DNA of 64,000 bases from Nitrospirota bacterium. Its GTDB lineage: Bacteria > JACPQY01. Below, piece by piece: positions 1 to 64,000 of the stretch. Every line of letters starts with the position of its first letter. Positions within the stretch are counted from its first letter, which is position 1. The position numbers and the translations under genes are program-made. The notes beneath the pieces were generated by a model. The model ran no database searches, was not told the origin of the DNA, and saw nothing but the letters and a program-made list of their open reading frames with translations. Location of the stretch: assembly GCA_016180645.1 (NCBI GenBank), contig JACPAV010000008.1, positions 57,012 to 121,011 of the forward strand, in the 5' to 3' direction.

Positions 1-1144
1 GACGATCCAGGCGCGGTCCCAACACGATCTCGCGTTTTTTCTCAACCGCCGCCAGCAGCTTGTCGAAGGCGTCCGAAAACAGCGTGACGGCTTCATCCAA
101 AAGCTTGTCGGTCACGCGGTCCATCGAGATGCCGACCTGCTCAAGGATTTCCATCGAGTCGTGGGCCTCTTCCAGATGCTCCTCCAAACTCGCCCTCGGC
201 CGGCCGTGCTCGCGATAGGCATCCAGCGTGGCGCCGGGAACCGTGTTCACCGTGTCCGGCCCGATCAGTTCCTCGATGTAGAGTACATCCCGATACGTGG
301 GGTTCTTCGTTCCCGTGCTGGCCCAGAGGAGGCGCTGCGTCTTGGCGTCCTTGGCCGCGAGCGCCTGCCACCGCTTTGACCGAACGAACTCCTTGTAGCG
401 CTGATAGGTCAGCTTGGCATTCGCGATGGCCGTTTTGCCGAGGAGGCTTTTCAGAAGCGACCGGTCGACTGCCCGGATCTCCCCCTTGAGCCGCGCCTCG
501 ATCTGACCATCCACCGCGGAGTCGATCCGGCTGATGAAGAAACTGGCAACGCTGCACACCGAGCCGATTTCGCCGCCCGCGGCCAGTCGTTTCTCCAGAC
601 CTTCCATGAAGGCTTCCGAAACTCGCTCATACATCGCCCGGGCGAAGAGGAGCGTGACGTTGACGTTGATGCCTTCGCTGATGATCTGAACGATGGCGGG
701 AATCCCCTCCGGGGTCGCCGGGACTTTGATCATGACATTGTCACGCCCCACGGCATTCCAGAGCCGGCGCGCTTCCTCGACCGTGGCCTGGGAATCGCGG
801 GCCAGGTACGGAGAGACTTCAAGGCTGACATACCCGTCTCGCTTGGCCGTTTTCTCATAGACGGGCCACAGCACATCGGCGGCATCCTGGATATCCTTCA
901 CGGCCAGTTCCTCGAAGAGGGATTTGGCGTCCAAGTCTTTTCGGCGTTCGACCGCCTTGAGCGCGTTGTTGTAGTCCGGGCTTCCCGAGATCGCTTTTTC
1001 AAAAATGGCAGGATTGGACGTCACACCTCGGAGTCCATCCTTCTCGACCAGTTGATGGAGTTCGCCGCTGGTGATCAAGCCGCGCCGGATGGAGTCGAGC
1101 CAGATGGACTGTCCGAGTTCCTGCGTGGCCAGAAGGGGATTCAC
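1..1144 (-). CDS. tal: Transaldolase (3' part beyond the window edge)
   Basis: This gene runs off the left edge; about 381 codons are visible. It transfers a dihydroxyacetone unit between sugar phosphates in the cytosolic non-oxidative pentose phosphate pathway. The translation shows SIWLDSIRRGLI near the N-terminus, GVTSNPAIFEKAI, and VMIKVPAT holding the Schiff-base lysine, followed by GINVNVTLLF, all typical of the longer (about 370 aa) transaldolase subfamily. I chose the GTG at 1144 because GGAGGT lies 7 nt upstream; an in-frame ATG a few codons earlier is possible. The C-terminus is unseen, so a Tal-Pgi fusion cannot be excluded. It is last in a run with rpiB and tkt, which act in the same pathway. 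Confidence 0.93.
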   Translation of the reverse strand, partial: MNPLLATQELGQSIWLDSIRRGLITSGELHQLVEKDGLRGVTSNPAIFEKAISGSPDYNNALKAVERRKDLDAKSLFEELAVKDIQDAADVLWPVYEKTAKRDGYVSLEVSPYLARDSQATVEEARRLWNAVGRDNVMIKVPATPEGIPAIVQIISEGINVNVTLLFARAMYERVSEAFMEGLEKRLAAGGEIGSVCSVASFFISRIDSAVDGQIEARLKGEIRAVDRSLLKSLLGKTAIANAKLTYQRYKEFVRSKRWQALAAKDAKTQRLLWASTGTKNPTYRDVLYIEELIGPDTVNTVPGATLDAYREHGRPRASLEEHLEEAHDSMEILEQVGISMDRVTDKLLDEAVTLFSDAFDKLLAAVEKKREIVLGPRLDR

Positions 1145-1200
1145 CCCGCCACCTCCATCCATCGAAGAACACCGTGGCGGGCGCAACCCGGGTACATGCT

Positions 1201-1734
1201 TCAGCGGTGGGATCGGACTCGGCGTGCGGGGGGCGTCCGTTTGGCGGGGGAAGCGGCCGGAGGCCGGACGGGTTCTCCTTGTCTCGAATATTTCTTTTCG
1301 AGAGTGTTTACCTTGTTCAGGCGACGCACATGCCGCTCCACGGTACTGAACTCCGTGCTCAAGAACGCGGTGACGAGTTCGCGCGCAACCTCACGGCCGA
1401 TGACCCGTGCTCCCAGGACGAGTACATTCATCGCGTCGTGCGACACGCCCTGCTTGGCCGAATAGGTATCGTGACACAATCCGGCCCGGATCCCCGGGAG
1501 TTTGTTCGCCGCCACGGAGGCGCCGACCCCGCTCCCGCAGATCACGATCCCTCGATCGGCCTTTCCTTCCCGGATGGCCACTCCGACTTTCTCCGCGTAG
1601 TCGGGATAGTCGGCCGGCTCCGCGCTGTAGGTGCCGACGTCGGCCACCGGATGCTGAAGCTCGCGCAGGACGGCTACGACGAACTGCTTCAGTTCGAATC
1701 CCGCATGATCCGATCCGATGACCACGCGCATCAA
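1201..1734 (-). CDS. rpiB: Ribose-5-phosphate isomerase B
   Basis: It interconverts ribose 5-phosphate and ribulose 5-phosphate in the cytosol. The N-terminus [13 protein letters not shown], the [12 protein letters not shown] loop with the catalytic cysteine, and [27 protein letters not shown] are diagnostic of the RpiB/LacAB family. The core needs about 145 residues; here about 30 extra basic, proline-rich residues form a tail with no recognisable domain. Two consecutive ATGs (1734 and 1731) could start it. It lies between transaldolase and transketolase on the same strand, so the non-oxidative pentose phosphate genes are probably co-transcribed. Confidence 0.93.
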
Positions 1735-1844
1735 TTCCTCCGTTGGTTACTCATGGGACGCATCAAGGAGCGGGGATCTTACTTCTTTGCCGCGGCGAAT
1801 TCGAGTACTCGTTTGTTCCGAAGTTTCATCACACCCCAAGCGTC

Positions 1845-3905
1845 CTATCCCTTGAGGGACAGCTGTGCCCTCGCTCCGTCCACGACCCTATCCACGGTGA
1901 AGCCGAACTTGGATTGAAGCTCCTTGAGGGGCGCCGAGGCGCCGAAGGAGCGCATGCCGATGACGGCGCCGGTCAAGCCCACGTACCGCTCCCAACCGAA
2001 GGTCGCGGCCTGCTCCACCGCCACCCGCGCTTTCACGTCAGGCGGAAGGACGCCGTCCCGATAGGACACGGTTTGTTGTTCAAACAGTTCCCAGCAGGGC
2101 ATGCTGACCACGCGGGATCGCACTCCCGTCTTCGCGAGCTTTTCATGCGCCTCTATGCAGAGGTTGACTTCGCTTCCGCTGCCCATGAGGATCACGTCCG
2201 GCTTGCCGTTCGGCGCGTCGGCGAGCACATAGGCGCCCTTCGTAAGTCCGGAGGCCGACGCGAATTTCGAGCGATCCAGCGTGGGGATTGCCTGGCGGCT
2301 GAGGACGAGCGCCGCCGGCTCATGTTGAAGTTGCATGATCACTTTCCAGGCTTCGACCGTTTCATTGGCGTCCGCCGGGCGGAACGTGAGTAGGCCCGGT
2401 ATCGCGCGAAGAGAAGCCAACTGTTCAATCGGCTGATGGGTGGGACCGTCCTCACCAACCCCAATCGAATCGTGTGTGAAAATGTATATCACGGGAATTT
2501 CCATGATCGCCGCGAGGCGGATCGCGGGACGAGAGTAATCGCTGAAGATGAGAAAGCCCGACCCAAAGGGTCGCACTTTGGAGAGCGAAAGCCCGTTCAG
2601 CACGGCCCCCATCGCGTGCTCACGCACGCCGAAATGGAAATTCCTCCCGCCGGGCGTCGAGGCGGTCGAATCCCCCGCCCCGTCGAACGTCAGTCGCGTT
2701 TTGGTGGAAGGAGCGAGGTCGGCCGAGCCCCCGATCAGCCATGGAATCTCCTTCGCGAGAGCATTCAGGATTTTGGCTGAAGCTTCGCGTCCCGCAACGC
2801 CCTTCACGTCGGGGGCAAACGTCGGAAGATCTTTGTCCCATCCGGCCGGGAGCGCACGTTTCTGCATGTTCAACAAGCTCTCGGCGAAGTCCGGAAACTT
2901 CAACCGGTAGGACTCGAAACGCTCCATCCATTCTTTGCGAAGACGCGAGCCCCGTTCCCCGATCCCCTTGCCGAAGTGTCCGCGTACCCCGTCCGGCACC
3001 AGGAATTTCGCATCCTCCGGCCAGCCGTAGTTCTTCTTCGCCGCCCGGATTTCGTCTTCCCCCAGCGGTTCCCCGTGCGCCGCGCTGGTGTCCTGTTTGT
3101 GGGGCGCGCCATACGCAATGTGACTATCGACGATCACCAGTGTGGGCCGGTCGTTTGTGGCTTTGAACGTACGAAAAGCCCTCTCCAGCATGTCCAGATC
3201 GTTCGCGTCCCCAACCCGCGTCACGTTCCATCCATAGCCGATGAATCGCGTGGCCACGTCCTCGCTGAAGGCCCAGTCCGTGTGCCCTTCGATGGTGATC
3301 CGGTTGTTGTCGTAGATCCAGCAGAGATTCGACAAACGTAGGTGACCGGCCAACGAGGCCGCTTCGGAGGAGACGCCCTCCATCATGCAACCGTCCCCGC
3401 AGAGCGCATAGACGCTGTAGTTGAACATTTCGAGATCGGGACGATTGAAGGTCGTCCCCAACCATCGTCCCGCGATCGCCATGCCGACGCTCGTGGCGAC
3501 GCCCTGTCCCAATGGGCCGGTGGTGGTCTCCACACCGGAGGTCCAGTGATACTCGGGATGGCCGGGACACCTGCTGTCAAGTTGTCTGAACCGCTTGATG
3601 TCGTCCAGTCCCACCGACGGCTCGCCCAGACGCTCATATTTCGCATTGACGGCTTTCACACCCGCGAGGTGCAACAGCGAGTAAAGCAGCATCGAGGCGT
3701 GCCCCATCGAGAGGACGAATCGATCCCGGTTCGGCCAGATCGGATCTTCCGGATCGAAGCGAAGAAACCGCTGCCAAAGGCAATACGCCACCGGCGCCAT
3801 GGCCATCGGCGTTCCGGGGTGGCCGGAGTTGGCCTGCTGAACGGCGTCCATGGCCAGCGTTCGAATGGTATTGATGCAGAGTGAGTCCAGTGACTTATCG
3901 TCCAC
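1845..3905 (-). CDS. tkt: Transketolase
   Basis: This 686-aa thiamine-diphosphate enzyme transfers two-carbon units in the pentose phosphate pathway; the length is normal. The N-terminal pyrophosphate domain has SGHPGTPMAMAP and GHASMLLYSLLHLAG, then the ThDP motif GDGCMMEGVSSEAASL...NN. The central Pyr domain has FGVREHAMGAVLNG with the catalytic glutamate, and HDSIGVGEDGPTHQPIEQL. The C-terminal domain contains GSGSEVNLC. It lies 110 bp upstream of rpiB and 93 bp downstream of the debranching enzyme, all on the minus strand. A dispersed palindrome occupies the gap on its 5' side. Confidence 0.97.
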   Translation of the reverse strand: MDDKSLDSLCINTIRTLAMDAVQQANSGHPGTPMAMAPVAYCLWQRFLRFDPEDPIWPNRDRFVLSMGHASMLLYSLLHLAGVKAVNAKYERLGEPSVGLDDIKRFRQLDSRCPGHPEYHWTSGVETTTGPLGQGVATSVGMAIAGRWLGTTFNRPDLEMFNYSVYALCGDGCMMEGVSSEAASLAGHLRLSNLCWIYDNNRITIEGHTDWAFSEDVATRFIGYGWNVTRVGDANDLDMLERAFRTFKATNDRPTLVIVDSHIAYGAPHKQDTSAAHGEPLGEDEIRAAKKNYGWPEDAKFLVPDGVRGHFGKGIGERGSRLRKEWMERFESYRLKFPDFAESLLNMQKRALPAGWDKDLPTFAPDVKGVAGREASAKILNALAKEIPWLIGGSADLAPSTKTRLTFDGAGDSTASTPGGRNFHFGVREHAMGAVLNGLSLSKVRPFGSGFLIFSDYSRPAIRLAAIMEIPVIYIFTHDSIGVGEDGPTHQPIEQLASLRAIPGLLTFRPADANETVEAWKVIMQLQHEPAALVLSRQAIPTLDRSKFASASGLTKGAYVLADAPNGKPDVILMGSGSEVNLCIEAHEKLAKTGVRSRVVSMPCWELFEQQTVSYRDGVLPPDVKARVAVEQAATFGWERYVGLTGAVIGMRSFGASAPLKELQSKFGFTVDRVVDGARAQLSLKG

Positions 3906-3943
3906 GAGTCCTCCCTTGAAGCATTGAGCGGCTAGCAGAACGA

Positions 3944-4002
3944 GTAGGGGAGGGTCTTCAGACCCTCCCGACAGGACGGAGCATCTAAAGATGCGCCCCT
4001 AC
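3944..4002. repeat. GTAGGGG...CCCCTAC dispersed palindromic element, copy 1
   Basis: The element is bounded by GTAGGGG and CCCCTAC. Inside are two hairpins, GAGGGTCTTCAGACCCTC and GCATCTAAAGATGC. The right edge supplies the TAG stop codon of the debranching-enzyme gene. A related copy lies inverted at 6048-6105 and a third begins at 63952. Confidence 0.85.
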
Positions 4003-6032
4003 AAATCTGCATTCTGTTGGAGCCTCTTTGTTTTTCGCGAGGTGGGTGCAAAAACGCCCATTTCCAATCGGAGGTACTCCCCGAGGGACCACGCCTGGAA
4101 CGGGCAGCCGCGAGAGATATGTGGCGGCTCGGCATCTGCAATTTCTGAGATGTGCCCCAGTCCCGCTTCGTCCAGGTGCGCCCGGAGTCCCGGCAGGAAG
4201 CGTGACCTCGCCTCCCGTTTCGCGTTCTCCGAACTTCCACGCACCCGAATCCATGCTTCCACGAACGGTCCCATCAGCCACGGCCAGACCGTCCCCTGAT
4301 GATAGGCGCCATCGCGTTGGTGCACCCCGCCTTCGTATCGCGCCGCGTACCCGGATTCGCCGGGGGCCAGAGTTCGCAGTCCCATGGGAGTGAGGAGCCG
4401 GTTTTCTACGACTTCCACAACTTGTGTGGCGGCATTGCGGTCAAGCAATGAGAATGGCAGACCGCCTACCGCAAAGATCTGGTTTGGGCGAAGGCCTGCG
4501 TCATTCCGTCCCGGCTCGTGATCCACGTCGACCACGTCGAAGAGACAGCCGCGACCGGAATTCCAGAATCGTGCTCGAAATGTTTTCTGTAGGCTCTCGA
4601 AGGGGCCGAGGGAGCCTCCCTCCAGTTCGCCCAGGATCCGGACCGCGTTCAACCACAGCGCCTGGATCTCGACCGGTTTTCCGATGCGAGGCGTGACAGG
4701 CCGTCCGTCCACTCTCGCATCCATCCAGGTGAGCTGTGTTCCGGTCTCACCGCATGCGAGAAGTCCGTCGTGGTCCTGATGAATCCCGTAGCGAGTGCCC
4801 CTGGCGTAGCCGTCCAGAATGGCCCGAACCGCCGAAACCAACCGGACGCGCAACTCCTCGGTCACCTTGAATCGCCTTGACGCGGCCAGGCGCAGAAACT
4901 CATAGACCGCCACCACGAACCAGAGCGAGGCGTCCACCGAATTGAATTCCGGCTCTCCGCCCGAATCGGGAAACCGATTCGGAAGCATGCCCTCCGATAC
5001 CATGTCTGACCAATTCGAGAGAATGTCGTGAGCCTCCCCGAATCGGCCTGTAGCCAGACACAGTCCTCGGAGCGAGATGAACGTATCCCGCCCCCAATCG
5101 GTGAACCACGGATAGCCGGCCACAAGAGTCTTGCCTTCTCCCCGCTTGGTGGCATCCAGCCAGTCGCGGGACGGCCATGCCGTCCTGGCGCCGCCTCGTC
5201 GCACCAGGTAAGAATCAGCAGACTGGTGGAGCGGCGAGGAGAAACGCTTGCGTCGGTTCAACTCCGCCTTTCGATGAGCCTCAAAGCGCGACCTCGCGTC
5301 AATGGTGGCGTCCACGGATGAACCGGCCTGCTCAGCCGATAGAATCCAGATCGCCGGGCCTGCCGACAGATCCCACTTCATCACACCGGGCGATCCGAGA
5401 TCCTCACTGGAATCCAAGCCCCGGTCCCGCTCTTGGGCGTACAGGAAGTTGCCGTACCAGGTCGGCTCATGGCGGTACGTACCGTTCATCCGACTGACCA
5501 CTCGTGGATGGACGGCATAGGGTCTCCAAGACACGTAACCTTCACCCGCCCCTGACTCAAAGTTGAACGATGGGTTGTTGTGGTGCAACGAGTGGTAGTC
5601 ACGACCTGACAGGAAGGGACGGACACGAAGCCGGCCTGGCTGCTTCTTGCCAAGCACTTTCCAGGAGATGCACACGGATTGTGTCTCGTGCGGCACGAAC
5701 AGCTCGTGCAGGAGGCGCGTCCCGTTCTCAAACTGGAACGTCCATGTGGGCCACGGGTCGGGCTTGAAGGAATCGATTCGGGTCATTCCATCCGGATGCA
5801 CCACCTCCGGCAGGTATCGCTGGGAGGTGATCGCATAGCTGCCCTCCGGGGTGTCGACCCAGGCGTCAAACCCGTTGACGAGCACCACACGGCCGGCGGG
5901 GGGATCCGTGGCGACGAGAAGGAGGGCGTGGTAGCGGCGGCTGCGGATTCCGGAAACTGTTCCTGACGCGAACCCACCGAGGCCGTCCGCCTCCAGCCAT
6001 TCCGCGTTGGGATCGAAACCAAGACCCTCCAA
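3999..6032 (-). CDS. Glycogen debranching enzyme, amylo-alpha-1,6-glucosidase (GH133)
   Basis: This 677-aa protein should hydrolyse alpha-1,6 branch stubs of glycogen. Residues 1-250 resemble the bacterial GDE N-terminal beta-sandwich (EWLEADGLGGFASGTVSGIRSRRYHALLL). The C-terminal (alpha/alpha)6 barrel has GYPWFTDWGRDTFISLRGL, GEPEFNSVDASLWF and YHQGTVWPWLMGPF, all GDE hallmarks. No ATG is available near the start: the frame opens after a TAG belonging to a repeat, and TTG at 6032 is the best start. The first codons, and the last nine residues plus the stop, come from two inverted copies of a dispersed repeat flanking the gene. Neighbours are GH63 upstream and tkt downstream. Confidence 0.93.
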   Translation of the reverse strand: MEGLGFDPNAEWLEADGLGGFASGTVSGIRSRRYHALLLVATDPPAGRVVLVNGFDAWVDTPEGSYAITSQRYLPEVVHPDGMTRIDSFKPDPWPTWTFQFENGTRLLHELFVPHETQSVCISWKVLGKKQPGRLRVRPFLSGRDYHSLHHNNPSFNFESGAGEGYVSWRPYAVHPRVVSRMNGTYRHEPTWYGNFLYAQERDRGLDSSEDLGSPGVMKWDLSAGPAIWILSAEQAGSSVDATIDARSRFEAHRKAELNRRKRFSSPLHQSADSYLVRRGGARTAWPSRDWLDATKRGEGKTLVAGYPWFTDWGRDTFISLRGLCLATGRFGEAHDILSNWSDMVSEGMLPNRFPDSGGEPEFNSVDASLWFVVAVYEFLRLAASRRFKVTEELRVRLVSAVRAILDGYARGTRYGIHQDHDGLLACGETGTQLTWMDARVDGRPVTPRIGKPVEIQALWLNAVRILGELEGGSLGPFESLQKTFRARFWNSGRGCLFDVVDVDHEPGRNDAGLRPNQIFAVGGLPFSLLDRNAATQVVEVVENRLLTPMGLRTLAPGESGYAARYEGGVHQRDGAYHQGTVWPWLMGPFVEAWIRVRGSSENAKREARSRFLPGLRAHLDEAGLGHISEIADAEPPHISRGCPFQAWSLGEYLRLEMGVFAPTSRKTKRLQQNADL

Positions 6033-6047
6033 CAGAATGACCTATTC

Positions 6048-6105
6048 GTAGGGGGGCATCTTTAGATGCTCCTCTTATCGGGAGGGTCTAAAGACCCCCC
6101 CCTAC
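6048..6105. repeat. GTAGGGG...CCCCTAC dispersed palindromic element, copy 2 (inverted relative to copy 1)
   Basis: It has the same two internal hairpins as copy 1 (GCATCTTTAGATGC and GGGTCTAAAGACCC). Read on the minus strand it matches copy 1, and homology continues outside into CATTCTGTTGGAG (6027-6039; plus-strand copy at 4010-4022). The full unit is therefore longer than the GTAG/CTAC core. Confidence 0.83.
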
Positions 6106-6122
6106 CCATTCTGCCAGGGACT

Positions 6123-8804
6123 CTAGATGGCATGTCGGGCCAAGTCTTGAAACAGTTTTGCAACGAGCGCGGTCCAGCCCGTCTGGTGGCTGGCTCCCAA
6201 GCCCTTGCCGGAGTCTCCGTGGAAATACTCGTAAAAGAGAACCAGGTTCTTCCAATCGGGGTCCCGGGCATATCGCGCGTCGTCACCGTGGCAGGGCCGT
6301 CGTCCTTCCGCGTCCGGCAGGAACAGACGGGACAGCCGCGTGGCCAGTTCGTGGGCCACTTCCGACAGATTCATCCTCCGCCCGGACCCCGTGGGACATT
6401 CCACTCGAAACTTGTCGCCGTAGAAATGGTGATACCGTTCCAGAGCCTCGATGAGCAGGTAGTTCAGCGGGAACCAGATCGGCCCGCGCCAATTGGAATT
6501 TCCCCCGAACAACGCCGTGGTCGATTCTCCGGGAACGTACTCCACGCGATATTCGTCGCCGTTCAAGCCGAAGACGTAGGGATCTTCGCCGTGCGCCTTC
6601 GAGAGCGATCGGATGCCGTAGGGCGACAGGAACTCCTTTTCATCCAGCAGGTAGCGCATGACTCGCTCAAGGCGCCGGCGACTCGGGATGGCGAGCAGCC
6701 GATGGCTGTGATTTCCCTCCTCCACGGACTCCATGTACGAAATGGTCTCCGCAAGATCCTTCCTGTTTTCCAGAAACCACTTCATTCTTTTCGAGAAACC
6801 CTTCAATCGGCCGATGGTTTCCCAATCCAGAACCTCCACGGCAAGAAGCGGGATGATCCCCACCATCGACCGTACCCGCAGCGGGATGGTTCGTCCGCCA
6901 AGCAGGAGCTGGTCGTAGTAGAACCCATCCTCTTCGTTCCAGAGTCCGGTGCCCCCAAGAGTGTTCATGGCGTCGGTTATCGCTACAAAATGTTCGAAGA
7001 ATTTCGAGGCGACGTCCTCGTAGGCGGGTTCTTCCTTCGCCAGTTCAAGCGCCATGGCCATCATCGTGGCGGCGTAGAACGCCATCCAGGCCGTGCCGTC
7101 CGCCTGTTCCAAGTGCCCGCCGGAGGGAAGAGGCTTGGAGCGGTCGAACGCGCCGATGTTGTCGAGTCCCAGAAAACCGCCGGCGAAGATGTTGTTTCCG
7201 TCCACGTCCTTCCGGTTCACCCACCACGTGAAGTTGAGAAGTAATTTCTGAAACGTCCGCGCAAGGAAGAGGCGGTCGCGTTTTCCGCGGGCGCCGGTCA
7301 TCTTGTACACCCTCCAACACGACCACGCATGAACCGGAGGATTCACGTCGTCGAACGCGAACTCGTAGGCGGGCATCTGGCCATTGGGGTGCATGTACCA
7401 TTCGCGCAAGAGGAGGATGAGCTGTTGCTTCGCGAACTCCGGATCAAGTTGCGCGAAGGGAATCATGTGGAAGGCGAGGTCCCACGCCGCGTACCACGGG
7501 TACTCCCACTTGTCCGGCATGGAAAGAACATCGCGGTTGTAGAGATGGACCCACTCGCGGTTGCGACCCTTCCGGCGATTCTCCGGCGGCGACGGTTGTG
7601 AAGGATCGCCTTCGAGCCAGTGGCCGACGACATAGTGATAGAACTGCTTGCTCCAGAGGAGTCCCGCCTGGGCTTGCCGAACCACGGAGCGGGCATCCGC
7701 CGAGAGCGAGTTGGGAAGTATCTCCTCGTAGTAGGCATCGGCTTCTTCGATCCTCGTGGCGAAAACACGGTCGAAGGCTTTCCCGAACGTGATGGAGTTC
7801 CGGTCTCCTTCACGCCGAAGCCGGAGGGAAAGCGAAACCGTTTCGTTCGGCGACAAGTCCAACGTGTAGTGCGCCGCCGCTTTCGTCCCCACCGCCGCGA
7901 CATTCACGGCCTCGCTCCGGCCGTGGACCACGGCGTCGTGAAACCCGTCCTTGGAAAATCGCGCGCCGTTCTTGAACCCGTAAAGGCGCTCGAAGTTCGT
8001 TTCGTTTTCCGTGAAGAGGAAGGCCGGCAGGTTGCCCTTTGGGCTAGGGCCCGCGTCCAGCCGGTATCGGCCAAGGGAAACGTGCTCAGCCGATATCGCA
8101 TTGGCCGACATCAACGCGAGCGTCGGTTTCGGCCAATAGCCTTCGCCGGACCTGCCCCACGACCATGTGTTGCGGAACCAGAAAGTCGGGAGCACGTGCA
8201 GGACCGCGCGATCCTTGCCGTGGTTTTCGATCGTCAGCCGGATAAGAATGTCGTCCGCATCAGCCTTGGCGTACTCCACCCAGACATCGAAATAGCGGCC
8301 CTGATCGAACACGCCCAGATCGGCCAGTTCGATCTCGGGATGCGATCGATCCCGTTTCCCTGCCTCCTCAAGGAGACGGCCGTATGGGAACTCACCATGC
8401 GGGTATTTGTACAGGGCCTTCATGTAGGAATGCGTCGGCGTGGAATCGAGGTAGTAGTAGCTCTCCTTCACGTCCTCACCGTGATTGCCTTCCGGGCCGG
8501 TGAGACCGAACAGCCGTTCCTTCAGAATCGGGTCCTTTCCGTTCCAGAGCGCCACGGCGAAGCAGAGGCGGCCTTCGCGGTCGGAGATCCCGAGTAGGCC
8601 ATCCTCCCCCCAGCGGTACGCCCGACTTCGGGCATGATCGTGCGGGAGATACGACCAGCATTCGCCTCCGGGGGAATAGTCTTCCCGCACGGTCCCCCAC
8701 TGCCGCTCCGAGAGATAAGGCCCCCAGCGCTTCCAATTCTTCTCGCGCCGGGCGTCCTCCGCCAAACGCAATGCTTCAGCTCCGGCATGATTCCGTTTGT
8801 TCAT
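6123..8804 (-). CDS. Glycoside hydrolase family 63-type glucosidase
   Basis: This 893-aa protein has the domain plan of bacterial GH63 enzymes, which hydrolyse alpha-glucosides or mannosyl/glucosylglycerate-type substrates. The N-terminus [15 protein letters not shown] and the [20 protein letters not shown] stretch are family signatures. The catalytic barrel carries [23 protein letters not shown] (aspartate general-acid region), [28 protein letters not shown] and [21 protein letters not shown]. There is no signal peptide, so it is cytosolic. It sits upstream of the debranching enzyme with a 90-bp gap containing a repeat. The exact substrate cannot be read from sequence; glycogen- or trehalose-related oligosaccharides fit the neighbourhood. 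Confidence 0.9.
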
Positions 8805-8884
8805 ATCGAAGACAATTCACTCCTAAGGTTCAAGAACTCCTGCTCGGGAACGCCATTTGCCCGAACACACTTGTCCGCGGACCA

Positions 8885-9133
8885 CTAGGCCGCGTAGTGG
8901 TGGAGCAGCTCGGAGACAAATGCCTGGTAGGGAATTCCCAGTTGCCTCGCCTTCTTCTTGATGCTCTCCAAATCCTGACGGTTCACCCGGATATTCAGGA
9001 CGGCGTCCTTCTTTCGGCGCGCAATAGCCTGCGCGATGGCTTCGAACTCCGCCCGTTTCACGGGGCGGTACTCGCCCCGTACCAAGGCGCCTTCAATCGC
9101 CCTTTCACTCCGGCTCAGATTCATCCTTTTCAT
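8885..9133 (-). CDS. CopG/RHH-type antitoxin
   Basis: This 82-aa basic protein has the shape of CopG-family antitoxins: KKDAVLNIRVNRQDLESIKKKARQLGIPYQAFVSELLHHYA is a C-terminal ribbon-helix-helix. The start at 9133 overlaps the upstream toxin stop by 4 nt (ATGA), giving a toxin-first operon. It should neutralise the toxin and autoregulate the pair. The reading frame stays open further upstream but would then lie wholly inside the toxin gene, so the ATGA start is preferred. Confidence 0.82.
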   Translation of the reverse strand: MKRMNLSRSERAIEGALVRGEYRPVKRAEFEAIAQAIARRKKDAVLNIRVNRQDLESIKKKARQLGIPYQAFVSELLHHYAA

Positions 9134-9390
9134 GCCAATTCTCCCTTCTTCCACATTCGCGTGTATTTCCGGCTGGGGAAAAGCGTCTTCAAGAAAACGG
9201 TCTCTCCCCTTGCCACATAGGGCACTACCCAAATGTAGCCCCCAAGTTCGAAGAGCAGGATATTCTGGTGCGAACGGCTCGGGTGCTCCTTCACGGCTAC
9301 CAGCCTTGCTCGGACGATCTCCTCGAAAGAGACGCCCCGTTTTCTCTTCAGCTTTTTGCTCTTGGAAAGAGCCCACCGGACATCGGCCAT
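9130..9390 (-). CDS. Toxin of a CopG-partnered toxin-antitoxin pair (BrnT-like)
   Basis: The 86-aa product contains KLKRKRGVSFEEIV, EHPSRSHQNILLFELGGYIWVVPYV and ETVFLKTLFPSRKYTRMW. This pattern is typical of small RelE/BrnT-like toxins partnered with CopG antitoxins, which generally act as ribonucleases. The 4-nt overlap with the downstream antitoxin supports the assignment. An AT-rich near-palindrome sits 12 nt upstream of the start and may be the operator. Activity is inferred from family resemblance only. Confidence 0.78.
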   Translation of the reverse strand: MADVRWALSKSKKLKRKRGVSFEEIVRARLVAVKEHPSRSHQNILLFELGGYIWVVPYVARGETVFLKTLFPSRKYTRMWKKGELA

Positions 9391-9401
9391 CTCATGGAGT
9401 T

Positions 9402-9420
9402 GTAATACAAATGTATATAC
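9402..9420. promoter_or_regulatory. Putative operator/promoter of the toxin-antitoxin pair
   Basis: GTAATACAAATGTATATAC is an AT-rich near-palindrome just upstream of the toxin start in an otherwise GC-rich region. A TTGATT at the far side (minus strand) could act as a -35 box. This fits autoregulation by the CopG antitoxin. Confidence 0.4.
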
Positions 9421-9711
9421 TAATCAAGAGGAGGGGAGCACGCTCAACAGGTCATGTCAAGCGCCAAAACCCAAAACTCAATATTCAATTGCCCCGACGT
9501 TCTTATCTGGGGAGGGCCCCCACCGCGGGAATCGGGCATCGAGAAGAGTGGATTTCCTCGGGAGACCAACCCGAACGCTCCCTAATCGTCACACTCCATG
9601 ACTCCCGAGCGCAAAAGCGACGGAGGTCGTGCTCTTGGACGATAATCACAACCGGATCGCGATCCGTCAACCGCGGCACCATGACCTGAACGCCCGGAAT
9701 ACGCCGGATCG
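9421..9711. other. Intergenic stretch, no supported gene
   Basis: About 290 bp between divergent accessory genes. Part of it is AT-richer than its surroundings. A minus-strand frame across 9503-9760 has no recognisable features and no ribosome-binding site. I see no RNA gene or repeat. Confidence 0.5.
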
Positions 9712-10272
9712 ATGAAAAGGACGAACGAGGTCGAGACCTTCTGCCGCCAGGTGCGCGCACGGTCCGCCGAGAACAGGCAGGCTATGCTCGCCGTGCGTGC
9801 TTTGCCAGGGCAAATGATCTCAGTGCTCCGCCAAGAGATCGACTCTCCGGTGCGTGTCGTCTTCCTCTTAGCGCAGGATGATCGGGACTACCGGCAGACG
9901 CTCATCGAGGAATCAGTGTCCGGACAGCGTTGGCGCAGACGCAATTCCAAGCAGCATGTAACCGACCGTGAGATGGTTGACCTAACCAACACCCTTCACG
10001 GCTGGACAAGGTCCGTATACGCCTTCGGTTGCGCATTCGTCCACCTTTCCAACTTCCACGACCATCAAACCCGAGATCCGTTGGACCAGATTTCCGCGGC
10101 CGAGCGAAATGCGGTTCTCGACCACCTTCGCCATTACCACGGTGGCCCAAACGGAGCGGCACCCACATTCTTGGAACTTATGCCATTCTTGCCAAGGGTC
10201 TTTGCGAAAATCGCCGACAACCTGGAGTGCTACGTGAAGCAGCTTGAGCAGGACGACAACCTGGAAACGTGA
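9712..10272 (+). CDS. Hypothetical protein, 186 aa
   Basis: I do not recognise this protein. It is soluble, with no signal peptide or membrane segment. Its C-terminal half is rich in aromatic and histidine residues (FVHLSNFHDHQTRDPL, LDHLRHYHGG, FLELMPFLPRVFAKIADNLECYV). The frame is open over its whole length with plausible codon use and lies between two toxin-antitoxin modules, which suggests accessory cargo. Nothing in the sequence fixes a function. The start at 9712 (ATG) has no strong ribosome-binding site. Confidence 0.55.
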   Translation: MKRTNEVETFCRQVRARSAENRQAMLAVRALPGQMISVLRQEIDSPVRVVFLLAQDDRDYRQTLIEESVSGQRWRRRNSKQHVTDREMVDLTNTLHGWTRSVYAFGCAFVHLSNFHDHQTRDPLDQISAAERNAVLDHLRHYHGGPNGAAPTFLELMPFLPRVFAKIADNLECYVKQLEQDDNLET

Positions 10273-10373
10273 GACGGTGCCACGATAGCCAATCGGGATC
10301 TGATCCCAGCTTCTACGGAGAATCTTCGCCGCACTTCTTGCCGGTGCGCACCAAAACGGGTACTCTTGGAGCT

Positions 10374-10577
10374 ATGGCGATGGTCCGGAAAGATCCCAGG
10401 CGTGCATCCCCGAAAAGACCCGATGCCGCGAAGGCACGCGCCGCGCTCCACAGTTTGCGCGCGAGCCTCGCGAAAAAATCCTCCCGTTTCGAGGGCATGA
10501 CGGAGGAGGAGGTGATTCGGGTGTTGAAAGAAACCCGACGCCGGCTTTGGGAGAGAAAGCTTGCTGTTGGTGCTTGA
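10374..10577 (+). CDS. Small basic antitoxin upstream of a PIN toxin
   Basis: The 67-aa product ends in FEGMTEEEVIRVLKETRRRLWERKL, a helix typical of small VapB-like antitoxins that pair with PIN toxins. ATG at 10374 or 10380 is likely the start: GGAG lies 8 nt before the latter. The gene overlaps the following PIN gene by 17 nt, indicating translational coupling. The assignment rests on size, charge and context; no DNA-binding fold is certain. Confidence 0.65.
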   Translation: MAMVRKDPRRASPKRPDAAKARAALHSLRASLAKKSSRFEGMTEEEVIRVLKETRRRLWERKLAVGA

Positions 10578-10983
10578 TTCGAATGAGTACATTTTCGGCA
10601 TTGCGCCACCGGGGAAGTCCTCATGCAGGGCTCTGCTAGACGCGGTCCTGGCGGATCCTCTCGCCAACTCGCTCAGGATTCCCCGGACCATTGTGGATGA
10701 GGTTCGCGGGAATCTCGCCTCAGAAGATTTCAAGACATTCATGACCTTCATCAACGCCCTTGCCATAATTGACGAGGACTTCGAGGTTCCCTTTGAGACG
10801 GCGTGGAAGTATGAGGCGAAGGGCCTGAAACCCGGGGATGCGTTCATTGCCGGATACACAGAGTGGGTCGGCGCAAACTTCTTGGTGACGGAGAATCGGC
10901 GGGACTTTCTTCACCGTGCAGGCGAATTTCCCTTCAAGGCGGTAAATGCCGAGACTTACTTGAAGCTCATCAAGTGGAAATAA
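10561..10983 (+). CDS. PIN-domain toxin (VapC-like ribonuclease)
   Basis: This 140-aa protein starts LLVLDSNEYIFG, with the first PIN acidic residue near position 6. It continues with IPRTIVDEVRGNL (second acidic site), GLKPGDAFIAGYTEWVGANFLVTENRRDF (third and fourth acidic sites) and a C-terminal strand. This is the order of catalytic acids in VapC-type Mg-dependent endoribonucleases. The frame opens with TTG at 10561; TTG or GTG codons three to four codons later are equally possible. It overlaps the antitoxin gene and probably forms a toxin-antitoxin operon. Confidence 0.82.
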   Translation: MLLVLDSNEYIFGIAPPGKSSCRALLDAVLADPLANSLRIPRTIVDEVRGNLASEDFKTFMTFINALAIIDEDFEVPFETAWKYEAKGLKPGDAFIAGYTEWVGANFLVTENRRDFLHRAGEFPFKAVNAETYLKLIKWK

Positions 10984-11011
10984 GCACCCGCAATCGCAAC
11001 CGTTGAAGGCT

Positions 11012-12250
11012 TCAGGCGGCGACGGGCTGGAAACGAGAGCGAAAAGCCTCTTCGGTCATCTTCGCGGCGGAGGCGAGCCGCCGAACTTCCTCTGTCGATT
11101 CGAAATCGCTCTTTCGCAGACGGATCATGTACCGGAGGGCCACCTCGTAGCTCTCCGACTCAACATCCACCAGCCTGAGTCTCGTCCGGCCCGTCTGAGG
11201 GTCCACCATCGCGCCGAACGGAATGGGAACCACCTTGCCTTCCGACAGGGCCACCATCACATTGGGTCCGGATTCCAGGAGGAACTTTACCGCGGCGTGA
11301 CCCAGAGTGCGGGTGTACTCCAGGTCAAAGGCAATGGGCGCCGCACAGCGGAGTTCATAGCCGATGTTCTTGTCCGAAATAGGAATGGACATCCCGCGCT
11401 CTTTCAGGCTCTGTTCGATCCGGCGCTTCATGAATTCGGCAAAGCCCAACTCCGCCAGCCGGAGGTGACCGTGCTCGTCCGTTCGGGCTTCGTCCAGTCC
11501 CTGCAGGCCGTCGGCCCTCAATTTCTCGGCCACACCTTCGGCGACCACCGCCACGCCATCGTCTTTGCCCGCCGCGCGCCGCTTGATCATCGCGCCCTCT
11601 ATGATGTCGCACACATGGCGCACGGACACCATGGATGGAAACTCCTCGGGGATGACCGCCAAGGTGGCCCCGGCGGCACGGGCGATGCCGAGCGCCAGGT
11701 GGCCCGCGGAACGTCCCATGGCGACCACGATGAACCACCGTTGCGTTGTACGGGAATCCTCCATTAAATTGCCGACCAGTGCGGCGCCCAGCTCGCGCGC
11801 CGTTTCGAATCCGAACGTCGGCATTCCGCTCGGGAGCGGGAGATCGTTATCGATGGTCTTCGGCACGTGAACCACGTTCACCTTCCCCCCGCTCGCCTCG
11901 TGGAGCTTCACGGCGGTGGTGGCGGTGTCATCTCCCCCGATTGTCACGAGGTGCTCAATCCCGAGCGCGGCGAGGCCGTTCAGAACGTTGCGCATGCTCT
12001 GAGCGTCCTTCGTCGGGTTGGTCCTGGAGGTCCGGAGGATGGAGCCCCCGTGCGTATGAATTCTGGAAACGTCCTCAATCTTGAGCGATTCCACCTGGCT
12101 GACTCCTCCGGCGGCAAGGTGTTTGAACCCGTCCAGGATTCCCACCACCTCGCATCCCCGGTTGATCGCCTCGATTGTCGCCGAGCCGATGACGCCGTTG
12201 ATCCCCGGCGCCGGACCGCCGCCAACGATGATCCCGACTTTTCTTGTCAT
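11012..12250 (-). CDS. pfp: 6-phosphofructokinase, pyrophosphate-type signature
   Basis: This 412-aa protein phosphorylates fructose 6-phosphate at the commitment step of glycolysis. N-terminal VGIIVGGGPAPGINGVI binds the phosphoryl donor. The motif IGGDDTATTA has GGDD where ATP-dependent enzymes have GGDG, and VPKTIDNDLPLP has PKTIDND instead of PGTIDND. Both substitutions mark PPi-using enzymes, so a reversible pyrophosphate-dependent reaction is expected. The ATG at 12250 overlaps the glgA stop in an ATGA, so it is translationally coupled to glycogen synthase; a longer frame exists but would lie inside glgA. It is the last gene of the glgC-GH57-galT-glgA-pfp run. Confidence 0.9.
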   Translation of the reverse strand: MTRKVGIIVGGGPAPGINGVIGSATIEAINRGCEVVGILDGFKHLAAGGVSQVESLKIEDVSRIHTHGGSILRTSRTNPTKDAQSMRNVLNGLAALGIEHLVTIGGDDTATTAVKLHEASGGKVNVVHVPKTIDNDLPLPSGMPTFGFETARELGAALVGNLMEDSRTTQRWFIVVAMGRSAGHLALGIARAAGATLAVIPEEFPSMVSVRHVCDIIEGAMIKRRAAGKDDGVAVVAEGVAEKLRADGLQGLDEARTDEHGHLRLAELGFAEFMKRRIEQSLKERGMSIPISDKNIGYELRCAAPIAFDLEYTRTLGHAAVKFLLESGPNVMVALSEGKVVPIPFGAMVDPQTGRTRLRLVDVESESYEVALRYMIRLRKSDFESTEEVRRLASAAKMTEEAFRSRFQPVAA

Positions 12251-13665
12251 GCGGGCTTCAAGGAATAGAGCAGTGCTGCGTAGGCTTCCGCCGAGTGATC
12301 CCATGAGAAATCCTGCTCCGTGCAGGTCTTCCGCAGCATCGACAGGCCGCCGTTCGCGCAGGCTTCCCGCGCCCGGCCCAGCGCGTCAACCACCGAATCG
12401 GCCGTCAACGGCGAAAAGAGGAATCCCGTTCGACCCTCCTCAATGGTATCGATCAAGCCCCCGACCCGATGGGCTACGGGAACCGCCCCATAGCGCATCG
12501 CAATCATCTGGGTGAGTCCGCACGGCTCATACCGGGAGGGCACGAGAAACAAATCACTGCCGGCGTAGATACGGCGCGCGAGTGCGTCGTCGAAATCGAC
12601 CTTGACCGCGAACCGTCCGGCCAACCGCCCGCCGGTCTCCCGCACCGCCTTCTCCAGCGCCTCGCTCCCCCGACCGAGCACGGCCATCTGCATACCGCTT
12701 TCGACGATCCGATCCGCCGCTTCGCACACCACGTCAATTCCCTTCTGCGGCGTAAGCCGTGAGACGATGCCCACGAGGACCACTTTCGGATCCATTTCGA
12801 GGCCCATCTCTTCCTGCAAGGCGGCTTTCGACGCCGCCTTCCATCGATCAAGCGAGAGGGTCAGTTTCTTCTTGAGAGCCTTGTCCTTGCGCGGGTTCCA
12901 CACCTCGGAGTCGATGCCATCGAGAATGCCCGTGAGCTTGGCCGCATATTTCCGCAGGAGACCATCGAGCGCAAACCCGGCCTCGGGGGTCTGGATCTCC
13001 CGGGCGTACTGCGGACTCACTACGTTCACCGCGTCGGCAAACACAATCCCGGCCTTGATGAAATTCACCTTCCCGTAGAACTCCAGGACCTCGGTGTTGA
13101 AGTCCTCCGCCGGAAGTCCCAACTCATCCAGGACCTCCTTTGGGAAAACGCCTTGGTATCCAAGATTATGGATGGTGAGAAGGCATCGCAGATTCGAAAG
13201 CGCCGGATCTTCACGATAGGCGGGATACCGCCGCAGGAGGTACGGCACGAGGGCCGTGTGCCAATCGTGCGCGTGCAGGACATCGGCTTCGAACAGTCCC
13301 TGCCGCACCCCTTCAATCGCGGTAAAGGCGAGGGCGGAGAATCGCCGATGCTCATCCGCGACATCCCCGTCGGAATCGTTGTAGACGTAGGGACGATTGA
13401 ACAACGAGGGTGCGTCGAGGAAGGCCCACCGCACGCCCCTCTTCTCTTGCGTGAACACCTTCGCCGGGATGGCTTCCCCGGCGAGTTCGAGCCGGATTTC
13501 CCGGCCCCCTTTGATCTTGATTGAGGTCGGCCGGTACATCGGACTCAAGACCGTCACTTCAAATCCCTTTCCGGACAACGCCACCGGCAGCGAGCCCATG
13601 ACGTCTCCGAGCCCGCCCACTTTGCTGTATGGAAACACTTCCGAAGCCACCATCAGAACACGCAT
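12247..13665 (-). CDS. glgA: Glycogen synthase (ADP-glucose type, GT5)
   Basis: It elongates alpha-1,4-glucan from ADP-glucose in the cytosol. N-terminal EVFPYSKVGGLGDVMGSLP contains the KxGGL nucleotide-sugar motif. DVLHAHDWHTALVPY, GIVSRLTPQKGID and PSRYEPCGLTQMIAMRYGAVPV are the other GT5 landmarks. The start is the ATG at 13665, only 3 bp after the galT stop and behind a G-rich ribosome-binding site; upstream in-frame codons belong to galT. About 472 aa, normal for GlgA. It overlaps pfp by 4 nt downstream, and ADP-glucose comes from glgC in the same run. Confidence 0.96.
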   Translation of the reverse strand: MRVLMVASEVFPYSKVGGLGDVMGSLPVALSGKGFEVTVLSPMYRPTSIKIKGGREIRLELAGEAIPAKVFTQEKRGVRWAFLDAPSLFNRPYVYNDSDGDVADEHRRFSALAFTAIEGVRQGLFEADVLHAHDWHTALVPYLLRRYPAYREDPALSNLRCLLTIHNLGYQGVFPKEVLDELGLPAEDFNTEVLEFYGKVNFIKAGIVFADAVNVVSPQYAREIQTPEAGFALDGLLRKYAAKLTGILDGIDSEVWNPRKDKALKKKLTLSLDRWKAASKAALQEEMGLEMDPKVVLVGIVSRLTPQKGIDVVCEAADRIVESGMQMAVLGRGSEALEKAVRETGGRLAGRFAVKVDFDDALARRIYAGSDLFLVPSRYEPCGLTQMIAMRYGAVPVAHRVGGLIDTIEEGRTGFLFSPLTADSVVDALGRAREACANGGLSMLRKTCTEQDFSWDHSAEAYAALLYSLKPA

Positions 13666-13667
13666 CA

Positions 13668-14660
13668 CTACACCCCCCGTAAAAAAGTGGCCGCCTCTTC
13701 GGGCGGCGCGGGATTGATGAAAAAACCCGCTCCTTTTTCGAACCCGGCGATCCGGGTCTGTATGGGCGTGATTTCGAAATGCCAATGGAAGGAGTCCTCC
13801 ACGCGGTCCCCATCCGATGGCGCGGAATGAAGGTAGAAATTGTACGGAATGTGGCCGAGCGTCCGGTCCAACCGGCGGAAGATGTCGCAGAAGATGGCCG
13901 AGAGGTCGTCGAGCTGGGCGTCGGTGATGTGTTCATAGTAGGCGGCGTGATGCCGGGGCGCGATCCATGTCTCAAACGGAAATCGCGAGGCGAACGGTTC
14001 GAAGGCTACGAAATCCTGCGAGACCGACACGATGCGCTCGCCCTGGTCCATTTCCTGCCTCAGGATGTCGCAGAAGATGCAACGTTCGCGGTAGGTAAAA
14101 TGGAATTTGGCGCCGTCCATCTCCGTGGCCAACTCCCTCGGGACGATGGGCAGGGCGATGAGCTGGCTGTGCGGATGTTCCAGCGTGGCGCCGGCTTCCT
14201 CGCCGTAGTTCTTGAAGACGACCATGGAACGCATCCGCTTGTCGCGCTTCAGGTCGTTGATCCTTTCCCGAAAGACCCACAGATTGTCCCGCCACAGGGC
14301 CGTCGTACAGGTCGAGAGTTTTTCATCGTGCTTCGGCGACTCGATGATCACTTCGTGCGCGCCAACGCCGTTCATGATGTCGTACACGCCCAGACCCCGA
14401 CGGTCGAGTTCCCCCTCCACCCGGAGCGCAGGGAACTTGTTGGGCACCACCCTCACCCGCCAAGCCCCGTCTCGGCCGTTCAATCGCAAGATTTCGGGCG
14501 GCGTCAGGTGTTCATGGCCCACGCAAAAAGGACAGTTGCCTTGCGAGTCCGCCGAGGGCGCCGTCATCGTGATCTCCCCGAAATCGGAGGCGCGCTTTCT
14601 CCGCTCGGTCGATATGATGACCCAGCGGCCGGTGATGGGATCCTTTCTCAGCTCAGGCAT
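13668..14660 (-). CDS. galT: Galactose-1-phosphate uridylyltransferase family protein
   Basis: A 330-aa nucleotidyltransferase of the HIT superfamily. It has PELRKDPITGRWVIIS at the N-terminus, a CPFC zinc-binding pair, VVPNKFPAL, HEVIIESPKHD, and the catalytic ATLEHPHSQLIALP with the nucleophilic histidine. Family members move UMP between UDP-glucose and galactose 1-phosphate. Those found in glycogen clusters may instead use ADP-glucose or related sugars; the sequence alone does not decide. It sits immediately upstream of glgA with a 2-bp gap and 31 bp downstream of the GH57 gene, so it is part of the glycogen operon. Confidence 0.92.
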   Translation of the reverse strand: MPELRKDPITGRWVIISTERRKRASDFGEITMTAPSADSQGNCPFCVGHEHLTPPEILRLNGRDGAWRVRVVPNKFPALRVEGELDRRGLGVYDIMNGVGAHEVIIESPKHDEKLSTCTTALWRDNLWVFRERINDLKRDKRMRSMVVFKNYGEEAGATLEHPHSQLIALPIVPRELATEMDGAKFHFTYRERCIFCDILRQEMDQGERIVSVSQDFVAFEPFASRFPFETWIAPRHHAAYYEHITDAQLDDLSAIFCDIFRRLDRTLGHIPYNFYLHSAPSDGDRVEDSFHWHFEITPIQTRIAGFEKGAGFFINPAPPEEAATFLRGV

Positions 14661-14691
14661 GGGTGGGCCTAGAGCTTAGCATAGATCGTTC

Positions 14692-16758
14692 CTACACACT
14701 CCACATGCGGTCCTCGAAGTCCGCCGGGGGCACGTCGAAACTCAAAAACCCAAGCCGCGGATATCGATCCTCCATCTGACCCTTCCGGCGCACCTCCACC
14801 ACAAAGTACACGCGGGTTCCGGCCGGTGCCTGAAGCGGTTCCAACGGAACGCTCATCTCGATGACCTTCTGCCGCGCCGCCACCACCTTGCCCACCGCTG
14901 CGAATCCCCCTTCGGGCGTCCGGCTGAGGAGCGCGCCTTCCAAGGGAAGGATCTTGAAGTCCCGCAGCCCAAACACGAGATGGACGTGCAGATCTTCCGC
15001 TTCCTCCTCCGGCTCGGCGGGATCGAGGCGGAGATAGAGATGAGTCGAATCGAATCCGTAGTAGATCCGGTTCAGGTAGCCCACGCCCGCCGCGAGTCGT
15101 CCCGGATCACTTCGGCATTCGTAAGAACCCGCCGCGTACCATTCCGCGTAGCCCGAGACCAGCCCGTCGATCCGGGGCGAAATGAATCCCACGGGGCCGC
15201 GCGACTCCTCCATGATCCGGACCGGTTCCAGGAGATACGGCGGCGGCTCGCACCCCACGGCGTTGTAGACCTCGATCAGGTTGTTTCTGAACAGGAGGTC
15301 GAAGGTGTCGGCCTGATCAGTATGGAATGAATCGCCGTACCACCAGAACCAATCGCTCCCCTCCGCCGCGTACATGCGCTCCAGCGCCTTCTCACGAGCC
15401 TCCGGGGTCGATTCCCTCCGCGCGAGAAATCCCCGAGTCTTGGCCAGGATCTCCCACGCACGGTTCTTCCCCGCCTGCCCGATCCACATTTCGAACTTTC
15501 CGTCGATCCACGAACCCGTTTGGATTCGGTCCGTTTCCCGAATGTCATCGCGCGGATCGGCCAGCACGTCGGACGGCGTGACCAATTCGCAATCGGACGC
15601 ATGCTTGAGGACCTCCACGAATTTCTTCAGGAACGGGCCGCCGTGCCACGGATAGTACTCCCAGGGATTCTCCCCATCGAGGGCCAGGGAAAGGACCCCC
15701 CCCCCGGAGCCTCGCGCCGTGGCAAGCCGGCGTTCAAAATCGTTCACGGCATCCGATTCGTGCATTTTGTGGTATTTGAATCCGAGTGCGTCCGAAATCG
15801 CCCGGTCGCGAAAGAAGACGACCACATCGCCGTTTCCCACCCGCGTTCGCCAAGCCTTTCGATGGTCGCCGCCGGAGGGCATCAGCGCCTGGTCCGTCAT
15901 CACCCAGCGCACCCCCTTTGAGGCGAGAACCGGGATCAGCTCGGGACACATCGACCCCTCGGAGGGCCACATTCCCACCGGACGCTTGAGCTTTTCTTCG
16001 ATGAACCGGAGTCCCCGGTCGATCTGGGCTTCCGCGTCATCCGGATAGGAAAACCCCACGGCGGGCAACGGTGCCGAGGGCATGCACCGGCGGGCGTAGC
16101 CGGTATCCAGGAGGAGCGGCAGAACCGGATGGTGCAGAGGGCTCGTGGATACTTCCGTTTTGTCCAGGATCCGGCGATGCAGCGCACGCGATTCCTTCAG
16201 GATTTCTCGTTGGCAGTCGAGAACGAAGACCTTGTCCTTCTCCGTGAAGTGCGTCCCCTTGCGCACGAGCTCCGTCAGATCGGGATGCGATTCGAGAGCG
16301 GTGAAACCGAACCACGTCAGGTTGAACCACACCTGAAGATCGCAAAGATCCGCCTTCGTGAAGGACATGGCCAGATCCTCCATTTCCTCCGGAGTGATCC
16401 GTTTCCCGCGTTTCTTGAAGAGCTCCCAATAGCGCGGGTACGGCTGGATCATCGTGTCCGGGTTGCAGGAGAAGAAATCCATCAGCAGCGCCTTGCGGTC
16501 GGCCGGCGTAAGTTCCCCGGCGGGCTTCTCCGTCAGGAGCTCGAAGGCGTCTTTCGTGCCCTGGACGTACATGTCGAGCTGCTTGAGAAGGGAGGGCGTG
16601 ATGTTCAGCGTGATCTTGACGCCTTCGCGTTCGATCAGCGTGAGGACGTCGTGATACCCGTGGATGGCGTGAAGGCGCACCCACGGAAGGAGCAATCTTC
16701 CGGAAATCGGATCTTGGTACAGCGGCTGGTGCATGTGGAAGAGAATGACCAGCCTCAT
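14692..16758 (-). CDS. Glycoside hydrolase family 57 protein
   Basis: This 688-aa protein starts LVILFHMHQPLYQDP, the classic GH57 motif 1. It continues with GFSYPDD and GMWPSEGSMCPELI, where the glutamate is the expected nucleophile. LSLALDGENPWEYYPWHGGPF follows, and a C-terminal beta-rich domain starts around residue 530. GH57 enzymes include amylases, 4-alpha-glucanotransferases, branching enzymes and amylopullulanases; the long form with an extra C-terminal domain fits an amylolytic role, but subfamily is uncertain. No signal peptide is present, so it should act on intracellular glycogen. It is 18 bp downstream of glgC. Confidence 0.92.
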   Translation of the reverse strand: MRLVILFHMHQPLYQDPISGRLLLPWVRLHAIHGYHDVLTLIEREGVKITLNITPSLLKQLDMYVQGTKDAFELLTEKPAGELTPADRKALLMDFFSCNPDTMIQPYPRYWELFKKRGKRITPEEMEDLAMSFTKADLCDLQVWFNLTWFGFTALESHPDLTELVRKGTHFTEKDKVFVLDCQREILKESRALHRRILDKTEVSTSPLHHPVLPLLLDTGYARRCMPSAPLPAVGFSYPDDAEAQIDRGLRFIEEKLKRPVGMWPSEGSMCPELIPVLASKGVRWVMTDQALMPSGGDHRKAWRTRVGNGDVVVFFRDRAISDALGFKYHKMHESDAVNDFERRLATARGSGGGVLSLALDGENPWEYYPWHGGPFLKKFVEVLKHASDCELVTPSDVLADPRDDIRETDRIQTGSWIDGKFEMWIGQAGKNRAWEILAKTRGFLARRESTPEAREKALERMYAAEGSDWFWWYGDSFHTDQADTFDLLFRNNLIEVYNAVGCEPPPYLLEPVRIMEESRGPVGFISPRIDGLVSGYAEWYAAGSYECRSDPGRLAAGVGYLNRIYYGFDSTHLYLRLDPAEPEEEAEDLHVHLVFGLRDFKILPLEGALLSRTPEGGFAAVGKVVAARQKVIEMSVPLEPLQAPAGTRVYFVVEVRRKGQMEDRYPRLGFLSFDVPPADFEDRMWSV

Positions 16759-16776
16759 TGGATCTCCTCGGGCCGG

Positions 16777-18027
16777 TCAGCTCAAGACCGTCCCCTTCGG
16801 AATCACCGTCAAGCCGGACTCGGTGACGAAAAACCGTTTCCGATCTTCCGCATGGTTGAACCCGATCTGCATGTTGTCCGGAATCTTCACCCCCACGTCC
16901 GCGATGACTCGTTTCATGCGGACATAGCTCCCCACGTTCACTCCCGGCATGAGGATGGATTCCTGCACCGTCGCGAATGAATCGACCCGCACCTCGGGAA
17001 ACAGAACGCTCCGGCTCACTTCGCCGCCGGCCAGAATGCAGCCCTCGGCCACCATGGAATCCAGCGCCATCCCCATTCGATTTGAATCCCCTCCTGAGAA
17101 GACAAATTTCGCCGGCGGGAGATCGAAGTGGCCGCACCGGATGGGCCAATCCTCGTTGTACAGATTGAAGTGCGGCGACACGCCGATCAGATCGAGGTTG
17201 GCATCGAAGTAGGATTCGAGCGTCCCAACATCTCTCCAGTAGGCCGTTTCCTTCCCGGAAACCCCAGGGACTTCATTCTCGTGAAAATTGTAGGCGAAAA
17301 CGCGATGCTGCTCGATCATCCTTGGAATAACGACTCTCCCGAAATCATGCGACGAATCGTGGGCTTCCGCGTCTTCTTTAAGAACCTGCTTCAAGACATC
17401 GGTATTGAAAATGTAATTCCCCATTGAAGCAAGGACCTGCCCATCGCTTTCCGGATGCACATCGGCGGGCTTCTCCCGGAACTCGGTGACGCGGCCCTCG
17501 GCATTGACGTCGAGCACGCCGTACAGGCGCGCCTCGTGAGCCGGACGCGGCACGGCCGCAATCGTCAATTCCGCCCCGGCCCCGATGTGGAACTTGAGCA
17601 TCTGGCTCACGTCCATTTTGTAAATGTGATCGGCGCCGAAGATACACACGAAACGCGGGTCCTCGTTCTCCACCAGGTTCAGGTTTTGGAAAACGGCGTC
17701 CGCCGTTCCCATGAACCACCGTTCCCCCACGCGCATCTGGGCGGGCACGGGATCGATGTAGTGATTCAGGACGGAGGACAGCCGCCAGACCTTGGAGATG
17801 TGGCGGTCGAGCGAGTCGGATTTATACTGGACCAGAACCTTAATCTTGTAGAATCCCGAATTGATGAGGTTGGAAAGGACGAAATCGATGAGCCGGTAGC
17901 GTCCGCCGAAGTGGACTGCCGCCTTCGCGCGATCCCGGGTCAGTGGGAAGAGCCGCTCGCCTTTCCCTCCGGCCATGACGAACGTCAGCGCGTCGTCATT
18001 CTGCGGACAGACTACGCACTGGGTCAT
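16777..18027 (-). CDS. glgC: Glucose-1-phosphate adenylyltransferase
   Basis: It makes ADP-glucose from ATP and glucose 1-phosphate, the committed step of bacterial glycogen synthesis. The 416-aa product has VMAGGKGERLFPLTRDRAKAAVHFGG (nucleotide-binding loop), RLIDFVLSNLINSG, FMGTADAVFQNL, and a C-terminal left-handed beta-helix with GGEVSRSVLFPEVRV and VGSYVRMKRVIADVGVKIPD. It is first gene of the minus-strand glycogen run and is divergent from glgP across a 327-bp spacer that probably holds both promoters. Confidence 0.96.
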   Translation of the reverse strand: MTQCVVCPQNDDALTFVMAGGKGERLFPLTRDRAKAAVHFGGRYRLIDFVLSNLINSGFYKIKVLVQYKSDSLDRHISKVWRLSSVLNHYIDPVPAQMRVGERWFMGTADAVFQNLNLVENEDPRFVCIFGADHIYKMDVSQMLKFHIGAGAELTIAAVPRPAHEARLYGVLDVNAEGRVTEFREKPADVHPESDGQVLASMGNYIFNTDVLKQVLKEDAEAHDSSHDFGRVVIPRMIEQHRVFAYNFHENEVPGVSGKETAYWRDVGTLESYFDANLDLIGVSPHFNLYNEDWPIRCGHFDLPPAKFVFSGGDSNRMGMALDSMVAEGCILAGGEVSRSVLFPEVRVDSFATVQESILMPGVNVGSYVRMKRVIADVGVKIPDNMQIGFNHAEDRKRFFVTESGLTVIPKGTVLS

Positions 18028-18354
18028 GCTCTTGACGGCCGTGCCTCCTCCCTTCGCTTATACGCTCTCAACGTCGGCGGGGTCCATGACTCGCATCATA
18101 CAAAACCGTCCGGCCCGGCGCCAATGATCGCACCCTTGAGATTCGGACGGGCTGGGTATATGGGGAAGTCATGACCAGGGATGGCACTCGCCTCGTTCTC
18201 CGGCCATGCCCGGCCGGGGCGACCGTTGCGAGCGCCGCGAGTCTCCTGCGCGTCGGCACGGCCGACCGTTCGTGAAATGTATCCCCCCCGCGGCCCGCTC
18301 CAACCGCGCATCGCCCTCTCCGCGGGGCTCCGGGGACGATGATAGGATGAGCCA
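18028..18354. other. Divergent intergenic region between glgC and glgP
   Basis: This 327-bp spacer should contain promoters for both glycogen transcription units. On the plus strand TTGAGA around 18136 and TATATG around 18157 resemble promoter boxes with a short 15-nt spacer. A GGGAGGAGG on the minus strand lies about 16 nt before the glgC ATG, farther than usual. I see no convincing gene or RNA, only short arginine- and proline-rich open frames. Confidence 0.45.
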
Positions 18355-20172
18355 TTGAATCCCCGCATCGCGTACTTCACGATGGAGATCGGCGTCGATC
18401 CCGCGATTCCGACGTATGCCGGCGGACTCGGCGTCCTCGCCGGTGACACCCTGCGCGCCGCGGCCGATCTCGCTCTCCCCCTCGTAGGCGTCTCGCTCCT
18501 CCACCGAAAGGGCTACTTCCGCCAGCGGCTGGACAAGGAGGGCAATCAGACCGAAACGCCGTGCGACTGGAATCCCGAAAAAGTCTTGGAACCGCTCCCG
18601 GCAAGAGTTTCGATCGAGCTTGAAGGACGAACGGTGCGGGTCGGCGTGTGGCGGTTTCTTATCCGGGGCACGGGCGGAGGCGCGGCGCTGGAATCTTATG
18701 GTGATTCCACCCGCCGTCCCCGAAGTGGAGCGGAGGGGGTCGTTCCGGTCTACTTCCTCGATACGGACCTTCCCGAAAACACGCCATGGCACCGATCCCT
18801 CTGCGGCGCACTGTATGGAACGGATCTTCGATATCGTTTCTGCCAGGAGGCCGTGCTCGGCCTCGGGGGCGTGGCCGTCCTCCGGGCGATCGGGCACGAG
18901 AGCATTCGGTTCTTCCACATGAATGAAGGACACTCGGCCCTCCTCACGCTTGCCCTTCTCGAAGAGCGGCTTCCGGGTCGAAGATGGGAATCGGCCACGG
19001 AGACAGATCTCGACGCCGTACGCCGACAATGCGTCTTCACCACCCACACGCCGGTTCCCGCGGGACACGATCAGTTTCCGTGCTCGATGGTCGCCGAGGT
19101 GCTCGGCCGGGTGCGCTCGGACGCCCTCGATCGGCACGGCTGGTGCGATCGGACCCAGCTCAACATGACCCACCTGGCCCTCATGCTGTCGGACTACGTG
19201 AATGGAGTCGCCATGCGGCACGGCGAGGTCTCGCAGGATTTGTTCCCCGAGACTCCCATCGAATCGATCACGAACGGTGTGCACGCGGGGACTTGGGCCT
19301 CCCCGTCATTCGCCGCGCTCTTCGATCGCTACCTCCCCGCATGGAGAGGCGACAACTCCTACCTTCGATATGCCATCCGGATTCCACCCGCCGACATTCA
19401 CCAAGCCCATGTGGAAGCGAAGGCCGCTCTCCTCGCCGAAGTGGAGCGCCGAACTCACGTCCGCCTCGATCCCAACGCCCTCACGCTCGGATTCGCCCGC
19501 CGGGCCACCGCGTACAAGCGGGCCGATCTCCTTTTCACCGATCTGAACCGGCTGAGATCCATCGCCTCCCAGCACGGCCGCCTCCAACTTGTTTTCGCGG
19601 GAAAGGCTCACCCGAATGACGAACCGGGAAAACATCTGATCCGACGGATCTTCCAGGCTTCCGCGGCCCTTTCGGAAGCGGTCCCCGTGGTGTATCTGGA
19701 AGAGTACGACATGGCGCTGGCCAAGACCGTTTGCGCAGGGGTGGACGTCTGGCTCAACACGCCCCAGCAGCCTCTCGAAGCTTCAGGCACAAGCGGCATG
19801 AAGGCCGCGGTGAACGGCGTCCCCAGCTTGAGCGTCCTCGACGGCTGGTGGGTCGAAGGGCATGTCGAAGGCGTGACCGGATGGTCCATCGGCGGCCATT
19901 GGGAGGACCTGAAGGTCCTCCCCTACGAAGCATCCCGTAGGGGCGAGGCATGCCTCGCCCCTACGGCTCCCTCTTCTTGGGCTCACAACGATCGCCGCGG
20001 TGACGAGGTCCGTTCGCTCTATGACAAGCTCGAACAAACGATCCTGCCGCTCTACTTTCAGCGACCGGAGGAATTCGACCGCATCCGCCAATCCACCATT
20101 GTGGTGAATGGGTCCTTCTTCAACGCCCACCGCATGATGAACCAGTACATCCGCAACGCCTACCGGGAGTAA
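18355..20172 (+). CDS. glgP: Alpha-glucan (glycogen) phosphorylase, short form (GT35)
   Basis: It releases glucose 1-phosphate from glycogen by phosphorolysis. The 605-aa protein is the short type lacking the long N-terminal regulatory region of E. coli-type enzymes. It shows YFTMEIGVDPAIPTYAGGLG, FFHMNEGHSALL, FTTHTPVPAGHDQFP, NGVHAGTWASP, and EASGTSGMKAAVNGVP with the pyridoxal-phosphate lysine. TTG at 18355 is the chosen start, with AGGA 8 nt upstream; no ATG is in frame nearby. Around codons 522-540 a 28-bp palindromic repeat is inserted in frame, adding a loop (ASRRGEACLAPTAP). It is 1 bp upstream of malQ. Confidence 0.94.
   Translation: MNPRIAYFTMEIGVDPAIPTYAGGLGVLAGDTLRAAADLALPLVGVSLLHRKGYFRQRLDKEGNQTETPCDWNPEKVLEPLPARVSIELEGRTVRVGVWRFLIRGTGGGAALESYGDSTRRPRSGAEGVVPVYFLDTDLPENTPWHRSLCGALYGTDLRYRFCQEAVLGLGGVAVLRAIGHESIRFFHMNEGHSALLTLALLEERLPGRRWESATETDLDAVRRQCVFTTHTPVPAGHDQFPCSMVAEVLGRVRSDALDRHGWCDRTQLNMTHLALMLSDYVNGVAMRHGEVSQDLFPETPIESITNGVHAGTWASPSFAALFDRYLPAWRGDNSYLRYAIRIPPADIHQAHVEAKAALLAEVERRTHVRLDPNALTLGFARRATAYKRADLLFTDLNRLRSIASQHGRLQLVFAGKAHPNDEPGKHLIRRIFQASAALSEAVPVVYLEEYDMALAKTVCAGVDVWLNTPQQPLEASGTSGMKAAVNGVPSLSVLDGWWVEGHVEGVTGWSIGGHWEDLKVLPYEASRRGEACLAPTAPSSWAHNDRRGDEVRSLYDKLEQTILPLYFQRPEEFDRIRQSTIVVNGSFFNAHRMMNQYIRNAYRE
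19937..19964. repeat. Perfect 28-bp palindrome inside glgP
   Basis: GTAGGGGCGAGGCA and its reverse complement form a perfect palindrome read in frame within glgP. It belongs to the same GTAG...CTAC class as the intergenic copies in this window. Confidence 0.88.
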
Positions 20173-20173
20173 G

Positions 20174-22018
20174 ATGGCGGACAAGATGGAGGCCCTCCGA
20201 AGGCTTGCGGAACTTCACGGTGTCCAGACCACGTACTACACGATCGAAGGCCAACGGCGCGACGCCAAGCCTGAAGTCCTCCTTGCCATCCTGAAAGCAC
20301 TCGGCGCGCCGATTCAGCGTTTGGAAGACGCTCCGGACGCCTTGCACAGATTGCTAGACGCCGCACAGCACCCCCCATCCGCACCTTCCTCCTCAAGGGG
20401 GGAAGGGATGGTAGCCGCACCCTTCATGGGTGCGTCTTCAGACGCAGGCATGAAGCCTGCGCCTACCCCCTCCCCCTCGAAGGGGGAGGGTGAGGGTGGG
20501 GGTGGGGGTGAGACCTTACAGCCCCTGAAGGCCTGGTCTCCCGGCAGCGGTGAACGCCGATGGGGGGTGTTTGTCCCGCTCTATTCTCTCCGTTCGTCGC
20601 GCAACTGGGGCGTCGGCGATTTCACCGACATTGAAAACCTTGTGGATTGGGTCGGCGGTCTCGGAGGAGGAATCGTCGGCACACTTCCCCTCCTGGCAAC
20701 CTTCCTCGACGATCCCTTCGCCGCATGCCCTTACACACCGGTCAGCCGGATGTTCTGGAATGAGCTGTTCATCGATGTCGAAGGCATCCCGGAATTGGCG
20801 GACACACCGGAAGCCTCCTCGCTTGCGTCGTCAGCGGATTTCAGATCGGAAATTCGCGAGCAACGCGAAATACAGCTCGTGGACTACCGGGGTGTCATGC
20901 AACTCAAGCGGAGGGTGCTGGAGCGATTGGCCGACTCTATCTCTTCACGGCCCGGCGGCAGGCTCGATGCATTCCTCGCATTCCGCTCCGAGCACCCGAG
21001 ACTGAACGACTACGCCCGATTCCGCGCGGTAGGGGAGCGGAGCCAGCAGCCTTGGAGGACATGGCCCGAGCCGGCCCGGAACGGCACTCTCACCCCGGGC
21101 GATTCCGACCCCCGCGCCGAACAATATCATGCCTATGTGCAGTGGATCGCCCACGAGCAGTTGACTTCTCTCGCGCGGCGGGCACGAATGAAGAATGTGC
21201 TCCTCTACCTCGATTTTCCCCTGGGGGTTCATCCCGACGGCTACGACGCCTGGCGGTTCAGCGAGATGTTCGTCGAGGGTGTTTCCGTCGGCGCTCCTCC
21301 GGATCCCTTTTTCTCGAAGGGCCAGCGTTGGGGCTTCGCTCCCTTGCACCCGCAACGGCTACTCGACTCGGGGAACCGGCTGTGGTCGGACTCCATCCGC
21401 CACCACATGGGCTGCGCGGGAATACTCCGAATCGATCACGTTATGGGTCTCCATCGCCAATTCTGGATTCCCGATGGTTTCGAAGCGATGGACGGTGTCT
21501 ACGTGCGGTATCCGAAGAGCGACCTCTATGATGCGTTGTGCCGGGAATCGCTCGCCCATGAAACGATTGTGGTGGGTGAGGACCTCGGGACCGTTCCCGA
21601 GGAACTTCGGCCTGCCCTCCATGAGCGTGGGATTCTCCGCCTTTTCATCCTCTCGTTTGAGCAAGACCTCACCGGCGGGCGGCCGCTCCCAACGCCTCCC
21701 TTCGACTCCGTCGCCGGGCTGAACACGCACGACATCCCGCCGTTCGCCGCCCTCTGGGGTGATCGCCCGAATCGATCGGAGGCGTTGCGCCGCTGCCACG
21801 ATCATCTGGCCGGCGGGCCGGCCTTCGCGACGCTCGTGAATCTCGAAGATCTATGGTTCGAAACCGAACCGCAGAACAGGCCGGGCACGACCGACGAATT
21901 CCCCAATTGGAGGCGGAAGGCGCGAAAAACATTTGAGGAATTCTCCTCGGACGGGAGCATCATGCTGGCGTTGAAGCGAGTGGACCGGCTCCGGCGGGGA
22001 GTACCTCCGGAATCTTAA
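20174..22018 (+). CDS. malQ: 4-alpha-glucanotransferase (GH77) with a repeat-derived linker
   Basis: It disproportionates maltodextrins by moving glucan segments. Residues 1-60 form a small N-terminal domain (ALRRLAELHGVQTTYYTIEGQRR). The catalytic barrel starts near residue 130 (WGVFVPLYSLRSSRNWGVGDF) and has GILRIDHVMGLHRQFWIPDG (nucleophile Asp), VVGEDLGTVPEEL (acid/base Glu) and LNTHDIPPFAALW (third Asp). Between them, about residues 72-117 are encoded by two dispersed repeats, giving a low-complexity Ser/Pro/Gly/Glu linker. It follows the glgP stop by 1 bp and precedes glgB by 2 bp, so the three genes form an operon. Confidence 0.94.
   Translation: MADKMEALRRLAELHGVQTTYYTIEGQRRDAKPEVLLAILKALGAPIQRLEDAPDALHRLLDAAQHPPSAPSSSRGEGMVAAPFMGASSDAGMKPAPTPSPSKGEGEGGGGGETLQPLKAWSPGSGERRWGVFVPLYSLRSSRNWGVGDFTDIENLVDWVGGLGGGIVGTLPLLATFLDDPFAACPYTPVSRMFWNELFIDVEGIPELADTPEASSLASSADFRSEIREQREIQLVDYRGVMQLKRRVLERLADSISSRPGGRLDAFLAFRSEHPRLNDYARFRAVGERSQQPWRTWPEPARNGTLTPGDSDPRAEQYHAYVQWIAHEQLTSLARRARMKNVLLYLDFPLGVHPDGYDAWRFSEMFVEGVSVGAPPDPFFSKGQRWGFAPLHPQRLLDSGNRLWSDSIRHHMGCAGILRIDHVMGLHRQFWIPDGFEAMDGVYVRYPKSDLYDALCRESLAHETIVVGEDLGTVPEELRPALHERGILRLFILSFEQDLTGGRPLPTPPFDSVAGLNTHDIPPFAALWGDRPNRSEALRRCHDHLAGGPAFATLVNLEDLWFETEPQNRPGTTDEFPNWRRKARKTFEEFSSDGSIMLALKRVDRLRRGVPPES
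20411..20513. repeat. Composite palindromic repeats inside malQ
   Basis: A GTAG...CTAC element (20411-20466) with nested hairpins (GCACCCTTCATGGGTGC and GCAGGCATGAAGCCTGC) is followed by a C-rich/G-rich hairpin with G-tracts (CCCTCCCCCTCGAAGGGGGAGGG). Both are translated in frame as the malQ interdomain linker. Confidence 0.85.
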
Positions 22019-22020
22019 TC

Positions 22021-23946
22021 ATGTTCACCGTTTCCTCCGCGCTGACCGATCTGGATCTCCACCTTTTCAACGAGGGGACGCACGGCCGCCTTTATCGCAA
22101 GCTCGGAGCCCATTCGATCAATCCCCGGCCGGACTCCGGAGTGCGCTTTGCCATATGGGCACCCGCCGCGGAAAGCGTCTCCGTGATCGGCTCGTTCAAT
22201 CAGTGGAAACCGAACGTCCATCCGCTGTCCGCGAAGGGAAGCTCCGGAATATGGGAGGGCACGGCGGAAAAAGCCCAGAAGGGCGATTTGTATAAGTTCC
22301 ACGTTGTGCCCAGGGGCGGCGTCGCACGTTTCGACAAGACCGATCCCTTCTCGTTCTTCACGGAGCAGCCGCCGAAAACGGCCTCGATCATCTGGAATCT
22401 CGACTACTCGTGGGGGGACGGCGAGTGGATGCACGGCCGTGGGGAACGAACCACCCGCTCCAAGCCGGTCTCCATCTACGAAGTTCACCTCGGCTCGTGG
22501 AAACGCGTGGCGGGCGAAGGTCATCGATCCCTCTCCTACCGGGAGGCCGCGGCCCAACTCTCCGATTACGTGAAGGACACCGGCTTCACTCACGTCGAAT
22601 TCCTCCCTCTCATGGAGCACCCCTTTTTTGGTTCATGGGGCTACCAGACCACCGGGTACTTCGCGCCGAGCAGCTACTACGGAACGCCGCAGGATCTGAT
22701 GTTCCTGATCGATACCCTCCATCGCAACGGGATCGGCGTCATCCTGGACTGGGTCCCCTCGCATTTTCCCACGGATCCCCACAGCCTCGGAGAGTTCGAC
22801 GGAACCCACCTGTACGAACACGCCGATCCCCGACAGGGCGTTCACCCGGATTGGAACAGCTACGTCTTCAATTACGGCCGGCATGAAGTCCGGAGTTTCC
22901 TCCTGAGCAGCGCCATCTTCTGGCTCGACCTCTATCATGCCGACGGCCTTCGTGTGGATGCCGTCGCCTCCATGCTCTACCGGGACTATTCGCGCAAAGA
23001 CGGCGAATGGATTCCCCATCCCACGGGAGGCAGGGAAGACACCGACGCCATCGACTTCCTGCGCCGTCTCAACGAGACCGTCTATCAGGAGTATCCGGAT
23101 GTCCAGATGATCGCCGAGGAGTCCACGGCCTGGCCCGCGGTATCGCACCCCACAAACACAGGCGGGCTCGGCTTCGGCTACAAGTGGGACATGGGATGGA
23201 TGAACGACACCCTGCGCTACTTTTCGCAGGATCCCGTCCATCGCAAGCATCACCACCCAAAGCTCACCTTCCGCCAACTGTACTCCCACTCCGAGAATTT
23301 CGTGCTGCCGCTGTCGCACGACGAAGTGACCCACGGAAAGGGTTCGCTCCTCGGGAAAATGCCCGGGGATGACTGGCAGAAATTCGCCAATCTTCGCCTC
23401 CTTCTCGCGTGGCAGTTCGCGCAGCCCGGCAAGAAACTCCTGTTCATGGGCGGCGAAATCGGTCAGCGAAGCGAATGGAATCACGACGGAAGCATCGAAT
23501 GGCCACTCCTCCAACACGCACCCCACGCCGGCATCGGGAAGTGGGTCCGGGACCTCAATCGAATCTATGTAACCTCGCCCGCGCTCCATGCCCTCGACTG
23601 CGACCCCGCGGGATTCGAATGGATTGAATGCAATGACGCTTCCTCCAGCGTGTTGGCTTTTCTCCGCCGCTCCGCTGATCCGGGAGAGACCGTGCTCGCC
23701 GCCTTCAACTTCACGCCTGTGGTGCGCACCTCATTCCGGGTGGGCGTTCCCTTCGAAGGCGCCTGGCAGGAAACGCTGAACAGCGACTCCACACTCTACG
23801 GCGGGAGCGGCCATGGAAACATGGGCCAAGTCACGGCGATGGCCCTCCCCTCCCATGGCCGGCCATTTTCCGTTGTCCTCGCCCTCCCACCCTTGGCGGC
23901 CATCTTCCTCTCGGCCCCCGTACCCGAACACGCTCCTGTCCGATAG
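22021..23946 (+). CDS. glgB: 1,4-alpha-glucan branching enzyme (GH13)
   Basis: It creates alpha-1,6 branches in glycogen. The 641-aa protein has a CBM48 domain (FAIWAPAAESVSVIGSFNQWK), then the GH13 barrel with YEVHLGSWKR, EFLPLMEHPFFGSWGYQ, GLRVDAVASMLYRDYSR (nucleophile Asp), MIAEESTAWP (acid/base Glu) and LPLSHDEVTHGKGSLL (third Asp). A beta-sandwich ends the protein. Length and motifs match normal GlgB lacking the extra N1 domain of E. coli GlgB. It is the last gene of glgP-malQ-glgB. Confidence 0.97.
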   Translation: MFTVSSALTDLDLHLFNEGTHGRLYRKLGAHSINPRPDSGVRFAIWAPAAESVSVIGSFNQWKPNVHPLSAKGSSGIWEGTAEKAQKGDLYKFHVVPRGGVARFDKTDPFSFFTEQPPKTASIIWNLDYSWGDGEWMHGRGERTTRSKPVSIYEVHLGSWKRVAGEGHRSLSYREAAAQLSDYVKDTGFTHVEFLPLMEHPFFGSWGYQTTGYFAPSSYYGTPQDLMFLIDTLHRNGIGVILDWVPSHFPTDPHSLGEFDGTHLYEHADPRQGVHPDWNSYVFNYGRHEVRSFLLSSAIFWLDLYHADGLRVDAVASMLYRDYSRKDGEWIPHPTGGREDTDAIDFLRRLNETVYQEYPDVQMIAEESTAWPAVSHPTNTGGLGFGYKWDMGWMNDTLRYFSQDPVHRKHHHPKLTFRQLYSHSENFVLPLSHDEVTHGKGSLLGKMPGDDWQKFANLRLLLAWQFAQPGKKLLFMGGEIGQRSEWNHDGSIEWPLLQHAPHAGIGKWVRDLNRIYVTSPALHALDCDPAGFEWIECNDASSSVLAFLRRSADPGETVLAAFNFTPVVRTSFRVGVPFEGAWQETLNSDSTLYGGSGHGNMGQVTAMALPSHGRPFSVVLALPPLAAIFLSAPVPEHAPVR

Positions 23947-23959
23947 CACCGCGTTTCTT

Positions 23960-23989
23960 TTGACAGCCACTCCGTGTCACGGGTAGACT
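23960..23989 (+). promoter_or_regulatory. Promoter-like TTGACA-N18-TAGACT
   Basis: A full -35 consensus (23960-23965) and a -10-like TAGACT (23984-23989) are separated by 18 nt, just downstream of glgB and upstream of the copper-monooxygenase-like lipoprotein gene. The expected transcription start is so near 24003 that the second ATG (24024) is the likelier start codon. Confidence 0.55.
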
Positions 23990-24002
23990 TCCCGTTGGGC
24001 CA

Positions 24003-24965
24003 ATGGAGATCGGACTAGTCCACATGGTGAGGCGTTACGCATGGTTCCCGATACCGGCCTTGCTGGCCTCCGCACTCGTCTTCTCCTGCGGTTCCGATGG
24101 ACCGTCGTTCGAACCGCCCCCCGCTCCCGCGAGAGGTCTACAGCTCCGCATGACGCCCTTCGATATCCAATCCAATCACGAGCGGGAAATTTTCCAGGCC
24201 CGGCGGCTCGAATCCGACGAAGACCTCTACGTCAATCGAATCGAGGTTAAGATGCCCGAGGGCAGCCACCACTTCATTCTCTATGTAGCCGATCCGGAGC
24301 GACAGGACATCAAGGAAGGGACTCGCCAGTTCTTCAATTCCGACGATCCTCTTTTCGCAGAGCTCAAGTTTGGCGCCCGCGAAGGGAGTTTCGTTCTGGG
24401 CTCCCAGGAGCCCTACCTCAACATGCAGTTTCCAGTGGGAGTGGCCTTCAGACTGCGGGCTCAGCAGTGGCTCATCTTCAATTCACATTTCATCAACCTG
24501 GACGGCTCACATCCAATTCGCGGCGAGGTGGCCTTGAACCTGCACACGATTCCGGAGTCCGACGTGCGCCATCTGGCACGGCCCATATTCGAGAACAATC
24601 CACTCATCCTCGTGCTGCCCGGCGAGACTCGCACCACCGAATATGTGTGGACACCCGACCGGGACATCCAACTCCTCTCCCTCACTTCCCACATGCACAA
24701 ACGCGCGATCGATTTCACCGCCCGGCTGATTGAGGGCGGTCAGAAGGTCGATCCCCCTCTCATGTCCACCCAAACCTGGGACCATCCCGCCGTGAGATAT
24801 TTCGATCCTCCCCTTCCCATCTCGGAAGGTCAGGGCGTCAATTTCTCCTGTACACACACCAACGACAAGAGTATCCCCCTCATCTTCGGCTTCACCTCGG
24901 ATGACGAGATGTGCATCATGATCGGTTTCTATTACGCCGAATCCGACCGCCTCTCCCTCCACTAG
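24003..24965 (+). CDS. Lipoprotein resembling copper type II ascorbate-dependent (PHM/DBM-like) monooxygenases
   Basis: The product (320 aa, or 313 from the ATG at 24024) has an N-terminal hydrophobic segment ending in VFSC, a plausible lipobox. The mature part resembles the two-domain copper monooxygenase fold: MPEGSHHFILYV in the first domain (histidine pair), WLIFNSHFINLDGSHP, then LTSHMHKRAIDF (HxH copper site) and FSCTHTNDKS with FGFTSDDEMCIMIGFYY, where the Met is the expected axial ligand. Bacterial members are poorly characterised; some may bind copper without hydroxylating. It has its own promoter-like site and no obvious partner gene. Confidence 0.75.
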   Translation: MEIGLVHMVRRYAWFPIPALLASALVFSCGSDGPSFEPPPAPARGLQLRMTPFDIQSNHEREIFQARRLESDEDLYVNRIEVKMPEGSHHFILYVADPERQDIKEGTRQFFNSDDPLFAELKFGAREGSFVLGSQEPYLNMQFPVGVAFRLRAQQWLIFNSHFINLDGSHPIRGEVALNLHTIPESDVRHLARPIFENNPLILVLPGETRTTEYVWTPDRDIQLLSLTSHMHKRAIDFTARLIEGGQKVDPPLMSTQTWDHPAVRYFDPPLPISEGQGVNFSCTHTNDKSIPLIFGFTSDDEMCIMIGFYYAESDRLSLH

Positions 24966-25036
24966 GCCTGACACGCCCGCCCCGCCCCTGGACTCCCGGA
25001 CTAAACGACAGTAGAACTCGCCTCAGGCAGGACGGA

Positions 25037-25054
25037 GATCGGTCCGAACCGATC
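25037..25054. promoter_or_regulatory. Perfect inverted repeat upstream of the ECF sigma gene
   Basis: GATCGGT and ACCGATC are 7-bp arms with a CCGA loop, ending 17 nt before the sigma-factor start codon. It may be an operator or a 5'-leader hairpin; the sequence does not distinguish them. Confidence 0.4.
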
Positions 25055-25071
25055 CATGCCCACGAAACCGG

Positions 25072-25665
25072 ATGGATCCAATCGAAACGACCATATCCCC
25101 CGCGAAGGAATCTCCCAACGACCGGGAGATCATCCGCGAGGTTTTGGGTGGCCACACGCAGAGCTACGAGGCGCTCATTCGCAGATATCAGGACCGGATT
25201 TTCGGATTTTGCATGACGACACTTTCAAACCGGGAGGAGGCCGAGGAGGCCGCCCAGGAGGTTTTCGTAAAAGCGTTTCGGTCGCTCGCCCGATTCAGGG
25301 GCGACGCAGCCTTTTCGACGTGGCTCATTCGGATTGCCGTGAACGAGTGTCGCGATGCGCTCCGACGGCGGTCCCGCCGCAGGGAGCTTTCCCTGGAGGA
25401 GCTGCAAGACAAATACGGAGAACAGGCCCGCACACTTTTTCTCGACCCGGCCGGGGAAGCCGACTCGGAGATGGCCGACCTCGTGGATCAACTCCTTTCA
25501 TCTCTCCGGCCCGAGGAGCGAACCCTACTCGTCCTCCGCGAACGCGAAGGGCACAGCTACACCGAAATCGCGGCGATCCTCGGCTGCTCCGTCGATGCCG
25601 TGAAAGCCCGACTTCGCCGCGCCCGCCAGTCCCTGCGCGAGATGGCGCGACACTTTTCACCCTGA
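25072..25665 (+). CDS. ECF-subfamily RNA polymerase sigma factor
   Basis: This 197-aa protein has region 2 (YEALIRRYQDRIFGFCMTTLSNREEAEEAAQEVFVKAFRSL...FSTWLIRIAVNECRDALRRR) and region 4 (LRPEERTLLVLREREGHSYTEIAAILGCSVDAVKARLRRARQSL), separated by a linker and lacking region 3, as in RpoE-like sigma factors. It should direct RNA polymerase to envelope or metal-stress promoters. A zinc-finger anti-sigma gene follows after a 215-bp spacer holding a structured repeat; an efflux operon lies downstream and is the likely regulon. Confidence 0.93.
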   Translation: MDPIETTISPAKESPNDREIIREVLGGHTQSYEALIRRYQDRIFGFCMTTLSNREEAEEAAQEVFVKAFRSLARFRGDAAFSTWLIRIAVNECRDALRRRSRRRELSLEELQDKYGEQARTLFLDPAGEADSEMADLVDQLLSSLRPEERTLLVLREREGHSYTEIAAILGCSVDAVKARLRRARQSLREMARHFSP

Positions 25666-25711
25666 CTCAACGTCTAATCCTTCAGGCTCTTTTTGAAAAT
25701 GCGTTGGACCG

Positions 25712-25834
25712 GTAGGCGCAGGCTTCAGCCTGCGTCCGAAGACGCACCCTAAAGGCCATGTTACATGCCGTGCCATCCGTGGCACGGCGACATCTCATGG
25801 CCCCATACCGTCCTCGGCATGGGGGTGCGGCTAC
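25712..25834. repeat. Composite structured GTAG...CTAC repeat (sigma/anti-sigma spacer)
   Basis: It contains several hairpins, including a 9-bp stem with a TCCG loop at 25767-25788 (GCCGTGCCA/TGGCACGGC) and a CCCCAT/ATGGGG pair. A partly homologous copy with compensatory stem changes is inside macB at 29719-29834. Confidence 0.85.
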
Positions 25835-25880
25835 CCGGACATCCCCTCGGAAGCGATGGGGTTTTCAAACAGAGCCTGAA

Positions 25881-26399
25881 ATGATCATGGACCACCGACA
25901 AGCTTGGGAGCTCCTCTCGCCCTATCGCGACGGCGAACTGAACAATGCCGACCAGAAGGCGGTCGCCGCCCACGTCGCCCATTGTGGAGAATGCCGATCC
26001 GAACTGGCCGCGTGGAACTCCATGGGCGCCGCCATCTTCCGTCGGCCCATGGCGGCCCCGTCCACCCATTTCTCCAGCCGTGTCATGGCGCGTTTGGCCG
26101 ACCCTCCCATTCCGGTCTTCGATCCCGTTTGGCTCAGCCTGCGCCGCCCCGCTCCGCTCCGCTCCGGGGACGGCGAGCGGAATTGGGATGCGGTCCTGCG
26201 CCGCTGGCTGATCCCTGCATTCGGCGCTGCCCTGGCCGCCGCGGCGCTGGCCCTCCTGGTGCCGGAACAAGATTCCACGGGCGCCACCGAACTCCTCCTC
26301 TTGGCCGATGCTCAGGAGGACTCCGGAACATTGGGGCCTCTCCTCGCATCAGAGATTGAAACTGATTCCTATGATGAACAGCTCTTGGAGGAACCATGA
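25881..26399 (+). CDS. Zinc-finger (zf-HC2) anti-sigma factor
   Basis: The 172-aa protein starts MDHRQAWELLSPYRDGEL and contains AVAAHVAHCGECRSELAAW, the HxxxCxxC zinc motif of ZAS-type anti-sigma factors. A single membrane segment (PAFGAALAAAALALLVP) is near residues 110-130, with a short extracytoplasmic tail rich in acidic residues. It should hold the upstream ECF sigma factor inactive. I chose the ATG at 25881; an open frame farther upstream lies inside the repeat. Its stop overlaps the next gene's start (ATGA). Confidence 0.85.
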   Translation: MIMDHRQAWELLSPYRDGELNNADQKAVAAHVAHCGECRSELAAWNSMGAAIFRRPMAAPSTHFSSRVMARLADPPIPVFDPVWLSLRRPAPLRSGDGERNWDAVLRRWLIPAFGAALAAAALALLVPEQDSTGATELLLLADAQEDSGTLGPLLASEIETDSYDEQLLEEP

Positions 26400-26773
26400 G
26401 ACCTTCCTGGAAAACGATCTCCGCCTCGTTGGCCGTTGGACTCCTGCTTGGCGCCGCTTTCGGATGGTGGGGGCACCGCATGCGCCTCGATTCCTGGCGG
26501 GGCGAGCACCCCTACCAGCGCCTGCTTGAAAGATTCACTTCGAGACTCGACCTCACCCCGGAACAACAACGCCAGGTAGGCGCGATTCTGGAGGGCAAGC
26601 GCCAGAGGGTCCACGCGCTTCGGGCCGAAGTCCGCCCCCGATTCGATGACATCCGCCACACCACCGACGACGAAATCGCCCGGCTGCTCACACCCGGACA
26701 GCGGGAACAGTTCGACACGATGAAGGCGCGGCGCGAGGAGCGTCGGCGGAAGCACCATCATCCCGACGAATAG
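26396..26773 (+). CDS. Spy/CpxP/ZraP-like periplasmic stress or metal-sensor protein
   Basis: This 125-aa protein has an N-terminal signal anchor (ISASLAVGLLLGAAFGWWGH) followed by a helical periplasmic part: LDLTPEQQRQVGAILEGKRQRVHALRAEVRPRFDDIRHTTDDEIARLLTPGQREQFDTMKARREERRRKHHHPDE. The repeated LTPEQ/LTPGQ pattern and the His-rich end are typical of heavy-metal-sensor/Spy-like proteins, which chaperone or sense metals beside ECF systems. It overlaps the anti-sigma gene by 4 nt and precedes tolC by 13 bp. Confidence 0.82.
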   Translation: MRPSWKTISASLAVGLLLGAAFGWWGHRMRLDSWRGEHPYQRLLERFTSRLDLTPEQQRQVGAILEGKRQRVHALRAEVRPRFDDIRHTTDDEIARLLTPGQREQFDTMKARREERRRKHHHPDE

Positions 26774-26786
26774 TCGCCCCGCGTCC

Positions 26787-28040
26787 ATGTCTGTTCTGCT
26801 TGCCGTCGTTCTCATGCTCTCCCTCTCCCGGGCGGCCTCGGCGGAGTCCCTCACTTGGGACGCATGCCTGCGGGAAGCGTCCGAACGCAACCCCGAGTTG
26901 GCCGCTGCACAGGAACGCCTCGCCGCCGCCCGCGAGCGCGCCACCGGTGCGTACAGCCCCTTCCTCCCGCAACTCTCGGCGGGCGCGGACTGGTCCCGTG
27001 CCCGGTCTTCCGCCTCCGGTGGATCATCGGCAGCACGAAACGACGTGAGTGCGGGCCTCTCGGCCCGGCAGAATCTTTTTGCGGGCTGGAAGGATACCGC
27101 ATCCCTCGGGAAGGCCCGCGCCGAACGGATGGCCGCGGAAGCCGACCTTCAGGACACCAGTTCCAGGCTCAGGCTGGACTTGGCATCGGCCTTCGCTCAG
27201 TTGTCCTTCGGCCAGGACGCTCTCCGGCTGGCCGAAACAATCCTCTCACGGAGGCAGGAAAACGTCCGGCTCGTCGAACTCCGCTTTGAAGCCGGGCGCG
27301 AGAACAAGGGATCGTATCTCCGGAGCAAGGCCGCCGGGAGTCAAGCCCGGTTCGAAGTCGCTCAAGCCGACCGCGCGCTCGGGGTGAAGCGCAGACAGTT
27401 GGCACGGATTCTTGGGCGGAACGACGCGGCCGACCTGGTCGTCTCAGGAGATGTTCCCCCGCTTCCCTCCGACCCCAATCCGGATTTCCGCGGTATCGCT
27501 GAGGATGTCCCCTCGCTTCAGCGCGCTCGCGCAGCCGTCGATTCGGCTGGAGCCGGCGTGGAGTCGGCGCGGGGCCAGCTCTTCCCCGGAGTCGACGCCC
27601 TCACCAGCTTCGCCCGCGGCGGCGACGAGTGGCCGCCCGATTCCAATCGTTGGTCCGCCGGCCTGTCCATGACCTATCCCTTCTTCCCGGGTGGAAGAAC
27701 CGCCTATGATATTCGAAGCGCACGGGCCGAGGAGCGTCGCGCCGAAGCCACGCTGCGAGATACGCGTGAGCGCGCCGTGGCGGACCTGGAAGCGGCGCTG
27801 AGCCGATATCGGGACGCCGTCGAGCGCTACGGGGTCCAAAATGAATTTCTTGAGGCGGCGCGCCTCCGGGCCGAAATCGGCCGCAGCCAATACACAAGCG
27901 GACTCTTGTCCTTCCAGGATTGGGACTTGATCGAGAATGATCTCATTTCGACGGAGAAATCATGGCTCGCCTCCAAGACGGACGTTTGGCTGGCACAGGC
28001 AGAATGGTTGAGGGCGCAAGGGAAAGGTCTGGATCGATGA
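26787..28040 (+). CDS. TolC-family outer-membrane efflux protein
   Basis: A 417-aa protein with a signal peptide (LLAVVLMLSLSRAASA) followed by two copies of the outer-membrane-factor repeat: SLTWDACLREASERNPELAAAQERLAAARE in the first half and VPSLQRARAAVDSAGAGVESARGQLFPGVDALTSF in the second. Long alternating coiled-coil helices and strands build the trimeric channel-tunnel. It is the exit duct for the MacA/MacB pair encoded next; its stop overlaps the macA start (ATGA). Confidence 0.9.
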   Translation: MSVLLAVVLMLSLSRAASAESLTWDACLREASERNPELAAAQERLAAARERATGAYSPFLPQLSAGADWSRARSSASGGSSAARNDVSAGLSARQNLFAGWKDTASLGKARAERMAAEADLQDTSSRLRLDLASAFAQLSFGQDALRLAETILSRRQENVRLVELRFEAGRENKGSYLRSKAAGSQARFEVAQADRALGVKRRQLARILGRNDAADLVVSGDVPPLPSDPNPDFRGIAEDVPSLQRARAAVDSAGAGVESARGQLFPGVDALTSFARGGDEWPPDSNRWSAGLSMTYPFFPGGRTAYDIRSARAEERRAEATLRDTRERAVADLEAALSRYRDAVERYGVQNEFLEAARLRAEIGRSQYTSGLLSFQDWDLIENDLISTEKSWLASKTDVWLAQAEWLRAQGKGLDR

Positions 28041-29013
28041 GAGTCAAATGGTTCATGATCCTCGCCGCGCTCGCGCTCCTGGCCGCCGGAGGCTTTTGGG
28101 CGCTTCGAAAAAAGGAGCGCAAGGCGGAAACCATCACCTACCGAACCATCCGTGTTGAGCGGGGCGACCTCCAGGTTTCCATTCTAGCTACAGGCATCGT
28201 TCAGCCGCGCACCCGCGTCGAAATCAAACCGCCCCTCGGCGGCCGCGTGGAAGACATTCGCTTTGGAGAAGGGCAGAGCGTGCAGAAGGGGGAGGTGGTC
28301 GCGTGGATGAGTTCGGTCGAGCGCGCCGCCCTCTTGGACGCCGCCCGTGCCAAGGGACCGGAGGAATTGGCCCACTGGGAACAGCTCTACAAACCCATGC
28401 CTCTGGTCGCGCCACTCAACGGGGTCATCATCGCGCGCAATGTCGAACCCGGCCAGAGCGTTTCGGCCCAGGACGCCGTGCTCGTCATGTCCGACCGGCT
28501 CATCGTCCAGGCCCAGGTCGACGAAACGGACATCGGGCAGGTGCGGGTCGGCCAGAGCGCCGAGATCGTCCTCGATGCGTATCCCTCCGACCTCATTCCG
28601 GCGCAGGTCTCGCACATCGCCTACGAAGCAAGGACCGTGAACAACGTCACCATCTACGAAGTGGACATCACGCCGGGCCGCGTCCCACCCTTCATGCGGA
28701 GCGGCATGACGGCCAACGTCACCATGAAAGCCGAAGCCCGCAAGGGCGTGCTCGTGCTTCCGGCGGAGGCGATTCGGCAGGAGGATGGTCATGCCGTTGT
28801 CTCCGTGCCCGGCCCAACGCCGCGCCAACCCGGTTCGAGATCCGTCGAAACGGGCGTGACGGACGGCAAGCGCGTCGAGATCCGATCGGGGCTCGCGGAG
28901 GGCGACGTGGTTCTGATGAAAAGTTTCCGTATTCCCTCCACCGAAGGAACCAAGACCAGTCCCTTCATGCCGTGGGGCCAGCGCAAGGCCGGCGGCAAGG
29001 AGGGAAAATCGAG

Positions 29014-29017
<4 letters not shown>
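28037..29017 (+). CDS. MacA-like periplasmic adaptor (membrane fusion protein) with a very short hairpin
   Basis: This 326-aa protein has a membrane anchor (MILAALALLAAGGFWAL), the first lipoyl half (TGIVQPRTRVEIKPPLGGRVEDIRFGEGQSVQKGEVVAWM), the second half (PLVAPLNGVIIARNVEPGQSV), a beta-barrel and a membrane-proximal domain. It couples the MacB-type ABC pump to TolC. The segment between lipoyl halves is only about 35 residues (SSVERAALLDAARAKGPEELAHWEQLYK), far shorter than the coiled-coil hairpin of canonical MacA. The ATG at 28037 overlaps the tolC stop; the next ATG overlaps its own stop. Confidence 0.88.
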
Positions 29018-31107
<2,090 letters not shown>

Positions 31108-31170
31108 CCGGCCTCGCGTTGACCTCCGGAGGATTTCTGGATACAATCTATTCTCATTGAGGAGCACACG

Positions 31171-31497
31171 ATGATTACCATCACCGAGAAGGCAGCCGAA
31201 GAATTGAAGAAACTTCTTTCCTCCGAGGAGGAGTTGAAGCAGCCGGTCCTCCGTCTGAAAGTGGTCCCCGGCGGATGCTCAGGCTATTCGTACGCGATGG
31301 CGTTTGAAGAAGGCGCTCGAGCCAACGATGCCATTGCCGAGGTTCAGGGTGTGAAAGTGGCCATCGACCCCGACAGCCAGCCCCATCTCAAGGGCTTGCA
31401 TCTGGATTTTCAGGACGGCCTCACCGACGGCGGTTTCAAGATTCAGAATCCCAACGCGAAATCGACCTGCGGCTGCGGCTCCTCGTTCCAGACTTGA
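31171..31497 (+). CDS. erpA: A-type iron-sulfur carrier (IscA/ErpA family)
   Basis: A 108-aa protein that binds and delivers Fe-S clusters to apoproteins. The conserved cysteines are present: GGCSGYSY around residue 36 and the C-terminal pair STCGCGSSF. ITITEKAAEELKKLL at the start and DPDSQPHLKGLHLDFQDGL in the middle are family markers. A GAGGAG ribosome-binding site lies just before the ATG. It stands alone after the efflux operon with no isc/suf genes in view; ErpA rather than IscA is a guess from the isolated location. Confidence 0.92.
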   Translation: MITITEKAAEELKKLLSSEEELKQPVLRLKVVPGGCSGYSYAMAFEEGARANDAIAEVQGVKVAIDPDSQPHLKGLHLDFQDGLTDGGFKIQNPNAKSTCGCGSSFQT

Positions 31498-31510
31498 GTT
31501 CCAGACCTCT

Positions 31511-31563
31511 GTAGCCGCGGGCTTTAGCCCGCGCCTTCCACGCAGCCTGAAGACTGCGGCTAC
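31511..31563. repeat. GTAG...CTAC palindromic element between erpA and folE
   Basis: It starts GTAGCCGCGGGCTTTAGC and ends GCGGCTAC, with hairpins GCGGGCTTTAGCCCGC and GCAGCCTGAAGACTGC. It lies between two convergent genes and might also act as a transcription barrier, though no T-tract follows. Confidence 0.82.
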
Positions 31564-31588
31564 CCCTGATTGGAAGCCGCCCGCTTCT

Positions 31589-32188
31589 CTAGCTTGCGTT
31601 CCCGCTGCGGATCAGCGACATGAATTCATTGCGGGTGCGTTCGTCCTTCTTGAAGACCCCCATCATCGAATTCGTCACCATCTTCGCATTCGCTTTCTTC
31701 ACTCCCCGCATCGTCATGCAGAGATGCTCCGCCTCCATGCTCACCGCCGTGCCTTGCGGTTTCAGCGCGGTGTTCACGAAATCGGCGATCTGTGACGTCA
31801 GCCGCTCCTGAATTTGGACGCGGCGCGAGTAGGCCTCCACAATCCTCGGAATCTTGCTGAGGCCGATAATCCGCCCCGATGGAATGTAGGCGATATGGCA
31901 GCGTCCAAAGAACGGCAGAAGATGATGCTCGCATAGGCTGTAAAACTCGATGCCCTTGACCACCACCATCTCATCGTACTGCGACTCGAATAACGCTCCG
32001 TTGATCAGGGCTTCGGGCGTGACGGAATAGCCGGCCGTCAGCTCCTTGTACATGCGGGCGATGCGATCCGGAGTTTTGCGCAGTCCCTCCCGGCCGGGAT
32101 CCTCCCCGACGGCCTTCAGGAGTTCGACGACAGCCGATTGAATGATCCCGTTCGAGCTGTGACCCGTAGCTTGTTTTTCTTCAGCCAA
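31589..32188 (-). CDS. folE: GTP cyclohydrolase I
   Basis: It opens GTP to dihydroneopterin triphosphate, the first step of folate/pterin synthesis. Family motifs are GLRKTPDRIARMY, VKGIEFYSLCEHHLLPFFGRCHIAYIP (Cys and His zinc ligands), GLSKIPRIVEAYSRR, RLTSQIADFV and HLCMTMRGVKK (second zinc Cys). I prefer the TTG start at 32188 because GGGAGG lies 5 nt upstream; a frame extension to 32212 would put that ribosome-binding site inside the gene. About 199 aa, normal. It converges with erpA across a repeat. Confidence 0.95.
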   Translation of the reverse strand: MAEEKQATGHSSNGIIQSAVVELLKAVGEDPGREGLRKTPDRIARMYKELTAGYSVTPEALINGALFESQYDEMVVVKGIEFYSLCEHHLLPFFGRCHIAYIPSGRIIGLSKIPRIVEAYSRRVQIQERLTSQIADFVNTALKPQGTAVSMEAEHLCMTMRGVKKANAKMVTNSMMGVFKKDERTRNEFMSLIRSGNAS

Positions 32189-32295
32189 TGGAACCTCCCA
32201 CGCAATCCCCAATCCACGCTGGGACGTATTGCGAGACCGCGATGATCCCGCTTTTGGGTTGGACTGTCAAACTCCCGGTCTCCGACGTGGTCCAT

Positions 32296-32808
32296 TCACA
32301 CGTCGAAGACCACGAACGCTTTCCAGCATGGCCGCCCTTGCCGCCGGATTCGGCTGATCGAGAGGCCGTGGAGTGTCACCGCTTTTATTTCATCCTTCAG
32401 TTCGTGGCGTGCCGGGTCAAACCGTTCGCCTTCTATAACCGCGTTCAGAACCAGCCGTTGTACCTGTTCAGCCCCCTCACCCTCTCCCGCCAGGGGAGAG
32501 GGAGAAGATTTTCCCCTCACCCTCACTGGTTTGGCGCGATTCACCGATACTCCGACTCTTCGACCCAGCCACCCTCCGGCCTGCTGCCGGTAGTGGACCT
32601 CCCGAAGTAGCTGATAAAGCAGATCTACCGGCGATGACGCCCGCACCTTCAATCGCCACGTCCGCCGAGGTCTGATCGTATTCGGAGTTGTAATAAGGTC
32701 GAAATAAGCGAGAATCGCGTTCCGATACAGCGCTCTCAGAGTAGCTCCATAAACCTCGATGGCTAGATCCGCCGTATGTTCAACCTGCCGGTAGTCAGGC
32801 TTCTTCAC
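32296..32808 (-). CDS. Archease-family protein with a repeat-encoded insertion
   Basis: This 170-aa protein matches archease, the cofactor that promotes guanylation and turnover of the RNA ligase RtcB: VEHTADLAIEVYGATLRALYRNAILAYFDLIT at the start, then FDPARHELKDEIKAVTLHGLSI and a terminal FVVFDV with conserved acidic and histidine residues. Family members are about 140 aa; the excess is a loop containing SSPSPLAGEGEGA, the translation of a common dispersed repeat at 32474-32526. No rtcB is in this window. It follows the HDAC-like gene by 21 bp on the same strand. Confidence 0.85.
   Translation of the reverse strand: MKKPDYRQVEHTADLAIEVYGATLRALYRNAILAYFDLITTPNTIRPRRTWRLKVRASSPVDLLYQLLREVHYRQQAGGWLGRRVGVSVNRAKPVRVRGKSSPSPLAGEGEGAEQVQRLVLNAVIEGERFDPARHELKDEIKAVTLHGLSISRIRRQGRPCWKAFVVFDV
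32474..32526. repeat. PSPLAGEG-type dispersed repeat inside the archease gene
   Basis: CCCTCTCCC...GGGAGAGGG forms a hairpin, followed by a direct repeat of CCCCTCACCCTC. Read on the minus strand it gives SPSPLAGEGEGA, a peptide recognisable from this repeat class in many genomes. Confidence 0.82.
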
Positions 32809-32829
32809 TCCGGCCCCCGCAGACAGCCC

Positions 32830-33858
32830 TCAGAGCGATTTCCAGAATGGCTTGAAGTTCTTCTTGAGGTCTCCAACGTAATCCTTTATTCGGACGCTTG
32901 CCGCAGGAGTCTTTACCATCGGATCGTTCAGCAGCGCGTGGAAGACGGCCTGGGTGCCCTCCTGAAGTCCCGTTTCGGAATACCCACCTTCCAAGGCCAC
33001 CACGAGCTTCCCATCGGCCGACGCGGACGCGACCGACTTCAGTGCTCGCGTCATGTAACCGTAGCCTGGGCCCGTGAGCCCCATCCCGGCAAGGGGGTCA
33101 TCCTTGTGGGCATCGAAGCCGGCGGAGATCATCACGATTTGCGGACGATATTCCGTTGCGATGGGCAGGATCACCTCATCGAAAATCGCCCTGAACTCCC
33201 CATCGCCCTGCCCCGCCGGCAGGGGGACGTTGACCGTGAAGCCTTCGCCTTCCCCCATGCCGACGTCCCGATAGTGTCCGGTCCCGGGGTAGAACGGATA
33301 CTGGTGGGTCGAGACATACAGACAATGTGGGTCTTCGAAGAATGCGTGCTGGGTCCCGTTCCCATGATGGACGTCCCAATCCACGATGAGAATTCGATCC
33401 AGCTTGTGCTTCGAGCGCGCGTAGGCGGCCGCAATCGCGATGTTGTTGAATAAGCAGAAACCCATCGCCCTGTCCCGTTCCGCGTGGTGACCCGGTGGAC
33501 GGACCATGGCAAACACCGAGTCCAGTTTGCCGTCCATGACCCGATCCACCGCCTCGCACAATCCGCCGACGGCCAGCACCGCCGCTTCATACGAGCCTTC
33601 TGACGTTTGGGTATCGGCGTCGAGTTGCGCGCGAGGAGATCCCTGCGTCGCCCGGATCGTTTCGATGTGCGAAAGCGTATGGACGCGAGCGATATCCTCC
33701 TCCGTGGCCGGGCGAGGCACGACCGTATCCAGACGATCGTGGAGGCCGGAGGATGTCAGCCCGGACGTGATCCACTGGAGACGTTCCGACTTCTCCGGGT
33801 GCTGCCAGGTGCGATGTCCAAGGAACACGTCCGAGTAAAGAAGACCCACGCGGGACAT
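32830..33858 (-). CDS. Histone deacetylase family (class II-like) metallohydrolase
   Basis: A 342-aa zinc hydrolase likely to remove acetyl groups from lysine, polyamines or small amides. Catalytic motifs are AMVRPPGHHAERDRAMGFCLFNNIAIAA (tandem histidines), ILIVDWDVHHGNGTQ (zinc Asp and His), YPGTGHYRDVG, ISAGFDAHKDDPL (second zinc Asp) and LEGGYSETGL. All expected zinc ligands are present, so it should be active; the substrate is unknown. It diverges from plsC and is probably co-transcribed with the archease gene. Confidence 0.93.
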   Translation of the reverse strand: MSRVGLLYSDVFLGHRTWQHPEKSERLQWITSGLTSSGLHDRLDTVVPRPATEEDIARVHTLSHIETIRATQGSPRAQLDADTQTSEGSYEAAVLAVGGLCEAVDRVMDGKLDSVFAMVRPPGHHAERDRAMGFCLFNNIAIAAAYARSKHKLDRILIVDWDVHHGNGTQHAFFEDPHCLYVSTHQYPFYPGTGHYRDVGMGEGEGFTVNVPLPAGQGDGEFRAIFDEVILPIATEYRPQIVMISAGFDAHKDDPLAGMGLTGPGYGYMTRALKSVASASADGKLVVALEGGYSETGLQEGTQAVFHALLNDPMVKTPAASVRIKDYVGDLKKNFKPFWKSL

Positions 33859-33927
33859 AAATCGATCGTACCCGATTCCCCAATCCTTGACGAGGTGGAG
33901 GCGTTCTCATAGACTCCCCACGGTTCG

Positions 33928-34803
33928 ATGACTGCCGGCAACGCATCCTTCACAAAGAGACTCGCCAAGCGCCTTCTCAAGTCGCACGATCTGGATCGTA
34001 TCCTTCAGATTCGTATTCACGACCAGGGGTGGGGCTACGACAAGTTCGGGATGGACAAGTATTCCGTGGCGCTCACGTATGCCATGACCAAGTTTCTCTA
34101 CGAGAGGTGGTTCCGGGTGATGAGCTTCGGTCACGAGCACATTCCACGGAACGGACGGGCCATCCTCGCGGCAAACCATAGCGGCGTCATCCCCATGGAC
34201 GGTGGGCTGGTCGCTCTCGATCTCCTGCACCGGATGGACCCACCCCGTCTGATGCGAGCGGTGGTGGACAATTTCGCCGCCCGCTTTCCGTACATCAACA
34301 TCTGGTTCAGTCGCGTGGGACAAGTCATCGGCACGCGCAAGAATTTCGAAGAACTCCTCAACAACGAGGAGCTGGTCATGGTTTTCCCCGAGGGCGCCAA
34401 GGGTCCGGGCAAGATGATTTGGGACCGCTACAAACTTCTCAAGTTCAACGTCGGTTTCATGGAGCTGTCGCTGCGATACAAGGCCCCGATCATTCCCATC
34501 GCCATCGTCGGCGGCGAGGAGCAGGCGCCGATGATCGGGAACATCAAGCCCCTGGCCCGACTCGCGGGGATGCCTTACTTCCCCGTGACCCCGTTCTTTC
34601 CCCATCTGGGACCTCTGTCCCTGTTTCCTCTTCCCGTTCGGTATCGCATCTACTATGGCGAGCCCTTCGATTTCCACAAAGAGTTCGGCGAGGACGCGGT
34701 AAACGATCCGAAGAAGGTCGAGAAGTGCGTCGGCATCGTGAAGGACAAGATCCACGACATGATCCAGAAGGGCCTCCGCGAGCGGAAGGGAATCTTCTTT
34801 TGA
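33928..34803 (+). CDS. Lysophospholipid acyltransferase (PlsC-like)
   Basis: A 291-aa acyltransferase for glycerolipids at the inner membrane. It has AANHSGVIPMDGG, a variant of the HX4D catalytic motif with a longer spacing that occurs in one bacterial subfamily, and VMVFPEGAKGPGK, the acyl-acceptor binding EG motif. GYDKFGMDKYSVALTYAMTKFLY precedes the catalytic core. The C-terminus KDKIHDMIQKGLRERKGIFF is repeated in diverged form 1.35 kb downstream (36150-36212), on the other side of an AAA ATPase gene; this 3' end may have been replaced by an inserted segment. Confidence 0.88.
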   Translation: MTAGNASFTKRLAKRLLKSHDLDRILQIRIHDQGWGYDKFGMDKYSVALTYAMTKFLYERWFRVMSFGHEHIPRNGRAILAANHSGVIPMDGGLVALDLLHRMDPPRLMRAVVDNFAARFPYINIWFSRVGQVIGTRKNFEELLNNEELVMVFPEGAKGPGKMIWDRYKLLKFNVGFMELSLRYKAPIIPIAIVGGEEQAPMIGNIKPLARLAGMPYFPVTPFFPHLGPLSLFPLPVRYRIYYGEPFDFHKEFGEDAVNDPKKVEKCVGIVKDKIHDMIQKGLRERKGIFF

Positions 34804-34902
34804 GTGGGAGAAACCAGCATGAAGTTCCGAAGGACGCTCCCTCCCGGGTTAGTTGTCCGTTCGGCGCGTGGCTCGCCTTGGTGGGCAGCATAGGAGGAAT
34901 CC

Positions 34903-36141
34903 ATGGCCGCTGAAACCAAGAACATGAGTCCGTTCTCGCCGAACAGTCCGGTGCAGGCCGAGTTGTTCGTGGGCCGCAGGGGCCAGATTCAGCGCATGGT
35001 AGATCGAGGAATCGTTCAGGTTGTCGCCGGCAAGCCAATGGCATTCTTCATCGAAGGGGAATACGGGATAGGCAAGAGCTCCATAGCCAACCTGATTCGA
35101 TGGTTGGCTGCAAGAGATTTCGGGGTTTTTGGTATCTATGCACCGCTTGGAGGCGCAAGAGACTTGCGGGATGTAGGAGAGATCATCCTCCAGCAGACGG
35201 TGCGAGCCGGCCACCTCGATCCGACTAAATGGGAGGGATTGAAAGACAAGCTCGCCAAATACGTTGGAAAGCAGGAGGTGTCGCTGTTCGGTTTCGGCCT
35301 GAACCTTGATCTTGCAGCGCTGAAGACCGATGCGCCCCAGATCGCAACACATTTCGGACTGCTTAGCTTCCTTGGAGATGTGCTCGGGCGCCTGCGCCGA
35401 GCCGAGCAGAGTACCAAAGGAATCATGCTGGTCCTGGACGAAATCAATGGCATAGCGGCTAACCCGGAGTTCTCGCGATTCCTGAAGAGCCTCTGGGATG
35501 CGAATGCCGCCGACCCATCACACCAACTGCCCCTGATGTTGGTTCTGTGCGGCACCAAAGAGCGACGATTCGACATGATGGCCCAGCATGAACCTGTAGA
35601 GCGCATTTTCGAGCTTATCCAGATTGCGCCTCTAGACCAAGCGGAAATGGGGAACTTCTTCACCAGGGCGTTTGAAAGCGTTCAAATGAAGGTCGATCAG
35701 AACGTGCTGGAGTTCATGACATGGTATTCTGCGGGGTTTCCTCGGATCATGCATCTAGTTGGGGATGCGGCCTATTGGCTCGATACCGATGGCGTCGTAT
35801 CGAAGGACGATGCGATAGGGGCGGTATTGACGGCAGCGGAGGAGTTAGGAAGAAAATTCGTGGACGCTAGAGTATACGCCGCTCTACAGTCGGCTGACTA
35901 CCAGGCCATTCTCCAGAAGATTGGGCAATTGGGACCCGCCGAAACGGCTTTCAACAGGAAACAGGTCCTTACGGGACTGACGGAGGCTCAGATAGGCAAG
36001 TTCGACAATTTCCTGACCAAGATGAAGCACCTGAATGTGATCAAGCAAGGGCCGGTGAGGGGTGAATATGAGTTCACTATGCGCATGGTGCGCGTGTATA
36101 TTTGGATGCGTAGCACCCCCCCCGTGACCCAACCCAAGTGA
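34903..36141 (+). CDS. AAA/STAND-type ATP-binding protein
   Basis: A 412-aa ATPase with Walker A IEGEYGIGKSSIANLI (near residue 48), Walker B IMLVLDEINGIAA, a sensor-like LMLVLCGTKERRFD, and a C-terminal helical/winged-helix region. The start has an AGGAGG 7 nt upstream. The fold resembles archaeal-type or Orc1/Cdc6-like AAA proteins common in accessory regions. I cannot assign a role. It is flanked by plsC and a diverged copy of the plsC 3' end, which suggests it arrived by insertion; a defence or plasticity role is only a guess. Confidence 0.75.
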   Translation: MAAETKNMSPFSPNSPVQAELFVGRRGQIQRMVDRGIVQVVAGKPMAFFIEGEYGIGKSSIANLIRWLAARDFGVFGIYAPLGGARDLRDVGEIILQQTVRAGHLDPTKWEGLKDKLAKYVGKQEVSLFGFGLNLDLAALKTDAPQIATHFGLLSFLGDVLGRLRRAEQSTKGIMLVLDEINGIAANPEFSRFLKSLWDANAADPSHQLPLMLVLCGTKERRFDMMAQHEPVERIFELIQIAPLDQAEMGNFFTRAFESVQMKVDQNVLEFMTWYSAGFPRIMHLVGDAAYWLDTDGVVSKDDAIGAVLTAAEELGRKFVDARVYAALQSADYQAILQKIGQLGPAETAFNRKQVLTGLTEAQIGKFDNFLTKMKHLNVIKQGPVRGEYEFTMRMVRVYIWMRSTPPVTQPK

Positions 36142-36149
36142 CCCCGGCA

Positions 36150-36212
36150 AAGGACAAAATCAACGACATGATCCAGAAGGGTCTGCGCGAACGCAAAGGG
36201 ATCTTCTACTGA
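36150..36212 (+). pseudogene. Displaced or duplicated plsC 3' end
   Basis: These 63 nt match 34741-34803, with 53 of 63 positions identical. Most differences are silent; the encoded ends differ only by His to Asn and Phe to Tyr, and both finish with TGA. There is no gene in front of it: the AAA ATPase stop is 8 nt upstream. It looks like the original plsC terminus left behind when a segment carrying its own plsC end was inserted. Confidence 0.82.
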
Positions 36213-36241
36213 CGCCCTCAGCCCGGACTGCCGTTTGAAGC

Positions 36242-37096
36242 GTGAGTAGGAGGAAGGCTCCCGCAGGGGCGCCGAGCAAGACACAGATCGACAAGCTCGG
36301 CGAGCGTCTGAAGTCTGGAAAATTAACCGATTCCGATTTGATTGCCCTTGACGAGTATCGACGGTCCTTCGGAGAAGCCTTTGAGCACGCCATGGGTGAA
36401 ATCCGGGACAAACTCAAGCTGAAACCCACGGGAAGACCCGCGAAATCCACAACTTCCATCATTGAGAAACTTCGACGCGAAAGCATCCGCTTGACGCAAA
36501 TCCAAGACATCGCGGGATGCTGAATCATCCTGAGTGATATCGTGGAACAGAATCGTGTTGTTTCGGACCTGACACGCCTGCTACCCAAAGCCGCCGTTGC
36601 CGATCGACGCGAAACGCCGAGTTACGGCTACCGAGCCGTTCATGTCATTCCTAGAATCAAGGGAAAGCTGATCGAGATTCAGGTCCGAACCTTGTTGCAG
36701 CATCTGTGGGGCGATTTCTCCGAAAAACTTTCCGACAGGTTCGACCCTTCCATCAAGTACGGCGGAGGGGACTCTGACATCCGCCTAACCCTCCATAACA
36801 CCACTCGTGCCGTAGCCGCACACGAAGGGTTGGAGGAACGGCACGCCAGATTGGCGGCCAAATTCGAGTTGATAAAGCGGGCGCGAACAACGAAAACCGA
36901 GACGCTATTTGATAGGGCAATTCGCGAGGTCCGAATCAGATTCATTAGGCTGGGATGGACATCAACTGACCCTATCCTTGATCTGGAGGGGGAACTTGAG
37001 CAAGCAACGCTGGAAATAGCTAGACAACGAGGTAAAATGGCAAACGTAATGGAAGAGAGCATCACTCGCGTAGAACGATTCGACAAGAAGGCCTGA
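36242..37096 (+). pseudogene. RelA/SpoT-domain (small alarmone synthetase-like) gene with an in-frame TGA
   Basis: Two open pieces in the same frame are separated only by TGA at 36521-36523. Read through, the protein is 284 aa with SIIEKLRRESIRLTQIQDIAGC, then IILSDIVEQN, TPSYGYRAVHVIPRIKGKLIEIQVRTLLQHLWGDFSEKL, which is a (p)ppGpp-synthetase-like domain. Homologues have Arg in DIAGxRII, so CGA to TGA is the simplest explanation. The GTG at 36242 is the only early start and lacks a clear ribosome-binding site. The downstream partner gene overlaps its stop (TGATG). It is a recent pseudogene, a sequencing error, or readthrough. Confidence 0.78.
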
Positions 37097-37368
37097 TGCT
37101 GTTCCTCATCGAATATGATCGGAAGGCCGGCACCCTCGTCAAGCTGGTCCAATACTCGGATTCCGAGCGGAAGAAGGCCCAAGAGGAGCGCCTTCAAACC
37201 GAGCTCCGTTTGAACCGAGAGCATATTGAGCACGAGGTTGTGATCCTGGATGCGGCAAGCGAGGCGGCGATCCGGACGACACATCGGCGATATTTCGAAG
37301 ACATCCGCCAGATCGCCAGTTCACTCTCCAACGGCGGCCCCAAGGCAACCGCGCGCAATGCTATCTGA
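37096..37368 (+). CDS. Small partner protein of the RelA/SpoT-type gene (possible antitoxin)
   Basis: A 90-aa charged protein: LFLIEYDRKAGTLVKLVQYSDSERKKAQEERLQTELRLN, then HEVVILDAASEAAIRTTHRRYFED. The helical, Glu/Arg-rich centre and translational coupling (TGATG) to the RelA/SpoT gene resemble two-gene alarmone-synthetase toxin-antitoxin modules, in which the small protein neutralises the synthetase. I do not recognise the family itself. The 3' end overlaps the convergent cyclase gene by 8 bp. Confidence 0.6.
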   Translation: MLFLIEYDRKAGTLVKLVQYSDSERKKAQEERLQTELRLNREHIEHEVVILDAASEAAIRTTHRRYFEDIRQIASSLSNGGPKATARNAI

Positions 37369-39460
37369 ACAGGACTTCGGATTTCCGGCGGGAGGAGACG
37401 GAGGCGGAGGCGGGGCGCATGAGTTCAACGAATCCCTGGAAATAGGGACACTCGCGCCGCTGGTTGTGCGGCATCCGTAGAAGCTCTTCCAACACTCCCG
37501 TTACGCGCCACGGCTGCCCCTTGTAGAGCTTGGGAGCCGCGAGGGCGTCGTAGATGTCGGCTGCGGCCACCATGAGTACGAGCGGATCCGTTTCCTCCTC
37601 CGATCCGCGGGTGGACTCAAACCGATAGAGACGTTGGAGCGCCGGCGCCAGGTGACCGAACTGGAGTTTCTCCAAAGCCTCGCTCGTCTTTGAGAGAAGC
37701 TCCCCCACCAACTCCCCGCGATGCCCGAAATGGAGATCCGGCTGGTTGAGCCGATCGGGCGACAACGCGTGTTTTCCCAAATCATGCAGCAGCGCGAGAA
37801 GCATGAGGTCCCCTTCCGGCACTTTCTCCGCTTCCTTCCGACCCTCCGCTCCGCTCCCGGCTCCGCCACCCGCAAGGAATCGCCGCAAGGCCACCGCCAG
37901 CGCGGCAACCGTCTCGTTGTGGAGAATGGCGCCGTCTCGCGCCTGGATGCTGAGAAAATCCACCATGCCTAGTTGCTGCTCTTTGATCCGACTCACCTCA
38001 TCCATCATGGAAGAACACTCCTTCGCAAAGCGGCTGGTGGCGTCCACCCGGTTTGCATCTTGCCCCAGCGTTCGGACACCCGCCACGCGGAAGCAATCCA
38101 TGGCCCCCTTCCCCTTGACCTGCTGGGCTCCCAGCGGTTCAATGGTGAAATACCGATCGATGAGTGGAACGGACTCTGCGGAAACGGTCACCCCGCCCGC
38201 CGGGCACACTTTTTCCATCCGGCTGGCCACATTCACGGCATCGCCGAGGATGTCGTACAGGCTCTTGTTTGAAGGACCCAGGATCCCCGCGGTAATGGCG
38301 CCGGTGTTGATCCCAATCCGCATGTTGAGGGGGAACTGCTCGCGATGACCCGACTGGAGTGCAAGGGCGGCCAAGACGGCATCGATGGCGTGAGTGGGAC
38401 TTCCAAAGGGGACACCGAAAATGGCCATGATCGAATCGCCGTTCGTCTTGTTCACATAGCCGCGGTAGCGCGCAATCGTGTCACCCGCGTGGCTGAAAAA
38501 TCCATTGAGGCGGGAGAAGAGTTCGTCCGGCTCCATGCCCGATGAAAACTGCGTGAATCCCTCGAAGTCGGTAAAGAGAATCGTGGCCTTGAGTTTCCTC
38601 GGTTGAAGCTTGTCCTCGAGCAATTGCGGAATGACTTCCGGAGGGGCCATCCGGCCCAGAAGCTCCTCGCCCTTCTGCTTTTCCGTTCGCGCCGCATGGA
38701 GTGCGCCGGAGATCTCGCGGTTCGCCCCCTCCAACTCAGCCGTCCGCTCCCGAACCTTCTCCTCCAACTTCTCATTGAGACGCTTGAGCGACGCATTCGC
38801 CTGGTCCAGTTCAACCCGGCGTCGCTCTTCCGAGCGGTACATTCTAGCGTTGTCGATCGCCGCCGCGGCCTGGTTGCCCAGAATCGTGAGCAGCACTTCA
38901 TCCAATTCATCGAAGGCGGCCATCTGCTCGCTTTCCACCGCCATCACGCCGATGAGGCGATCTTTCACCACCAACGGCATGGCGAGTTGGCTCTGCACCT
39001 TGGGAAGTCCCGGCAACGCCATCGTCGCAGTCGATGCGCCACTTCCGCCGGGGTTCATCTGCGCCCGGGCCGTGGACAGATAGGCCATCCCGGCCCCGAT
39101 GTTCCCCATCCGCATCATCTTTCGCCGTTTGCCTACGACGCCTATCACACCCTGCCCCAACTTCACGCTGGCACCCGTCCCGTCCTTCTCATATCCGCGG
39201 CTCGCGGCTACTCGGAGGTCCTCCCCGGATTCCTCCGACAAGAGGATCATGGAGTGCTGAAATCCGAGGACCCTCCCCATCGAATGGAGAATAATCTCCA
39301 GCATGCGGTCCAGGTCGAGCGTGGAGTTCATCTCGGCGGAGATTTCCTGAATGATCCTGACCTGATCCGTCTTTCGCGAAAGATCACGGTTGAGATCCGC
39401 GATGATCTTTTCGTTCTGGAGGATTTGTTGGCGAACGTTCGGGACGGCGTCCTGGCTCAC
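37361..39460 (-). CDS. GAF - class III adenylate cyclase - HD-domain signalling protein
   Basis: A 699-aa soluble protein. Residues 30-210 form a GAF domain, 215-290 a coiled coil (ELDQANASLKRLNEKLEEKVRERTAELEGANREI), 290-460 a class III cyclase: ATILFTDFEGFTQFS (metal Asp), YVNKTNGDSIMAIFG (Lys and second metal Asp), SLYDILGDAVNVASRMEKV (adenine-specifying Asp, catalytic Asn and Arg). All catalytic residues for cAMP synthesis are present. Residues 500-690 contain LALLHDLGKHALSPDRL, an HD-type metal motif, giving a possible hydrolase or protein-binding module. The start is GTG at 39460 behind a G-rich site. It follows two flavin-binding genes closely. Confidence 0.88.
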   Translation of the reverse strand: MSQDAVPNVRQQILQNEKIIADLNRDLSRKTDQVRIIQEISAEMNSTLDLDRMLEIILHSMGRVLGFQHSMILLSEESGEDLRVAASRGYEKDGTGASVKLGQGVIGVVGKRRKMMRMGNIGAGMAYLSTARAQMNPGGSGASTATMALPGLPKVQSQLAMPLVVKDRLIGVMAVESEQMAAFDELDEVLLTILGNQAAAAIDNARMYRSEERRRVELDQANASLKRLNEKLEEKVRERTAELEGANREISGALHAARTEKQKGEELLGRMAPPEVIPQLLEDKLQPRKLKATILFTDFEGFTQFSSGMEPDELFSRLNGFFSHAGDTIARYRGYVNKTNGDSIMAIFGVPFGSPTHAIDAVLAALALQSGHREQFPLNMRIGINTGAITAGILGPSNKSLYDILGDAVNVASRMEKVCPAGGVTVSAESVPLIDRYFTIEPLGAQQVKGKGAMDCFRVAGVRTLGQDANRVDATSRFAKECSSMMDEVSRIKEQQLGMVDFLSIQARDGAILHNETVAALAVALRRFLAGGGAGSGAEGRKEAEKVPEGDLMLLALLHDLGKHALSPDRLNQPDLHFGHRGELVGELLSKTSEALEKLQFGHLAPALQRLYRFESTRGSEEETDPLVLMVAAADIYDALAAPKLYKGQPWRVTGVLEELLRMPHNQRRECPYFQGFVELMRPASASVSSRRKSEVLFR

Positions 39461-39473
39461 GCGGCCCCCCCCA

Positions 39474-39902
39474 TCACGGCTTGATCTCGGAGGGAGGGAT
39501 CCTTTCCTCGATGTTCTTGCGCACCGACAGAACCCGATAAATGTCCGCCGCCTTGAGCTTGAACACTCCGGACATGCCGGTCATGGAGGCGATGGCTTCG
39601 AGCTGCATGTCCATCGTATCGAACAGTTGGCCTTCGGTCTCCGAACGTTCAAATTGTATCTCCAAGTCCCACGTTTCGGCCGTGTTCGGGTCCGCGATCC
39701 ACACGTAGGCATGGGGATTTTCCCTGATGTTCCGGCTCGTCTTGCTGAAAAACTGGAAAGAGAGGGCCACGTGATCAGGATCCACATAATACACTTGCGA
39801 GACCACCGTGGTATTGGGGATCCCCTCCAACGAACACGTCACCAGATGGGCGGGAATCACGCCCTGCATGGCGGGTTTGATCTCGTCCGGCAGCAGGCCC
39901 AT
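39474..39902 (-). CDS. Pyridoxamine 5'-phosphate oxidase-like flavin-binding protein
   Basis: A 142-aa split-barrel protein: GVIPAHLVTCSLEGIPNTTVVSQVYYVDPDHVALSFQFFSKTSRNIRENPHAYVWIADP. This is typical of PPOX-class proteins that bind FMN, F420 or haem. The C-terminal part (MTGMSGVFKLKAADIYRVLSV) is characteristic of versions found beside GAF/cyclase regulators. It is 13 bp upstream of the cyclase gene and overlaps the preceding flavoprotein gene (TGATG), so it may feed redox or ligand information to the cyclase. The cofactor is not certain. Confidence 0.82.
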   Translation of the reverse strand: MGLLPDEIKPAMQGVIPAHLVTCSLEGIPNTTVVSQVYYVDPDHVALSFQFFSKTSRNIRENPHAYVWIADPNTAETWDLEIQFERSETEGQLFDTMDMQLEAIASMTGMSGVFKLKAADIYRVLSVRKNIEERIPPSEIKP

Positions 39903-40372
39903 CAGGCCATCTTCTTTCCGGCCTCGGGGCCCGGGGTTTGGAGATAGATTTCCTTCACGATGACCGTGACGGCCAGCGAGGGCTTGTAGGCAAATCCCAT
40001 GACGAGCGGTTTGATGATCGCCTCGGGATAACCGGCTTGGATCGACGTGGTCAGAAGTTTCGTCCGATAAATTTCCTGAATGGCCGCCTCTCCGGGTTCG
40101 GTGGGCCGGGATGTGGCGAACTCTCCCTTGAGTTGGTAGTTCTCGTTGTTCACGGGGGAGCCTACGCCGACGGCCACTTTTCCATTATGTTTGAGATTCT
40201 CCAACATCCTTCCGGACGTCTTATCGGGGATGAAAAGCGTGAGGGCCTTCCTATCCGCGGCCACAGTCATACCCATGGCCCACGTGTGAAGGGGTCGCAG
40301 CCTCTCGTCGCGCGTACCGACCCCGATGTAAACGGGGCCGTGCAGAAATTCAACCAACTTTTCGGGGATCAT
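39902..40372 (-). CDS. Second PPOX/FMN-binding split-barrel protein
   Basis: A 156-aa protein: FLHGPVYIGVGTRDERLRPLHTWAMGMTVAADRKALTLFIPDKTSGRMLENLKHNGKVAVGVGSPVNNENYQLKGEF. The pattern matches pyridoxamine-phosphate-oxidase-like flavin reductases or FMN-binding proteins without a catalytic assignment. It is first gene of a three-gene run with another PPOX protein and the GAF-cyclase-HD protein; the stop overlaps the next start. The paired flavin proteins suggest a redox input to cAMP signalling. Confidence 0.82.
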   Translation of the reverse strand: MIPEKLVEFLHGPVYIGVGTRDERLRPLHTWAMGMTVAADRKALTLFIPDKTSGRMLENLKHNGKVAVGVGSPVNNENYQLKGEFATSRPTEPGEAAIQEIYRTKLLTTSIQAGYPEAIIKPLVMGFAYKPSLAVTVIVKEIYLQTPGPEAGKKMA

Positions 40373-40496
40373 CGGAGGCCTTCGGTGCGGGAGTGTAGCG
40401 CCTCACCCGTGACCGATCAAGTCCCAATTGTACGCACCCCATGAAGTCGAGAGACAAAGCCTCACCACAGAAATCCCCTACGTAGAAACGTGGCGA

Positions 40497-41249
40497 TTAG
40501 CTTTTATTTGGCTCATCTTCGCCGGGCTGCGCGGGCGCGCTATCAGTGCTCTTCGCTTTGCCAAGTTGCTCCCGCAGAGCCCGCACGGCGTCTGCCCGCG
40601 ACTTCTTGTCGTCTGGCACGACGTATATCTCGTGCAACACCGCCTTCAACGTTTCCAAGAACAGGTGAAGGTGCTTGCTGTCCCATGCCACCCAACTTTG
40701 TTCGTGAACGTGATCGCTGGTCATGTCTTTGACGTGGCCGAGGGTCTCAAAGAGTTCGGAGTCAACAGCCGGGTGTTTAGATCGCAAATCTTTGATTCTG
40801 TCGTCGTAGTACTCGCCATCAGCCCCGTGGATCGCGAGCAGTTGGTAAATCGCTTTGCGTAGGCAAGCCGAGGCACCGGTGAGATAGTTCATCTTCGCGC
40901 AGCCCTCGGCTTCTGTCATGAGCTCCCGCAGTGCAGCTGGGATTCGACGGTCCACAACAAAGAAGGACGTTGGCACTGAGTAAAAGAACGCTCTGTCGAG
41001 GTCTACATCCTCTCGAAAGTCAGGCCGGTCGGAGTATTCCGACTGAAGGTCTTTATAAGTAAGGTGCATTGAAACCTTCTCGCAGCTTGCGCATTGAACG
41101 CGCCACACGTCGCAGGTCTTTTGATTGGACCAGTTAAATTGCACACAGCCCAGATTCTTGTACTTGACGTGACGACGGTTGCAGAACGGGCAGTTATAGA
41201 CGTCCGTCGTGATGAAGTATTTCGAATCGAGGTGTGATTGATCGTCCAT
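40497..41249 (-). CDS. DUF4145-like protein with two CxxC zinc ribbons
   Basis: A 250-aa soluble protein. CPFCNRRH and CASCEK in the first 60 residues form a zinc-ribbon pair. The central region (FVVDRRIPAALRELMTEAEGCAKMNYLTGASACLRKAIYQLL) and the following DHVHEQSW are typical of DUF4145 proteins, which occur in defence and restriction contexts but have no assigned activity. The tail is low-complexity and acidic. It lies beside a BrnT/BrnA pair, so the surrounding region is probably accessory. Confidence 0.7.
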   Translation of the reverse strand: MDDQSHLDSKYFITTDVYNCPFCNRRHVKYKNLGCVQFNWSNQKTCDVWRVQCASCEKVSMHLTYKDLQSEYSDRPDFREDVDLDRAFFYSVPTSFFVVDRRIPAALRELMTEAEGCAKMNYLTGASACLRKAIYQLLAIHGADGEYYDDRIKDLRSKHPAVDSELFETLGHVKDMTSDHVHEQSWVAWDSKHLHLFLETLKAVLHEIYVVPDDKKSRADAVRALREQLGKAKSTDSAPAQPGEDEPNKS

Positions 41250-41279
41250 GCGGATTCGCCTTGGAGCCAGCGTTGTGGT

Positions 41280-41543
41280 TCAGCCGCGGCCGAGCCGAAG
41301 GCGGGGCCGTCGGCTGGAACCGCCGGCTAGTCCGGACGCTCTCCGAGCGACCTCGACGAGCGAGTGGAGCGCCTTGTTTACGGCGGCGGAGTTCGGAAAC
41401 ACCGCCGAAACGTCATCGTCCAACACAACAACATTGGAACTCGCCTTCACGCGCCCCAAGTAGCGCCCGCGCTCCATTTGTGCGAAATCAGAGCGCTTAT
41501 ACTCCGGACGGAGATCATCTGAACCAGACTTACCTCTCTTCAT
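41280..41543 (-). CDS. BrnA-like antitoxin
   Basis: The 87-aa product begins MKRGKSGSDD and contains SSNVVVLDDDVSAVFPNSAAVNKALHSLVEVAR, close to the ribbon-helix-helix end of BrnA antitoxins. The ATG at 41543 overlaps the toxin gene by 14 nt. The last residues are an Arg/Gly-rich tail. It should neutralise the upstream BrnT-like toxin and repress the operon. Confidence 0.78.
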   Translation of the reverse strand: MKRGKSGSDDLRPEYKRSDFAQMERGRYLGRVKASSNVVVLDDDVSAVFPNSAAVNKALHSLVEVARRASGLAGGSSRRPRLRLGRG

Positions 41544-41802
41544 AAATCCGCCTTTCGCCTGGGGTTGCGATACGAGCGCTGATGATTCGAATGGCCTCAC
41601 CACGCTCGATGTGAGCCACGACAAGGAGGCGACCCGCAGAAGACAACCCGAATGTTACCATTCGCTCTTCGTCAAGCGAATGGTCCGGATCCGCACCTGT
41701 CGCCGCCAAGGGGTCGTAGAACACCGATGATGCCTCTTCAAACGACACCCGGTGCTTGCGAGCATTCTTCGCAGCCTTGGCCGGGCTCCATTCGAAGTGC
41801 AT
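41530..41802 (-). CDS. brnT: BrnT-family toxin
   Basis: A 90-aa protein starting MHFEWSPAKAAKNARKHRVSFEEASSVFYDPLA, the family signature, then SLDEERMVTFGLSSAGRLLVVAHIERGEAIRIISARIATPGERRIYEE. BrnT proteins are RelE-fold ribonucleases that stop translation. Key basic residues (Lys/Arg pair at the start, His, Arg near the end) are present. It is the first gene of a toxin-antitoxin operon with brnA. Confidence 0.88.
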   Translation of the reverse strand: MHFEWSPAKAAKNARKHRVSFEEASSVFYDPLAATGADPDHSLDEERMVTFGLSSAGRLLVVAHIERGEAIRIISARIATPGERRIYEER

Positions 41803-41849
41803 CCAGCGATTCTACGCATCCCCGCCGGAAAGGTCTAACGGAGCCGCGG

Positions 41850-41999
41850 CTACCAATTCTCGGGAGTGTGCTGGAGGCCGAGGTAGACGTAGCCAAGGAT
41901 CCAGATGATGCCGGCCGCCCACATCAGCTTGATCCACAAAGGGATGCCGGTTTCCGCTGAATTCGGTTGTTCGTCCCGTTGACGATGATCGTCGCCCAT
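41850..41999 (-). CDS. 49-aa small membrane protein of the cbb3 operon
   Basis: ATG at 41999 opens MGDDHRQRDEQPNSAETGIP, then one membrane helix (IKLMWAAGIIWILGYVYLGL) and a short QHTPENW end. Size and position after the oxidase genes resemble small accessory subunits (CcoQ/CcoS-like) of cbb3 oxidases, but there is no direct homology evidence. It is separated from the 86-aa gene by a short palindromic repeat. Confidence 0.65.
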   Translation of the reverse strand: MGDDHRQRDEQPNSAETGIPLWIKLMWAAGIIWILGYVYLGLQHTPENW

Positions 42000-42015
42000 G
42001 GATGACCTCCCGCCT

Positions 42016-42038
42016 CGCAGGCTGAAGCCTGCGGCTAC
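42016..42038. repeat. Short GCAGGCTGAAGCCTGC palindrome with a CTAC edge
   Basis: A minimal copy of the GTAG...CTAC class. Its CTAC edge supplies the TAG stop codon of the 86-aa gene on the minus strand, as copy 1 does for the debranching enzyme. Confidence 0.75.
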
Positions 42039-42295
42039 CGCTCCTCCGTGTCGATACCTTCGGCCTCGAGGACGCGCCGCTCCAGGCCGAGATGGCTCTT
42101 GAACGCGCCCGCCCTCGCATAGGCCCAAACGACCGCGCCCATTCCGAGCGCGAAAAAGCCGAAAAAAGCCAGGATGAAGAGCGCGGAATCCCTTCCTCCC
42201 GCATCGCAAAACGGGCAGGCCAGTGCGGCTGCAGGCAGGATCAGCCCGCCGGCGCCACCGGCCAGGCGGACGAGGCCCAATGCGCCACGGTTCAC
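42035..42295 (-). CDS. Small CxxC membrane protein downstream of CcoO fusion
   Basis: The 86-aa product starts at GTG 42295, overlapping the upstream stop (GTGA). It has one or two hydrophobic helices (LAGGAGGLILPAAALA and ALFILAFFGFFALGMGAVVWAYA) with ACPFCDAGG between them. A CxxC near the membrane could bind copper or haem during oxidase assembly, but this is inference. The C-terminus is charged. It lies in the cbb3 operon between the triheme subunit and a 49-aa protein. Confidence 0.68.
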   Translation of the reverse strand: MNRGALGLVRLAGGAGGLILPAAALACPFCDAGGRDSALFILAFFGFFALGMGAVVWAYARAGAFKSHLGLERRVLEAEGIDTEER

Positions 42296-43545
42296 AACGC
42301 ACCTCCGTAGAGCGTCGTTAGAAACGCCGCGATAGCCTTCCGGTCATCGGGTCCCAATGCAGGAAACGGCGCCATCGCTGAGCCCGACCGACCCTCTTGG
42401 AGAATCCGGTCGATGTGGGCGGGATCGAAAAGTCGGCGCATGAAGTCTTTCGGCCGCGGCGTCAGCGCCACGGCGGCCGGGCCGTCGCCCTTCCCCTCGA
42501 AACCGTGACACACGCCGCACTGGGAGATGAAAATGGCCTTCCCCTTCTCCGTGAGAGTCGGATCGGCGGCCGCGAGCGCCCTGTCCTTCGAGTCGACCCC
42601 GAAGGCGGACACGGCCTGCGCAATCGCCCACAGATCGCGCTCGGGAAGTTCGCGGAAGGAAGGCATGGCCGATCCCGGGATGCCGCCGTAGAAAAGCGTG
42701 TACACGTACTCGGGCTTCAGATAGCGCGCTCTCAGGTTCGATGCACTCGGGCGCAGAAAGGCGTTCGCCTGGCCGTTCCCATCCGCCAGCGCACCGTGAC
42801 ATCCGGCGCAATGTTCCTCGAACAGCATCTTGCCTCGATGCAAACTGGCCGGGTCCTCCGGGGGCGCACCGCTCACCGAAACCAACTGCGGATAGACCAT
42901 GGCCTTCACCTGCTCCTCGAACGGCTTCCCCAGAACCTGGAGATACGCCACCAGATCCTTCGCTTCCTCCCTCGGCCTCGGCCCCGCCGATGTTTCGTCG
43001 AAGAGAAACGCATACGGAGGCATGACCGAGAGAGGCACGACCGATCTTGGGTTATACAGGTGCGCGAAATGCCAGTCATCCGGTCGGCGGCCCGCCTCGC
43101 GACTCAGGTCCGGACCGATCCTGCGCGTGCCGAACAGATGGGGCACATCGTACATGCTTTCCCATGCTTGGCTGACCGGACCGTACCTGAAGGATTCACC
43201 GGACACAGGCCGGACGAACTGCGAGTGGCAATGCCAGCAGCCTTCCCGGATGTAGACGTGGCGACCCCGCCCCGCCGCATTGAGTTGGCCTTTGTCGTCC
43301 AGATAGGGATTCTTGAAACCTGCCGGCGGCTTTGAAACGTGCCGCAAGGTCGTCCACGGCGCCAGCCCCATCGCCACGATGGAGAAGATGAAGAATCCGA
43401 CGCCCGCGACGAGCAGGATGAACATCGGGCGCTCCGCCACTGGCGGTCCCCCTCTCGGGGGATCGGCGTCCTGCCTCACGCGCTCCCGCGGCTGTCCTGC
43501 CACAGGGCGTTCGGCGACGGGCCCTTTCTCCTCACCCACGGCCAT
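42292..43545 (-). CDS. CcoO-like cytochrome c fused to two extra cytochrome c domains (triheme)
   Basis: A 417-aa membrane-anchored protein that should pass electrons to the CcoN haem-copper site. After one membrane helix (FILLVAGVGFFIFSIVAMGLAPW) comes a CcoO domain: REGCWHCHSQFVRPVSGESFRYG and RRIGPDLSREAG. Two more c-haem domains follow with CAGCHGALADGNGQ and CGVCHGFEGKGDGPA. Methionine ligands are plausible in MPPYAF, AMPSFREL and AMAPFPAL. Normally CcoO (one haem) and CcoP (two haems) are separate; here all three haems lie in one chain and no ccoP is nearby. It overlaps ccoN by 14 nt. Confidence 0.9.
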   Translation of the reverse strand: MAVGEEKGPVAERPVAGQPRERVRQDADPPRGGPPVAERPMFILLVAGVGFFIFSIVAMGLAPWTTLRHVSKPPAGFKNPYLDDKGQLNAAGRGRHVYIREGCWHCHSQFVRPVSGESFRYGPVSQAWESMYDVPHLFGTRRIGPDLSREAGRRPDDWHFAHLYNPRSVVPLSVMPPYAFLFDETSAGPRPREEAKDLVAYLQVLGKPFEEQVKAMVYPQLVSVSGAPPEDPASLHRGKMLFEEHCAGCHGALADGNGQANAFLRPSASNLRARYLKPEYVYTLFYGGIPGSAMPSFRELPERDLWAIAQAVSAFGVDSKDRALAAADPTLTEKGKAIFISQCGVCHGFEGKGDGPAAVALTPRPKDFMRRLFDPAHIDRILQEGRSGSAMAPFPALGPDDRKAIAAFLTTLYGGAL

Positions 43546-44926
43546 CCGCCTCCGGTTTCATTCGACTGCTCTTGATCAGGTTGATCGCCAGGAGCACCGT
43601 CGAGACGAAAAGCACAACGCCCGATACTGCGCGCGGCACCCAGAACGGCTCCGCGGCCTTGAGTGAATCGATGATCGAGAGGCCCCGCATCCACGCGAAT
43701 CCCTGCATGAGACCCGCGGCCGTATCCGGCACATAGTAGAGGAAGAAAAAGCCGATCAGGGCGAGCCAGAAATGCCATTCGGCCAGGGCACGGGAGGCGA
43801 TGGCCCGGCCGGTAATCCTGGGCCAGACGAAGTAGATGAACGCGAAAATCCACCAGGAGAAAACACCGAACAGCGCCAGATGGGCGTGCGCAACGATCCA
43901 ATCCGTGAAATGGACGACCTTTTGAACGGACAACAGTGCGTGGAATGGCCCCTGCGTGCACGTCATGATGTAGGAGAAGATCCCGAACGTCAGGAAGCGT
44001 AGCGCGATGTCGTCCGCCAGCCGATTCCAGGAGCCCCGCATGGTCGCGAAGAAATTGTACACAACGGTATATACGACGAAGAGGAGCGCGCTCGTGAGGG
44101 GAACGGCCACCACCTGGAGCCACCATGGGATGGGGCTGTAAAAGTAGTGGTGGCTTCCACCGAGGGGATAGAGAAAGGCAAGCGTCCAAAATCCGAGGAG
44201 CGAGAGCTTGTGGCTCGCGATCGGTTTTCGCACAAGCACGGGCAGAAGGTAGTACGCGATCGCCGCTCCCATCGGCGTCACCCACATGCCCACGGCGTTG
44301 TGGATCCAGAGGCCGGAGAGCGCCGCGCCCGCCGCGCCGGGAGCCACGTGCGCCACGATCGTATTGGCCATCACGAAGTTCAGTGCCGTGAAGATAAACG
44401 CCATCACGATGTACCAGAGGGAGACGTACATCGATTTCACGCCTCCTTGGAGCACCGTTCCGACAGTGGAGAGAAGCGCCAAGACGAACGAGGCGGCAAA
44501 CAGCACGTCCGCCCACCACGGGGCCTCGGCATACTCGACGCCCTCGCCATACCCGGCCAGAAGACCGATGGCCCCGGCGGCCAGCGCCACTTGCATGAAC
44601 TTCCGATTGAATTGCGCAACCGGCTCGAGGAAAAGTCCTTTTCCCACCAGCTTCGGCACCGCGTAGAACGTGAAGGCCATGAATCCGTTGGACAACCAGC
44701 CGAAGATCACCGAGTGGGTGTGGAAGAACCGCAACCGACCGTAGTTCAGCCAAGGGACATTCCCCAGAAATTCCGCGGCGGCGGGGGAGGTGAGTCGATA
44801 GGCTTCCGTCAGTCCCGCCATCATTCCAAGAAGAAGCCAAACGAGCCCGGCAACGAGATGGAACTTTACCAGGCCGAGGGACACTTCCGTTCCGGCCTTC
44901 GCGGGCTCAGCGGACGGATTCGCCAT
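43532..44926 (-). CDS. ccoN: cbb3-type cytochrome c oxidase subunit I
   Basis: A 464-aa membrane protein with about 12 helices that reduces oxygen and pumps protons. Haem and copper ligands are seen in LRFFHTHSVIFGWL, LWIHNAVGMWVTPMG, GGSHHYFYSPIPWW and DWIVAHAHLALFG. The pattern (no long K-channel residues of type A, small C-terminal end) fits the C-type cbb3 family, which has high oxygen affinity. It follows the phosphoesterase lipoprotein by 6 bp and precedes the triheme subunit. Confidence 0.95.
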   Translation of the reverse strand: MANPSAEPAKAGTEVSLGLVKFHLVAGLVWLLLGMMAGLTEAYRLTSPAAAEFLGNVPWLNYGRLRFFHTHSVIFGWLSNGFMAFTFYAVPKLVGKGLFLEPVAQFNRKFMQVALAAGAIGLLAGYGEGVEYAEAPWWADVLFAASFVLALLSTVGTVLQGGVKSMYVSLWYIVMAFIFTALNFVMANTIVAHVAPGAAGAALSGLWIHNAVGMWVTPMGAAIAYYLLPVLVRKPIASHKLSLLGFWTLAFLYPLGGSHHYFYSPIPWWLQVVAVPLTSALLFVVYTVVYNFFATMRGSWNRLADDIALRFLTFGIFSYIMTCTQGPFHALLSVQKVVHFTDWIVAHAHLALFGVFSWWIFAFIYFVWPRITGRAIASRALAEWHFWLALIGFFFLYYVPDTAAGLMQGFAWMRGLSIIDSLKAAEPFWVPRAVSGVVLFVSTVLLAINLIKSSRMKPEADGRG

Positions 44927-44932
44927 GGTTAC

Positions 44933-47467
44933 TCATTTGGTTTCCCGCGGCGCCGCGTGCCGGAAGCGCGGCCGGAGGTCCGCCTTCACTTGCGGATGCT
45001 TCTTGAGGTACTCATCTAAGTACCGCCACCCCGCGTCGTAAATATCCCGTTCCACTTCGTCATCCCACTCCTCTTCCTCGCCCAGCTCGCCTTTTCCCGC
45101 CAGCGCTCCCTCGAGTGCAGATCCCTTCCTCGGCGCCCCCTTCCGATACCACCACAGGACGTCCCCCAGAAGCGGGTTCCGATCGGGGCCGCGGAAATCC
45201 ATGCGCATGGAGAACTCCGCTCCCACGGCCCTCGGGGGATTCACCTTGTCGGGTACGGTCCGCGGGATCGTCGTGTACGGCTCCGGATCGGTTTTCGACG
45301 AAAACGCATCCCAAAGCGGCGTGGCCAGACGGTCGTACCGGTTCATGGGCGGAATCCCGAAAATCAGCTCGAAGGTCCTGAACAGCGAGGGGAAGGACGT
45401 GTGCACCGAACTCACGTATCCCCGCTTCGCCCACGGACTGATCACCAACAGAAACGACCGATGATAGTCCACGTGATCCGAACCCTGCTGAGGATCGTCC
45501 TCCACGACGAAAATGGCGGTGCTGTCCCAGTACGATGAGCGACTGATGGCCTCGATCACGATACCCATAGCCACATCGTTGTCGTTGATCATCGATTCAG
45601 GGCTGAGCGCGCCGGGCGAGGTTCCGTGCGTATGATCGTTCGGCAGCAGCAGGAACACGAAGGACGGAAACTTCCCTTCCTCCACGAGTTTCCTGGCCAC
45701 GTAGCGCGCTTTCTCTTCGTCCTTCACGTCCGTATTGAAAAAGACGCCGGGAAATTGAAGGTCCGTATGATTAAACACGGTGTCGCCGCTCTCGCGCCCG
45801 AGTGTCCCGACCACTTCGCCAAAATTGGTGAAAGAGACGTTGTGCTTGATGAGGTGCGTGAAGAACGTCCCGAAATCCGGTTGTCCGCGCTCCATCGCGG
45901 CGTCCTCGGCGAATCCACCCGATCCGCGGTAGTCCTCCAGCCAGGTCCGTTCGATGTAATCGTTCACGAACGACGACGTCAGCCAGAGGTGGCCTTGAAC
46001 CGATGTCTCCGAGTCGTTGTAGAAATTGTCGTGGAGGGTGAATCGCCGTGCGAGCGAGTGGAGGTTCGGCGTGATGTCCTCGCCGAAGAGAACGAGCGAC
46101 GGATCGCGGTCGCCGCGATCAAGATCGCCCAGTACGGAGTCATACGTCTTGTTCTCCTTGACGATGAGCACGACGTGCTTGATGGGGGTCTCTCCGCCGG
46201 CCCTTGCGGGCACGGGGAATTTCCGGTCGCACGTGAACGGGAAGACCTGGTTGGGACGCCGGATGTTCTTCTCAGCTTGGGCTGTGAGACCCGGAAGATC
46301 GAGTCCGGAAAGCGGAATCAGCGACACCGTGCCGGTCATTTTCTCCTTTCCGCTTTCGTCGTCTTTCTTGTAGCCAACGAGCGGTCCCACGCCGATCCCC
46401 TTGCCGTTGGCGACCACGAGCGTTTTCCCCCCATCGGCGAGCGCCACCGCGGTGGGATACCAGCCGACGGGAATCGCGGACTCCGCGATGAAGGTGGACG
46501 CGTTGTACAAGGTCACGGCGTTGTCCGCCGCTCGAGCCACGATCAGTTTTCCATGGACGGAATCGAGCGCGATCCCGGCCGGGCTGCTCCCCGGCAGTGG
46601 ATTCCCCCCGTCATCCAAAAGGTCCGGCTCGCCGATGGCTACGGTCCTGAGCACGGTCTTCACGGCCGTGTCGATCCCCACGATGTTGTGTCCATCCGAC
46701 ACGGTCACGTAAGCCATGGCTTCATCGGGCGACAGGACCAGCCCTTGCGGTCCGCCCCCCACTCGAATCGTGGCAACGTCCCCCGATTGGAGGTTCACCA
46801 CGCCCACCTTGTCGTCCCTGAATCCGGTCACGTAGAGTTCTCCCCGCTGCTCGGCCACCACCACGCCGTATGAGCCGAAACCGACGGCGATCTCACGCGT
46901 CTTCGTCAACGTCGCCGCATCGATCTCAACAACATTCGTGCCGAGGAACTGACCCACCCACAGGATTTTCCCGTCCGCCGAGAGCGCGATTCCGGCGGGA
47001 TAGCCGCCCACCACGACTTGTCCTGCGAGAGTCACTTTCCCATCTCCCCCGATGTCGTAGGCCTCGACGAGCTTCGAATCCCCCCCCGCCGCGTAGAGAC
47101 GCTTGCCATCCATGGACATGGCCAGACCGTAAAACGCGTTCTTTCTCTTGAGCTGCTGGACGATTTCGCCGGTCCGCACGTCGATGACTTGAAGCGCGCG
47201 GAACGCGTAGCCGGTATTGGAGACGTACGCCAGCGGGAGCGTCGGATGCGTTCGGATATCCACCGGGAAGCCGCCCACCGTCACCTGTCTGCCGGTCGGT
47301 GTAAGCGCCCGTCCTCCGGGAAGCAGGAATAACCCGTCCGAATCACCGGCCTTGCGAAGCGCCTCCGCGGTCGGCGCCACCCCGTCGCACTCGCCCCCAC
47401 CGGTGTTCGATGTTTCGCAACCGGCAAAAACCAGGATCGATAGCAACATGATTGAAGTCGTTCTCAT
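44933..47467 (-). CDS. Lipoprotein with YVTN-type beta-propeller and phosphoesterase domain
   Basis: An 844-aa lipoprotein (SILVFAGC is the lipobox). Residues 60-390 contain repeated blades such as VGGFPVDIRTHPTLPLAYVSN, GYPAGIALSADGKILWVGQ and GPQGLVLSPDEAMAYVTVSD, a YVTN/NHL-like propeller. The C-terminal half has PIKHVVLIVKENKTYDSVLGDLD and FVVEDDPQQGSDHVDYHRSFLLVISP, the phosphoesterase (phospholipase C/acid-phosphatase-like, alkaline-phosphatase superfamily) motifs. It should act at the outer membrane or periplasm. Substrate is unknown. It sits inside the oxidase operon between an unknown membrane protein and ccoN. Confidence 0.9.
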   Translation of the reverse strand: MRTTSIMLLSILVFAGCETSNTGGGECDGVAPTAEALRKAGDSDGLFLLPGGRALTPTGRQVTVGGFPVDIRTHPTLPLAYVSNTGYAFRALQVIDVRTGEIVQQLKRKNAFYGLAMSMDGKRLYAAGGDSKLVEAYDIGGDGKVTLAGQVVVGGYPAGIALSADGKILWVGQFLGTNVVEIDAATLTKTREIAVGFGSYGVVVAEQRGELYVTGFRDDKVGVVNLQSGDVATIRVGGGPQGLVLSPDEAMAYVTVSDGHNIVGIDTAVKTVLRTVAIGEPDLLDDGGNPLPGSSPAGIALDSVHGKLIVARAADNAVTLYNASTFIAESAIPVGWYPTAVALADGGKTLVVANGKGIGVGPLVGYKKDDESGKEKMTGTVSLIPLSGLDLPGLTAQAEKNIRRPNQVFPFTCDRKFPVPARAGGETPIKHVVLIVKENKTYDSVLGDLDRGDRDPSLVLFGEDITPNLHSLARRFTLHDNFYNDSETSVQGHLWLTSSFVNDYIERTWLEDYRGSGGFAEDAAMERGQPDFGTFFTHLIKHNVSFTNFGEVVGTLGRESGDTVFNHTDLQFPGVFFNTDVKDEEKARYVARKLVEEGKFPSFVFLLLPNDHTHGTSPGALSPESMINDNDVAMGIVIEAISRSSYWDSTAIFVVEDDPQQGSDHVDYHRSFLLVISPWAKRGYVSSVHTSFPSLFRTFELIFGIPPMNRYDRLATPLWDAFSSKTDPEPYTTIPRTVPDKVNPPRAVGAEFSMRMDFRGPDRNPLLGDVLWWYRKGAPRKGSALEGALAGKGELGEEEEWDDEVERDIYDAGWRYLDEYLKKHPQVKADLRPRFRHAAPRETK

Positions 47468-47468
47468 T

Positions 47469-48101
47469 TCAGAACCATCCCATCACGCCGCCGAAAACGG
47501 CGATGCAAACCGCATCGAAGGCGTAGATCGCGCCCACCGCCGCGAGTTTCCGCTTGATCGTCGACAGATCGTGCACCCAGAACGCCACGCTGAAGAGAGG
47601 CAAATAACCGAGCAGGAAAATCAGCCAGGGCGATCGCGCCGACCACCACGGGTAGTCCCACGTCAGAGCGCCGATGTGGTTGAGCGCCACCTCGACGAGA
47701 ACCGACACCACGCTGAAGCCGGCGGCCGCCACGAGCCGGTTGGGCAGCCCCAGCAGCTTCACGTGCGGGTCCTTCGGCAGGACCAGCGAAGCGGCCACTC
47801 CCATGATCATGAACATGAGACACGTCTCGATGTTCAGGCCGACTAGAATAAGATAGGAAGTCTCGCCCGGCTCGCCCCAGACGGGTGCATGGTTTGTGAA
47901 ATGGAACACGAGGCAGTTCCAGATCTCATTGAACCAGTCCATACCCCACAAGGCGAGACCCGCGAAAACAACGTTCCAATTCTTCCGCGCGATTTCCGCA
48001 TTGTAAATGTAGATGACGATCACCAGGATGGAGATGACGGGCCACTGGAAATGCGAACCGTCCCTCAGAATGGATACCGCGCGCGCCGCCGACTCTGTCA
48101 T
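47469..48101 (-). CDS. Conserved-looking multi-pass membrane protein, unknown function
   Basis: A 210-aa protein with about six hydrophobic segments (ISILVIVIYIYN, VVFAGLALWGMDWFNEIWNCLVFHF, YLILVGLNIETCLMFMIMGVAASLVL, LVAAAGFSVVSVLVEVALNHIGALTW, WLIFLLGYLPLFSVAFWVH, VGAIYAFDAVCIAVFGGVMG). Membrane-embedded Asp, Glu, His and many Trp residues suggest more than a structural role. I do not recognise the family. It is the first gene of the run that leads into the phosphoesterase and the cbb3 oxidase, so a link to respiration is possible. Confidence 0.75.
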   Translation of the reverse strand: MTESAARAVSILRDGSHFQWPVISILVIVIYIYNAEIARKNWNVVFAGLALWGMDWFNEIWNCLVFHFTNHAPVWGEPGETSYLILVGLNIETCLMFMIMGVAASLVLPKDPHVKLLGLPNRLVAAAGFSVVSVLVEVALNHIGALTWDYPWWSARSPWLIFLLGYLPLFSVAFWVHDLSTIKRKLAAVGAIYAFDAVCIAVFGGVMGWF

Positions 48102-48232
48102 CGCCTACCCTCTACCCCGCCCCTCACCCTGCGTCAACCGCCGTGAAGAGCCTGGCGCCGGTGGACTCCGCCCTCGATCGTTGCCGCATGATGCATGAAC
48201 AGGATAAGATGACCGACCATAGGAGGTTACCC

Positions 48233-49003
48233 ATGCGATATTCCAAAGTGGTTGCTCTCGCGATATTTTCGGCCGCGCTCTGCCTGCCGATGGTCCATTC
48301 CCATGCCTCAGGACCCACCACACACGTTTCCGCCAAGGACGCGCTGAAGTTTCTGCAACAAGGAAACGCGCGGTTCGTGAAAGGAAAAAGCCGCCATCCG
48401 CACTCCAATGCGGCGCGAATCAAGGAGACCGGCAAAGGCCAGGCCCCCTTTGCCACGATTGTCGGCTGCTCTGATTCCCGGGTGCCTCCGGAGCGGCTCT
48501 TCGATCAGGGTATCGGTGATCTTTTCGTCGTCCGCGTTGCCGGCAATGTATGCGATGTGGATGAAACGGGGAGCGCGGAATACGGAGTGGATCATCTGGG
48601 AACGCCCCTCCTCGTGGTCCTCGGCCACTCGAAGTGCGGAGCGGTCACGGCTGTGGTCAACAAGGCCGAAGTGCACGGGAGCATTCCGCAATTGGTGGAC
48701 AACATCGGCCCGGCCGTGGCGCGCGCGAAGGCGGCCTATCCTGCCGCCCAGGGCGATGACCTCCTCACACACGCCATCCGGGAGAATATCTGGCAGAGCA
48801 TCGAAGATCTCCTGCACAGCCCTCTCGTCCGGAAGCGTGTCGATTCGGGGAAGCTGATGATCCACGGGGCGGTTTACGATGTCGAGTCGGGCAAGGTGTA
48901 CTGGCTCGGACGCCATCCGCGGCAGGACGAGCTTCTCCACGCCGTGAGTGAGTCGGCCCCACAGGAGCATGGCTCTGCGTCCGAGGAAGAGGCGGAGGAG
49001 TGA
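48233..49003 (+). CDS. Periplasmic beta-class carbonic anhydrase
   Basis: It hydrates CO2 to bicarbonate. The 256-aa protein has a signal peptide (VVALAIFSAALCLPMVHSHA), then SAKDALKFLQQGNARFVKGKSRHPH, VGCSDSRVPPERLFDQGIGDLFVVRVAGN (zinc Cys and the Asp-Arg dyad), and VVLGHSKCGAVTA (zinc His and Cys). All ligands are present. The ATG at 48233 has AGGAGG six nt upstream; an earlier in-frame start would disrupt the signal peptide. The C-terminus is acidic. It diverges from the oxidase operon. Confidence 0.94.
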   Translation: MRYSKVVALAIFSAALCLPMVHSHASGPTTHVSAKDALKFLQQGNARFVKGKSRHPHSNAARIKETGKGQAPFATIVGCSDSRVPPERLFDQGIGDLFVVRVAGNVCDVDETGSAEYGVDHLGTPLLVVLGHSKCGAVTAVVNKAEVHGSIPQLVDNIGPAVARAKAAYPAAQGDDLLTHAIRENIWQSIEDLLHSPLVRKRVDSGKLMIHGAVYDVESGKVYWLGRHPRQDELLHAVSESAPQEHGSASEEEAEE

Positions 49004-49058
49004 CCCGTCGGGAAAATAGAAACGGCAACAGCATCAGCACATTGAGGGAGGTAACATC

Positions 49059-49706
49059 ATGGAAAAAGTCGGTGTGATCGGTTCGGGAATCGTCGGTGAG
49101 GTTTTGGCCAACGGGTTCCTAAAGCACGGGTACGAGGTCATGCGCGGGTCCCGCGACAAGGGGAAACTTTCGGAATGGAAGGCGAAGGCCGGTTCCAAGG
49201 CGTCGGCAGGCTCGTTCGCCGATTCGGCAAAGTTCGGCGACATCATCGTTCTGGCCGTCAAGGGCACGGCCGCGGCGGAGGCCGTGAAGCTCGCCGGAGT
49301 CGAGAACGTGGCCGGGAAAATCGTGATCGACGCGACCAATCCCATCGCGGATGAGGCGCCCGTCAACGGCGTCCTCAAGTTCTTCACCGGACCGAACGAT
49401 TCGCTCATGGAGCGGCTGCAAAACGCCGCCCCGAAGGCAAACTTCGTCAAAGCGTTCTCCTGCGTCGGCAATGCCTTCATGGTCAACCCGAATTTCGGCG
49501 GGATGAAACCCACCATGTTCATTTGCGGAAACAGCGCCGGCGCGAAAGACGAAGTGAAGTCGATCCTGACCCGGTTCGGATGGGAGTTCGAAGACATGGG
49601 AGGCGTCGAAGCCGCGCGCGCGATCGAGCCCCTGTGCATCCTCTGGTGCATCCCCGGCCTCCAGCGCGGCCAGTGGAACCACGCGTTCAAGCTCTTGAGG
49701 CAATAA
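49059..49706 (+). CDS. F420/NADP oxidoreductase-like Rossmann protein
   Basis: A 215-aa protein starting KVGVIGSGIVGEVLANGFLKHGYEVMRGSRDKGKL, the nucleotide-binding Rossmann motif with an Arg/Ser pair typical of NADP binding. IIVLAVKGTAA, IVIDATNPI and NFVKAFSCVGNAFMVNP match the family of NADPH-dependent F420 reductases and related reductases (PF03807 type). Without F420 biosynthesis genes in view the substrate is uncertain. GGGAGG lies just before the ATG. Confidence 0.87.
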   Translation: MEKVGVIGSGIVGEVLANGFLKHGYEVMRGSRDKGKLSEWKAKAGSKASAGSFADSAKFGDIIVLAVKGTAAAEAVKLAGVENVAGKIVIDATNPIADEAPVNGVLKFFTGPNDSLMERLQNAAPKANFVKAFSCVGNAFMVNPNFGGMKPTMFICGNSAGAKDEVKSILTRFGWEFEDMGGVEAARAIEPLCILWCIPGLQRGQWNHAFKLLRQ

Positions 49707-49724
49707 CCCCAGAGCGTGGATCCC

Positions 49725-50444
49725 ATGAAACTCATGAATTGTCCCATCACGAAGAGGAGCCGGCTGTCGCACAAGGACCGCGAGTGCATCTTCACGTCCT
49801 TCGCCGGAAAGATCAACAAGAGGTGTTTTCAGAAGGTCAAGAAGGATGAGCGACTGCTCGGGGATTTGGCGCGCGGCGTGGAAAAGGAAGTAGCGATTAT
49901 GTTCGCGGACGTCCGCGATTTCACGCGCACGACGGCGGACATGCCCCCGGAACGCATCGTTCAACTTCTGGATACGATTCTTCCCGAACTCCTGAACATC
50001 ATCATCGAGAAACGCGGGGGAATGGTCGATAAGATCCTCGGTGACGGCATCATGGCGGCGTTCGGGCACCCCTACTCGGGCGGCGCGGATCTGGATCAGG
50101 CCATCCGCGCGGCGGCGGACATGCAGGTGGCCATCGACGGCATGGGGTCCGTATTCGACCGGCTCGACCTGCCCCGGATGCGGCTCGGCATCGGGATGAA
50201 CTACGGCAAGGTTCTCGTGTGCCACATCGGATCGAAACAGCATTCCGAGAATACGTTCATCGGCAGCGCGGTGAACATGGCCGCGAAGATGGAAGATATT
50301 GCCCTTGCCAACGAAGTGGTACTGGCCGCCCACGCCACGGAGCGCCTGCGGGCCTCGGAGAATCCCATTGCCAAACTTCTTGAGCCCGTGGATTCAACGC
50401 GATACGGCTCCGGCCATACGAAAATCCGCTGGCAGGAGCTGTAG
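49725..50444 (+). CDS. Class III adenylate/guanylate cyclase-like protein with altered active site
   Basis: A 239-aa soluble protein. The cyclase domain has VAIMFADVRDFTRTTADMPPERI (first metal Asp), GGMVDKILGDGIMAAFGHP (Lys and second metal Asp) and ENTFIGSAVNMAAKMEDIALA. The position that usually carries the purine-specifying Asp is Thr, as in many bicarbonate-responsive cyclases, and the catalytic Arg of the NxxxR motif is Lys (NMAAK). Activity may therefore be reduced. The 40 N-terminal residues hold two cysteines and many lysines. A frame extension to 49716 (GTG) is possible. It lies 18 bp after the Rossmann protein. Confidence 0.82.
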   Translation: MKLMNCPITKRSRLSHKDRECIFTSFAGKINKRCFQKVKKDERLLGDLARGVEKEVAIMFADVRDFTRTTADMPPERIVQLLDTILPELLNIIIEKRGGMVDKILGDGIMAAFGHPYSGGADLDQAIRAAADMQVAIDGMGSVFDRLDLPRMRLGIGMNYGKVLVCHIGSKQHSENTFIGSAVNMAAKMEDIALANEVVLAAHATERLRASENPIAKLLEPVDSTRYGSGHTKIRWQEL

Positions 50445-50497
50445 TTCCGGCGTCCCTGCACTATCCCGGAATCCCCGGGTTCCGAGGCTGCCGGCTA

Positions 50498-50818
50498 CTA
50501 CGCGAGGATGTCGATCCGTCCTCCGGGCCGCGCATTCGGATTCGCCGCCTGACCACCGGCAGCGGTCACTCCTGATCCCTCAAGCGATTCTTGTACTTTC
50601 TGAACGATCCGGTGCTCGGCGGGGCTGAGCGGCCCCATCTGACCGGGCGCGTTCACCTCGTTCTTGATCCGACGACTCGTCACCGAATCTTGAATCCGAG
50701 GCGCCGACGGGTCCGCCCCATCACTCTGATCCGGACGCGTGGCCTGCGTTCGAACCCTTTCGACGGGATTGAACGCCTGTGACGCCCCAGCTCCGAAACC
50801 CTCAATGCGATTCGCCAT
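50498..50818 (-). CDS. Small hydrophilic protein of unknown function
   Basis: A 106-aa protein starting MANRIEGFGAGASQAF with GGGAGGGG a few nt upstream of the ATG. It is Gln/Ser/Pro-rich in the middle and has a helix MGPLSPAEHRIVQKVQESLEG near the end, finishing in GGRIDILA. The frame is open to the window's normal codon bias. I do not recognise it. It lies between a cyclase gene and the tRNA-Gln/integrated element on the opposite strand to the cyclase. Confidence 0.6.
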   Translation of the reverse strand: MANRIEGFGAGASQAFNPVERVRTQATRPDQSDGADPSAPRIQDSVTSRRIKNEVNAPGQMGPLSPAEHRIVQKVQESLEGSGVTAAGGQAANPNARPGGRIDILA

Positions 50819-50947
50819 GATTTCCCCTCCCTTCGCTATTGATGACTCTCCTATTCTACCCCACTCTCCCAACTTCGCCAGCCATCGCCGGCCTCGATTG
50901 AATGCGGTTCAGGGCCAGACGCCATCATCACGCGAAATCGAGGGAAA

Positions 50948-51018
50948 CTGGGAGACTAGGATTCGAACCTAGATAAACGGATCCAGAGTCCGTTGTCCTG
51001 CCATTGGACGATCTCCCA
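50948..51018 (-). tRNA. tRNA-Gln (anticodon CTG)
   Basis: A 71-nt cloverleaf: acceptor TGGGAGA/TCTCCCA, D-arm GTCC/GGAC, anticodon stem ACGGA/TCCGT with loop CTCTGGA (anticodon CTG), T-arm CTAGG/CCTAG with TTCGAAT loop, discriminator G, no encoded CCA. The 5' half, from the anticodon loop to the acceptor end, is part of a 39-bp repeat that recurs at 58929-58967. The integrase stop codon is only 8 nt upstream of the tRNA. Confidence 0.95.
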
Positions 51019-51019
51019 G
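50981..51019. repeat. attL core (39-bp direct repeat inside tRNA-Gln)
   Basis: These 39 bp are identical to 58929-58967 and cover the tRNA-Gln 5' half from the anticodon loop to the acceptor end. The crossover is likely in the anticodon loop region, where the identity begins. Confidence 0.93.
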
Positions 51020-51026
51020 AAATGCG

Positions 51027-52268
51027 TTAGGACGCGACCTTAGCACCAGCCAAGTCCGTTGACAAGGTTCCGTTGATACTTGGTGTGATACTTCGTTCCA
51101 CGGAACCCCCTCCGGCAAGCCGCTCAACGGCACTCTGCTTGTGCGATGGCGACAGGTGCGCGTAGCGTAGGGTCATCTCAATCGTCCGGTGGCCCATTAA
51201 CTCTTTCACGGTGGTCAAGTCAACCCCGGCCATCACAAGACGGCTGGCGAAGCTGTGCCGAAGGCAGTGGAACGTGAAGTCCTCGATCCCCGTCTTGTCG
51301 ATCACATCCTCGAACCACTTGGACACGATCCACTTCCGCCGCCCCTGCCACCGGGGGAACACCGCATGCTTTTGCAGGATGGACGACGGCAAGGCCGCAA
51401 CATTGCCCTTCTCCGTGGGTTGCAACGCGCCCATCCGCTCATCCCGCATCCGCCGGAGGGTTTCCCTCACCACGCGATTCATAGGCACCTGGTAGTTGCG
51501 CCCGCCCTTGGCCTCTTGAACGTCGATCACCCCCGCGGAAAAATCCACATCGCCCCACAGAAGTTCTTTCAGGCCGCTCAACCGGATGCCCGTGTGAAGC
51601 GCCAGCACCACAAAGGGCCTCTCGTCGTCCTTGAGCACCGCGAACACCCTTTTCTCTTCTTCGTCGGACAGGTAGCGGACGCGACGATTCTGCCTCTCCG
51701 GGTAGAACTTCACACCTTTGACGGGGTTCTTTTCCGCCTTCCCGTTTTTCATGGCCAGGTAATAGGCAGACCGTAGGGAAGCCAGGTAGCGGTTGATCGT
51801 GGTCCCCATGCAGGCTTGAGTCTTCCGGTTCTTCAATTTCCGCACCTCGGTCAGCTTCGTTTTCCACGTTTCGATCTCTTGCGCCGTCACCGATCCGGCG
51901 GGTTTCGTTCCAAGGTGTTCGATCCAGTAGCCAAGCCGTTGCACGTCGTCGGCCCAACTCTTCTTGTTCGCCTTCCCCCACGTGATGAAGTCTTCCGCGA
52001 TTTCCTTGAACGACACCGCCCGCCTTGCTCTCACCGCATCCGGCCTGAACTTTCCTTCGACAATCTCGTTCCGGCGTTTTCCGTAAAGCTCGATCGCCTT
52101 CCCCTTCGGCCCCACCCGCTCGCGGTGTAGCTTGCCGTCCCGATCCCGGTAGCGGATGTACCAGACGCCCGTGTTGACCTTCGCCACGGCGGGGACGATG
52201 AGGAAGTCTTCAACGCTGTACTTCACGTACTCGTAGACCCCACGCGGGTTCCTCTCACGCCTTGCCAT
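51027..52268 (-). CDS. Tyrosine recombinase/phage integrase
   Basis: A 413-aa site-specific recombinase. It has an N-terminal arm-binding/SAM-like region (EIAEDFITWGKANKKSWADDVQRLGYWIEHLG) and a catalytic domain with LALHTGIRLSGLKELLWGDV (Arg I), FHCLRHSFASRLVMAG (HxxR), ELMGHRTIEMTLRYAHLSPSH (His and catalytic Tyr). All active-site residues are present. About 40 residues follow the Tyr; that part of the gene contains a 31-bp repeat shared with the other element end and a promoter-like site facing the tRNA. It overlaps the small RHH gene by 14 nt. Confidence 0.94.
   Translation of the reverse strand: MARRERNPRGVYEYVKYSVEDFLIVPAVAKVNTGVWYIRYRDRDGKLHRERVGPKGKAIELYGKRRNEIVEGKFRPDAVRARRAVSFKEIAEDFITWGKANKKSWADDVQRLGYWIEHLGTKPAGSVTAQEIETWKTKLTEVRKLKNRKTQACMGTTINRYLASLRSAYYLAMKNGKAEKNPVKGVKFYPERQNRRVRYLSDEEEKRVFAVLKDDERPFVVLALHTGIRLSGLKELLWGDVDFSAGVIDVQEAKGGRNYQVPMNRVVRETLRRMRDERMGALQPTEKGNVAALPSSILQKHAVFPRWQGRRKWIVSKWFEDVIDKTGIEDFTFHCLRHSFASRLVMAGVDLTTVKELMGHRTIEMTLRYAHLSPSHKQSAVERLAGGGSVERSITPSINGTLSTDLAGAKVAS
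51037..51065 (-). promoter_or_regulatory. Promoter-like site in the integrase 3' end, facing tRNA-Gln
   Basis: On the minus strand TTGTCA (51060-51065) and TAAGGT (51037-51042) are 17 nt apart, and the -10-like box ends 18 nt before the tRNA 5' end. The spacing matches that of the displaced native promoter at the other end. The -10 match is weak. Confidence 0.5.
51068..51098. repeat. 31-bp direct repeat near the left end (candidate integrase arm site)
   Basis: Identical to 58763-58793. It contains TGATACTT twice, 11-12 bp apart. Here it is coding sequence for the integrase C-terminus. Confidence 0.85.
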
Positions 52269-52452
52269 GCTTTCCCCCCTTCGTTTTGAACGGCCTTCGA
52301 CACGTCGGGCATGTTCCGAGAAACGACAACACCGCCCGGCGCATGACTTCGGACGCCGACACGCCCATTTCCTTCGCCGTCCGTCTCACAAGGTCAAGCT
52401 CATTCTCACGGATTTGAAAAGCCGTCAAGGTGTAGCCTTGTTTCTGTTTCAT
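52255..52452 (-). CDS. Small RHH-like protein with a terminal CxxC zinc motif
   Basis: A 65-aa protein: GYTLTAFQIRENELDLVRRTAKEMGVSASEVMRRAVLSFL resembles a ribbon-helix-helix DNA-binding domain, followed by CPTCRRPF. It overlaps the integrase start by 14 nt and lies just upstream of it, a typical position for an excision or integrase regulator. The function is inferred from fold-like pattern and position. Confidence 0.65.
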   Translation of the reverse strand: MKQKQGYTLTAFQIRENELDLVRRTAKEMGVSASEVMRRAVLSFLGTCPTCRRPFKTKGGKHGKA

Positions 52453-52520
52453 GGGGACACGATATTATAAGCCATTTTATATGTCAAGCCCCCCCTTATC
52501 GGAGGCGCGACATCGAACCG

Positions 52521-52772
52521 TCAATCGAGTTCCGCCTCCAGCTTTTCCTGCATTTCAAGGTGGCCCACGAATGTTATCAGGGGCTTGATCTGTTCCGCGT
52601 CCGCCTTGCCCTCCAGCACCGCCCACGCCGTTACCGTGAGGATCGAGCGAGCAGTTTTCACCGCTTGCGTGAAGCGGTCCTTGTCCATGTGGCGCCCAAG
52701 CTCGTCCCACAAGGCGGGAAGGTTCTCCGGCGTCCGCGGAATCTTTCTCGGTCGGCCTCTTCGATGGTTCAT
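52521..52772 (-). CDS. Hypothetical 83-aa protein with a basic AT-hook-like start
   Basis: The product begins NHRRGRPRKIPRTPENL; RGRPRK is an AT-hook-like DNA-binding motif. The rest is helical (LWDELGRHMDKDRFTQAVKTARSILTVTAWAVLEGKADAEQIKPLITFVGHLEMQEKLEAEL). I do not recognise the family. It lies in the same direction as the integrase and RHH gene and may be an early regulator of the element. Confidence 0.58.
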   Translation of the reverse strand: MNHRRGRPRKIPRTPENLPALWDELGRHMDKDRFTQAVKTARSILTVTAWAVLEGKADAEQIKPLITFVGHLEMQEKLEAELD

Positions 52773-53029
52773 CGTTTTACCTCACAAAACTGAAAAATAT
52801 CCATGGGGAAACGCGACAAAAAGGCCAGATATGGCGTCGAAAATGCCCTTCCGCCCTTGTTTCGGCGCTTCGATTTCATCTCCCGTCATCACGTTCCGCG
52901 TGTTCTTACAGCGGGATACACCGGAAGGAGCACGGTGGGTCTTCAGAAAATACGGCGTGTTTCGATGTGGACGCGCAACGGGAACATACCCCCTCCGTCA
53001 TTTCTCTTGTGGATCGTCTCATCCCCCAC
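52773..53029. other. Intergenic stretch in the element, no supported gene
   Basis: Plus-strand and minus-strand frames here are short, lack ribosome-binding sites and have no recognisable motifs. The sequence may be remnant of the decayed gene to the right. Confidence 0.45.
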
Positions 53030-53404
53030 CTACGGATTCGGATGTTTGCCCGCACACCCTTTCTGCCCGCCTGGGGGGGCTTGCCGTGATGATCCGCGGC
53101 AGTCTGCGCTCTCCCGCTTGGTGAGGCCAAGGGCGGAGAGGGTGGGGGCATCCGTAAAAGCCGGTCCCGCTTTGTGACCGGCTTTTCCTCTCCCCGGACC
53201 CGGTGCGCCCTTCGCTTTCGGCGTCTCCTTCAGGAACTCGCCCACCTTGCGCAATGCGCGTAGGCGGATCTCTCTCGCGTGGGCCTCAAGGCAACGGATC
53301 GTCCGGCCTGCCCGCCGAAGCCTTGGCGAAGGCGGGTACTCCAAGCGCCCGTCCTTCGCAGTAGCCTTGCTACGGAGGGTGGATCGGCCCTTGGCGTAGC
53401 TCAA
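53030..53404 (-). pseudogene. Degenerate phage-type gene (ParB/methyltransferase-neighbourhood type) with repeat insertion
   Basis: The stretch AHAREIRLRALRKVGEFLKETPKAKGAPGPGRG...TLSALGLTKRESAD resembles the conserved core of a phage/plasmid protein family with REIRLRAERRxGELLKE and PTLxELGITKKES patterns. After ESAD the similarity stops abruptly and unrelated residues follow. Near the 5' end PSPRLRRAGR is the translation of a dispersed repeat. I read this as a truncated gene; the original start is unclear. Confidence 0.5.
53311..53336. repeat. CCCGCC...GGCGGG dispersed repeat
   Basis: The hairpin CCCGCCGAAGCCTTGGCGAAGGCGGG is typical of a widespread dispersed repeat; it lies in the 5' part of the degenerate phage-type gene and encodes PSPRLRRAGR on the minus strand. 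Confidence 0.7.
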
Positions 53405-53443
53405 AGTTGTAGTTCCTTCCCGCCGGTGGTAGGAACCATTCCC

Positions 53444-53656
53444 ATGGCGGCAGAAGAAAGCCGAGATACAAAGAGAATCCGCGAATTGGTGGAAATCTTC
53501 AGACAGCTTGGCCTTGCCGCCGTGATCGGAGGAACGGCGGACGCCGTGGTGGATGGGACTCGCCTCTTGATCGACGTGTTCGGGATTGCGGTGGGGATCA
53601 TCTTTCTTGGAGTCGCCGTTTGGTTGACGGGCAAGGGAAACGGCGATACCCTATAG
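53444..53656 (+). CDS. Small membrane protein (70 aa), opposite strand
   Basis: MAAEESRDTKRIRELVEIFRQ is a charged amphipathic start, followed by one or two hydrophobic segments (LGLAAVIGGTADAVV and LLIDVFGIAVGIIFLGVAVWL) and a short basic tail. It is transcribed opposite to the main element genes and is followed 2 bp later by a second tiny membrane protein. I cannot assign a function; holin-like or superinfection-exclusion-like roles are possible guesses. Confidence 0.6.
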   Translation: MAAEESRDTKRIRELVEIFRQLGLAAVIGGTADAVVDGTRLLIDVFGIAVGIIFLGVAVWLTGKGNGDTL

Positions 53657-53658
53657 AC

Positions 53659-53775
53659 ATGGACGCGGCAAGCGCAGTTCTCTTGGGAGTCTTCACGAGT
53701 ATGCTTTTGTTCGCCGTGGGCACTGTCATCTACGTGTCCCGCGTCACCCGCAAGAAACCGACCGTCCAGAACTGA
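53659..53775 (+). CDS. Tiny membrane protein (38 aa)
   Basis: ATG at 53659 encodes MDAASAVLLGVF, a single hydrophobic helix running through TSMLLFAVGTVIYV, and a basic end SRVTRKKPTVQN. It starts 2 bp after the stop of the 70-aa membrane protein, so the two are probably co-translated. Single-helix proteins of this type can act in phage or satellite membrane functions, but this is inference. Confidence 0.55.
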   Translation: MDAASAVLLGVFTSMLLFAVGTVIYVSRVTRKKPTVQN

Positions 53776-53840
53776 CCCCTTTCCCCTCACTTCATCTCCG
53801 GCGAGAGAAAATCTGCTTGAACTCTTCCACCACTCTTTGA

Positions 53841-53976
53841 CCGCAACACCGCAACACTACACCCCTTAAAGGGGGTGTAGCTGTGTAGCGCAACATGTAG
53901 CGCAACATGTTGCACAGCAATAGTTTCAAGCACTTAGCCGAGCGCAACATCCGCGCAACATGGGGGTATGTTGCGC
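53841..53976. other. Iteron-like repeats, candidate replication origin
   Basis: GCGCAACAT occurs at 53888, 53900, 53942 and 53953, and inverted at 53968. A 12-bp palindrome GCAACATGTTGC lies at 53902-53913, two GCAACAC copies near 53843-53856, and a 9-bp-stem hairpin (CTACACCCC/GGGGTGTAG) at 53858-53881. The cluster abuts the 3' end of the primase-helicase gene, a usual position for an origin bound by the replication protein. Confidence 0.65.
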
Positions 53977-53979
53977 CCT

Positions 53980-55962
53980 CTACTTCTTGAGCCATTTGCG
54001 GGGTCCTCCGGGGGTGTCTAGGGCGTCGAATTTCCGCCCATCGTCCCGGCTGAAGACGGTTCGGATCGCGCTTTCGGTGATCCCCGTGATCTCCGCGATC
54101 TCCGGGACAGTCTTCGGCCCGTTCTTCAAAGCCATCTCCACCCGCTGCCATTGGGCCAGGCCACCGGCCACGGCTTCCGGCATGGCGTCAAACTCGCTTT
54201 TCTCAAAGGTGATCCGGCCCCCCGTGAATCGGATCGTGAACCCCATCGGAGCTTCAAGCCTGCCCCCGTTGCACTTCCGGTTGAACAAGCCCACCTGGAT
54301 CACGTCCTCGCCGGGGGCCTGCCCGCGTTTCATCTCCCACGTCGCCCGCGCCATGTTGTGCCAGTACCCGGAACCTATCGGCTTCTCCTGGGTGACGTTC
54401 TTCGCCACGTGCGCGATGACGAGGGAGGTCCCGCCGATGAAGCGGACGGCCTCAAAGAACTTCAATGCTCCCTCCGCCGACTCAAGCTCCCCGCCGCTGG
54501 CGGCCCCGGCTGAATCGTACACGATGAACGAATAACCGCCCTCGCCAACAAGCCGCTTGATCTGCCTCCGTTGATCGTACAGGGGACCGATACACCGGCG
54601 GTAGCCAATGGGCGGAAGCCCCTGGTCGGTCACCATCTGCCGAAGGCGGGCCTTGTGTTCGTCCGAATCGGATTCCCAATCGAGATAGAAAGCCTTCCCC
54701 CATGTGTTGCAGGAGTCCATGAGGGGGCCGCATCCCCCTTGATGGGCTACGGCACACGCCAGGGCGAGAAGACTTTTCCCCGTGCCGCCGTCGCCGAAAA
54801 GGATCGTGGGAACACCCAGCGTCACGATTCGATCAATCAACCATCGCGTATCACGTGCCGTCATGGGCGCGTTCAGAAATTCCACCGGGTCACCCGTCTT
54901 GATTCGCTCTATGGCGAGCACGGCCACGCTCTCAAGCATCCCGGCCCAGCCGATCTGTAGCCTCTTCGACAGGTAGTTCACAAGTTGAACCCGCGTCCCG
55001 GTGACAGACAAGTTCGTCCGCACGGGGCCGTGAATCCGTTTCGGCACTCCATCCCCGGTGCCCCGGACCAAAAGTTCAGCGTGAACACCCGTGTTCTCGG
55101 AGTGCACGCCGTCAAGCTCGATTTCGATCTTGTGTTCCGGCCAGGCGAACACCCACGCGCCCCCGCGATCCGAGAAATCGGGCGGTTCCTCGATCCCCAG
55201 CCGTTCCGCTTCGATCCGGTACCGCGTGATGGACTCGATCACGGAGCGAAGCTCCCCGGCGTCCATGGGGGGTCTGCACTTGTCGGCGAAGGGCCGGAGG
55301 ATCGTAGCGATCACGTCCGCCGGGTGCCCCTTGGTGTGGAAGTATCCCGCAAGCCGGGCCGCGTCGGTGTTCCGGGTGCCTTCCGCCGTACCCTTCGCAA
55401 GCAGACGGGATACCCAGTCTGGCGCGTCACCGTTGACCGCCGCTCCCGGATGCGCGTTGCCGTTTCCGTTCTTCCCCTTCAGGGCTTCCGGCAGATTCGA
55501 CAGTACGGCAAGCGGAAGGTCCTTCAGCACGGTGTACGCCTTACCGCCTACCACGCTGGGGCAGGCCATGACGTAGCCCCCATCGCTTCGAACGTCCACG
55601 TGAGGGAGGAACCCCGCCCCAGTATGGAGTTCCGGCGTGTACTTGAAGTACAGGTGCATGCCCTTCGGCGTTTTCACCGTGAAGGTGTCACCGGAGACAC
55701 CGAGCTTCTTGAAGTTCTCCATCCCTTCCGGGCCGTCCAGGTCGATCACGCTGATTCCGCTTACGCTCCCCGTTACAATCGCCATGTTCGGACTTCCATG
55801 GGCGAACCACTTGCGGATGTCCTCCTCGGTGGGGCGTTTCGTCTGAAACGTCTTCCAGTCTACGAGCGGGGGATGTTTCTGACCCTCCCGGATCGGGATG
55901 ACGGCGTACCCTCGCCGGTGAAGTTCAAGCGCGTCCGATAAGATGCTCATTTTTGAGTTCAC
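53980..55962 (-). CDS. Bifunctional primase-polymerase/helicase replication protein
   Basis: A 660-aa protein. The N-terminus is a prim-pol domain (ALELHRRGYAVIPIREGQKHPPLVDWKTFQT, ISVIDLDGPEGME with the catalytic acids, FTVKTPKGMHLYF). Residues about 190-250 resemble a primase C-terminal domain (TRNTDAARLAGYFHTKGHPADVI). A RepA/AAA_25-type ATPase follows: IVTLGVPTILFGDGGTGKSLLALACA (Walker A) and FIVYDSAGAASGG (Walker B). The end has a small winged-helix (TVPEIAEITGITESAIRTVF). It should replicate the excised element from the adjacent iterons. Confidence 0.9.
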   Translation of the reverse strand: MNSKMSILSDALELHRRGYAVIPIREGQKHPPLVDWKTFQTKRPTEEDIRKWFAHGSPNMAIVTGSVSGISVIDLDGPEGMENFKKLGVSGDTFTVKTPKGMHLYFKYTPELHTGAGFLPHVDVRSDGGYVMACPSVVGGKAYTVLKDLPLAVLSNLPEALKGKNGNGNAHPGAAVNGDAPDWVSRLLAKGTAEGTRNTDAARLAGYFHTKGHPADVIATILRPFADKCRPPMDAGELRSVIESITRYRIEAERLGIEEPPDFSDRGGAWVFAWPEHKIEIELDGVHSENTGVHAELLVRGTGDGVPKRIHGPVRTNLSVTGTRVQLVNYLSKRLQIGWAGMLESVAVLAIERIKTGDPVEFLNAPMTARDTRWLIDRIVTLGVPTILFGDGGTGKSLLALACAVAHQGGCGPLMDSCNTWGKAFYLDWESDSDEHKARLRQMVTDQGLPPIGYRRCIGPLYDQRRQIKRLVGEGGYSFIVYDSAGAASGGELESAEGALKFFEAVRFIGGTSLVIAHVAKNVTQEKPIGSGYWHNMARATWEMKRGQAPGEDVIQVGLFNRKCNGGRLEAPMGFTIRFTGGRITFEKSEFDAMPEAVAGGLAQWQRVEMALKNGPKTVPEIAEITGITESAIRTVFSRDDGRKFDALDTPGGPRKWLKK

Positions 55963-56341
55963 TGATTGAAACTAACAGCCAGTCCACCGCCGCGTGGAGG
56001 TTGGCTTGAATCGTATGATCCCGCCGGAGCCGCGCCCCGCATTCCGCGATCTTTCCCACAGCCTGGGAAAGCTCCTCGGCAATCCAACCCTCCGGGGTCC
56101 GGCGTTCGGAAAGTGCAATCCCCGTCATCCAAGAATCGAAAGGAGCAGACACCGAAACGCTTTCAACATTCGCCGCTGCCTGAAGTGATGAAGCGCCAGA
56201 ACGCGGTAGTTCTTCGACACATCTAAGCTCATCGATGCGCCAAGCCAAGGGGCATCCAGTCGCGGGGACAGCCGGCGTCGATCCAGAGTGCGAGAAGGTC
56301 AAGACGATACCGAACCGTCCTGCTCCCGCCGGGGTGGACAA
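55925..56341 (-). CDS. Hypothetical protein between AlpA-like regulator and primase
   Basis: The 138-codon frame overlaps the primase start by 38 nt and the AlpA-like gene by over 100 nt if the ATG at 56341 is used, so a TTG near 56248 is a more realistic start, giving about 107 aa. The C-terminal part is helical (WIAEELSQAVGKIAECGARLRRDHTIQANLHAAVDWLLVSISELKNE). I do not recognise it. Gene reality is supported mainly by close packing with its neighbours. Confidence 0.5.
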   Translation of the reverse strand: MSTPAGAGRFGIVLTFSHSGSTPAVPATGCPLAWRIDELRCVEELPRSGASSLQAAANVESVSVSAPFDSWMTGIALSERRTPEGWIAEELSQAVGKIAECGARLRRDHTIQANLHAAVDWLLVSISELKNEHLIGRA

Positions 56342-56483
56342 TCAAACACGCGGGTATCCGTCCTCGGTAGTGGAGTTGATACAACGTGCGATGCGTAAAG
56401 CCGAGTACCTTTGCCGCTTCTCTCGCTGATCCCAATTGAATCATACTGCTCAAGAGTCTACACCCGCGTAGAATCGCGGTCAA
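56229..56483 (-). CDS. AlpA/excisionase-like helix-turn-helix protein
   Basis: The core SAREAAKVLGFTHRTLYQLHYRGRIPACLIVHPGGSRTVRYRLDLLALWIDAGCP is a MerR-type winged helix typical of AlpA/excisionase regulators of satellites and prophages. The frame allows 84 aa; an ATG at residue 14 (about 56444) may be the real start. AlpA-like proteins activate integrase or replication genes in phage satellites. It lies upstream of the primase gene. Confidence 0.78.
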   Translation of the reverse strand: MTAILRGCRLLSSMIQLGSAREAAKVLGFTHRTLYQLHYRGRIPACLIVHPGGSRTVRYRLDLLALWIDAGCPRDWMPLGLAHR

Positions 56484-56550
56484 TGACTATCTGTCACTGT
56501 TACCGCGACAAAAGAGAGGGTGGTATTTGTCGCGGTAACGTAGGGGGGGG

Positions 56551-57465
56551 CTAGTCCGGTGGGGGAAAGAACTTGGAAGCGCCGGTTTGAAATCTGTTGA
56601 CTTGAACGCTTCGTTGCAACGCTCTTGCGGCGCTTCCCTTGGTCGAAATCCCTCGCTGATTCGTGAACATCGGCGCAAGCAGATGCAGAATCAACCCCGA
56701 CATCGAACGTTTTGGAGTTCTTCCCTTCTTTCCCTGACCCTTCGGGGTCGGATCGAGCCAATCCTTGATTTCGTCTGTCATGGTCGGCGCAAGGTCCGTG
56801 TTTGGAAAAGAAGCCAGCAACGCGGTTTCCCACCGTGGGTCTTTTCTTTGGCTCTTGTAGACCCCTTTCGGCATGGGCGGGAAGAGAGGGGATATGTGCT
56901 GTTTCAGTGTCCAATATGCCGTCGCCACAGCGACGTGAAAGTCTTTCGGTGTGTCAGGCTTTCTCTTCGGTAGCTGAAACTTGGACTCAAACAGCAATTT
57001 GAAGCGAGAAATCTTTTCCGATCCATTTTCGGCGTCCATAACCTCACCGACAAGCTCCCGGAACCGCTGCAATAGAACGGGACCGCTCATCTTCCCGGCG
57101 TGATTGCGGACGAATGCAAGGAAAGCGTCACCGATGGTGCGTCCTTCCGGTGGAAACGTATTTCTCAAATCTCTCTCCAGGCTTGGGAATACCCCCCGCA
57201 GGGGGTTCGGGATTCTGTCCCTTCGTGCCGAGTGCATTTCTCCATAGAGTGTTCTCGCGGTAGTCGGCAAAATGCAGGGTTGATTGTTCCAATTCGCCTT
57301 GATGTAGCTTTCCGGGGTCCACTCGGCGCGGCACCGGGCAAGACTGTTTACGACATCCTCACGATCCCGGTTTTCTTTCCTGCGCCGAGCATCCTCCGTG
57401 AAACGCGGTTCGATGTCGTCGTTTCTTGGCTCCCCATCCGGGGGCGTGAAATCCTTTTCCGGCAT
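56551..57465 (-). CDS. Large hypothetical protein of the element
   Basis: From the ATG at 57465 (GGAAGGA upstream) the product is 304 aa: MPEKDFTPPDGEPRNDD, then helical sequence such as VVNSLARCRAEWTPESYIKANW and FLAFVRNHAGKMSGPVLLQRFRELVGEVMDAENGSEKISRFKLLF, ending with a basic region. An upstream frame extension to 57669 is possible but would overlap the protease gene and is low-complexity. No signal peptide, no known domain. It lies between the AlpA-like gene and the protease, a location used for variable cargo in satellites. Confidence 0.58.
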   Translation of the reverse strand: MPEKDFTPPDGEPRNDDIEPRFTEDARRRKENRDREDVVNSLARCRAEWTPESYIKANWNNQPCILPTTARTLYGEMHSARRDRIPNPLRGVFPSLERDLRNTFPPEGRTIGDAFLAFVRNHAGKMSGPVLLQRFRELVGEVMDAENGSEKISRFKLLFESKFQLPKRKPDTPKDFHVAVATAYWTLKQHISPLFPPMPKGVYKSQRKDPRWETALLASFPNTDLAPTMTDEIKDWLDPTPKGQGKKGRTPKRSMSGLILHLLAPMFTNQRGISTKGSAARALQRSVQVNRFQTGASKFFPPPD

Positions 57466-57653
57466 TCGTCGTTCCTTCCTTTCAGCCCGGCGCGAGTTGG
57501 GAGACACGCTCCGGCCTTTGTTCTCCTCCACGCCCTTCGCTTCATTCCCGGCAACCGATTCCCGTCCGGTCCCGGCCTTCCGTCTCCTGGGCTTTCCTAT
57601 GCTCACCCTTGTGGCATGGGCTTGAGTTGCAGAACGCGAGCGGGATCTGTTCA

Positions 57654-58622
57654 CTATTTCGGGCACCAAGGTGCATCTTGGAGAGCCTGAGTTGAGTTGG
57701 CCAAGTTCGATTCGACATGACTTGAGGGAATCGCAAAATTGATGTTTTGGGAATCGACCAAAGAGTAGGATGCAATCCCGATCACCTGCCCATCTTCGGT
57801 GATAACGGGGCCTCCACTTGAACCGGGAGAAATGGGTGCAGTAATCTGAATGACATCAATCCCATGAACCATCTTCCGTCCGGCGACAATTCCGTCGGAT
57901 ACCGTCGGTGACAACCCTGATTCGCGGCCACCGAGGGCCGAGAGTTCCGCGGCTCTCGGAAACCCAATGACATATACCTTCTGCCCTGCACGAACGATTG
58001 TCTTTCCCATCACTCTTGCGTACTGTTCGGGATCTAGACCTAGACCCATGTCTGAGTCACCCAGAGATAACGTGTGAAGATATTTTGCAAGAGCGTCGGA
58101 AAATAAACTGCCCGTGAGGACCTCAGACCACAATTGAGTATTTTCGGATGATGTCTCCGCCCGACTAACGGCCAGGATCACAAGATCCTCCGATCTACTT
58201 CCATATGTGAACCCACTTAACTTCAGCCTGATTCCATCAGACCGAGCTATAGCGATCTGGTCCGGCCGGCAAAACCCGTCCAGGACGTGGTAGCTCGTGA
58301 CAAGGTAGTTTGTTGCAAAGAAACCCCACCGAAACCGTTCCTTCGTCTTCCTCATCTGTTCGCGCATGGAGTCGGCAAATGGGTTGGCGATCATGAAACC
58401 TGATCCGGTTCCTTTGGGCGTGCTCACCAGAAATGTGGCTTTTATTGCTCGATCAATTACCTGCTCAATTTTCTTTTCCTCACCTGTCGCGGCCACGGTA
58501 CCGATGGTGATCGCCAAGGGGATCATCGACAGGCGCAATAACCACCGCTTCTGAACTCCGTGCGGGCCAGCAGGGCCGCACCTGCCCACGCCATACTTAC
58601 CTCTTTCCGAACGCTTCACCAC
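57654..58622 (-). CDS. Exported trypsin-like (S1/HtrA-type) serine protease
   Basis: A 322-aa protease with a signal/anchor segment (WLLRLSMIPLAITIGTVAATG). The catalytic triad is complete: LVTSYHVLDGF (His), SEDLVILAVSR (Asp) and PISPGSSGGPVITEDGQVIG (Ser in GSSGGP). The HtrA family is indicated by the protease fold, but there is no PDZ domain. It should act in the periplasm or at the membrane. It is the last gene of the element before the right repeat and is unusual cargo for such elements. Confidence 0.85.
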   Translation of the reverse strand: MVKRSERGKYGVGRCGPAGPHGVQKRWLLRLSMIPLAITIGTVAATGEEKKIEQVIDRAIKATFLVSTPKGTGSGFMIANPFADSMREQMRKTKERFRWGFFATNYLVTSYHVLDGFCRPDQIAIARSDGIRLKLSGFTYGSRSEDLVILAVSRAETSSENTQLWSEVLTGSLFSDALAKYLHTLSLGDSDMGLGLDPEQYARVMGKTIVRAGQKVYVIGFPRAAELSALGGRESGLSPTVSDGIVAGRKMVHGIDVIQITAPISPGSSGGPVITEDGQVIGIASYSLVDSQNINFAIPSSHVESNLANSTQALQDAPWCPK

Positions 58623-58928
58623 GGAACTCCTACGCCCATTGTCGGGGCATCCCTGAAATCGTCACGGACGTGTGTGTATCGGGGGGAAAGCAATGACCTT
58701 GTGGCGATCCACGGGAAAGGTCCCGCTTGGTGTTGCCGGGGGGGGGGGGTGCCTTCTGCTACTTCCGTTGATACTTGGTGTGATACTTCGTTCATTGAAA
58801 AGCATTGTACAGCGTTGAACAGAGGGAACAAGGCCGCTCCCATTTATGCACGATCTCACGGGGTGTTACTGCTAAATCGAAGTACAGCGTAGAACGGCGA
58901 ATAACAGGATTGACAGGGTGTCCACCCT
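58623..58928. other. Right-end non-coding region of the element
   Basis: About 300 bp with a 12-G tract (58738-58749) and the 31-bp repeat at 58763-58793, whose minus-strand reading matches the integrase C-terminus (ERSITPSINGS). Short frames here lack starts or motifs. It probably holds integrase-binding sites and remnants of an older integrase end. Confidence 0.6.
58763..58793. repeat. 31-bp direct repeat near the right end (candidate integrase arm site)
   Basis: Identical to 51068-51098, located about 135 bp inside the right att core. Together with the left copy it would flank the core in the excised circle. Confidence 0.85.
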
Positions 58929-58967
58929 ATCCAGAGTCCGTTGTCCTGCCATTGGACGATCTCCCAG
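58929..58967. repeat. attR core with partial tRNA-Gln (5' half)
   Basis: This is the 39-bp repeat again: a 5' half-tRNA with no T-arm or 3' acceptor strand. The native-looking promoter still sits immediately upstream (minus strand) of this half gene. Confidence 0.93.
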
Positions 58968-58982
58968 GAAAGGCCGGGGAAC

Positions 58983-59010
58983 AGGGTAGCGTTTTCCCAC
59001 CTTTTTTCAA
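58983..59010 (-). promoter_or_regulatory. Displaced native tRNA-Gln promoter
   Basis: On the minus strand TTGAAA (59005-59010) and TACCCT (58983-58988) are separated by 16 nt, and the -10 box ends 16 nt before the half-tRNA 5' end. Transcription from here now runs through the tRNA fragment into the element. Confidence 0.6.
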
Positions 59011-59059
59011 GATGCGCCCCTCATTGACTTGGCTTAGCCCGCGCGGGATGCTTCGCACG

Positions 59060-62000
59060 ATGATGGAATCCACCTCCGTTGCCGGATGCGATCTCGGAAA
59101 GTCGACGGCGAAATTCGTCGTGGGACGGATCGGACCGGGCCCCACGCTCTCCATCGATTCCAGTCACGTCGTCGATCACAACGGCAAACCGCTCGAAGCT
59201 TTTCAACGGTGGTACCTGGATCACGACATCAACCGTTGCTCCGTCCTCGCGGCGACGGGCCTGCACGCCGACGAGATAGCCTCCCCCGCGCTCGGCGGGC
59301 TCCCCGAGGACGCCTGCCTCGAAGCCGCGCTCCGATTTCGCACGGACCTTGTCGGGCCGATCCGGGTCGTCAGCGTGGGGGCTCGCGGGTACGCCGTGCT
59401 TTGCCGCAATGAAGACGGTCGGTTCACCCATCTGCAAAGCGACAAGTGCTCTTCCGGCACCGGAGAAACCATGGTCAAGACCGCGGCGCGATTCGGCATG
59501 ACCGTCGGAGAGGCGGACGAGCTCGCGCTGGGCGCCGATGAAAGTGTCGCGATCACGGCCCGCTGCTCCGTCTTCGCCAAAAGCGAGATGACCCATTTTG
59601 GAAACCAGGGCGAAGCCGCCGACCGGCTGTTCAAGGGCTACTTCGAATCCGTAGCCCGTTACGTGTCCGCTCTCCTCAAGCGGGCGCATGGCAACGGCCC
59701 GATTGTTCTCATCGGTGGAGGCAGTCGGATCGGCGCCTTGGTGAAGGCGTTGAAGGACGGCCTCGGGGGCGAAGTGATCTGCGATCCATTCTCCATGACC
59801 TTCGAAGCCCTGGGCGCGTGTCAGATGGCGTTCGAGCACCATGTGGGCGGGAGAGAATGCGGTCTGCCGGTGGACGCCGCTCTCCTCGTGCAGCCAAAGG
59901 AACGTCGATTTCGCGTCCTGAACCCAGCGAAGCACTCTTCCCCTCGCGTGGTTCAACTCGAATCTCCAAGATGGGACAAATCCCCGTCGGGACCTACCCC
60001 CGTCGTCCTCGGTCTCGACCTCGGCTCGACGGGAAGCAAGGCGGTGCTTGCGGATATCTCCTCCGGCGAGCCGGTTCTCGATGTCTACGACCGCACGCGC
60101 GGGAACCCCGTGGAAGCCGCCAAGCGATTGGTTCACTCGATCCGGGAACGGATGGACCCCGATATCCGTGCCATCGCGGTAACGGGATCAGGCCGGGAGG
60201 CCGTGGCCACCATTCTTCGCGCCGCCTATCCCGATGACATCAACCGCATCGTGGTGATGAATGAGATCATTGCGCACGCCGCGGCCGCGATCCGGTGTGA
60301 TGAGAAGCGAGGCGCCGGTCTCTCCGTGGTTGAGATCGGAGGGCAGGATGCGAAGTTTATCCAGATTGCAGGTGGACACATCGTCGAAAGCGACATGAAC
60401 AAGGCGTGCAGCGCGGGCACCGGCTCCTTCCTCGAGGAGCAGGCCGTGTTCTACGGGGTCCACGACATCCGGGAGTTCGGGCGAATCGCCGCGGAGGCGA
60501 AACGCCCTCCGGATCTCGGGCAGATGTGCACGGTGTTTGTGGCGGAAGCCGCCGCTGAGGCGCACAACCAGGGTTTCGAGGTCTCCGATCTGTTCGCGGG
60601 CTTCATGTACTCGGTCATTCACAACTACATCAACCGCGTGATGGGATCGCGGACGTTCGGTGATCGCATTTTCTTCCAAGGGAAACCGGCCTCGAACCCC
60701 GTGCTGGCTTGGACCTTGGCGGCGGTGACCGGTCGTGAAGTGATCGTGCCATCGAATCCCGGGGCCATGGGCGCGTGGGGCAGCGCGATTTCGGGCCTTC
60801 AGGAGATGAAGCCCGAAGATCTCCGACGCGCAGGACGGCTCGACACGGCCCGATTCCTGGCCGCCGAGATGTCGGCACGTTCGGAGTTCCAATGTCGCGA
60901 TCCCAAGTGCGAAACGCTGTGCCGGATCGAGAAGAACACGGTGGCCGTCGCCGGTTCAAACCACACCGTCTTCGCCGGGGGAGCCTGTCCGAAATTCGAA
61001 GTGTCCAGTCTGGGTAAGCCCAAGCTTCCCATCGACGCTCCGAGCGCGTTCGACGCCCGGGAGGCCATTCTCGCCCGCCACTTGGACGGATCCGATAACG
61101 GCTCCCGCCCCATCGGCATCCCCGCGGTGGGTCCGAATCATACCTTCCTCCATTGGATGGTTACGCTTCTGCGCGAATGGGGACTCTCCCCGAGGGTTTT
61201 GCGGTCGGACGCCCGCTCGCTCAGCCGAGGGGAGGAGCGTTGCTACTCTTACGACGCTTGCGCCCCGGTCAAGATCGCGCACGGGGTGGCCGACGCCGAG
61301 GTCGAAACTCTTTTCTTCCCCAAGATCCTGGCCTACGGCGACCGCGAGGGGCCGGGCGGCGTGGTTTGCCCGATGGAGCAGGCAATGCCTGAAATGGTCG
61401 AACGGTCTCTCCAGGCGCGGGGACGGTCCACTCGTGTCATCCGACCCATTCTCGATTTGCGCAAGGGACTCCTCTCCGTGGCGGTGCTTGGCCGGCTTCT
61501 CGCCGTGGCGCGATCCCTCGGCATTCCGCATCCTCGCGCACTCCGGGGGGCGCTGGAGGCAGCCAGGGTCCAGCGCGAGTACGAAAAAGCGCTCTCAGAA
61601 ATCGGAGAGCGCACACTCTCTTATGGGCGTAAGCACGGCATCCCCGTCGTGGTGATCTGCGGATCCCTCCATGTTGTGCATGATCGGGCGATCAATGCGG
61701 GCATCCCCGGCATCCTCCGGCAAAACGGCGCGCTGCCCCTTCCGGTCGACTGCTATCCCATTCCGGACGGCATCCATCACCTTCCGAAAGTACCCTGGGC
61801 AGACGCCAACCGGTCAATGCGCGTAGCCCTCGCCTGTCGCGCCCGGGGAGATGCTTTCCCGCTTCTCCTTTCTTCCTTCGGATGCGGCCCGGCCTCATTC
61901 GCCGAACACGTCTTCGACCATCTGATGACCGGCTATCCTCACACCGCCCTGGAAACCGACGGACATGGCGGCGCCGCCGGATACGTCACGCGCGCGCAAG

Positions 62001-63304
62001 CCTTCCTTCACGCCGTGCGCAGCCATGGCATCAGGCCCATCCCCATCGCCCCCGAACGCCTCGCCCCCATGGAAGCGACGAAGGAGACGACGATTCGAAG
62101 CCGGGGCGATTCGCGATTCGTCGTTTTTTCGATGGCCGATCGATTCACCTCCATCATGGCCGCCACCTACCGGTCCTTCGGCATCGATGCCGTGGCCTCC
62201 GGTCCCAACTCCGCCTCTACGCTCGCTCTCGGTCGCCGCGACTGCTCCGGAAAAGAGTGCATCCCCTATCAACTCATCTGGGGCGCGTTCCGGGACCATC
62301 TGGAAAAATATCCCCCCCGGCAGCCCACCGTACTGTTTCAAGTCTACGGCGAAGGCATGTGCCGCAATTGCATGTTCATCGTGAAGGACAAGATGGCTCT
62401 GGAGCGGCTCGGGTTGGGGGACAGGGTGTCGGTAAGGGACATTCGGCCGGATGCCGCCATTCGATCGGCTTTCCTGGGGAAATTGTGGACCGGGGTCGTT
62501 GCGTGGGATCTCATCGGCCAGCTTGCGGCCTACTACCGCGCGATCGAACGTGATCGCGGCGATTCGGATCGCCTCTATGAGCGGTTGTGCGACGAACTTC
62601 AGGTCCTGCTTGAAGGGTCTGGAATCAACGGTGGATTCGGCGCGGCCTTTCGAGGTTATTGGAAAGACCTGCTCGCCCTATTGGATCGCGCCTCGGCTGC
62701 TTTTGCGGACATCGCTGCTCGCGCTCGTCCAAACGGCGAATGGCGCACGGTCCTGCTCAGCGGCGACATTTACGTTCGACTGGACGAGTTCGGAAGCGAC
62801 GGCCTCGTGCGGAAACTCAACGCTCTCGGCCTCTCCGTTCTGATGGAGCCGGCCAGCACGTTTGTGGAATACCTGGTTTCGGAGCGATCCGCCGAACTCG
62901 TCCGCCTCCCGACGGGCCGCGTGCAGAATCTCATGTTCAAGTACGGCACGGCGGCCACGCGGCGGCGACTGTACGGGCGAATGCGCGAACGCCATCCCTG
63001 GCTCCCGATGCCGGACCCGCGTGGGATCCGCAAGGCATCGCACACCGTTCTGGACCGGCATCCTCTCGGCGAGGCCCCCGTTACGATCGGCAGCGTTCTC
63101 CACCATTGGAACGGCGGACACTGCGACGGTGTGGCCATTGCGAGCCCCTGGGGCTGCGGCCCCGCGCTGATCAGCGAAAGCCTCCTTCGTCATCAGGCCC
63201 AGATCCCTATGCTGGTCGTCTACAACGACGGCCTGCCGATCGACGAGAGAAGACTCAGGAGTTTCGCCTTCCGGCTCCAGCGGCAACCGCCTCGCGCAGG
63301 ATGA
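59060..63304 (+). CDS. Giant 2-hydroxyacyl-CoA dehydratase activase-like protein (BadF/BcrA ATPase pair + DUF2229/HgdB-like)
   Basis: About 1,414 aa from the ATG at 59060 (59048 and 59063 are alternatives; the open frame upstream crosses the att repeat and is not coding). Two ASKHA ATPase domains occur in tandem: AGCDLGKSTAKFVVGRI and LGLDLGSTGSKAVLADI, with SSGTGETM and ACSAGTGSFLEEQ (the second with its cluster-binding Cys), VEIGGQDAKFI. The C-terminal half has cysteine-rich segments (GKECIPYQLIWG, GMCRNCMFIV) resembling HgdB/DUF2229. Such ATPases drive low-potential electron transfer to radical dehydratases. It stands alone here. Confidence 0.9.
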   Translation: MMESTSVAGCDLGKSTAKFVVGRIGPGPTLSIDSSHVVDHNGKPLEAFQRWYLDHDINRCSVLAATGLHADEIASPALGGLPEDACLEAALRFRTDLVGPIRVVSVGARGYAVLCRNEDGRFTHLQSDKCSSGTGETMVKTAARFGMTVGEADELALGADESVAITARCSVFAKSEMTHFGNQGEAADRLFKGYFESVARYVSALLKRAHGNGPIVLIGGGSRIGALVKALKDGLGGEVICDPFSMTFEALGACQMAFEHHVGGRECGLPVDAALLVQPKERRFRVLNPAKHSSPRVVQLESPRWDKSPSGPTPVVLGLDLGSTGSKAVLADISSGEPVLDVYDRTRGNPVEAAKRLVHSIRERMDPDIRAIAVTGSGREAVATILRAAYPDDINRIVVMNEIIAHAAAAIRCDEKRGAGLSVVEIGGQDAKFIQIAGGHIVESDMNKACSAGTGSFLEEQAVFYGVHDIREFGRIAAEAKRPPDLGQMCTVFVAEAAAEAHNQGFEVSDLFAGFMYSVIHNYINRVMGSRTFGDRIFFQGKPASNPVLAWTLAAVTGREVIVPSNPGAMGAWGSAISGLQEMKPEDLRRAGRLDTARFLAAEMSARSEFQCRDPKCETLCRIEKNTVAVAGSNHTVFAGGACPKFEVSSLGKPKLPIDAPSAFDAREAILARHLDGSDNGSRPIGIPAVGPNHTFLHWMVTLLREWGLSPRVLRSDARSLSRGEERCYSYDACAPVKIAHGVADAEVETLFFPKILAYGDREGPGGVVCPMEQAMPEMVERSLQARGRSTRVIRPILDLRKGLLSVAVLGRLLAVARSLGIPHPRALRGALEAARVQREYEKALSEIGERTLSYGRKHGIPVVVICGSLHVVHDRAINAGIPGILRQNGALPLPVDCYPIPDGIHHLPKVPWADANRSMRVALACRARGDAFPLLLSSFGCGPASFAEHVFDHLMTGYPHTALETDGHGGAAGYVTRAQAFLHAVRSHGIRPIPIAPERLAPMEATKETTIRSRGDSRFVVFSMADRFTSIMAATYRSFGIDAVASGPNSASTLALGRRDCSGKECIPYQLIWGAFRDHLEKYPPRQPTVLFQVYGEGMCRNCMFIVKDKMALERLGLGDRVSVRDIRPDAAIRSAFLGKLWTGVVAWDLIGQLAAYYRAIERDRGDSDRLYERLCDELQVLLEGSGINGGFGAAFRGYWKDLLALLDRASAAFADIAARARPNGEWRTVLLSGDIYVRLDEFGSDGLVRKLNALGLSVLMEPASTFVEYLVSERSAELVRLPTGRVQNLMFKYGTAATRRRLYGRMRERHPWLPMPDPRGIRKASHTVLDRHPLGEAPVTIGSVLHHWNGGHCDGVAIASPWGCGPALISESLLRHQAQIPMLVVYNDGLPIDERRLRSFAFRLQRQPPRAG

Positions 63305-63327
63305 GGCCTGGACAGGGAACCTTGAAG

Positions 63328-63444
63328 TAAGGTTGCTTCGCTCCCCCGCGCTGAGCGGGGATTCGCTCGCAACGACATGACCCGGATGTCATTGCGAGGG
63401 ACGGGCATTTTGGCCCGGACCGAAGCAATCTCGGCCGGGGCCGG
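63328..63444. repeat. ATTGCGAG...GAAGCAATCTC dispersed repeat
   Basis: The region contains GGTTGCTTCGCT, GTCATTGCGAGGGACGGG and CCGAAGCAATCTC, the signature of a widespread bacterial dispersed repeat with internal pairing. It lies between the CoA-activase and P-II genes, which converge here. Confidence 0.8.
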
Positions 63445-63456
63445 CCCCACGCGCTT

Positions 63457-63795
63457 CTACAACGCGGCTTCGTTCTTCTCGCCGGTACGGATGCGGACGA
63501 TCTCGAGCAAGTCGGTGACCCACACCTTTCCATCTCCAATGCGGCCCGTGAGAGCCGTCTTCGTGATGGCCTCCACGATCTTCGGGGCTTCGGCGTCCGT
63601 GCAGGCAATCTCAATCTTCACCTTCGGCATGAAATCGATCTGATACTCGGCCCCCCGGTACTGCTCCGGATGGCCTTTCTGACGTCCGTATCCTTTCACT
63701 TCGGAGACGGTCATGCCCGCAACGCCCACCTGGCTCAAGGCCTCCTTAACGGAGTCCATCCGGAAAGGCTTGATCACGGCTTCAACTTTTTTCAT
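63457..63795 (-). CDS. glnB: Nitrogen regulatory protein P-II
   Basis: A 112-aa signal protein that integrates 2-oxoglutarate and ATP/ADP levels and controls nitrogen metabolism. It has KVEAVIKPFRMDSVKEALSQVGVAGMTVSEVKGYGRQKGH, the T-loop YRGAEYQIDFMPKVKIEI with the modifiable Tyr, and TGRIGDGKVWVTDLLEIVRIRTGE. GAGGAGG lies upstream of the ATG. GlnB versus GlnK cannot be decided without an amtB or glnA neighbour, which would lie outside the window. Confidence 0.95.
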   Translation of the reverse strand: MKKVEAVIKPFRMDSVKEALSQVGVAGMTVSEVKGYGRQKGHPEQYRGAEYQIDFMPKVKIEIACTDAEAPKIVEAITKTALTGRIGDGKVWVTDLLEIVRIRTGEKNEAAL

Positions 63796-63900
63796 CGCTC
63801 ACCTCCTCAACCAGGCTCACGGGGTAAGCAGATCATCCTTCGGCTCGCGGCGCAAGTCACGGGTGGAACCCGCCCTCCTGATGGGTGACTCTGCTCGTCG

Positions 63901-63920
63901 GCTAAGCTCGACTTTTGCCA
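63901..63920 (-). promoter_or_regulatory. Possible sigma-54 -24/-12 element upstream of glnB
   Basis: On the minus strand TGGCAAAAGTCGAGC has GG and GC dinucleotides separated by 10 nt, as in sigma-54 promoters, about 110 bp upstream of the P-II gene. The usual TT before GC is missing, so this is weak. Confidence 0.28.
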
Positions 63921-63951
63921 TTTTTTGAAAGGTCTATGTTGGTCCTTATGC

Positions 63952-64000
63952 GTAGGGGAGGGTCTTCAGACCCTCCCGACAAGAGGGAGCATCTGAAGAT
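63952..64000. repeat. GTAGGGG palindromic element, copy 3 (cut by the window end)
   Basis: It starts GTAGGGGAGGGTCTTCAGAC and continues with GAGCATCTGAAGAT, matching copy 1 at 3944 except for a few substitutions. The right side is beyond the window. Confidence 0.85.

Follow-up and report, generated by a model that had tools for sequence, protein, structure and literature searches.

A compact integrated element in the 5' half of a tRNA-Gln gene of a Nitrospirota bacterium and its relatives with a conserved membrane-protein pair and 24-bp motif

The window analysed here is the whole stretch of 64,000 nucleotides taken from contig JACPAV010000008.1 of the Nitrospirota assembly GCA_016180645.1. 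Within it, a tRNA-Gln(CTG) gene is occupied by a compact element, hereafter C8, whose features are as follows (strand given where one applies).

50947..51019, minus: intact tRNA-Gln(CTG), the target gene (ARAGORN)
50981..51022: left attachment repeat, the tRNA 5' half through the anticodon loop, 41/42 identical to 58929-58970
51027..52268, minus: tyrosine integrase, 413 aa (Pfam Phage_integrase, 7e-29)
51068..51098, minus: left arm-type repeat (31 bp, perfect) within the integrase gene end, with two AAGTATCA boxes 12 bp apart
52255..52452, minus: RHH regulator, 65 aa (RHH_1, 20.6 bits, just over the 20.5 cut-off), overlapping the integrase gene by 14 bp
52459..52487, minus: promoter-like TTGACA-17-TATCGT before the RHH-integrase operon (3 found in the region against 2.2 expected, hence weak alone)
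52521..52772, minus: p83, an open frame of unassigned function, no family at E<=0.001
53030..53404, minus: nuclease-gene remnant, by eye starting like the nuclease genes of the relatives C58 and G001:C10 and then departing
53444..53656, plus: tm70, small membrane protein and family hallmark (found by tblastn in C21 and C16)
53659..53775, plus: tm38, the partner of tm70, a membrane protein with one span (found by tblastn in C21)
53787..53810, plus: 24-bp family motif TCACTKCATCTCCGGCGAKAGAAA (search of both genomes)
53857..53880: hairpin CTACACCCC/GGGGTGTAG adjoining the iterons (region z -3.7)
53888..53976: five GCGCAACAT iterons, the likely replication origin
53980..55962, minus: primase-helicase, 660 aa, with Prim-Pol (ORF904-like), PriCT_1, a RepA-like helicase and a winged-helix end
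55925..56341, minus: short open frame lying between the AlpA and primase genes, with an uncertain start
56229..56483, minus: AlpA/excisionase-like HTH_17 protein, 84 aa (Pfam 6.3e-7, over the cut-off; phrog_66 excisionase, 7.6e-6)
56499..56539: 14-bp perfect inverted repeat before AlpA, a possible operator or terminator (repeat search)
56551..57669, minus: p372, orphan cargo open frame, 304 aa if a later start is used
57654..58622, minus: trypsin-like serine protease (Trypsin_2, 6.7e-16) with an N-terminal hydrophobic stretch, overlapping p372 by 16 bp, cargo
58757..58793, minus: right arm-type repeat, the same perfect 31 bp and, in addition, a third box (AAGTAGCA)
58929..58970: right attachment repeat (repeat match), the displaced 5' tRNA half, with native upstream DNA beyond

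The insertion is bracketed by a 42-bp direct repeat (41 bases identical) with a spacing of 7,948 bp. An earlier, sequence-only reading had named a 39-bp perfect repeat, which proves to be the exact core of this longer one, the first mismatch falling at position 40; its placement of the integration in the anticodon region is borne out by the tRNA call and by the reach of the repeat through the anticodon loop. Joining the flanks in silico restores an identical 73-nt tRNA-Gln. What has been displaced is the gene's 5' half, a point that the sequence-only reading left unmentioned, and integrase, tRNA and fragment lie in the order and orientation of a tRNA-targeting tyrosine-integrase island. The target is the sole full-length match to itself in a DNA search of its own genome, and a second, divergent tRNA-Gln(CTG) is predicted in a tRNA array on contig C59. 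In a single relative in the phylum, tRNA-Gln is uninterrupted (92% identity across 72 bases); it lies close to one end of a 6,945-bp contig, where nothing beyond the tRNA itself aligned convincingly. Inside both ends of the element lies a second perfect direct repeat of 31 bp (51068-51098 and 58763-58793); its box-pair pattern, with up to 2 mismatches allowed, occurs 3 times against 0.01 expected, and these repeats flanking the core would serve as arm sites of the integrase or the excisionase.

The integrase carries the R, K, H, R, H and Y motif strings, which we take to be its catalytic residues. The gene stops 7 bp short of the tRNA and is oriented towards it; given that the native upstream DNA now lies 7.9 kb away, the tRNA-Gln is likely transcribed from the element, either through the integrase operon or from a weak promoter in the element end. 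The gene order fits transcription from the integrase promoter; the candidate tRNA promoter (TTGTCA-17-TAAGGT) matches at 8/12 positions, a weak score reached by 5.8% of random sequences. Use of a tRNA gene's 5' half as attB is described, in the parts of PMC8371274 considered here, for pTN3-like archaeal integrases and rare bacterial 5'-half islands; among the former, the integrase promoter drives expression of the restored tRNA. C8 resembles them in its attB and differs from the pTN3-like cases in its bacterial host.

The RHH protein is 96% identical over 56 aa to one in G001, a relative of another genus, and at the DNA level the gene and its upstream region (52286-52495) agree at 186/210 bases (89%), a stretch that includes the promoter-like TTGACA-17-TATCGT. 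Measured against the 68% amino acid identity of the DnaB-like helicase of the two genomes, a yardstick of one protein named by inspection, this identity argues for recent exchange, and the RHH region has likely moved between the genera. The RHH-integrase operon would probably be self-regulating. Below the cut-off, the RHH protein also matches the mobilization proteins MobA/MbpA (NCBIfam, E 0.018-0.02).

The replication module consists of the primase-helicase and the five iterons, all the copies in the window, against 0.44 expected. Prim-Pol, PriCT_1 and AAA_25 are matched over the Pfam cut-offs, and both enzymatic domains match the solved ORF904 and RepA chains, presumably from pRN1 and RSF1010, respectively; in contrast to these, the domains are fused in C8 with PriCT_1 and a winged-helix end and reside in an integrating element. 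The protein is predicted to replicate the element from the iterons, and the AlpA-like protein would act as an excision factor or activator. The integrase, AlpA-like, RHH and primase-helicase genes proposed from the sequence all reach Pfam cut-offs, and the iterons stand. The small frame between AlpA and the primase matches no family at E<=0.001 in Pfam or PHROGs. As a single protein, the primase gave 27 candidate stretches in genome contigs, none confirmed, and tblastn against phages and plasmids returned 209 and 29 records, respectively, none with 80% coverage. A profile search of the genome contigs yielded 248 relatives, of which 80 were retained; most match one domain only, and the closest of those retained are Chloroflexi records, 32-34% identical. 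Three of eight related primase loci with a nearby tRNA show repeats (L045, L019 and L021), that of L045 being a 3' half.

The protease proposed in the sequence-only reading was recovered over the Pfam cut-off for Trypsin_2, with His, Asp and Ser motifs, presumably catalytic, beginning at residues 109, 144 and 265. Its neighbor p372 found only itself in a search of 5.8 billion proteins, and its predicted structure has no reliable fold (pLDDT 40). A defense role for the two proteins was considered and rejected: the PADLOC matches of the protease (two RT-Protease_XI models, best 1.5e-13) span residues 200-306 only, the protease fold, and no reverse transcriptase is seen in C8. Up to E 1, PADLOC otherwise gave weak hits alone (mad1 for AlpA, 0.0016; LmuA for the protease, 0.0008). 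The nuclease remnant carries palindromic stretches at 53314-53335 and 53354-53378, and the one tested is present only in copies of the same region; the G001 nuclease gene matches Hjc over the cut-off.

C8 belongs to a family of five, with C16, C21 and C58 in its own genome (G000) and C10 in G001, all of which carry a tm70-tm38-type pair, the exact 24-bp motif and an integrase gene, truncated in C21. The pair together with the exact motif occurs nowhere else in either genome. The 62-aa counterparts of tm70 in C58 and G001:C10 escaped tblastn and were recognized by position and alignment (36% identity), and tm38 in C16, C58 and G001:C10 was assigned by position and by eye. The motif is found in 4 exact copies and one with 3 mismatches in G000 and in 2 exact copies in G001; the reversed control gives 0. 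The tiny membrane proteins had been regarded as oddities, yet no other part of this family, present five times in two genomes, is as constant, and the family keeps this pair and the 24-bp site while replication module and cargo vary among its members. AlpA is found in C8 and C16 only, RHH was found by search only in C8, C16 and G001:C10, by eye in C21 and not in C58, and the GCGCAACAT iterons were not found in the other four members.

The members also differ in how they sit in the genome. Paired tRNA repeats also flank a second element, C16, where they measure 47 bp and stand 5,857 bp apart; C16 encodes an integrase, RHH, tm70, tm38, a DUF3987 helicase and AlpA; its repeat is the tRNA 3' half, so that use of the 5' half is not general in the family. 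C21 is a 3-kb remnant in a tRNA-Arg gene with a 41-bp repeat, for C58 just one tandem and one 73% repeat turned up, and no direct repeats of at least 25 bp surround C18 and C28. Read as protein, the 24-bp motif is the end FLSPEMQ of a 146-aa frame in C16 and the end FLSPEIH of a 127-aa frame in C18, and in the other five copies (C8, C21, C58 and two in G001) it is preceded by an open frame of 8 to 48 codons. The motif may be either a DNA site or a scar of module swap, and offers an exact tag for finding further members. Given that the nuclease gene, kept in C58 and G001:C10, is broken in C8, as judged by eye, and that C21 and C58 look decayed, C8 may itself be somewhat eroded.

Among the C8 ORFs scanned (10 in Pfam, 10 in PHROGs and 7 in NCBIfam, plus tm70 in Pfam), nothing matched a structural, packaging or conjugation family at E<=0.001, in agreement with the earlier statement that structural and conjugation genes are lacking, and relaxase or conjugation genes of the kind that define mobilizable and conjugative elements are likewise not seen at this threshold in the main ORFs. 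Sub-cut-off PHROGs matches of the primase and protease are to small-terminase, baseplate and minor-tail families (E 0.06-0.4). In the host genome, which is 97% complete, phrog_2 (which we take to be the terminase large subunit), Phage_portal and T4SS-DNA_transf have no match, which gives no sign of a resident helper of this sort. The proposal of a satellite with an unseen helper did not gain ground: none of the searched helper families is present and no link to phage packaging emerged.

Among known satellites, P4 has an integrase, an AlpA-type regulator and a primase-helicase in common with C8, and it too has iterons and a tRNA site, which is the tRNA 3' half as against the 5' half used here. 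The P4 model, in the portion of PMC8628076 drawn on here, comprises Psu, delta, epsilon, alpha, integrase and an AlpA of PF05930, whereas the AlpA of C8 is PF12728. A P4-like assignment was rejected, as none of Psu, delta, epsilon and alpha has a Pfam match at E<=1 in the 10 ORFs; the test covered these four, Sid being represented in PMC8628076 by a profile of its own. PICMIs (phage-inducible chromosomal minimalist islands of Vibrionaceae) have an integrase, AlpA and primase core with PF12728 in the model, a small gene, iolg, overlapping the integrase gene, no capsid-remodelling gene and never more than one copy detected per genome, according to the sections of PMC10803314 compared. C8 is likewise minimal, with integrase and AlpA (PF00589 and PF12728) over the cut-offs and RHH as the small overlapping gene. 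PICMI membership was nevertheless rejected: C8 lies inside tRNA-Gln rather than beside fis, its primase is of the Prim-Pol/RepA type (Prim-Pol/PriCT_1/AAA_25) instead of DUF3987/DUF5906, of which DUF3987 is found in C16. The membrane pair, the 24-bp motif and the several family members in one genome are further differences. The earlier description of an integrated, capsid-less element with a satellite-type gene set is upheld, and the suspicion that C8 matches no known family holds for all those compared (P4, PICMI, conjugative and mobilizable elements). Against the literature considered in part on satellites, 5'-half integration and integrative plasmids (PMC10803314, PMC8628076, PMC8371274 and PMC4383910), C8 and its relatives are a new family of a known kind, with the proviso that word searches of the literature cannot show a family to be unpublished. 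Most of what is known about satellites and other helper-dependent elements comes from well-studied bacteria. The compact family described here, with several members in one genome, an unvarying core and replication modules that differ, belongs to a barely sampled phylum in which two genomes were compared.

We favor, with a probability of roughly 0.7, the reading of C8 as an integrated 7.95-kb element in the 5' half of tRNA-Gln that excises as a circle by means of its own tyrosine integrase, replicates from its iterons and is transferred by the machinery of another element. The boundaries, gene content, gene orientation and family membership are established, and excision, replication and transcription of the tRNA are inferred, as is helper dependence: to reach new cells, C8 would need the machinery of another mobile element, and the searched terminase, portal and VirD4 families are absent from the genome. 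A narrower form, in which a lytic or temperate phage induces the element via AlpA and packages the replicated DNA as for PICMIs and P4, is tentative, its chance lying somewhat below even. The integrase-AlpA-primase trio is that of PICMIs in the parts of PMC10803314 compared, C16 has the DUF3987 type named there for PICMI primases, and the six best primase relatives in viral contigs lie in IMG/VR contigs of 9.9-60.9 kb; against this stand the lack of packaging or capsid families at E<=0.001 in the scanned ORFs and of phrog_2 or portal matches in the genome, and the failure to find the exact motif, the exact iteron pair or tm70 in IMG/VR viral contigs. A search of the viral contigs with the protease also found nothing. 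Prim-Pol, a RepA-like helicase and iterons are plasmid-type replication parts, and C8 shows no transfer or packaging function, as expected of an integrative plasmid complete in itself, which would be carried along in the chromosome and would move mostly through natural transformation or by chance, with no dedicated helper. We consider this rather unlikely, since the likely cross-genus exchange and the occupation of several tRNA genes by the family imply that it spreads effectively.

That C8 is what remains of a larger prophage or conjugative element, defective after the loss of its other genes, is improbable: the broken nuclease gene (by eye) and the decay of C21 and C58 would fit such a history, but the attachment and arm repeats, integrase, AlpA and primase are all intact, and C16 has the same compact plan, its seven proteins searched in Pfam including no phage structural family. 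Returning to the preferred integrated element, a more specific and doubtful variant is tRNA capture by a lineage-restricted satellite family, with the 24-bp site beside the tiny membrane-protein pair as the swap point of whole replication modules. There, the RHH-integrase operon would be the promoter of the host tRNA, so that the host would be unable to silence the integrase without losing the tRNA; the second tRNA-Gln(CTG) predicted in C59 makes this less probable. Integration into the 5' half with the integrase facing the tRNA makes a long-standing question testable, that of tRNA expression and integrase control once the element has taken the place of the native upstream DNA.

The sequence-only reading had proposed an integrated element between paired repeats in a tRNA-Gln gene, and the boundaries of this element, C8 (50981-58970), bear the proposal out. 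The 5' half of tRNA-Gln(CTG), the sole tRNA gene that ARAGORN predicts in the window, is repeated 7,948 bp away with 41 of 42 positions identical, and joining the C8 flanks by script yields a 73-nt tRNA-Gln of the same sequence as the existing gene; the right end by itself gave no tRNA. A DNA search of the genome returned one full-length match to this gene and the displaced half, and contig C59 carries a tRNA array with a second, divergent tRNA-Gln(CTG) among its predicted genes. The right part of C8 has a GC content of 53-56%, versus 60-65% in the DNA further right. A second, perfect repeat of 31 bp, lying 45 bp inside the left att copy and 135 bp inside the right one, holds two AAGTATCA boxes at a spacing of 12 bp, to which the right side adds a third, imperfect one; judging by this layout, the repeats may correspond to the arm sites of a tyrosine integrase.

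Features of C8
50947-51019, minus strand, tRNA-Gln(CTG)
50981-51022, left copy of the repeated tRNA half
53030-53404, broken gene
53444-53656, plus strand, small membrane protein tm70
53659-53775, plus strand, small membrane protein tm38
56499-56539, perfect 14-bp inverted repeat between the AlpA and p372 genes
58929-58970, right copy of the repeated tRNA half

Read from right to left, the minus strand encodes a trypsin-like protease with His, Asp and Ser motifs, the orphan p372 (matched in a protein search by nothing besides itself), an AlpA-like HTH_17 protein, a small frame, a 660-aa primase-helicase, p83, a ribbon-helix-helix (RHH) protein and the integrase, followed by the tRNA; tm70 and tm38 face the primase-helicase. 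The latter combines Prim-Pol, PriCT_1 and AAA_25 domains, and its profile matches the solved structures of ORF904 and RepA. A protein search scoring just the 7,996 candidates with most words in common gave at least 73 matches, itself included; the best full-length relatives among the matches listed are 39-42% identical and unnamed there, and no phage or plasmid record reached 80% coverage. The inverted repeat is a candidate operator or terminator. The broken gene begins like nuclease genes of the related elements C58 and G001:C10 and contains two palindromic stretches, of which the one tested (53314-53335) occurs, among the loci compared, only in copies of the same region.

Searches with the primase profile, and then with other C8 proteins, reached further elements in a genome set where the phylum is represented by 2 genomes, this one and a relative from another genus (G001). 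C8 is a small integrative element, and the family to which it belongs appears to be restricted to its lineage. C16, bounded by a 47-bp repeat in tRNA-Thr with copies 5,857 bp apart, carries int, RHH, tm70, tm38, AlpA and cargo unlike that of C8, with a DUF3987 helicase where C8 has Prim-Pol. C21 is a 3-kb remnant with a 41-bp tRNA-Arg repeat on either side. It retains tm70, tm38, part of a helicase, a truncated integrase and, by eye, an RHH-like gene, and also contains two frames built of repeated 'DEKG..A'-like units (L170:16841-17575). C58 encodes an integrase with a different N-terminus, a gene akin, by eye, to the Hjc-like one of G001, and a 62-aa membrane protein with a partner. It adjoins a truncated tRNA-like stretch; at L185:7252-7434, next to the integrase, this stretch (RF00005 positions 8-63) ends where a TCACGAC tandem repeat starts. 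G001:C10 has an integrase adjoining tRNA-Gly, RHH, an Hjc-like nuclease and a 62-aa membrane protein with a partner; up to the contig end, the search found no second repeat of the tRNA. Both 62-aa proteins (C58 and G001), unmatched by tblastn with tm70, were placed with it by position, a 36%-identity alignment and adjacency to a shared 24-bp motif. A tm70 profile including them matched 8 proteins in a large database, 3 of which lie on contigs equal in length to C8, C16 and C21. A mosaic region on C18 (L183:3246-13251) has an integrase, frames that by eye resemble a helicase and AlpA, and a variant copy of the motif; tm70 is absent from it.

The motif, TCACTKCATCTCCGGCGAKAGAAA, follows tm38 and emerged from the element comparison as common to the family. 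The 4.7-Mb genome holds 4 exact copies and 1 with 3 mismatches, G001 holds 2 exact copies, and a reversed control pattern gave 0 matches. All exact copies lie within the five family elements, with two copies in G001:C10 (L188:12107 and 13548); the mismatched copy is some 5 kb away from the integrase of C18. In C16 and C18 a protein frame ends in the motif; at the remaining five copies this frame is short. The elements share the membrane pair left of the motif and have different replication modules on its right. We read it as a DNA site with a putative function or as a scar left by a swap.

The RHH gene with its upstream DNA (52286-52495) is identical to G001 at 186 of 210 bases, and the protein at 96% over 56 aa. 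A DnaB-like helicase (named by inspection), the single yardstick gene, is 68% identical between the two genomes; by comparison, the RHH identity supports recent exchange across genera. Presumably, C8 excises, replicates and depends on a helper. It would work like a PICMI- or P4-type hitchhiker, which partly supports the proposed satellite character, but tests for membership place it in neither group. phrog_2, Phage_portal and T4SS-DNA_transf had no match in this genome and matched 11, 4 and 5 of 14 genomes, respectively, as controls; thus, no resident helper of such kinds was seen. The helper could possibly be lytic, or of a kind outside these three models.

In a survey of 3,919 tRNA islands, 159 had a 5' fragment (PMC4383910). 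According to a review, bacterial tRNAs rebuilt on integration nearly always retain their own promoter; archaeal pTN3-like integrases take the 5' half and thereby put the tRNA under the control of the integrase promoter, an arrangement rare in bacteria (PMC8371274). Among the five tRNA-neighbouring integrases examined here (C8, C6, C16, C21 and C28), four have both repeats, of the 5' half in C8, C21 and C6 and of the 3' half in C16; C28 showed no repeat within 19 kb. In C8, C21 and C6 the integrase gene and the tRNA share a strand, with the integrase gene upstream. An Acidobacteriaceae locus (L049) shows the same gene order at tRNA-Lys with a related integrase (35%), the other end of the element not being found, and the related locus L045 uses the 3' half. 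We infer that C8 may have captured its tRNA. A promoter-like TTGTCA-17-TAAGGT (8/12) precedes the tRNA in C8 and is equalled by 5.8% of random sequences; the native upstream DNA has an equal-scoring match, reached by 1.5%. The test is weak, because among the regions upstream of 32 host tRNAs, including that of the window, just 5 reach this score (random, 2.7%).

The C6 island (L182/L199, G000:C6:100973-117829) spans 16.9 kb in tRNA-Met with a 31-bp repeat of the 5' half, and carries type I restriction genes and an integrase 38% identical to that of the window. Elsewhere in the assembly, two dense tRNA arrays, with 30 and 26 predicted genes (L240:6780-10650 on C59 and L241:4472-9784 on C25), lie near the ends of both contigs in partly similar order; one includes a tRNA with anticodon TTA, and they are possibly phage, plasmid or other mobile tRNA arrays.
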